Source: Pseudomonadota bacterium (lineage in GTDB: Bacteria; Pseudomonadota; Alphaproteobacteria; Rhodospirillales; Magnetospirillaceae). From it: DNA of 34,906 bases. Of the stretch, positions 1-34,906 are shown piece by piece (the first letter of the stretch is position 1; every line of letters begins with the position of its first letter). The DNA lies in contig JAKAFA010000004.1 of NCBI GenBank assembly GCA_021818185.1, positions 1 to 34,906 of the forward strand. Direction: 5' to 3'. The notes beneath the pieces are model-generated. The model ran no database searches. It saw nothing but the letters and a program-made list of their open reading frames with translations, and had not been told where the DNA came from. The translations under genes were made by a program, and so were the position numbers.

Positions 1-205
1 CTTGGCGCCGGATGGCCAGCAGCCAGGGCAGCACCACCGGACCCATCATGGCGCCCAGCATGACCATCCACATGCCGAAGGTGGCGGCAAGCTCGGCGGC
101 GCTCCAGGCGGCCCCGGCCGGCCGGCCGCAGATGGCCCCCAGGCCGGGAGCCAGCCAGCCGGCGGCGATGACGGCCAGCGCCCTCAGGCCGTCCCCGACC
201 ACGAG
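1..205 (-). CDS. Probable DUF2182-type membrane protein (N-terminal part, runs off the window)
   Basis: Minus-strand translation VVGDGLRALAVIAAGWLAPGLGAICG...FGMWMVMLGAMMGPVVLPWLLAIRRQ is hydrophobic with an MWxVMxxAMM-like motif; directly follows a DUF1326 gene. GTG start near 205 is a guess. Confidence 0.5.
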
Positions 206-798
206 AATTGCGAGTGCAGGGCGTGGGTGTTGGTGGTGTCGATGCGGAAGGCGCCGTCCTGATAGGTCGTGCTGCCCATGCTCAGCACTTGGCTCGGCGC
301 ATGGATCTGGTTGTAGACGTTCTCCAGCATGACCGGCTTGTCGCGGTCGCGGCCCTTCATCCAGGTCAGGGTGGAGCGCAGGACGTCGCCCACCTTGGCG
401 GCCCGCGATTTGGTCTCGACGGTGAACTCGACCTTGTCGCGGCGGGTCGGCTTCCGCTCGCGTACGAACTGGGCCAGGATCTTCCACGGCCCGCCCGCCT
501 CGCCGCTCAGGATGCGCTCCAGCGCCGCCTGTTGCGCCGGTGAACAGCCTTCGTCCACATAGGTGGTCAGGACCCAGTCGCCGGATGCCATGTGCTGGGG
601 CGTGTCGAACACCACCACCGCACGCATCCCGCCCAGATCGGTGTCGGCGAAGCGGCCTTCGTCGATCTGGATGCCCCAATAGCCGATGCAGCGCTCATGG
701 GTGCACATCTGGGTGAAATGGAAATGCCCGGTGCACACCACTTGGCAATTGCAGTTCTCGAACAGGACGCCCTTGGCCCACCACGCGTCGGCTGACAT
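184..798 (-). CDS. DUF1326 family protein
   Basis: MSADAWWAKGVLFENCNCQVVCTGHFHFTQMCTHERCIGYWGIQIDEGRF...; CNC and Cys-rich N-terminus, ILSGEAGGPW motif. ORF extends to 918 but ATG at 796-798 fits the family start. Confidence 0.85.
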   Translation of the reverse strand: MSADAWWAKGVLFENCNCQVVCTGHFHFTQMCTHERCIGYWGIQIDEGRFADTDLGGMRAVVVFDTPQHMASGDWVLTTYVDEGCSPAQQAALERILSGEAGGPWKILAQFVRERKPTRRDKVEFTVETKSRAAKVGDVLRSTLTWMKGRDRDKPVMLENVYNQIHAPSQVLSMGSTTYQDGAFRIDTTNTHALHSQFSWSGTA

Positions 799-847
799 CT
801 CCCCTCCCCTGTTCCCGTTGCCCGCGCACCGGGTCCCGTCCGCCGCC

Positions 848-2167
848 TCAGCCGCCGTCGGCGCGGCACACCTCGGCATTATGGAAGCACCAGGCGTTTC
901 GGCCGGACGCTTTGGCACGGTACATGGCCTTGTCGGCGGCGGCCAGCAATTCCTCGTCGCCGGCGCCGTGATCGGGGAACAGGGCGATGCCGATGCAGCC
1001 GCCGACCGAAACCTCGGTGCCCGCCACCGGAATGGGCTGGCAGATGCGGGTCAGCACCTTGTCGACGATCCGCGCGATCTCCTCGTCGCTGCCGGCGTCC
1101 TCCAGGATGGCAACGAATTCGTCGCCGGCCAGCCGGGCCACGGTGTCGGTACGCCGCACCGCCTCGCTCAACCGTCCGGCGATGCAGCGCAGCACATGGT
1201 CGCCGGCCGCATGGCCCAGCCGGTCGTTGATCGGCTTGAAATGGTCGAGGTCGATGAAGGCCAGAGCCAGGCGGGTGCCGTGGCGCAATGCCCGGCTGAT
1301 GGCCAACTCCAGCCGGTCGGCGAACAGGAAACGGTTGGGCAGGCCGGTCAAGTGGTCGTGGTGGGCCAGATCGCGCAGCCGGGCTTCCGCCCGCTTGCGG
1401 GCGGAAATATCGCGGACCACGCTGGTGAAGGCGACGGTGCCGCCCTGGTTCATCTCGCGCACCGCCACTTCCAGCGGGAAGGTGGCGCCGTCCTTGCGTT
1501 TGCCGATCACCTCGCCGCTGGCGATCACCCGTTCGAATTCCAGGCTGTCCGCCGCCTGGATGGTGCCGACCGGATCGGGAATCAGGGTGCGGATGCTCTG
1601 GCCGATCACTTCCTCGGCGGTAAAGCCGAAGATGCGTTCGGCGGCGGGATTGAAAGTCTGCACGCGCCCCTGGTCGTCCACGGTCAGGATGCCGTCGGCG
1701 ACCGTGCGGATGATGCCCTCCAGCCGCTGCTCGCGCGAGCGCAGGGCCTTGGCGGTCCGCAGGTGTTCGCTGACGTCGCGCGCCTCGATCAAATAGACGT
1801 CCGGACCGGGCACCCCCAGGCGGCTGGCCCACAATTCCACGTCAAGCTCGCCGCCATTGCTGCCGATCAGCTTGAGCGGCACCATGCCGTCCTCGACCAG
1901 CGCATCCATGCCCATCTCGGTAATCGCCACGTAATCGGCATGAAGGATGGCCTCGAAGGGCGTGCCGACGAAGCCCTCGGCGTCCACCACCCGCAACCAG
2001 CGCAGGGCACACTGATTGGCGAACACGATGCGATCCTTCTTGACCAGAAGCACCATGTTGTGCAAGCGGTCGAGAAGCTCCAGGCGGGCCCTCCAAGCCT
2101 CGTCTCCCCAAAGCCTCGCCACAACGGCAGCCCCGTCGCTCATCACATCCTCATCCGCCCAAGGCAA
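848..2167 (-). CDS. PAS domain diguanylate cyclase (GGDEF)
   Basis: PAS-like segments then DPLTGLPNRF-like HDHLTGLPNRFLFADRL, RRTDTVARLAGDEF (AGDEF signature with RxxD I-site 5 residues upstream), ADKAMYRAKASGRN. Start could be the internal MSDGAAV. Confidence 0.93.
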   Translation of the reverse strand: MPWADEDVMSDGAAVVARLWGDEAWRARLELLDRLHNMVLLVKKDRIVFANQCALRWLRVVDAEGFVGTPFEAILHADYVAITEMGMDALVEDGMVPLKLIGSNGGELDVELWASRLGVPGPDVYLIEARDVSEHLRTAKALRSREQRLEGIIRTVADGILTVDDQGRVQTFNPAAERIFGFTAEEVIGQSIRTLIPDPVGTIQAADSLEFERVIASGEVIGKRKDGATFPLEVAVREMNQGGTVAFTSVVRDISARKRAEARLRDLAHHDHLTGLPNRFLFADRLELAISRALRHGTRLALAFIDLDHFKPINDRLGHAAGDHVLRCIAGRLSEAVRRTDTVARLAGDEFVAILEDAGSDEEIARIVDKVLTRICQPIPVAGTEVSVGGCIGIALFPDHGAGDEELLAAADKAMYRAKASGRNAWCFHNAEVCRADGG

Positions 2168-2393
2168 CTAACCAATAAGCATTGCGGCCGTAAGCGGTAT
2201 CATCAAACAGGTCCAGGCCGCAAGTTCCGCAAGGGTAGGGGGTATGGCGGGCGCAGCCTGTGCTTAACGCCGATTCCGCGGGTGGGCCGGTCAATACCGG
2301 GGCGCTCCCCTTTCCCATCAGAAGAAATTCCTCGATGGCTCCGTCCAGGCATGGCGGATAGTTGCCATCCGGCGGCCGGGCCGCCGCGGCGAG

Positions 2394-4391
2394 TCAGAAC
2401 AACTCGACATTGTCGCCCAGATGGGCATTCCGTGGCGGCGGGTCCTCATCCGCCGGCGAGATCAGGCTCAGCCAGTCGGCGATCCCGCGGTTCATGCCCT
2501 CGGCCGCCCGAAATTCCAGGTGGCAGCCTTTTTCGCTGACCCGGACCACCCGCGCCGGGATCTCGTCCGCGAAGCCGTCGGCGACGAAGCGGACCGCGGC
2601 CCCGACGGCAAGGCCGGTCTGCACCTCGACCAGCGCCCCCGATATCGACATGTCGCGGATGCGGCCGGCCTGCCGCGAGCCATCGGCGGACAGGATGGCG
2701 CCGGTGCTGACGCTGATGCGTTCATGGCGGCGGCGGTTGCCGGCGAAGGACTGGCGCAGGGTCGCCACCAGACGATGGCGCAGGGTGTCGACCTCGGCCG
2801 ACACCGAGCCCACCGTCTGCATGACGATCGACGACAATTGCTCGGCTTCGGTGGCGGTTTCCGAAATCTGGGCGATGGTCGCGGTGACGGTGCGGGTCTC
2901 GTTGGCCGCCTGTCGCGCCTCGTCGGAAATGGTGCCGGCGTTTTCCGCCTGGCGGCGAATGGTCGCCGCCATGCCCGCCGACATCGCATTGATGCGCTCG
3001 ACCACGCCGTCCACCCGGCCGATGGCCTCGGCCGCCTGGGCGACGGCCACCTGAATGCTGTCCACCAGGCCGCGGATGCGGCTGGTGGCGTCGGTGGTCT
3101 GCTGGGCCAGCCCCTTGACTTCGCCCGCCACCACGGCGAATCCCTTGCCCGCGTCGCCGGCGCGCGCCGCCTCGATGGTGGCGTTCAGCGCCAGCAGATT
3201 GGTCTGGCGGGCGATGGTGTCGATCAGCCCCACGATGTCGCCGATCTGCCGCGACGCCTCGGACAGGCCGGCGACGATGGTCGTGGTCTGGCGCGACTCT
3301 GCCGCCGCCCGCTCGGCGATGCGCTGGGACTCGGCGGTCTCGTCCGCCATCTGCCGCAGCGAGGCCAGCAGTTCGCCGGCCGACGCGGCGACCGAATTGA
3401 CGTTCCGGGTGGCCCCGCCCGCCGCCTGGGCGACCGCCCGGTTGCGCTCGCTTACCGAAGTGGCCTGTTCCAGCATGGTGCGGGCGATGACGCCGAGTTG
3501 GTCCGAGCGGCCGCTCACCTCGGTCACCGTGCCGTCGATCGCCCGTTCCAGTTGGTCCGACATGGACAGCAGGGTCTGCTTGGTCTCTTTCTCCGCCTCG
3601 CGCAGGATCTCCTCGCCCTGGCTGCTTTTTCCCACCAGATCCTGCAACAGGCCGCCGATGACCCGGGCATAGAAGGCCGGTCCGGCCAGCAGGCCGGCGG
3701 GACGCAGGGCGGCGGCGGCATCCCAGCGGCGCACCGCCAGCTGTCGCATCGCCTCGTTCAGCCCGGCGACCGGCGCCGCCACGCCGCGCCACATCGTCCA
3801 GACCAGGCCGCCGATTCCCAGCGCCGACGCCGTCGCTCCGGCCACGCCCGCCCACGGCCCCCCGGACAGGGCGCCGAGCATCGCCGCCCCGGCCCCCGCC
3901 AGGCCGAGCGCCGTCCAGGAGAGCGGCAGGGCCAGCGGCGCCGCGCCTCCCGGCCGCTGGCCCGGCGCGGCCCGCACCGTCATGCTGGTGACGCCCAGGG
4001 CCCGGAAATAGCTGGCGTAGACCATGTCGTCGCCAAGGATGTGGCGAATCAGCCAGTCCCGCAGGAATTCGAAGACGTCATTGGCGATCACCGGCTCGCG
4101 CCGGTAGCGTTCGCCCAGTTCCGCCACCTGCTCCTCCAGGCGCTGATGGCTGCGGTGGTGGTCGGCGGCCCCCGGAAATCCCCAGTTGGCGAAGAGGTCC
4201 TCCTCGCGCCGGAAATGGTACGAGACGTAACGCGCCAATTCCTCGAGAATGCCGCCCAGCACCGTGGTCCGCCGCTCCTGATTGGCGTCCCACAGCTGGT
4301 TGATCAGACGGATCAGCGTCTGATGGTCTTCGTCGAATTCGGCGACGCCGACACTGAGGCGCGGCTGCCACTCGATGAGGGACATATGCAT
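2394..4391 (-). CDS. Methyl-accepting chemotaxis protein with N-terminal bacteriohemerythrin and C-terminal PilZ domain
   Basis: N-term [21 protein letters not shown]...[10 protein letters not shown]...HHRSHQRL...[12 protein letters not shown] (hemerythrin Fe ligands); two hydrophobic segments; MCP hairpin [40 protein letters not shown]-term RRRHER...DMSISGA (PilZ RxxxR and DxSxxG). Confidence 0.95.
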
Positions 4392-4590
4392 ACTCCTGCG
4401 CGAGACTCTCAGGCATTACCACATACCGCTGGGCATAATCATCCCCGTTTTGGGATGCCGCTCCGCATAGACAGCCGCCCGGCCCTGCGCGACAATGGCG
4501 GAGCGAAGCTGCGGGAAGACCCCCGATGACGACCGATGCGCTGGTGATACTCTGCGGCAGCCGTCCCACCGGCGGGACGTGAGGCCGCCG

Positions 4591-5145
4591 ATGCCGTCCC
4601 CCGCCCTGTCCTGCGCCGGCGATGCCAGCCCGTGGATTCGTCGTTTCGCCCCGCTGGTCCCGGCCGGCGGCCGGGTGCTCGACCTGGCCTGCGGCGGCGG
4701 TAGGCACGCCCGGCTGTTCCTGGAAGGCGGGGCGGCGGTCACCTGTCTGGACCGCGACCTGTCGCTGGTCGCCGATCTGGCCGGCCGCGCGGAGTTGATC
4801 GCCGCCGATCTGGAGGACGGTTCGTCCTGGCCGCTGGCCGGGCGACAATTCGACGCGGTGGTGGTGGTCAATTACCTGCACCGGCCGCTGCTGCCGGCCC
4901 TGGTGGAGGCGGTGGCACCCGGCGGCCTGCTGCTCTACCAGACTTTTGCCGCCGGCCACCAGCGCCACGCCCGTCCGCGCAACCCCGACCATCTGCTGCA
5001 ACCCGGCGAATTGCTGGCGGCGGTGGCCGGCTGCTTGCAGGTGGTGGCCTACGAGGCGGGGCAGGACCCCCGCCCCGGCTGTCCCACGGTGATCGAGCGG
5101 ATCTGCGCCGCCCGCACTGCGGAACCGGTACCGCTTTACCCCTGA
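4591..5145 (+). CDS. Class I SAM-dependent methyltransferase
   Basis: [31 protein letters not shown] (motif I), [36 protein letters not shown] opens at 4495; internal ATG at 4591 preferred. Confidence 0.85.
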
Positions 5146-7106
5146 CGCCGCCCGGTCAGGGCCGTGAACACTTCCCGTCCCTGCTGCGGGCCCTGGTCGA
5201 ACTGAACGTGGATGTGCCCATGTTCGGCGGCGCGGGTCTCGAAGCTGGCGGTGCGCCCGGCCACCGCCAGGGTGCCGTGCTGCCCCGGCTGGCCGTTGGG
5301 AACCCCCGCGACATTGGCACCGCCTTCCGAGACGTCTTCCACCCGGCCCACCAGGGTGTTGTCGCCCAGCCGGACTTCGCAGGCGGCATCCACCTTGACC
5401 CGCTCGAACATGCGCCGGTCGGTTTCCTCGGTGCTGGTGCGCACCAGCCGGACCAGCACCTGACGCAGGTCGCTGATGCTCTCGGCCACCTGGAACGAGG
5501 CGGAACGCACTCCGCCGGCCTGTTGCCCGGCCTCGGCCGCATCCATCGACACCTCGGCGATCAGCTTGGCGACCTCCTGCGCGGCGCTGCTGGTTTCGAT
5601 GACGTTGCGGCTGATTTCCTGGGTGGCGGCGCTCTGCTCCTCCATGGCGGCGGCGATGGACGACGCCACCTCGTCGATGCGGCCGATGGTACCGCCGATG
5701 CCCGACACCGCGGTGACCGCCGCGCCGGTCAGTTCGGTGATCTTGGCGATCTGCAGGGAGATCTCCTCGGTGGAACGGGCGGTCTGGTTGGCCAGGTTCT
5801 TGACCTCGTTGGCCACCACGGCGAAGCCCTTGCCCGCCTCGCCGGCCCGCGCCGCCTCGATGGTGGCGTTCAGCGCCAGCAGGTTGGTCTGGCTGGCGAT
5901 ATCGTTGATCAGCTTGGCGATCTCGCCGATGCGGCCGACCTCCTCGGCCAGCGAGCGGATGGTGGCCTGCGCCCCCTCGCCGTCGGTCACCGCCTCGGAG
6001 GTGACGGTGCCGGCATAGGCCACCTGGGACGAGATTTCGCGGATCGACGCCGCCAGTTCCTCGGTGGCCGAGGCCACCGCCTGGGCGTTGGCCAGCGCCT
6101 GTTCCGCCGCGGCGGCCACCCCCTGGGAGCTGCCGCTGACCCGTCCGGCCGCTTCGGCCATGCCCTCGGCGTCGCGGGCCATGTCGCCGGTGCGCGCCGC
6201 CACCACCGCCACCGCCGCGCCCGCCTCGCGTTCGACCGTCTCGGCCATCTGCTGCAAGGCCTGCCGCCGGTCGGCCTGGGCCTTGCGCTCGTGTTCGCTG
6301 CGCTCTTGCGCGGCATAGGCCAGCTTGGCCTTCATGGCGCGCAGCAGGTTGGTCAGCCGGGTGAACTCGCTGCTGGCCGCCGCCTCGATCTCGTAGGTGA
6401 AGTCGCTGCGCGCAATGGCATCGAAATGCGCTTCGAACCGGCGCAACGGCCGCTGCACCGCGGCCAGCAGCGCCAGGCCGGCCCCGCCGGCCGCCAGCAC
6501 CCCGGCCGCCACCACGCCGGCCACCGCCAGCCAGCCGGCCCCGGACAGCCCCAGGCCGCCGGCCACGGCCGCGGTCAGCGCGTCGAGCGCCAGGACCAGG
6601 GCGAAGCGCCCCGACAGGCCGGACACCCAGCCGGCCACCCGATGGCCCAGGCCGGTGGGAATTGCCAGCCCTTCCACGATGCGGATGTCATGGGCCTCGC
6701 CCTTCCGGATGCGCGCGTAGAGCTGATCGGCCGCCCGCACCTGCTCGCGCGACGGCTTGGAGCGGATCGAGATATAGCCGGTGATCCGCCCGCCCTCCAT
6801 CATCGGGGTGACGTTGGCCCGCACCCAATAGAAGTCCCCCGTCTTGGTGCGGTTCTTCACCAGCCCTTCCCACGGACGCCCCGCCTTGATGGTTGCCCAC
6901 AGGTCGGCAAAGGCGGCGGGCGGCATGTGCGGATGCCGGATAAGGTTGTGGGGCGCCCCGACCAGTTCCGCTTCGGTATAGCCCGAGATCTTGACGAAAG
7001 CAGCATTGACAAATGTAATCCGCCCACCGGTATCTGTGCGTGACACCAGCAGCTCGTCATCCGGCATTTCGACTTCGCGATCGGTGATCGGCTCGTTGAC
7101 ACGCAT
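5136..7106 (-). CDS. Aer-like PAS methyl-accepting chemotaxis protein with C-terminal PilZ domain
   Basis: [29 protein letters not shown]...[21 protein letters not shown]...[19 protein letters not shown] (Aer-type PAS), TM hairpin, HAMP-like, [42 protein letters not shown]-term RRMFER...[11 protein letters not shown] to 7391 would overlap the csp gene; ATG at 7104-7106 matches the Aer N-terminus. Confidence 0.93.
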
Positions 7107-7353
7107 GAATACCCCCAGAGTCGGCAAGCGACGCGCAGAATAGTCCAGTCGCATTGCGCTTGCCACGCCTATCCTCTTGGACGTGCCATGCACCTTGAAC
7201 ATCGCGGCCGCGCCCCCTATATAGGTCGCGTCGAATTCGTTGGGCGTTTCCCACGGCGGCGTCGTATCCGGCGCACCACCTGGCATATTCCCAGTCCTGA
7301 GTTTGATGCCCTCCACCTGTCGTGCGGGGGCAACGCCAGTTTGCGGAGGGTCT

Positions 7354-7560
7354 ATGTCCACTGGCACGGTGAAATGGTTTAACGCGACCAAGGGTTATGG
7401 TTTCATCAAGCCCGACGATGGTTCGGCGGACGTGTTCGTACATGTCTCGGCGGTCGAACGGGCCGGCATGAGCAATCTCGGCGAGGGGCAGCGGCTGTCC
7501 TACGAGCTGGAGCGCGGCCGCTCCGGCAAGCTGGCCGCGGTGAACCTCCGCGCGGCCTGA
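7354..7560 (+). CDS. Cold-shock protein (CspA family)
   Basis: [38 protein letters not shown]...; canonical RNP1/RNP2. Confidence 0.97.
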
Positions 7561-7580
7561 GGCTTTTTTTCATATCCTGC

Positions 7581-7610
7581 GGGGCAGCTTCGGCTGCCCC
7601 TTTCGTCTTG
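7581..7610 (+). terminator. UUCG-capped hairpin between csp and infA (terminator or processing hairpin)
   Basis: GGGGCAGC-TTCG-GCTGCCCC followed by TTTCGTCTT; perfect 8-bp stem. Confidence 0.6.
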
Positions 7611-7621
7611 GAGGTTGGCCG

Positions 7622-7897
7622 ATGGCCAAAGAAGATCTGATCGAGTTCGAGGGCGTGGTCAGCGAAGTGCTGCCCGATGCCCGTTTCCGCGTCAAGCTGG
7701 ACACCGGCCACGACGTGATGGCCTATACCGCCGGGCGGATGAAGAAGAACCGCATCCGCATCCTGGTGGGCGACCGCGTCACCGTCGAGATGACCCCCTA
7801 CGACCTGACCAAGGCCCGCATCAATTTCCGCCACAAGGACGAACGCGCCGCCATGGGCCCCGGCCCGGCCCGCCGGCCGCCGCCGCGCCGCCGCTGA
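7622..7897 (+). CDS. infA: Translation initiation factor IF-1
   Basis: [73 protein letters not shown]1/OB fold typical of IF-1, with a basic C-terminal extension. Confidence 0.97.
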
Positions 7898-7979
7898 TCG
7901 GCCCCCCCCCCTCTCCCGCCTGCTCCGTTCCGACCCGCGCCGTCCCTTCGCAATAAGGGTGGCGCTTATGCCGTTGGAA

Positions 7980-7994
7980 TTAGAATAATTAAAA
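7980..7994. promoter_or_regulatory. Candidate PerR/Fur-superfamily operator upstream of rubrerythrin
   Basis: TTAGAATAATTAAAA matches 12 of 14 non-central positions of the 7-1-7 PerR box TTATAATNATTATAA; 107 bp upstream of the rubrerythrin ATG. Confidence 0.35.
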
Positions 7995-8101
7995 CCCATT
8001 GATCGCCGGCCGCCGGATGCAAATGTCAAACGGCACGACCGGCGGCGCGAATGGGCAGAGATCCCCCCGCTGTCGGACCCGACATCAGCGGAGGACGAAT
8101 C

Positions 8102-8521
8102 ATGTCGCTCAAGGGTTCCAAGACCGAAGGCAACCTCAAGGCTGCGTTCGCCGGTGAAAGCCAGGCCAACCGGCGCTACCTGTATTTCGCCCAGAAGGCG
8201 GACGTCGAGGGCCATAACGACGTCTCGGCGCTGTTCCGTTCGACCGCCGAGGGCGAGACTGGCCATGCCTTCGGCCACCTGGAATTCCTGGAGGCCACTG
8301 GCGACCCCGCCACCGGCCTGCCCATCGGCGATACCGGCGCCAACCTGAAGGCGGCGGTGGCCGGCGAGACCCACGAGTACACCGACATGTATCCCGGCAT
8401 GGCGCGCACCGCCCGCGAGGAAGGCTTCGACGAGATCGCCGACTGGTTCGAAACCCTCGCCAAAGCCGAAAAATCCCATGCCGGGCGCTTCCAGAGGGCG
8501 CTGGACGGAATGGGCGGCTGA
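8102..8521 (+). CDS. Rubrerythrin (ferritin-like di-iron domain only)
   Basis: [34 protein letters not shown]...[15 protein letters not shown]...[45 protein letters not shown]; no C-terminal rubredoxin CxxC knuckles. Confidence 0.95.
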
Positions 8522-8534
8522 ACGGCCCGGGCCC

Positions 8535-8559
8535 GCCGGGAGGGATCTTCCCTCCCGGC
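8535..8559 (+). other. Strong intercistronic hairpin without U-tract
   Basis: GCCGGGAGGGA-TCT-TCCCTCCCGGC, perfect 11-bp stem, between rubrerythrin and the Fe-S gene. Confidence 0.7.
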
Positions 8560-8595
8560 TTCGGGCACGGGGGATCATGTGGGGAGGAGGGGCCC

Positions 8596-9948
8596 ATGCG
8601 GGAAGGCAACCTGGACGCGCCGACGCGCCATCCCTATGACTGGCGGAGCCCGGATTTCACCGATCCGGCCAAGCTGGAAGCCGAAATGCGGCGGGTGTTC
8701 GACCTGTGCCACGGCTGCCGCCGCTGCTTCAACCTGTGCGATTCCTTTCCCCGCCTCTTCGATCTGGTGGACAAGGCGGGCGAGGCGGAAATGGCCGGAG
8801 TGGCCGGCGCCGATCTGGACCGGGTGGTGGACGCCTGTACGCTGTGCGACCTGTGCTTCATGACCAAATGCCCCTATGTGCCGCCCCATCCCTTCGCCAT
8901 CGACTTCCCCCATCTGATGGTGCGCGCCCGCGCCGCCCGGCTCGCCCGCGGGGAAAGCGGCTTCATGGAGCGCCAGTTGACCGAGACCGACCGCAACGGC
9001 AGCCTGGCGCGGCCGGTGGCCGGCCTGGCCAACTGGGCCACCCGGCGCGGCAACCGCCTGACCCGCCCGGCGCTGGAAGCGGTGGCCGGCGTGCACCGCG
9101 ACGCGGCACTGCCCCGCTATGCCGGACGCACCCTGATGATGCAGGCTGCCGCTTCGGACCCGGTGGTCAATGCCGCCGCCCCCGCCTTCGGCCGCAAGGC
9201 GGTGCTGTTCGCCACCTGTTTCGCCAATTACAACACCCCGCCCCTCGGGCTGGCGGCGCGGGCGGTGCTGGCCCACAACGGCGTGGACACCAAGCTGGCC
9301 TACCCCGGCTGCTGCGGCATGCCGCAACTGGAGCAGGGCGATCTGGCCCGGGTGGCGGCCAAGGCCAAGACGATTGCCGCGGCATTGCTGCCGCTGGTGG
9401 ACGAGGGCTGGGACGTGGTGGCACCGGTACCGTCCTGTGCCCTGATGATGAAATTCGAATGGCCGCTGATCCTGCCCGGCGATCCCGACATCGCACGCTT
9501 GGCGGCGGCAGTCTACGACGTCAGCGAATATGTGGTCGACATTGCCGCCAAGGAGGGGCTGGCCCCCGGCCTGCGCCCGCTGCCCGGCGGGGTGACGCTC
9601 CACTTGGCCTGCCACGCCCGCGCCCAGAACATGGGGCCCAAGGCCGCCGAGATGCTGCGGCTGCTGCCCGACACCGCCGTCACGGTGGTCGAGCGCTGCT
9701 CGGGCCATGGCGGCGCCTGGGGCGTGCGCACCGAGAATTTCCCGGTGGCGCTGCGCGTCGGCAAACCGACCGTCCGCCAGGTGGCCAAGGCCGGCGCCGC
9801 CCATCTATGTTCCGAATGCCCGTTGGCCGGCGCCCACATCGCCCAGGGGCTGGAGGCCGAAAATCCGGCCGGCGCGGCGCCCGAGCCGCTGCACCCCATC
9901 CAGCTCGTGGCCCGCGCCTACGGCCTGCCCGAGGGAGAGCCGCTATGA
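8596..9948 (+). CDS. Fe-S oxidoreductase with CCG domains (GlpC/HdrB-like)
   Basis: CHGCRRCFNLC and CTLCDLCFMTKCP 4Fe-4S motifs; ATCFANYN...YPGCCGMPQLEQG and LACHARAQNMGPKA...CSGHGG CCG-type motifs. Confidence 0.9.
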   Translation: MREGNLDAPTRHPYDWRSPDFTDPAKLEAEMRRVFDLCHGCRRCFNLCDSFPRLFDLVDKAGEAEMAGVAGADLDRVVDACTLCDLCFMTKCPYVPPHPFAIDFPHLMVRARAARLARGESGFMERQLTETDRNGSLARPVAGLANWATRRGNRLTRPALEAVAGVHRDAALPRYAGRTLMMQAAASDPVVNAAAPAFGRKAVLFATCFANYNTPPLGLAARAVLAHNGVDTKLAYPGCCGMPQLEQGDLARVAAKAKTIAAALLPLVDEGWDVVAPVPSCALMMKFEWPLILPGDPDIARLAAAVYDVSEYVVDIAAKEGLAPGLRPLPGGVTLHLACHARAQNMGPKAAEMLRLLPDTAVTVVERCSGHGGAWGVRTENFPVALRVGKPTVRQVAKAGAAHLCSECPLAGAHIAQGLEAENPAGAAPEPLHPIQLVARAYGLPEGEPL

Positions 9949-10529
9949 AGCATGCCATCACCGCCGACGACATCCTGCCGCTGTCCGTATGGGGCGAAGT
10001 CCGCCGCGACCGCCGCCGCGCCGTGATGGAGCTGAAACGCCGCCGCCGCCTGGAGGTCGGACCCTTCGCCACCGTCATGTTCGAATGCTGGCAGACCATG
10101 TGGGTGCAGGTCCAGGAAATGCTGTGGATCGAAAAGGGCGGCCCAGAGCAACTGGAGGGCGAACTGGCCGCCTACAATCCCCTGGTGCCCAAGGGCGATG
10201 AACTGGTCGCCACCCTGATGCTGGAGATTGAGGACGAGGCCCGCCGCGCCCGCCTGCTGGCCGGACTGGGCGGCATCGAGCATCGCGTGGAGCTGCGCTT
10301 CGCCGGCGAGACCGTCCGGGCCGTGCCCGAAGGCGACATCGACCGCACCACCGCCGAAGGCAAGACGTCGAGCGTCCATTTCCTCCATTTCCCCTTCACC
10401 CCCGGGCAGATCGCCGAGTTCCGCGCCACCGGCACACAGGCGATCCTCGCCATAACCCATTCCGCCTACCCCCATATGACGGCGCTGCCCGAGGCGGTAC
10501 GGCAGCGGCTGTGCGAGGATTTCGACTGA
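9945..10529 (+). CDS. DUF3501 family protein
   Basis: MKHAITADDILPLSVWGEVRRDRRRAVMELKRRRRLEVGPFATVMFECWQTMWVQVQEMLWIEKGG...; ATGA overlap with the upstream Fe-S gene. Confidence 0.85.
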   Translation: MKHAITADDILPLSVWGEVRRDRRRAVMELKRRRRLEVGPFATVMFECWQTMWVQVQEMLWIEKGGPEQLEGELAAYNPLVPKGDELVATLMLEIEDEARRARLLAGLGGIEHRVELRFAGETVRAVPEGDIDRTTAEGKTSSVHFLHFPFTPGQIAEFRATGTQAILAITHSAYPHMTALPEAVRQRLCEDFD

Positions 10530-10590
10530 TCCCGCCGGCCGGCCCCTCCTCCACCTCGACAAGCACCGCGGCCCGGCGCACCATCGGCCG

Positions 10591-12591
10591 ATGGGGACCG
10601 TAGCGGAGACGGACATGGACTTCGAGCTTTGCCTGCGCGCCGACAGGGGGGACGATCTCGCTGGCCGGGAATGGATGGTAACCAACGGGCTGGGCGGCTA
10701 CGCCTCCGGCACGCTGGATGGAAAATGCAGCCGTCGCCATGACGGCATCCTGGTGGCGGCGCTGGGCGCGCCCCACGGCCGCACCGTCATGCTGGACCGC
10801 CTGGACGAAACCGTGCGGCTGCCCGGCGGCCGGAGTTTCGCCCTGTTCGACGCCCTGGCCGAGTTCCGGCTGGAAAGCGGTCTGCCGGTCTGGCGGTTCG
10901 AGCGAAGCGGACTGGTCCTCGAACGCCGGCTGGTCCTGCCCTACCGCCAGAACACCGTGCATCTGCACTATCGTCGCCTGGCCGGGGGCGGGAAAGCGAC
11001 GCTGGAGATGGTCCCGTGGTTCCATATGCGCAGCCATGACGGCCAAGTGGACCAGCCGATGCGCGAGCCGATGACCGTGGCGGCCGAGGCCGGCCGCCTG
11101 GAGGTGCGCATGGGCGACTATCCGCCGCTGCACCTGGCGCTGGACGGCCCCGACAGCCGCGTCCTCCTGCACAAGGGCGAATTTGCCGAGGCGTTCTATC
11201 CGGTCGAAGCCTTCCGCGACTACCTGTCGCGCGGCCCCTTGTGGAGCCCGGGGCGGCTGGAAGTCGACCTGGACGATACCGGAGGCGGTGACCGGGCCGC
11301 CCTGGTGGCCTCGACCGAGAGCTGGATCGTCGCCGGCGCCCTCGGCACCGACGAGGCCTTCGACGCCGAGCGGGAGCGCCGCCGACGCCTGGTGGCGCGG
11401 GCTCATCCCGCCCTGCGCGACGGCGCCGCCGCCCAACTTGTGCTGGCCGCCGACGCCTTCCTCTTCACCCCGCAGGGCCGGCCGGCCCTGCACGCCCAGG
11501 CCCGCGCCCGCGGCGACGACATCGCCAGCGTCATCGCCGGCTATCCGTGGTTCAACGACTGGGGCCGCGACACCATGATCAGCCTGGAAGGCCTGACCCT
11601 GGTGACCGGCCGCCCCGAAGAAGCCAAATGGATCCTGCGCACCTTCGCCCAGTATGTGCGCGACGGACTGATCCCCGACAATATTCCCGATGGCGAAGCC
11701 GAAGGCGTCTATCACGCCTGCGACGCCACCCTATGGTTCTTCCACGCCGTGGACCGCTACGTCGCCGCCACTGGCGACCGCGAGACCCTGGATCTGATCC
11801 GGCCCAAGCTCGTCGAGGTGGTCGAGCATTACCGCCGCGGCACCCGCTTTAACATCGGCGTCGACCCCACCGACGGCCTGGTGTGCGCCGGCATGGGCCT
11901 GCCCTACCATATGATGCTGACCTGGATGGATTCCGACACGCCGCGGCACGGCAAGCCGGTCGAGATCAACGCCCTGTGGTATAATGCCCTGTGCCTGACC
12001 GCCCGCTGGCTGGCCGATGCCGGCGACGCCGCCGGTGCCGCCCAGGCCGCCGCCGACGCCGCCCGCTGCCGCGAATCCTTCAACCGCCGCTTCTGGAATC
12101 CGGCCACCGGCTTCCTGTTCGACCTGGTGGACGGCGAATCGGGCGGCGATCCGGCCTGCCGCAGCAACCAGATCCTGGCGCTGTCGCTGCCCCATCCGGT
12201 TCTGGCCGAAGACAAATGGGCGGCGGTGGTGCAGGCGGTCGAGAATCGCCTGCTGACGCCCTACGGCCTGCGCTCGCTGTCGCCGGACGCCCCCGATTAC
12301 CGCACGGGCTATGTCGGCGATCTGCATTCCCGCGACCACGCCTACCACCGCGGCACGGTCTGGGCGTGGCTGATCGGCCCGTTCATCGACGCCTGGCTCA
12401 AGGTCCATCCCGGCGATCCGGCGGGGGCACGCGCCCTGCTAGGCGGCTTCGTGCCGCATCTGGCGGAATTCTGCGTGGGGACCATCGCCGAGGTGTTCGA
12501 TGGCGACGCCCCCCACGCCCCGCGCGGCTGCACGGCGCAGGCCTGGAGCGTGGCCGAGGTGCTGCGGGCCTGGGCGCGGACGGCCGGCTGA
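10591..12591 (+). CDS. Glycogen debranching enzyme (amylo-alpha-1,6-glucosidase family)
   Basis: REWMVTNGLGGYASGTLDGKCSRRHDGILVAAL...AGYPWFNDWGRDTMISLEGLTL...EINALWYNALCLTARW...DHAYHRGTVWAWLIGPFIDAWLK. Alternative start ATG 10615. Confidence 0.95.
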   Translation: MGTVAETDMDFELCLRADRGDDLAGREWMVTNGLGGYASGTLDGKCSRRHDGILVAALGAPHGRTVMLDRLDETVRLPGGRSFALFDALAEFRLESGLPVWRFERSGLVLERRLVLPYRQNTVHLHYRRLAGGGKATLEMVPWFHMRSHDGQVDQPMREPMTVAAEAGRLEVRMGDYPPLHLALDGPDSRVLLHKGEFAEAFYPVEAFRDYLSRGPLWSPGRLEVDLDDTGGGDRAALVASTESWIVAGALGTDEAFDAERERRRRLVARAHPALRDGAAAQLVLAADAFLFTPQGRPALHAQARARGDDIASVIAGYPWFNDWGRDTMISLEGLTLVTGRPEEAKWILRTFAQYVRDGLIPDNIPDGEAEGVYHACDATLWFFHAVDRYVAATGDRETLDLIRPKLVEVVEHYRRGTRFNIGVDPTDGLVCAGMGLPYHMMLTWMDSDTPRHGKPVEINALWYNALCLTARWLADAGDAAGAAQAAADAARCRESFNRRFWNPATGFLFDLVDGESGGDPACRSNQILALSLPHPVLAEDKWAAVVQAVENRLLTPYGLRSLSPDAPDYRTGYVGDLHSRDHAYHRGTVWAWLIGPFIDAWLKVHPGDPAGARALLGGFVPHLAEFCVGTIAEVFDGDAPHAPRGCTAQAWSVAEVLRAWARTAG

Positions 12592-12611
12592 GCCGGCCTC
12601 CCGCCCACGGT

Positions 12612-14579
12612 TCAACGGCCCAGGGCGTCGGCCAGCAGGCTGCGCAGGCGGGCCGGGTCGAGGGGTTTGCGCAGCACCGAGAAGCCGGAGACGTGGCTGG
12701 CGCCGCCGGTCGCTTCGGTGTCGCCGGTGAACAGGAAGGCGGGAACCGCCCGGCCTTCGGCGGCGCGGATGGCGTTGATGGCGTCGATTCCGGCATTGGC
12801 GGCGTGGAGGTGCAGATCCGCGATGACCGCGTCGGGACGAAGCCGTCGTCCGGCCAAAGCCGCCAGCGCCGCCGCGGCGCTCTCGGCCACCACCGGCCGG
12901 CAGCCCCAATTGGCCAGCAGGATTTCCAGGCCGTCCAGGATATCGGGGTCGTCGTCCAGCACGACGACGGTGGCGCCCTGCACCTCGCGCACCTCGTCGC
13001 TCTCGGCGGCGGCGCCATCGGGCAGCGGGAACCAATCCTCGACCAGCGGCACCGTGACTCCGAAACATGAGCCATGCCCCAGGACGGAATGCACCTCGAC
13101 GCGATGGTCCAGCAGACGGGCCAGCCGCTGCACGATGGCCAGCCCCAACCCCATGCCGGTTCCCCGCCCGCTCAGGGAGGGCTGGCTGACCTGATGGAAT
13201 TCACGGAAGATGGCCAGACGCTGATCGTCGGGGATGCCGGGCCCGGTATCGCAGACCCGCAACACCGCCGCGCCGCCCTTCAGCTTGGCCCCCAGCAGAA
13301 TCCGCCCCTGGCGGGTGTAGCGGATGGCGTTGGACAGGAAATTGCCGAGGATGCGCGACAGCAGGCGGGGATCGCTGCGCACCGCCAGCGACGAGGGCAG
13401 CACCGTCAACTCCAATCCGGCCGCCGCCGCCTGCGGCCCGTAATTGGCCTCGAGCCGCTCGAACACGTCGTTGACCAGGAACAACTGCGGCTCGGCCTTC
13501 ATCACGCCGGCGTCCAGCTTGGACATATCCATCAGGGCGTCGAACATTTCCTCCATGCCGCGCAGGCTGGTCTTCATCGACTGCACGATGGTCCGCCCCT
13601 GCGGGGTTGAAATGTGGTTGTCCAGCGCCGAGGTGAACAGGGCCAGGGCCTGCAACGGCTGCCGCAGATCGTGGCTGGCGGCGGCCAGGAAGCGCATGCG
13701 GGCCCGGATCGAGCGCTCCGCCTCCTCGTTGGCCTGGGTCAGCGCCTCCTCCTTGCGCTTGAGGTCGGTGACGTCCTGGAAGGTGAGCAGCGAGCGGGTC
13801 CCTCCCTGCACGGTGAAGCGGCGCACCGAGGCCAACACCCACAGCGGCAGGCCGTCGGCCCGCAGGACCCGCAATTCCACGCGTTGCGGCTCGCCCATTC
13901 CGCGCAGCGCGGCGCACAGCCGGTCGGCCCCCTCGTCGCCGGCGAAATGGAAGTCCTGGGTCGGCCGCCCGGCCAGGTCGCCGGGGGGAACACCCAGCGC
14001 CTGATGGGCGGCGGCGTTGGCCCGCAGGATGGTGCCGTCCATCCCCACCGTCAGCATGGGCAGCGGCACAGCCTCGACCAAGGCACGCAGGCGTTCCTCG
14101 GTCTCCCGCACATTGGCTTCGGAGCGGCGGATCTCGGAGATGTCGGCCAGAATGCCGACGAAGGCGCACAGGGCATCGTCGGCGTCGCGGACCGGGCGGA
14201 GCGAGACCCGCATCCAAAACTCCTCGCCATCCTTGCGGTAGTTCACCAACTCCACCGTGGCGGCCCGCCCCTCGGCCACGGCGGCACGCAAGTTGGCGAC
14301 GGCGGCAGGGTCGGTTTTCGGCCCCTGGAGCACCGACAGGGAACGGCCGAGCACTTCCGCTGCGGAATAGCCGGTGATGGCGGTGAACTCGGCGTTGACG
14401 AAGCGGACCGGATTGCCGGCAAGCCGGGGATCGGTGATGACGATGGCGGCGGGCGCGGCATCGATCGCCGCCAAAAACGCGCCCCAATCGAGCCCGCCCC
14501 CCGTCGCGCCGCCGCCGTTGCTGCCCGCCATGCGATACGCGCCCGTCCCTTGCCCGGCAACCATGGATGGTTCTCCCAT
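12612..14579 (-). CDS. Hybrid sensor histidine kinase (LOV-like PAS - PAS - HisKA - HATPase - REC)
   Basis: LOV-like PAS (ITDPRLAGNPVRFVNAEFTAITGYSAAEVLGRSLSVLQGPKTDP), second PAS, ASHDLRQPLQAL H-box, NFLSNAIRYT, DTGPGIPDDQ, GMGLGLAIV, C-terminal REC with DAVIADLHL. Confidence 0.93.
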   Translation of the reverse strand: MGEPSMVAGQGTGAYRMAGSNGGGATGGGLDWGAFLAAIDAAPAAIVITDPRLAGNPVRFVNAEFTAITGYSAAEVLGRSLSVLQGPKTDPAAVANLRAAVAEGRAATVELVNYRKDGEEFWMRVSLRPVRDADDALCAFVGILADISEIRRSEANVRETEERLRALVEAVPLPMLTVGMDGTILRANAAAHQALGVPPGDLAGRPTQDFHFAGDEGADRLCAALRGMGEPQRVELRVLRADGLPLWVLASVRRFTVQGGTRSLLTFQDVTDLKRKEEALTQANEEAERSIRARMRFLAAASHDLRQPLQALALFTSALDNHISTPQGRTIVQSMKTSLRGMEEMFDALMDMSKLDAGVMKAEPQLFLVNDVFERLEANYGPQAAAAGLELTVLPSSLAVRSDPRLLSRILGNFLSNAIRYTRQGRILLGAKLKGGAAVLRVCDTGPGIPDDQRLAIFREFHQVSQPSLSGRGTGMGLGLAIVQRLARLLDHRVEVHSVLGHGSCFGVTVPLVEDWFPLPDGAAAESDEVREVQGATVVVLDDDPDILDGLEILLANWGCRPVVAESAAAALAALAGRRLRPDAVIADLHLHAANAGIDAINAIRAAEGRAVPAFLFTGDTEATGGASHVSGFSVLRKPLDPARLRSLLADALGR

Positions 14580-14848
14580 GCCCCGGAATCATAGAAGCCG
14601 GCGGCGCGGCAGTGTTGGACAAATCGGGATAGCGAGGCAACGGGGCGGAGGGCGTGGAAAGGGCCGCCGGCCGCCCCGGAGGGACTCCGTCCGGCGTAAT
14701 GCCTTGGCTATACCTCGCCAGCGGCATCTTTCATTCGTCATGCCGCCACTATAGATTTCGTTCGTATTTCCAGGCGCGCCGGCCACGCCAAAAGTCGATA
14801 GAACGACCCGCTGGACTTGACCTGGAAAGCCGCCAGGAGGGGCAAACA

Positions 14849-15115
14849 ATGCTGCGAAGCAAGCCGTATAGGAAAAGGGATACAACGCTTACGCTCACCC
14901 CCACCGCCACCTTGGGCTCCGATACGGTCGATGAGCCCGTCGAGGGGCCGATGGGCGGACTGGACTTCGACTCCCACAGCTTCTGCCACGATCCGGTCTA
15001 TCGCCGATTGCTGGGCGAACTGCTCGCCGAACTCGAAGGCGAAGATGACGATTCCGACGAGGACGACGACGAGGACGACGACGAGGACGACGACCGCCCG
15101 CTCCGGCCCAACTGA
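14849..15115 (+). CDS. Small Asp/Glu-rich protein of unknown function (88 aa)
   Basis: ATG preceded by AGGAGGGG; MLRSKPYRKRDTTLTLTPTATLGSDTVDEPVEGPMGGLDFDSHSFCHDPVYRRLLGELLAELEGEDDDSDEDDDEDDDEDDDRPLRPN; 13 bp from the next gene. Confidence 0.65.
   Translation: MLRSKPYRKRDTTLTLTPTATLGSDTVDEPVEGPMGGLDFDSHSFCHDPVYRRLLGELLAELEGEDDDSDEDDDEDDDEDDDRPLRPN
15059..15094 (+). repeat. 3 x 12-bp perfect tandem repeat (GAGGACGACGAC)
   Basis: Direct reading; encodes the EDDD repeats of the small acidic protein. Confidence 0.95.
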
Positions 15116-15128
15116 TGAAGGTGGCGTC

Positions 15129-15848
15129 ATGACCGAAGCGACCCTGAACGCAGCGCCGCCGCCGCAGGCGCCCGTGGCGCTCGCCGTCGAAGACAGCCAT
15201 ATGGTCAGCGAGATCGTCGGCCGGTTTGAGCCGCAGGAGCGCAAGGAGATGCGCATCCTCGACGACCCCCGCCGGCTGGTGGAGCATCCCGACGAAGCCC
15301 CGGGGGAGGTGACCATCATCTCGTACCCGGTGATGAAGCAGCTGGCCAAGTACCATATGGACGAGCTGGCCGCATTCTGCGGCCGCAACAAGGTGGTGCT
15401 GCTGATCCGCAGCCCGGAATTCCTGGATTCCATCGGCTTCCTCGAATTCGCCGATGGGGTGATCTTCGCGGACGCCACCATCGAACGGGTGCGGGACATC
15501 CTGCAACTCAGCAAGTCCGGCTATTCCATCCTGCCGTCGGCGGCGGTAATGGACATCGTCACCGACCGGCTGCGTTGCGACACCCTGCAACGGCTGTCGC
15601 CCATCGAACTGAACATCCTGGATCAGGTGCGCCTTGCCAAGACCAACCGCGCCATCGCCCGCTCCCTCGGCCTGACCGAGGCCAACGTCAAGACCAAGGT
15701 CCGGGCCATCCTGAAGGCGTTGAAGTTCCAGAACCGCACCGAAGCCGCGGTGTTTGCCGCCCGCCAGAACGAACTGATCCGCCAGACCGTCGCCAGCCGC
15801 GGCCCCGAGAAAAGCATGGAGGAGGGCGAGAGCGGGCTGACCCACTGA
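15129..15848 (+). CDS. NarL/LuxR-type transcriptional regulator with degenerate receiver domain
   Basis: LSPIELNILDQVRLAKTNRAIARSLGLTEANVKTKVRAILKALKFQNRTEAAVFA (LuxR HTH); receiver-like N-term lacks phospho-acceptor Asp (VTIISYPVM) and switch Lys (GVIFADA). Confidence 0.88.
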   Translation: MTEATLNAAPPPQAPVALAVEDSHMVSEIVGRFEPQERKEMRILDDPRRLVEHPDEAPGEVTIISYPVMKQLAKYHMDELAAFCGRNKVVLLIRSPEFLDSIGFLEFADGVIFADATIERVRDILQLSKSGYSILPSAAVMDIVTDRLRCDTLQRLSPIELNILDQVRLAKTNRAIARSLGLTEANVKTKVRAILKALKFQNRTEAAVFAARQNELIRQTVASRGPEKSMEEGESGLTH

Positions 15849-15872
15849 CCCGCTCCCGCCCTCGGCCCGGGC

Positions 15873-15914
15873 CGACGCCGCACGGAGTCGACGCCGCAGG
15901 GGGCCGACGCCGCA
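15873..15914. repeat. Three copies of CGACGCCGCA at 16-bp spacing
   Basis: CGACGCCGCA at 15873, 15889 and 15905, in the gap between two convergent regulators. Confidence 0.85.
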
Positions 15915-15997
15915 CCGGAAACGGCACCGCCGCCCCCGCCGCGCACGAGCGGCGGCCGGATCGCCCGGCCGCCGTGGGACTCCACCGCGAAGCCGCC

Positions 15998-16738
15998 TCA
16001 CACGCTCGGATTGGCCTGTTCCATGCCCGGCACCGACGTCGGCTGGGCCGACGGCAAGGCGCCGCGGCGCGGGGTCATCGGAGCGTTTTCCGCCGACAGC
16101 CCGTTGTTCAGCGCCCAGATGGCCGCCTGAGTGCGGTTGGCGGCATTGATCTTCTTCAACACGCCCTTGAGATGGACCTTCACCGTCGCCTCGGTGATGT
16201 TCAGCTTCTTGGCGATCACCTTGTTGGGGTGGCCGTTGAGCAGGCAGCGCAGGATCTGGATTTCCCGCTCCGACAGGCCCTCCAGGTCGGGTGAGGCGGC
16301 CGCCGGGCGCTGGGTGTCGACCTGGCCGGAAATCAGCATGGCGGCCAGGCGGGTGGGAAACACCTTCTCGCCCAGCAGCACCAGCTTCAGGGATTGCTTC
16401 AAGGCGTCGGGCGAGATGTTCTTGAGCAGGTAGGCGTCGGCGCCGGCCTCGAAGCAGCGGGCCAGGTTGTGGATGTTGCGCGTGCTGGCGGCCAGGACCA
16501 CCAGCTTCAGTTCCGCATATTTCTCCCGCATTTGCTGCAACACGGAAATATCGTCGGCGCCGGCATCGAATTCCACGAGGCAGACCTTGGGACGTTGCCC
16601 CTGCTCCAGTTTCTGCATGCCCTCGGCCATGCTGTCCGCTTCGTCGGTAATGGTGAAGGCTGAGCCGTCCAGAAGCTTCTTCAAGCCTTCCCTGAACAGC
16701 TTGTTCGCATCGATCAGAAGCATTTCGACATTGTTCAT
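15998..16738 (-). CDS. NarL/FixJ-type response regulator with Glu at the phospho-acceptor position
   Basis: MNNVEMLLIDANKLFREGLKKLL...PKVCLVEFDAGADDISVLQQMREKYAELKLVVLAAS...GADAYLLKN...LSEREIQILRCLLNGHPNKVIAKKLNITEATVKVHLKGVLKKINAANRTQAAIWA. Confidence 0.93.
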   Translation of the reverse strand: MNNVEMLLIDANKLFREGLKKLLDGSAFTITDEADSMAEGMQKLEQGQRPKVCLVEFDAGADDISVLQQMREKYAELKLVVLAASTRNIHNLARCFEAGADAYLLKNISPDALKQSLKLVLLGEKVFPTRLAAMLISGQVDTQRPAAASPDLEGLSEREIQILRCLLNGHPNKVIAKKLNITEATVKVHLKGVLKKINAANRTQAAIWALNNGLSAENAPMTPRRGALPSAQPTSVPGMEQANPSV

Positions 16739-16976
16739 GATAGTCCCCGTGGGTTGGAAGGCAGCCTCGGGCAGCTTCTCGAAACAGCCCCGGACGAAGC
16801 GGAGCGGCTCGCATGTGTTCGTCTTCTGACGAAGTTATTTATCCGACGGGGCGCCCTCATCCCACCTTCTGTAGGAGGTAGCGTCGCATTCATATTAGGT
16901 ATTGTCCGGCCGCGCCCGGGGTCGAAGGCGCTACCGATTTAGTGTGAGCGCAAGGCTCGACCGGACGCCCACCGGC

Positions 16977-17010
16977 AAAAAAAGGCCCGGATGCCAACGG
17001 CATCCGGGCC
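16977..17010 (-). terminator. Rho-independent terminator of lldP
   Basis: On the minus strand GGCCCGGATGCC-GTT-GGCATCCGGGCC followed by TTTTTTT; 12-bp perfect stem, 22 bp after the lldP stop. Confidence 0.93.
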
Positions 17011-17031
17011 GGACGCGGGCCGGAAGGCCGC

Positions 17032-18675
17032 TCAGGGGATCATGAACCGCAGCACATAGGCCTGGAGCATGGTGATCACGCCGACGATGCCGACCATCAT
17101 CAGGCTGTGCTTCACGGTGAAGCGGAACATATGGGATTCGTGCCCCACCAGGCCGACCGCGGCGCAGGCCACCGCGATGGATTGCGGCGAAATCATCTTG
17201 CCGGTGACGCCGCCGCTGGTGTTGGCCGCCACCAGCAGGGTGGCGGGCGCCCCGATCTGATGGGCGGTGGTCGCTTGCAGGCCGCAGAACAGGGCGTTGG
17301 ACGAGGTGTCCGATCCGGTCAGGAACACGCCGATCCAGCCGAGGAATGGCGAGAAGAACGGGAACAGCACGCCGGTTCCGGCCAGCAGCAGCGCCAGCGT
17401 GGTCGACAGGCCCGAGAAATTGGCGACGAAGGCGAAGGCCACCACCGCGCCGATGGTGAAAATCGGCTTTCGCAGTTCCCACACCACTTCACCCAGGGTC
17501 TTCAGCCCGGTGACCGGCCCCATGCGCAGAACCAGCATCGACAGCACCGCTGCCGCCATGATGGCGGTGCCGGTCGCCGAGATCAGGTTCAGGCTGTAGA
17601 CGGCGGCGATGGCGGTGGGCTTGGCCACGATGGGCGCGGCCTTCAGCACCATCTTGTCCAGGCCGGGAATGGCGAAACTGAAGGTGGTGCCGGCCAGCGG
17701 CCCGCCGGCGGCGAACAGCGCCTTGAAGGCCGGCAGGCTCCACAGGGTGACCATGGCGGTCAGGATCAGGAAGGGCGACCACGCCTTCACGATCTGCCCG
17801 GCGGTATACTCGTGGGAATGCTTCTCCTGCTCGGTCTCGGCCTTGAAGCGGAAGATGTGCTTGGGATGCCAGACCTTGAGGAACAGCGCGGTGGACACCA
17901 GGCTGACCAGCGACGAGATGATGTCCGGCAGCTCGGGACCGATGAAGTTCGAAGCCAGGAACTGACCCGCCGCAAAGCTGCCGCCGGCCACGAACACCGC
18001 CGGCCAGGTTTCGCGGATGCCTTTCCAGCCGTCCATGATCATGATGATCCAGAACGGCACCAGCATGGAAAGCAGCGGCAGCTGGCGGCCGGCCATGGCG
18101 CCGATCTTCATGGCATCCATGCCGGTCACCTTGCCGGCCATGATGATGGGAATGCCCATGGCGCCGAACGCCACCGGCGCGGTGTTGGCGATCAGGCACA
18201 GGCCGGCGGCGTAGAGGGGGTTGAACCCCAGCCCGACCAGCAGCGCACCGGTAATCGCCACCGGGGCGCCGAATCCCGCCGCGCCTTCCAGGAAGGCGCC
18301 GAAGGAGAAGCCGATCATCAGCATCTGGAGCCGCTGGTCCTCGGTGATCGAGACCACCGAGGCGCGGATGATGTCGAATTGGCCGGTCTTGACCGTAATG
18401 CGGTACAGGAAAACGGCGGCGACGATGATCCAGGCAATAGGCCACAGCCCGATGGCGAAGCCGTCGGCCGCCGCAGCCAGCGCCATGCGGCCGGGCATGC
18501 CATAGAAGAACACGGCCACCAGCAGGGCGATGGCCACCGTCAGCATGCCGGCGACGTGCCCCTTCATGCGGAACACGGTCAGCGCCAGGAAGAAGAAGGC
18601 GATAGGCAGCGCCGCGAACAGCGACGAAATCCACAAATTACCAGCCGGGTCGTAGACCTGGGTCCAGGGTTGCAT
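17032..18675 (-). CDS. lldP: L-lactate permease
   Basis: [43 protein letters not shown]...[30 protein letters not shown]...[23 protein letters not shown]; LldP/LctP family. ORF opens at 18876; ATG at 18673-18675 is the family start. Confidence 0.97.
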
Positions 18676-18937
18676 GGGCGTTCCTCCCGTCCTTGCCAAT
18701 GATCCGGCCTTGGTAAGTTTTTTGGACCGGTCTGCCAAAGTGGATAACGCGCTTAGCCCGAATTTGCAAATCAGAAAATGACGTTTGGCAGGGGGGCTTG
18801 GGCATCGCACCCGCTCCGGCCGCGCCTGGAAAAGAAATTTTACCACTTTACCAGATCGGTAAGCTCGGCTACCCATAGAGAGGAAACGGCCGCGCAGACG
18901 GCCGCACGACCGAGGATGCGACCCGAAAGGACATGGG
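18676..18937. promoter_or_regulatory. Divergent lldP/lutA control region with inverted repeats
   Basis: TTACC-AGATC-GGTAA at 18848-18862; extra TTACC at 18840 and GGTAA at 18712; CTGCCAAA (18732-18739) and its inverted copy TTTGGCAG (18784-18791). Confidence 0.6.
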
Positions 18938-19699
18938 ATGACCCATTCGCTGCCGCCGCACCGGCCCGATACCGTCTATTTCTTCGGAACCTGCCTGATC
19001 GATCTTTTCTATCCCCAGGCCGGACTGGCGGGGATGGAGTTGCTGCGGCGCGCCGGCCTCAGGGTGGTGTTCCCGCCGGCCCAGACCTGCTGCGGCCAGC
19101 CCGCCCGCAACAACGGCTACATGGACGAGGCGCGCGCCATCGCGCTCCGCCAGATGGAGGCCTTTCCCCAGGACTGGCCCATCGTCGTGCCCTCGGGCTC
19201 ATGCGCCGGCATGATGCGCGTCCATTACCCGCAGCTGTTCGCCGGCCGCCCCGAAGCGCCGCAGGTCGGGGCCTTCGCCGCCCGGGTCTATGAGCTGACC
19301 TGGTTCCTGGTCCATGTCCTCGACCTCAAGCTGGAGGACAAAGGCGAGCCGGTGACCGTCACCTGGCATGGCTCGTGTTCCGCCCAGCGCGAGATGGGCG
19401 TGGTGGACGAGCCCAAGCGCCTGCTACGCTCGCTGACCAACGTCACTCTGGTGGAAAACCCGCGGGAGACGGAATGCTGCGGCTTCGGCGGCACCTTTTC
19501 CGTCAAGCAGCCCGAAGTGTCGGCCGCCATGGTGAGCGACAAGGTGGCCGCGCTGGAATCCACCGGCGCCCGCCATGTGGTGTCGGGCGATTGCGGTTGC
19601 CTGATGAACATCACCGGCGCCGCCGCCAAAGCCCGCCGCGACCTGACGGGCAGCCACATCGCCGAATTCCTGTGGGAGCGCAGCCATGGACGCCCATAA
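18938..19699 (+). CDS. lutA: L-lactate utilization Fe-S protein (LutA/LldE)
   Basis: [49 protein letters not shown]...[14 protein letters not shown]...[25 protein letters not shown]. Confidence 0.95.
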
Positions 19700-21161
19700 T
19701 TCTGCGGGACAGACGCACGGGATTAATTCCGCGCACAAACCGCGCGGGGATTTCACCGCCCGCGCCCCGGCCGCCCTGGCCAATCCCACCCTGCGCGCCA
19801 ATTTCCGCCGGGCCATGGACGGCCTGATGACCAAGCGGGCGGCGCAATTCGCCGACCGCGACGCCTGGACGGCGCTGCGGGCCCGCGGCGCCGCAGCGCG
19901 GGCCAACGCGCTGGCCCGCCTGCCCGAATTGCTGGAACGGCTGGAGGATCGCTGCACCGCCAACGGCATCCGGGTCCACTGGGCGGAGACCGCCGCCGAG
20001 GCCAACGCCATCGTGCTCGCCATCCTGCGGGAGGCGGGCGCCACGCGGGTGATCAAGGGCAAATCGATGGTCAGCGAGGAGATTGGCCTCAACCATCACC
20101 TGGAGGCCCACGGCGTCACCGCGGTGGAATCCGACCTCGGCGAGTACATCATCCAGTTGGCCGGCGAGGCGCCGTCCCATATCGTGATGCCCTGCATCCA
20201 CAAGAACAAGGCCGAGATCGCCCAGCTGTTCGCCGAAAACATTCCCGGCCAGCCCTATACCGAGGACGTCGACTCCCTGACCGCGGCGGCCCGCCGCGCG
20301 CTCCGCCAACGCTTCGCCGCGGCCGAGGCCGGCATTTCCGGCGTCAATTTCGCGGTGGCCGAGACCGGCACCCTGGTGTTGATCGAGAACGAGGGCAACG
20401 GCCGGCTGTCCACCACCCTGCCGCCGCTGCACATCGCGGTGACCGGCATCGAGAAGGTGGTGGAGCGGCTCGACGACGTGCCGCCGCTGCTGGCGCTGCT
20501 GCCCCGCTCCGCCACCGGCCAGGCCATCACTACCTATGTCAACATGATCAGCGGCCCGCGCAAGCCGGACGAGAAGGACGGCCCGCGCGAAGTCCATCTG
20601 GTGCTGTACGATGGCGGGCGGTCACGGGTCTATGACGATGCCGAGCTGCGCGACACCCTGCGCTGCATCCGCTGCGGCGCCTGCATGAACCACTGCCCGG
20701 TCTATGCCCGGGTCGGCGGCCATACCTACCGCTTCGTCTATCCCGGCCCGATCGGCAAGATCCTCAGCCCCCAGTTGGAGGGCCTGGATTGCGCCGGCGA
20801 CCAACCCTTCGCTTCCTCGCTGTGCGGCGCCTGTTCCGAGGTGTGCCCGGTGCAGATCCCGCTGGCCGACATCCTGGTCCGCCTGCGTCAGGAGGCGGTG
20901 CGCCCTTCGGCCACGCCGGCGGTGAAAGGCGGCGGCAGCCAGGCCGGCCTGGCCGCCGATCTGGGCTGGGCCGGCTGGCGGCTGGTCTACGGCCATCCGG
21001 CGCTGTACGCCCTGGTATCGCGCCTGCTGGCCCGCCTGGGTAACCTGATCCCCGCCTCGGTGCCGATGCTGCGGCAATGGACCCGCTTCCGCACCAAGCC
21101 GCGCTTCGCCGCCCGCACCCTGCATGAACTGGCCGCCCGGGGAGGCTTCGACCGTGAGTGA
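19686..21161 (+). CDS. lutB: L-lactate utilization Fe-S protein (LutB/LldF)
   Basis: RVIKGKSMVSEEIGLNHHLEAHGVTAVESDLGEYIIQLAGEAPSHIVMPCIHKNKAEIAQLF...CIRCGACMNHCPVYARVGGH...CGACSEVCPVQIPL. Confidence 0.97.
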   Translation: MDAHNSAGQTHGINSAHKPRGDFTARAPAALANPTLRANFRRAMDGLMTKRAAQFADRDAWTALRARGAAARANALARLPELLERLEDRCTANGIRVHWAETAAEANAIVLAILREAGATRVIKGKSMVSEEIGLNHHLEAHGVTAVESDLGEYIIQLAGEAPSHIVMPCIHKNKAEIAQLFAENIPGQPYTEDVDSLTAAARRALRQRFAAAEAGISGVNFAVAETGTLVLIENEGNGRLSTTLPPLHIAVTGIEKVVERLDDVPPLLALLPRSATGQAITTYVNMISGPRKPDEKDGPREVHLVLYDGGRSRVYDDAELRDTLRCIRCGACMNHCPVYARVGGHTYRFVYPGPIGKILSPQLEGLDCAGDQPFASSLCGACSEVCPVQIPLADILVRLRQEAVRPSATPAVKGGGSQAGLAADLGWAGWRLVYGHPALYALVSRLLARLGNLIPASVPMLRQWTRFRTKPRFAARTLHELAARGGFDRE

Positions 21162-21807
21162 CGCCCGCGCACGCATCCTGGCCCGCCTGCGGGCCGCCCG
21201 TCCCTCCATCCCGCCCGCCCGTCCCGACTGGGCGCCGCCCGCCATCCCCCCGGCCGAACGCCTCGCCCGCTTCACCGCCATGCTGGAAGCGGTCCATGCC
21301 GAGGTGCACGCCGTCCCCGCCGCCGCATGGCCGGCCCATCTGGCTCCGCTGCTGGCCGCCAAGGGGGTGCGGACCGTCCTGGCCGCACCGGCCACCTGGG
21401 CGGGCAAGGCGCTGGCCGCCGATTGGCCGTCCCGCCCCGACGCGCCGCATCTGGTCGCCTATGATCAGCCGGTCGAGGCGTTGAAGGACCGGTTGGTGGC
21501 CGGCATCGACGCCGCGGTGACCACCACCCTGGGCGGCATCGCCGAGACCGGCAGCCTTGTCCTGTGGCCCACCCCCGACGAGCCGCGCCTGATGAGCCTG
21601 CTGCCTCCCATCCACGTCGCCCTGGTGGACGAGGCCGCCATCACCGACACCTTGGCCGGACTGGTGGCGGCGGCCAACTGGGCGGCGGCCATGCCGACCA
21701 ACGCGCTGCTGATCTCCGGCCCGTCGAAGACCGCCGACATCGAGCAGACCCTGGCCTATGGCGTCCACGGCCCGAAGGAATTGGTGGTCCTGGTCCTCAC
21801 CCGCTGA
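21154..21807 (+). CDS. lutC: L-lactate utilization protein (LutC/LldG)
   Basis: GTG start overlapping the lutB stop; [51 protein letters not shown]...[30 protein letters not shown]. Confidence 0.95.
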
Positions 21808-21817
21808 AGGGGGTGCA

Positions 21818-23044
21818 ATGGCACTGACATTCGATCCCCGTTTCGGGCAGGAACTCTGCGACATCTTCGCCGGTGAGCTGGGCTATACCTGCTCCTTCAT
21901 GGGCGAAGGCGGGCGCATCGTCGCGTCCAGCGCGCGCGAGCGCATCGGCACCCCCCACGCCATCGGCGCCCGCATCATGAGCGGTGAAATGGACGAATAC
22001 GCCGTCGCGCCCGACGAGGCGGCGCGGTCCGGCGGCGCCATGCGCGAAGGCATCAACATGGCGGTCGACGTGGAAGGCCGCCGCCTGATCAATTTCGGCA
22101 TCGCCGGTCCGCTGGCCCAGGTGCGCCCCCTGGCCCGCATCGTCTGTTTCACCATCACCGCCCTGCTGCGCAGCCGCCTGGAGGAAAAGGCCATCGTCGA
22201 TTCCTTCGCCCGGGAAACCGCCGATCTGGGGACCAAGATGGTCGAGGTGGCCACCGACATCGACGCGGTCGGCCGCAAGCTGGCCGAGCAATCGGCGTTG
22301 CTGGCCGAACTGCGGCAGGGAATGCGCGACCTATCGTCCAGCAACGGCCGCATCGTCGCCGATGTGGGCGAGACCCTGGACGGGGCGCGTGCCGCCTCGG
22401 ACGAGGCCGAACGGTCCCACGGACGGGTGGTGGATTCCCTGGCCGGCATCGACGCCTTGGCCCACATGGTCACCGATGGCCGCGACCTGCTGCTGGCCCT
22501 GCAACAGGCGCTGGCCGACGTGGTGACGGTGGCGGAAGGCATCGACCGCATTTCCCGCCAAACCAACCTGCTGGCCTTGAACGCCACCATCGAAGCGGCT
22601 CGGGCCGGCGAGCACGGCAAGGGGTTCGCGGTGGTGGCCGCCGAGGTCAAGGGCCTGTCGCGCCAGGCCGGCTCCGCCGCCGCCGAGATCCGCCGCACCC
22701 TGGGGGAACTCACCGGCACCGCCCAGCGCCTGATCGAACAGGGCGACGCCAGCGCGGCGCGGGCCGGCACGCTGGAGCAGGAAACGGCGGCCATCGGCGA
22801 TACCCTGGCCCATGTGCGCGCCGCCCTGGCGCGCATCGCCGGCCGCATGGACAGCATCAGCCGCGATGCCGGCGCCATCAACGACCGCTCGGCGGCCCTC
22901 AGCCGCGAGATCGACGGCGCCGCCGCGGGACTGGACGATTTCACCAGCCGACTGACCGGCGCGCATCACCGCCTGACCGAATTGCTGGCGGCCCGCGAAC
23001 GGCTGGAGGCCCTGACCAAGCAGGCCGGAGTGACCCTCGCATGA
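21818..23044 (+). CDS. Soluble methyl-accepting chemotaxis protein with N-terminal sugar-diacid-recognition (CdaR-like) domain
   Basis: N-term [46 protein letters not shown]...[43 protein letters not shown] resembles Diacid_rec; MCP signature [41 protein letters not shown]; no clear TM segment. Confidence 0.88.
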
Positions 23045-25818
23045 CGACCCACCTTGCCGACACCGACGCGCTAAGCCGCGACCTGATCGGAGTGCTGCCG
23101 GCCGAACGGCTGATCCGCGACCCGCTGCGCCGCCTGGCCTGGGGCACCGACGCCAGCTTCTACCGCCTGGTGCCGCGCCTGGTGGTCAAGGCCGAAAGCG
23201 AGGAGGAAGTCCGCCAGGTTCTTGCCGCCTGCCGCCGCCATGGCGCCCCGGTGACCTTCCGCGCCGCCGGCACCAGCCTGTCCGGCCAGGCGGTCACCGA
23301 TTCGGTGCTGCTGGTGCTGGGCGATGCCTGGGACCGCATCGTCGTCGAGAACGGCGGAGCCACCATCCGCCTGCAGCCGGGCGTGATTGGCGCCGAGGCC
23401 AACCGCCGGCTCGCCGCCTTCGCCCGCAAGATCGGCCCCGATCCGGCCTCCATCGATTCGGCCAAGATCGGCGGCATCGCCGCCAACAACTCGTCGGGCA
23501 TGTGCTGCGGCACCTCCGACAACAGCTACCAGACCCTGGCCTCCATGCGGCTGATCCTGGCCGATGGCACGCTGGTGGATACCGGCGATGCCGCCAGCGT
23601 CGCCGCCTTCCGCGCCAGCCATCGGACCCTGCTGGAGGGGCTGGCCGAGCTGGGCCGCGCCGCCCGCACCGATGCCGCCCTGGCTCAGCGCATCCGCGCC
23701 AAGTTCGCCATCAAGAACACCACCGGCTATGCCATCAACGCCCTGATCGATTTCGACGATCCGGTGGACATCCTCCAGCACCTGATGATCGGGTCCGAGG
23801 GCACGCTGGGATTCATCGCCGAAATCACCTACCGCACGGTGGCCGAGCACGCCCACAAGGCCAGCGCGCTGCTGCTGTTCGCCGATATCGGCGAGGCCTG
23901 CCGCGTCACGGCCCGGCTGAAGCAGGCCCCGGTCGCCGCCGTCGAGCTGATGGACCGGGCCGCCCTGCGCTCGGTGGCCGGCATGCCTGGCATGCCGGAT
24001 TCCCTCGCCAACCTGCCCGCGGGCGCCGCCGCCCTGCTGGTGGAAAGCCGCGCCGCCGATGCCGGCGCCCTGGCCGCCAACATCGCGGCAATCGTCGCCG
24101 CCCTGGCCGACAGCCGCCCTCTGGCGCCGCCGGACTTCACCGCCGACCCCGCCGAGTTCGGCAAGCTGTGGAAGGTGCGCAAGGGCCTGTTGCCGGCGGT
24201 GGGCGCGGTGCGCAAACCGGGCACCACGGTGATCATCGAGGACGTGGCGGTCCACACCGATCACCTGGCCGCCGCCACCCTGGACCTCCAGGCGGTCCTG
24301 GCCCGCCACGGCTATGCCGAGGCGATCCTCTTCGGCCACGCCCTGGACGGCAACCTGCACTTCGTCTTCACCCAGGATTTCGGCAACGAGGCCGAAGTGA
24401 CCCGTTACGCCGCGCTGATGGACGAGGTCTGCCGCCTGATCGTCGAGCGTTACGACGGCTCGCTCAAGGCCGAGCACGGCACGGGGCGCAACATGGCGCC
24501 GTTCGTCGAGCTGGAATGGGGCCGCGCCGCCACCGACCTGATGCGCGCCGTCAAGCGGCTGCTGGACCCCGACAACCTGCTCAATCCCGGCGTGGTGCTC
24601 GATGACAATCCGCGTGCCCATCTACAGAATCTGAAGCCGCTGCCGCCCGCCGACCCGCTGGTCGACACCTGCATGGAATGCGGCTTCTGCGAGCGCATGT
24701 GTCCGTCCCACGGCATGACCCTGAGCCCCCGCCAGCGCATCACCGGCTGGCGCGAGATCGCCCGCCGCCGGGCCGCCGGCGAGGATGCCGCGGCGCTGGA
24801 AGACGCCTATGCCTATCAGGGACTGGAGACCTGTGCCGCCTGCGGCCTGTGCGCCACCGCCTGCCCGGTGGGAGTCGAAACCGGATTGCTGACCAAGGCG
24901 CTGCGCGGCCGGCGGATGGGTCCGGTCGGCCGCATGCTCGGCCGCTTCGCCGCCACCCATTACGGCGCCGCGCTGGCTGCCGGCCGCGGCGGGCTGGCCG
25001 CCGCCGCCCTGGCCCGCCGGGTGGCGGGCGGGGCCTTGCCCACCTTCGGGCGCCCGCCCCTGCCCCTGCCCGCCCGCCTGCCGTCGGCGGAATCCGGCGC
25101 GGGAGCGGGGCCGGCGGTGGTCTATGTGCCCAGTTGTGCCAACCGCAGCTTCGGCCCGGCCGCCGACGACCCGGAACCCGGCACGCTGCCCGAGCGCTTC
25201 GCCGGACTGCTGGCCAAGGCCGGCTTCCAGGTGGTGTGGCCGGGCAACCTGGACCGGTTGTGCTGCGGCCAGGCCTTCGAAAGCAAGGGGCTGGCCGATC
25301 TGGCCGATGCCAAGTCCGAAGAGATGGCCGCCGCCCTGCTGGCGGCCAGCGAGGGCGGACGGCTGCCGGTGGTCATGGACGCTTCGGCCTGCACCCAGCG
25401 GCTCAAGCGGGTCCTGGCCGGCCGGCTGGAGGTGCTGGACTCCATCGAGTTCCTGCACGATGCCGTCCTGCCCCGTCTGGAGGTCACCCCCCAGGCCCGG
25501 CCGGTGCTGGTCCATATCAATTGCTCGGCCCGGCGCATGGGCCTGGCCGACAAGATGGTTGCGCTGGCGCGGGCCTGCGCCACCGAGGCGGTGGTGCCCG
25601 ATGGCGTGGGATGTTGCGGCTTCGCCGGCGACAAGGGCTTCACCACGCCGGAACTGAACACCTATGCCCTGCGCCGCCTGCCGGCCGGCGTGCCGGCGGA
25701 ATGCGAGGCCGGCTATTCCTCGAACCGCACCTGCGAGATCGGGCTGGCCGCCCATGCCGGCCTGCCCTATCGCTCGATCGTCTATCTGCTGGACCGGGTC
25801 AGCCGGCCGAAAGCGTGA
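23041..25818 (+). CDS. FAD-binding / 4Fe-4S D-lactate dehydrogenase (Dld-II type)
   Basis: FAD-binding type 4 domain ([24 protein letters not shown]...[16 protein letters not shown]...[16 protein letters not shown]...[15 protein letters not shown]...[19 protein letters not shown]) plus C-term [30 protein letters not shown] and a CCG-type cysteine region. ATGA overlap with the MCP. Confidence 0.93.
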
Positions 25819-25848
25819 CGGGAGCCGGAGCGCGCGGTGGAGCGCCGG

Positions 25849-26679
25849 TCAGCGTTCCACCGCCGACAGCAGCCATTGGCCCCCGCCCCCGGCGGCGCGG
25901 ACGAAGGTCCAGGCCTCGGAGGATTGCACCGGCACATGGGGATTGCCGTCCACCACCATGGTACCGTCCGGGCCGAGGCTGAAGTCGCGGGCGAGGAAGG
26001 TCAAGGTGGCGGTGGCGAATTCCTTCCCGCCTTCGCGCCAGGCCTCGCTCACCTCGCCGCGCAGCAATTGTACCTGATCGACGATGTTGCGCACGCCGCG
26101 GCTGGCATTGTCCGCCAGGTCGTCGGCCAGCAGCGACACCACCTCCGGCGTCGCCAGCCGGCGCATGGCGTTCAGGTCGCCGGCGCTCCACGCCTGCTGC
26201 ATCGCGACCAGGATCTGGCCGAAAGCCTGCTTGTCGGTGTCGGTAGGCTCGAATTCCTTGGCGGCCCGCACCGGGCGGGCGGCGGCCGGCGGCGGTGCCC
26301 CGGCCGGCGCCGCGCCCAGGCCGCGCACCAGGCGCAGCAGCCAGCGCACCGCGAAGAACAGCAGGGCGAGTTGCAGGATCAGGCCGAACACGCCGCCCAG
26401 CCCCGACCGGCCGAGCAGGCCGACCCCCAGCAGGCCGCCGAGAAAGCCGCCCAGGAACGGGTTGTGGCCGAAGAAGCCGCCCCCCGTCGGAGCGGCCGGC
26501 CGCGAGCCGTAGGACGGCGGCGGCTGCACCGGCCGCGGGGTGTAGCTGCGTTCCATCGGCCGGTCGTAGGTGCGCGAGGCGCGGCTGCCGTAGCTGTGGC
26601 CGCTGCCCATCCTGGCGAAGGCCTGCGGCGCCAGGACGAGGGCGACGGCCAGCAGGAGGGCGAGGAAAGCGGCGCGCAC
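25849..26679 (-). CDS. Tim44-like domain protein with signal peptide/membrane segment
   Basis: GTG start VRAAFLALLLAVALVLAPQAFARMGSGHSYGSRASRTY...GGFFGHNPFLGGFLGGLLGVGLLG...KQAFGQILVAMQQAWSAGDLNAMRRLATPEVVSLLADDLADN...SEAWREGGKEFATATLTF. Confidence 0.85.
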   Translation of the reverse strand: MRAAFLALLLAVALVLAPQAFARMGSGHSYGSRASRTYDRPMERSYTPRPVQPPPSYGSRPAAPTGGGFFGHNPFLGGFLGGLLGVGLLGRSGLGGVFGLILQLALLFFAVRWLLRLVRGLGAAPAGAPPPAAARPVRAAKEFEPTDTDKQAFGQILVAMQQAWSAGDLNAMRRLATPEVVSLLADDLADNASRGVRNIVDQVQLLRGEVSEAWREGGKEFATATLTFLARDFSLGPDGTMVVDGNPHVPVQSSEAWTFVRAAGGGGQWLLSAVER

Positions 26680-26681
26680 GG

Positions 26682-27797
26682 CTAGGCCGCTCCGTCCTGG
26701 CCCTTGATGCGGGCGGCCAGCGACGCGGCCATGAACTGGTCGAGATCGCCGTCCAGCACCCCCTGGGTGTCCGAGGTCTCGACGTTGGTCCGGAGGTCTT
26801 TGACCATCTGGTAGGGTTGCAACACGTAGGAGCGGATCTGGTGGCCCCAGCCGATATCGGTCTTGGTGGCTTCCAGCGCCTGGGCGGCGGCCTCGCGCTT
26901 CTGCAACTCGGCCTCGTACATGCGGGCGCGCAGCATCTCCCAGGCCCGCGCCCGGTTCTGGTGCTGCGACCGCTCGGTCTGGCAGGCCACCACGATGCCG
27001 GTGGGCTGGTGGGTGATGCGGACCGCCGAATCCGTCTTGTTGATGTGCTGGCCACCGGCCCCCGAGGCGCGATAGGTGTCGATGCGGCAATCGCTCTCGT
27101 TGATCTGGATGTCGATGGTGTCGTCCACCACCGGATAGACCCAGACCGAAGAGAAGCTGGTATGGCGCCGGGCCTGGCTGTCGAAGGGCGAAATGCGGAC
27201 CAGCCGGTGCACGCCGCTTTCGGTCTTCAGCCAACCATAGGCATTATGCCCCACCACCCGGATGGTGGCCGACTTGATACCGGCGCCCTCGCCCGCGCTC
27301 TCTTCCAGGAATTCGACCTTGTAGCCGTGCTGTTCCGCCCAGCGGCTGTACATGCGCAGCAGCATTTCCGCCCAATCCTGGGATTCGGTGCCGCCGGCGC
27401 CGGAATTGACTTCGAGGTAGCAGTCGTTGCCGTCGGCCTCGCCCGACAGCAAGGTCTCCAGCTCCATCTTGCCGGCCCGGTCTCTCAACGCGGCCAGTTG
27501 CGCGTCGGCGTCGGCCGCCACGCTGGCATCGCCTTCGGCGTCGGCCAGTTCGATCAGCTCCAGCAATTCGCCCAGTTCCCGATCGACCGCGCGGGCGCCC
27601 TGCACGGCGGCGTCCAGCTGGGTGCGCTCGCGCATCAGCTTCTGTGCCGCGACGGCGTCGTTCCACAGGTCGGGATTTTCCGACAGGGCGTTGAGCTCGT
27701 CCAGCCGCCGCAGCGCCTCGTCCCAATCCAGGTGGCGCTTGAGCAGTTGGAGCGAACCGCGGATGGCCTCGGCCAGCGCTTCGATTTCGGCGCGCAT
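26682..27797 (-). CDS. prfB: Peptide chain release factor 2
   Basis: [26 protein letters not shown]...[57 protein letters not shown] motif; uninterrupted ORF. Confidence 0.97.
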
Positions 27798-27890
27798 GGC
27801 GTCCCTTTCCTCTTCCGATGCAGTCGGCCTTTTTAGGTCAAGCCGGCGGCCGGATCAACGCATCCCTTCGAACTCGCTCATTGGCCGGCG

Positions 27891-30482
27891 TCAGTACAGG
27901 CCGCCCGGCGCAGGCGCCGGAGCCGGCGCGGCGGCGGGCACGGCGGCGGGGGCCGGCGTGCCGGAGCCGGGAGCGGCCGGCGCCGGTCCGGCGGGACCGG
28001 CGGCATCGGTGGCGGGGCCGGCGTTCAGCGGGGTGAAGCTGTAGCCCGGATCGGCGGGATTGCCCTGCAACACGTCCTCGTCATCGGCCGGCAGGCGGTC
28101 GTCGGCCTTGAACGCCTCCCAGATCGCCCTGGGATCGCTGCCCATCACCGGCTTGCCGGTGATCAGGTCCACCCGCACCATGCGCACGCCCGGGGGCACG
28201 CGGAACGGCGTGGCCGGCTTGTCCTTCAGCGCCTCGGCCATGAAGTCGCGGAACACCGGCGCGGCGACCCGGGCGCCGGTTTCGTGCTTGCCCAGGGTCT
28301 GCGGCTCGTCGAACCCGACGAACACCCCGACCGCCAGGTCGGGGGAGAAGCCGACGAACCAGGTGTCGAAGCTGTCGTTGGAGGTGCCGGTCTTGCCGGC
28401 CAGCGGCTTGCCCACCGATGAGACGATCCGGCCGGTGCCGCGCTGGACCACGCCTTCCAGGATGTGGACCATCTGGTAGGCGGACACCGGGTCCACCAGC
28501 TGCTCGCGGATGTCCGGCAGGCGCGGCATGTCCTGGCCGGTGTACTGCACCTGCCAGCAGCCGTCGCAGAACCGCTTGTCGTGGGTGTAGATGGTGTGGC
28601 CCTGGCGATCCTGGATGCGGTCGATCAGGGTCGGGGTGATCTTCTTGCCGCCGTTGACCAGCATGGCGTAGGCGGCGGTCATCTTCAGCACCGTGGTGTC
28701 GCCGGCCCCCAGGGCATAGGCCAGCTGGTTGGGCAGGCGGTCGTAGATGCCGAACGCCGCGGCGGTCTTGGAGATGGCCGGCATGCCGATGGCCTGGGCC
28801 AGCCGCACGGTCATCAGGTTGCGCGACTTTTCGATGCCGACCCTCAGCGTGGCCGGACCGAGGAAGTCGTTTTCGTAGTTCTTCGGCCGCCACAGCGGCA
28901 GACCGGGGCCCTGCGGCAGGGCGATGGGGGCATCAAGCACCAGCGAGGACGGCGTGTAGCCGCGTTCCAGGGCGGTGATGTAGACGAAGGGCTTGAAGGA
29001 CGAGCCCGGCTGCCGTTCCGCCTGGGTGGCGCGGTTGAACTGGCTCTTGGAATAGGACCAGCCGCCGACCATGGCCAGCACGCGGCCCGTATGGGGGTCC
29101 ATGGCCACCAGGGCCCCCTCGACCTTGGGGATCTGGCGCAGCACATAGGTGCCCGGCGGATAGGGACGGTTGTCCTCGCCACGGGTCACCGGCTCGACCA
29201 GGACCACGTCTCCCGGATGCACCACGTCGGAGGGCCGGCGCGGCGCGGCGCCCACCTGCTGGTGGATCAGCCAGGGTCGCGCCCATTTCATTTCGGCCCA
29301 GGGAATGATGCCGGTCGCGCCGTTGGCGAAGCCGATGGAGGTGTCGCGCTCGCTGACCGACAGGACGACGGCGGTCTGCCAAGGCTCGGCCCCGGCCGGC
29401 GCCGGCACGGCGGCCAGCCGCTGCGCCCAGCCGGCGCCGGGGTCGATATGGGCCACCGGTCCGCGCCAGCCATGACGGATATCGTAGGCCATCAGCCCGT
29501 TGCGCAGCACCCGCGAGGCCAGGGCCTGGAGCTTGGCGTCGACCGTCGAACGCACCACCAAGCCGCCCTTGTACAGCGCCGCCTCGCCGTAGCGCGCGGC
29601 CAGTTCGCGGCGGATGTCCTCGGCGAAGTAATCGGCGCCGACGATCATCTGGGCCGCATCGCGCTTGCGCAGCACCAGCGGCTCGGCGATGGCCTGCTCG
29701 TATTCGGCCCGGGTGATCTTGCCGTCGTCCAGCAGGCGGCCGATCACCCAGTCGCGCCGGTCCTTGGCAGCCTGGGGATGGATTCGCGGGTTGTAGTTGT
29801 TGGGCCCCTTGGGCAGGGCCGCCAGGAAGGCGGCCTCGGCGATGGTCAGGTCGTCCAGGCTCTTGTCGAAATAAGTCTGGGCCGCCGCCGCCACCCCGTA
29901 CGAGCCCATGCCGAGATAGATCTCGTTGAGATAGAGTTCGAGGATGTGGTCCTTGGTGAAGGCCCGCTCGATGCGGAAGGCGAGGATGGCCTCCTTGATC
30001 TTGCGCGACAACGAGACTTCGTTGGTCAGCAGGAAGTTCTTGGCCACCTGCTGCGTGATGGTCGATGCCCCCACCGGCCGGCGATCGTTGCCCAGGCCCT
30101 TGTTGCGCAGGTTGATCAGGACGGCGCGCAGGATGCCGACGGGGTCGACGCCGGCATGCTGGTAGAAATCCTTGTCCTCGGCTGCCAGGAACGATTGCTT
30201 GACCCGCTCGGGAATAGCCGCCAGCGGGACGAACATCCGGTTTTCCTTGGCGTATTCCGCCACCAGCCGGCCGTCGCCACCATAGACCCGGGTGGTCACC
30301 GGCGGCTCGTAATGGGCCAGCTGGTGGTAATCGGGCAGCCCCCGGCCATAATGCCAGAACACATACAAAGCTCCGCCGGCCACCGTAGCGGCCATCAGGA
30401 ACATGACGCTCAGGAAAACGGCAAGAAAACGGAGCACGGAAGAACCTGTGATCGTTGGAACGGGCGGCCCCCGGCGGCGCAA
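27891..30482 (-). CDS. mrcA: Penicillin-binding protein 1A (transglycosylase/transpeptidase)
   Basis: SFLAAEDKDFYQHAGVDPVGILRAV...GASTITQQVAKNFLLTNEVSLSRKIKEAILAFRIE...QPGSSFKPFVYITALERGYTPSSLV...GKTGTSNDSFDTWFVGFSPDLAVGVFVGFDEPQ. Start uncertain by a few codons. Confidence 0.96.
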   Translation of the reverse strand: MRRRGPPVPTITGSSVLRFLAVFLSVMFLMAATVAGGALYVFWHYGRGLPDYHQLAHYEPPVTTRVYGGDGRLVAEYAKENRMFVPLAAIPERVKQSFLAAEDKDFYQHAGVDPVGILRAVLINLRNKGLGNDRRPVGASTITQQVAKNFLLTNEVSLSRKIKEAILAFRIERAFTKDHILELYLNEIYLGMGSYGVAAAAQTYFDKSLDDLTIAEAAFLAALPKGPNNYNPRIHPQAAKDRRDWVIGRLLDDGKITRAEYEQAIAEPLVLRKRDAAQMIVGADYFAEDIRRELAARYGEAALYKGGLVVRSTVDAKLQALASRVLRNGLMAYDIRHGWRGPVAHIDPGAGWAQRLAAVPAPAGAEPWQTAVVLSVSERDTSIGFANGATGIIPWAEMKWARPWLIHQQVGAAPRRPSDVVHPGDVVLVEPVTRGEDNRPYPPGTYVLRQIPKVEGALVAMDPHTGRVLAMVGGWSYSKSQFNRATQAERQPGSSFKPFVYITALERGYTPSSLVLDAPIALPQGPGLPLWRPKNYENDFLGPATLRVGIEKSRNLMTVRLAQAIGMPAISKTAAAFGIYDRLPNQLAYALGAGDTTVLKMTAAYAMLVNGGKKITPTLIDRIQDRQGHTIYTHDKRFCDGCWQVQYTGQDMPRLPDIREQLVDPVSAYQMVHILEGVVQRGTGRIVSSVGKPLAGKTGTSNDSFDTWFVGFSPDLAVGVFVGFDEPQTLGKHETGARVAAPVFRDFMAEALKDKPATPFRVPPGVRMVRVDLITGKPVMGSDPRAIWEAFKADDRLPADDEDVLQGNPADPGYSFTPLNAGPATDAAGPAGPAPAAPGSGTPAPAAVPAAAPAPAPAPGGLY

Positions 30483-30546
30483 TCCGTCCGGCCGGTCCTA
30501 CTCCCGGCCGAAGTTCCCGTCAAGGGTGCCGAGGCCGGGCCGCCGG

Positions 30547-32169
30547 TCAAGGATGCCTCGCCTTTCGTTCCTGCTGGAAGAAGCGGACAACCGCGTGGGT
30601 GATGGCACGGGCCAGCCGGGCCCGGTAGGCCGGCGTGCGCAGATCGCGCTCCTCGGCCTCGTTGGACAGGTAGCCGGTCTCGATCAGCACCGCCGGCACG
30701 TCGGGCCCCTTCAGCACGGCAAAGCCGGCGAAACGGTGGGTATTGGTCAGCAGCACGGTTTCGTGACGCAAGGCGGCCACGATGTCGGAGGCGAAGGCGG
30801 CCGATCGGTTCATCGTCTCCCGCTGGGCCAGGTCGATCAGGATGTTGGCGACGTCGGCACTCTCATGGCTGAGATCGACGCCGGAGATCAGATCCGCCTT
30901 GTTTTCCTTGTCGGCCAACGCCTGCGCCTCGGTGTCCGAGGCGGTCTGCGACAGGGTGTAGATGGACAGGCCGCGGATTTGCGGGTCGTTGACCACGTTG
31001 GCGTGCAGCGAAATGAACAGGTCGGCGCCGTAACGCCGCGCGATGGCGACGCGCTCGCGCAGGGGAATGAAGACGTCGCGGTCGCGGGTCAGATGGACGT
31101 GGAACCGTCCGGTCCGTTCCAACTGCGCCTTCAGTTCCCGCGCCAGCGCCAGGGTGATGTATTTCTCGTAGATGCCCGACACCCCGGTGGCGCCCGGATC
31201 GACGCCGCCGTGGCCGGGATCGATGACGATGACCGGCTTGCCGTCGCCATGCGCCCGCCTGGGGGTGGGCAGCGGCGCCATCACCGGCGCGGCGACGGGG
31301 GTCACCGGCAGGGCCTGGGCCGGCGGCGGGGCCGGCGCCACCGCCGGAATGGCCGCCACCGGCCGCTCGGGCGGCGGCGGCATCGGTGCTGACAGCATCG
31401 GCCCGCCGCTCCAACCGGCCGGCTGGCCGCCTTCCGCCGCGCCCATCGCCTGCTCGGGCCGGGGCGGCGGCGGCGGGCGGACCTCGGAGCGGGTTGGGGA
31501 ATCCACCACCATCGGCGGCGACTCGGGCGGAGGGGCCGGGGTGGCGGCGGATGGCCCGGTCGGCGGCCCGGTCGGCGGCGCAGAGGCGGCCAGCGGCGAC
31601 ATCACCACGATGCCCGCCGTCGGCGTGGCCGGAGGCGCCGGTGCGGGGGACGGCGCCGGGGCCGGCGCCGATGCCGCGACCGCCGGACGGGGCGGCGGCG
31701 GGGCGCCCCGCCGCGCCATGCGGCGGGCGGGGCGCGACACGCCGGCCAGGAATTCTTCCTGGCTCACTTCCCTGAGGTCGAGGACGAACCGCCAGCCGCT
31801 GCCCTCCCGCGGGCTCATGGCGAAGGTGGCGTTGACCACCGCCGGGCGGCGCAGGCGGATCACCAGACGGCCGCCGTGTTCCGGCTCCCAGCGCAGGCCG
31901 GCCACCACCCCCACCGGCCTGGGCACCAGCAGCGGCGCGCGCCAGTCCACGCCCTCGCCGCTCAGCACCACCCGGTCGGGGTCGGCCAGCAGGCGGGCAT
32001 GCAGCGCCAGTTCCGACGAGGTATCGAGCGCCAGACGCGTGATCCCGTCGGGGTGCAAACCCAGACGCAGCGCCGACACCTCGGTGCGCGCCAGGGCGCC
32101 CGCGGGCGCCAGCACGGCGGCGGCAAGCAGGAGGAGGATACCGGCCAGAGTTCGAATCATGCGCCCCAT
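30547..32169 (-). CDS. N-acetylmuramoyl-L-alanine amidase with AMIN domain (AmiC-like)
   Basis: AMIN-like N-term, long Pro/Ala linker, KPVIVIDPGHGGVDPGATGVSGIYEKYITLALARELKAQLERTGRFHVHLTRDRDVFIPLRERVAIARRYGADLFISLHANV...VLIETGYLSNEAEERDL. Start could be 32160. Confidence 0.95.
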   Translation of the reverse strand: MGRMIRTLAGILLLLAAAVLAPAGALARTEVSALRLGLHPDGITRLALDTSSELALHARLLADPDRVVLSGEGVDWRAPLLVPRPVGVVAGLRWEPEHGGRLVIRLRRPAVVNATFAMSPREGSGWRFVLDLREVSQEEFLAGVSRPARRMARRGAPPPPRPAVAASAPAPAPSPAPAPPATPTAGIVVMSPLAASAPPTGPPTGPSAATPAPPPESPPMVVDSPTRSEVRPPPPPRPEQAMGAAEGGQPAGWSGGPMLSAPMPPPPERPVAAIPAVAPAPPPAQALPVTPVAAPVMAPLPTPRRAHGDGKPVIVIDPGHGGVDPGATGVSGIYEKYITLALARELKAQLERTGRFHVHLTRDRDVFIPLRERVAIARRYGADLFISLHANVVNDPQIRGLSIYTLSQTASDTEAQALADKENKADLISGVDLSHESADVANILIDLAQRETMNRSAAFASDIVAALRHETVLLTNTHRFAGFAVLKGPDVPAVLIETGYLSNEAEERDLRTPAYRARLARAITHAVVRFFQQERKARHP

Positions 32170-32325
32170 TTTCGCGCCAAAGACCTGAAGCGAGGGTTAA
32201 CACCTATAGCGCAGCCTGTCTTTGAACTTCAACTCGAAAGGCATTGATTCCGCTGACTCTTCCGGGATCGACACCCGGGCGGTGCACGCAGCTTCCGGAT
32301 AATCCGCACCCGGCCAATAAGATCG

Positions 32326-32354
32326 TTGTCGAAACTTTCGGCTACCGTTATGGT
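32326..32354 (+). promoter_or_regulatory. Candidate sigma70-type promoter for rne
   Basis: TTGTCG - 17 bp - TATGGT, about 280 bp upstream of the rne ATG. Confidence 0.3.
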
Positions 32355-32632
32355 GACGGGTCAGAGTTCGGAGAGCGGAGCGCCCGCACCCGGGCGATGG
32401 CGTCATCCCCGCGCAGCACATCGGTGCGCCGGGGCAAGGCGCCGGACCCCTGTTCTCCGGCAACCGTCAGCCCCTTTCCGAAGCCCCGCCATGGCAGTGC
32501 CGAGTCCCATCGTCCAGACCGCAAGCGTCCCGACCAGGGTATCGCCCGCAGGCGCCGTCGGCTTCGTCCTATGCAATTCCCGCCCTGCGACCCGTCAGGC
32601 GTCGCGGGCGGCGCCACGGAGATATCCAGTTA

Positions 32633-34906
32633 ATGGTAACGCGTATGCTGATCGATGCCACGCACCCGGAGGAGACCCGGGTGGTCGTGGTCAATGGAAC
32701 CCGCCTGGAAGAACTTGACGTCGAGACCAGCACCAAGAAACAGCTCAAAGGAAACATTTACCTCGCCAAGGTGGTAAGGGTCGAACCCTCCCTCCAGGCC
32801 GCCTTCGTCGAATACGGCGGCAACCGCCACGGCTTCCTGGCGTTCAGCGAGATCCACCCCGATTATTTCCAGATCCCGGTGGCCGACCGCCAGGCCCTGC
32901 TGGCGGCGCAGAACGCCGAGCATTTCCGCGAGACGGCCGACACCGCCGACGAGATCGGCACTCCCGTCGCCGCCCATGAGGGCGAGGCCCCCCTGGCCGA
33001 CGCCGGAGCCGCCGAGGAGAACGGTGGCGAGAACGGCGGAGGTGAAGGCGCCGCCCGCGAGAACGGCAGCGGCGAGAATGGCAACGGCGAGAATGGCAAC
33101 GGCGAAACCGGGGGCGCCGCGCCCGGCGAGGCGCCACGCCCCGCCCATGTGGAAACCGTAGGCGGCGACGAGGCCTCGGAACAGGAAATGGAGCGCCGGC
33201 GCGCCCGCCTGCTGCGCAATTACAAGATCCAGGAAGTCATCAAGCGCCGCCAGATCATGCTGGTACAGGTCGTCAAGGAGGAGCGCGGCAACAAGGGCGC
33301 CGCGCTGACCACCTACCTGTCGCTGGCCGGCCGCTACTGCGTACTGATGCCCAACACCGCCCGCGGCGGCGGGGTGTCGCGCAAGATCGTCAACGCCGTC
33401 GACCGCAAGCGGCTCAAGGCCATCGCCCAGGAGCTGGATATCCCGGAAGGCATGGCGGTGATCGTGCGCACCGCCGGCTCGGAGCGCTCGAAGGCGGAAA
33501 TCCGCCGCGACTACGAGTATCTGCTGCGCGCCTGGGACAATGTGCGCGAACTGACGCTGAACTCGAAGGCGCCGGCCCTGGTCTACGAGGAAGCCAGCCT
33601 GATCAAGCGGTCGATCCGCGACCTGTATAGCCGCGACATCGAGGAAGTGCTGGTCGACGGCGAGGAAGGCTACCGCCTGGCCAAGGACTATATGCGCATG
33701 CTGACCCCCAGCCATGCCAAAAAAGTCCAGCCGTACAAGGACCCGTCCATGCCGATGTTCCACCGCTACCAGGTGGAAAGCCAGCTGGACGCCATGCATA
33801 GCCCAGTGGTCCAACTGCGCTCCGGCGGCTATATCGTCATCAGCCAGACCGAGGCGTTGGTCGCTATCGACGTCAATTCAGGCCGCGCCACCAAGGAGCG
33901 CCATATCGAGGAGACGGCGCTCAAGACCAATCTGGAAGCGGCGGAGGAAATCGCCCGCCAGCTTCGGCTGCGCGACCTGGCCGGCCTGATCGTCATCGAC
34001 TTCATCGACATGGAGGAGAACCGCAACAACCATGCGGTGGAACGCCGGCTGAAGGAAGCGCTGAAACACGACCGCGCCCGCATCCAGGTCGGGCGCATCA
34101 GCCCCTTCGGCCTGCTGGAACTGTCGCGCCAGCGCCTGCGCCCCTCCTTGCAGGAAACCACCTTCACCCCCTGCCCGCATTGCGCCGGCACCGGGCTGGT
34201 CCGCTCGGTGGAATCGGCTGCCGTCCACGTGCTGCGCGCCATCGAGGAAGAGGGCATCCGGCGGCGGTCGGCGGAAATCACCGTCACCGTGTCGCCGGCC
34301 ATCGCGCTCTATATCCTCAACCAGAAGCGCGATGCCCTGGCCGCCATCGAACTGCGCTATCAGTTCCGGGTGCTGCTGGCCGGCGACGACACCCTGATCC
34401 CGCCGGCCTTCCGCATGGACCGGATCAAGGCTGAATTCCGCCCCGAAGAGGTGCGACAGATCGCCGCTCCGGCGGCGCCGGCCGTCGTCGAAGAGGACGA
34501 GGAACCCGAAGAGGCCGAAATCGAGGCCGAAGGCGAGGAGAAGGCCGAGGCCGAAGGACGGGGCGCCGCCAACGGCGAGGAATCGTCGGACGGCCGCCGC
34601 CGCCGCCGCCGCCGCCGCCGCAAGCGGCGGGGCGAGCCGGGCGCGCCGGGTGAATTCGCCGCCGGCGCCGAAGCCGAGGAAGTCGAAGGCGAGGAAGCCG
34701 GCGAAGCCAGCGAACAGGCCGCCGAGGAGGAAGGCGCCGAGGACGGCGGCGCGGAAGCCGAAGCGGAAGGCGAGGGCGAAGGCGAAGGCGAAGGCGAACT
34801 GGACGGTGAAGGCGACGCCGATGGCCAGCAGCGCAAGCGCCGCCGTGGCCGCCGCGGCGGCCGCCGCCGTCGTCGGGGCGAGACCGTCGGCGAAACCGCC
34901 GAGGTG
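32633..34906 (+). CDS. rne: Ribonuclease E (5' part; runs off the window, no stop seen)
   Basis: MVTRMLIDATHPEETRVVVVNGTRLEELDVETSTKKQLKGNIYLAKVVRVEPSLQAAFVEYGGNRHGFLAFSEIHPDYFQIP...YIVISQTEALVAIDVNSGRATKERHIEETALKTNLEAAEEIARQLRLRDLAGLIVIDFIDM...FTPCPHCAGTG (Zn-link). Not in the ORF track because it is open at the window end. Confidence 0.97.
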   Translation, partial: MVTRMLIDATHPEETRVVVVNGTRLEELDVETSTKKQLKGNIYLAKVVRVEPSLQAAFVEYGGNRHGFLAFSEIHPDYFQIPVADRQALLAAQNAEHFRETADTADEIGTPVAAHEGEAPLADAGAAEENGGENGGGEGAARENGSGENGNGENGNGETGGAAPGEAPRPAHVETVGGDEASEQEMERRRARLLRNYKIQEVIKRRQIMLVQVVKEERGNKGAALTTYLSLAGRYCVLMPNTARGGGVSRKIVNAVDRKRLKAIAQELDIPEGMAVIVRTAGSERSKAEIRRDYEYLLRAWDNVRELTLNSKAPALVYEEASLIKRSIRDLYSRDIEEVLVDGEEGYRLAKDYMRMLTPSHAKKVQPYKDPSMPMFHRYQVESQLDAMHSPVVQLRSGGYIVISQTEALVAIDVNSGRATKERHIEETALKTNLEAAEEIARQLRLRDLAGLIVIDFIDMEENRNNHAVERRLKEALKHDRARIQVGRISPFGLLELSRQRLRPSLQETTFTPCPHCAGTGLVRSVESAAVHVLRAIEEEGIRRRSAEITVTVSPAIALYILNQKRDALAAIELRYQFRVLLAGDDTLIPPAFRMDRIKAEFRPEEVRQIAAPAAPAVVEEDEEPEEAEIEAEGEEKAEAEGRGAANGEESSDGRRRRRRRRRKRRGEPGAPGEFAAGAEAEEVEGEEAGEASEQAAEEEGAEDGGAEAEAEGEGEGEGEGELDGEGDADGQQRKRRRGRRGGRRRRRGETVGETAEV
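33014..33111 (+). repeat. Low-complexity ENG/GENG-encoding repeat inside the RNase E S1 domain
   Basis: GGCGAGAATGGCAAC x2 (33071-33100) flanked by diverged GAGAACGGC units; encodes ENGGENGGGEGAARENGSGENGNGENGNGET. Confidence 0.85.
34595..34621 (+). repeat. (CGC)9 trinucleotide tract encoding poly-Arg in RNase E C-terminal region
   Basis: Nine consecutive CGC codons. Confidence 0.9.

Follow-up and report, generated by a model that had tools for sequence, protein, structure and literature searches.

Which signal does a LOV-like domain read once its photoactive cysteine has gone, and does such a domain still hold a flavin? The question is raised by a hybrid sensor histidine kinase of an alphaproteobacterium of the family Magnetospirillaceae, encoded in the window analysed here (the whole stretch of 34,906 nucleotides, contig JAKAFA010000004.1). 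The first PAS domain of this kinase (PAS1) was followed by sequence and fold comparison, by phylogeny and through the orthologous loci of related genomes.

The Kinase and Its First PAS Domain

The kinase gene lies on the minus strand at 12612..14579 and encodes 655 aa (open reading frame and Pfam matches), with the Pfam domain order PAS_9-PAS_9-HisKA-HATPase_c-Response_reg. PAS1 covers residues ~37-149 (14132..14471, minus strand), as delimited by Pfam, PDB matches and an AlphaFold2 model, and it is the top PAS_9 match of the whole genome. The first-pass annotation had put the peptide at 14145-14462; it is indeed encoded there, and the strand, which had been omitted, is the minus strand. The motifs of PAS1 read GRSLSVLQGP, VNYRKDGEEFWM and FVGIL. 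Within it, a pattern search and the orthologue alignment pick out the signature NYRKDGEEFWM (14211..14243, minus strand), in which the equivalent of Asn482 is kept and Asn492 has become Met (AsLOV2 numbering, here and below).

The second PAS domain (PAS2) was located by Pfam at 13742..14102 and the C-terminal receiver, by Pfam and motif reading, at 12627..12968, both on the minus strand. The active-site residues of the kinase are the usual ones. The HisKA domain carries the motif ASHDLRQPLQAL, the His motif being present in all orthologues, and the receiver has its DDD, the phospho-acceptor Asp (IADLHL), the Thr and the Lys.

PAS1 Belongs to the LOV Lineage

PAS1 aligned with solved LOV domains at E ~5e-27 and an identity of ~45-50%, a likeness that is far beyond chance. 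When the PDB was searched with the query and with a profile of the orthologue clade, the 60 best matches listed were all LOV domains or LOV fusions. The AlphaFold2 model of PAS1 had a mean pLDDT of 96.7, and the best 50 matches of a fold search with this model were again all LOV structures or LOV fusions. The best of them were 9vf7, 6ph2, 3t50 and 6y7u, with TM ~0.8-0.94; Meiothermus MrLOV, Brucella LOV-HK, CagFbFP and the solved structure of miniSOG Q103L were among the matches.

A tree built from 77 PAS and LOV domains united ten of the 11 orthologues in one clade (support 99/98), and this clade was set together with the cysteine-bearing LOV domains (Cys-LOVs) against generic, FixL-type and NifL/Aer-type PAS domains (support 83/81). 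The reference sequences used for AsLOV2, YtvA, NifL, FixL and Aer are presumably those of the proteins named; two KCNH reference sequences were verified against records. After positions 449, 450, 451, 492 and 513 had been masked and the set enlarged by another 87 non-Cys PAS rows, the LOVs and the clade lay on one side of a branch supported at 86.8 and the clear non-LOV PAS rows tested on the other. The supports of the LOV-side branch (81-87) were not starred, and most LOVs in these trees had been gathered by their similarity to PAS1 or to its clade. As far as the 106 residues behind this verdict show, PAS1 is, by its sequence, a LOV-lineage domain by descent. The first-pass annotation had read the domain as a LOV scaffold, a claim open to refutation by a position outside the LOV clade; the phylogenetic placement leaves PAS1 with the LOV domains. 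Exclusion of the clade as sister to the Cys-LOVs was tested with p 0.28, and on that account the loss of the cysteine, as opposed to its never having been there, is likely rather than proven.

Other assignments were tried and rejected. A generic PAS_9 domain that merely resembles LOV is ruled out by the PDB matches, the fold search and the masked-column tree. A heme PAS of the FixL type would have its proximal His in helix F-alpha, and none was found in that helix of PAS1 (TDPAAVANLRAAV); moreover, a joint grouping of the core clade with FixL-type PAS was rejected at p 9e-52. The FAD redox PAS domains of the NifL/Aer/MmoS type have a conserved Trp in F-alpha (PMC10468136), and this Trp is absent from PAS1. 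The Arg467 column holds Trp in NifL and Aer, Arg in the query and Arg or His in the clade.

Substitutions in the Flavin Pocket

Orthologues of the kinase were found in 16/55 genomes of the same bacterial family, and nine orthologous domains from eight genomes of this family constitute the core clade. The alignment agrees with the residue readings of the first-pass annotation, which are, in AsLOV2 numbering, N449S, C450L, R451S, N492M and Q513L. The Cys450 column of the core clade holds Leu or Met in all nine members, the adduct Cys of GxNCRFLQ being present in none; the Asn492 column holds Met in all nine, and the Gln513 column Leu in eight and Met in one. Leu453, Gln454 and Asn482 are kept throughout (9/9, the query included). 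Arg467 is Arg in seven members and His in two, and Arg451 is kept in eight, its change to Ser being private to the query copy; the change of Asn449 to Ser is common to four of the nine, the query among them. Most members of the clade have both phosphate arginines. In the query, the positions that hydrogen-bond the flavin C4=O/N5 (Asn492 and Gln513) are thus occupied by Met and Leu, and both residues for contact with the isoalloxazine ring (Asn482 and Gln454) are present.

This set of replacements was compared with 99 Cys-LOV domains, most of them drawn from the same class and phylum. Of these, 94 retain Asn492, and the Gln513 position is Gln in 76, Leu in 9, Met in 6 and Ile in 4, so that Cys-LOVs often lose Gln513 by itself and seldom Asn492. 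A DNA pattern for NYRKxGxxFWM matched a single one of 385 genomes of the class, the source genome itself, and was absent from the 384 others.

Chance decay of a single gene is ruled out, since the substitutions are common to nine orthologues and Met492 is invariant. Adduct chemistry was likely lost in a single event, earlier than the common ancestor of the clade and within one alphaproteobacterial family, and the alignment suggests that the Cys-Asn-Gln set at the C4a/N5/O4 pole of the flavin was rebuilt to Leu(Met)-Met-Leu in the same step. Conservation in the pocket columns exceeds that of the remaining columns by little (0.63 vs 0.52, permutation p 0.07), and for this reason the retention of Gln454 and Asn482 may reflect plain ancestry.

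Two further groups of cysteine-less domains were seen. Loci L064, L065 and L066 of the same family carry a separate LOV-like clade in which Cys is replaced by Ala (GRNARFLH) and Asn492 and Gln513 are kept. Outside the family, locus L121 of genome G808 encodes a cysteine-less LOV-like domain from frame residue 498 on, with Cys changed to Met, Gln changed to Leu and Asn492 kept.

Adduct Formation and Flavin Binding

The first-pass annotation had expected that no flavin-cysteinyl adduct is formed, and this holds: the photoactive Cys is absent, so the adduct cannot form, and absence of adduct photochemistry can be predicted from the sequence with near certainty. As the Cys for the usual light chemistry is lost, also in the family counterparts, the domain most likely senses something other than light. 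That a light-signal scaffold was reused for another signal is a fair hypothesis by analogy with the PAS domain of KCNH channels (PMC10468136).

The accompanying suggestion that the domain may bind no flavin does not follow from the substitutions: loss of the residues in question is tolerated singly in a cysteine-less YtvA LOV domain, and the essential ones are invariant in the clade. In a deep mutational scan of this domain (C62A), N104I, N104S, Q123L and R79L kept fluorescence, and changes at N94 as well as Q66L abolished it (PMC4041573). YtvA N94 corresponds to AsLOV2 N482 and Q66 to Q454, exactly the residues kept in the clade. The Gln to Leu variant miniSOG Q103L, whose structure is among the fold matches, likewise leaves a bound flavin plausible. 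N104 and Q123 of YtvA have been argued to back each other up (PMC4041573), and the argument for flavin retention is limited by the fact that the clade lost both Asn492 and Gln513; the literature searched contained neither a double variant of these two residues nor a triple variant of the query type. Riboflavin is bound by YtvA about as well as FMN (PMC3836802), which indicates that the phosphate contact (Arg451, Ser in the query) is not essential for flavin binding in that protein.

What the Domain May Sense

Our leading reading, to which we give a probability of about 0.45, is that PAS1 may be a cysteine-less LOV domain with a flavin still bound and with redox as its signal. Asn482, Gln454 and the phosphate/ribityl contacts would keep the flavin (FMN, riboflavin or FAD) in place, and no adduct would form. 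Reduction of the flavin and protonation of N5, instead of a thioadduct, would alter the domain, and the redox state or oxygen would be reported through the C-terminal helix to PAS2 and the histidine kinase without a flip of Gln513. The output of the kinase would pass via its own receiver, in concert with the adjoining LuxR-type regulators. Flavin reduction elicits a response in Cys to Ala variants of VVD and YF1 and in the natural BAT-LOV* (PMC4682037), Gln to Leu variants of YF1 and NmPAL still signal (PMC9098866), and in AsLOV2 Met residues close to the flavin's polar end shift the midpoint potential upward by up to 40 mV (PMC11151830). Counted against a bound flavin is that the query copy also lost Arg451 and Asn449, both of which are Ser.

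Nearly as likely, the scaffold is reused without flavin: the apolar pocket would bind a small, largely hydrophobic ligand, or would fill itself with Leu and Met side chains, and ligand or packing would alter kinase activity, as in the KCNH/EAG PAS. The replacement of three polar or reactive side chains around C4a/N5/O4 by Leu or Met, then kept (Met492 in 9/9, Leu513 in 8/9), looks like selection for apolarity. The FixL heme PAS reads Leu-Met-Ile in the alignment columns where the clade reads Leu/Met-Met-Leu, and the KCNH PAS is a member of the LOV cluster in which hydrophobic residues replace the polar flavin-binding ones (PMC10468136). The clade, however, keeps Asn482 and Gln454, both of which the KCNH PAS lost, and the phosphate arginines, mostly kept, would have no obvious use in the absence of a flavin-like ligand; in addition, the KCNH PAS groups elsewhere among the LOVs.

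It is improbable that PAS1 is a structural relic, a ligand-free PAS domain for dimerisation or signal relay that is on its way to loss. Among more distant genera, two orthologues (L006 and L007) carry an eroded form of the domain, and related kinases lack it or have a remnant of it at L008 (G234), L045 (G255), L046 (G251), L047 (G253) and L048 (G249). The N-terminal peptide MxSFLxxxxG of the LOV-bearing copies is also found in L046 and L048, which points to deletion of the domain and not to a mis-called start. With two orthologues eroded and about five missing it, PAS1 is not essential to the kinase. Among the core copies, however, PAS1 is better conserved than PAS2 (mean pairwise identity 0.55 vs 0.49), and invariant new residues such as Met492 are not expected from neutral decay. 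Light sensing by another route has a very small chance: blue light would photoreduce a bound flavin to the semiquinone and give a LOV-like response without an adduct, as was shown for cysteine-less VVD and YF1 (PMC4682037). Such a route needs both a flavin and a reductant, however, and photoreduction of the natural BAT-LOV* is poor (PMC4682037). Nor is a second LOV-like domain evident in the genome, where the closest other domain scores <=45 bits to the query.

Neighbouring Regulators and Genomic Surroundings

Next to the kinase lie two LuxR-type regulators. RR2 (15129..15848, plus strand; domain matches and orthologous loci) is a LuxR-type HTH regulator with a degenerate N-terminal half, in which no recognisable receiver domain was found by Pfam. 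It is divergent from the kinase and convergent with RR1, and it is a conserved neighbour at 62-86% identity. RR1 (15998..16738, minus strand; Pfam and orthologous loci) is a LuxR/NarL-type regulator of 246 aa that is 76-93% identical across genera, far above the conservation of the neighbouring kinase. At the thresholds used, RR1 and the kinase occur in exactly the same 16/55 genomes of the family, and RR1 is absent from the other 39. An alignment read by eye shows Glu (LVEFD) for the phospho-acceptor Asp and Ala (VVLAA) for the Thr of its receiver in 9/9 aligned orthologues; RR1 may therefore be a pseudo-receiver protein.

It is conceivable, though less likely than not, that a LOV lineage was turned by coordinated change of Cys/Asn/Gln to Leu/Met/Leu around a retained flavin into a dedicated non-photochemical redox sensor, with its output going to a fixed module of three genes in which the LuxR-type regulators look non-phosphorylatable.

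An identification of RR1 with FlcA of Azospirillum was unsupported. FlcA is 215 aa long (PMC4264754) and RR1 246 aa, and the Azospirillum homologues of RR1 that were found are 42-55% identical to it. In the two Azospirillum neighbourhoods inspected, the hybrid kinase was absent beside the RR1 homologue.

Between the kinase and RR2 lies a small ORF of 88 aa (14849-15115, plus strand) with a very acidic, Asp/Glu-rich tail; three of the orthologous loci contain weak matches to it (33-37%). Beyond the regulators, at 17032-25818, a lactate utilisation cluster encodes an LldP-type permease, a CCG-domain protein, LutB-like and LUD proteins and an FAD-oxidase/4Fe-4S protein. No lactate-utilisation genes were found beside the kinase among the orthologous loci examined, and these genes are for this reason probably outside the kinase-regulator module. 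The window also holds a chemoreceptor with an N-terminal hemerythrin and a C-terminal PilZ domain (2394-4391, minus strand) and a second one with PAS and PilZ domains (5136-7391).

Significance of the Clade

The clade appears to be a new, monophyletic LOV variant with a Leu/Met-Met-Leu set, confined within the genomes sampled to part of a single family. Its members are a naturally occurring, monophyletic group of LOV domains that had Cys, Asn492 and Gln513 replaced together and kept the other flavin contacts. These proteins make it directly testable which parts of the LOV pocket a flavin requires to stay bound and whether redox alone can drive LOV signalling. The clade is also a warning that the annotation "LOV-like" does not amount to light sensing, and searches that demand the majority of the conserved LOV residues would overlook a variant of this kind.

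Comparison with Known Systems

The best NCBIfam match of the C-terminal core of the kinase is the NahK/ErcS family NF041832, at 362.6 bits, which is under the curated cut-off of 400 bits for membership. Like the NahK/ErcS hybrid kinases, the protein has a HisKA-HATPase-REC core and the motif SHDLRQPLQAL. The PAS domains of ErcS' and PA2177 of P. aeruginosa are predicted to bind other cofactors, e.g., heme (PMC8694187).

PAS1 has the predicted fold of the canonical LOV domains (phototropin LOV2, YtvA, Brucella LOV-HK, Meiothermus MrLOV and the Chloroflexus parent of CagFbFP) and ~40-50% identity to them. Both carry DP..NP, LQGP.TDP and NYRKDG.FW together with Gln454, Asn482, Leu453 and Arg467. 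Unlike them, PAS1 has no adduct Cys, and it has Met for Asn492 and Leu for Gln513, to which the query copy adds Ser for Asn449 and for Arg451.

Thousands of cysteine-less domains of the LOV cluster are on record, and the natural LOVs characterised so far include Cys-less as well as Gln-less ones. In a census of LOV cluster 11, 57% of the domains have the Cys and ~43% are cysteine-less (PMC10468136); these 43% and BAT-LOV* are, like PAS1, Cys-less LOV-related PAS domains in signalling proteins. A survey of natural Cys-less LOVs found the Cys replaced by, e.g., Ala, His or Pro and required at least nine of the other ten conserved residues (PMC4682037). Such a filter would miss the clade, in which Cys is replaced by Leu or Met and both Asn492 and Gln513 are lost as well.

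Like the clade, the PAS of KCNH channels (EAG/hERG) is a LOV-cluster domain that lacks light chemistry and has an apolar pocket; it differs in that Asn482 is replaced by Met or Phe and Gln454 by Tyr or His. A specific kinship of the two is doubtful: they group separately, and a tree test that joined them gave p-AU 0.09, which neither supports nor rejects the joint grouping. Finally, the LOV-deltaQ receptors (PMC9098866) share the change of Gln513 to Leu with the clade, but those characterised keep the Cys and the photocycle, unlike the domains described here.
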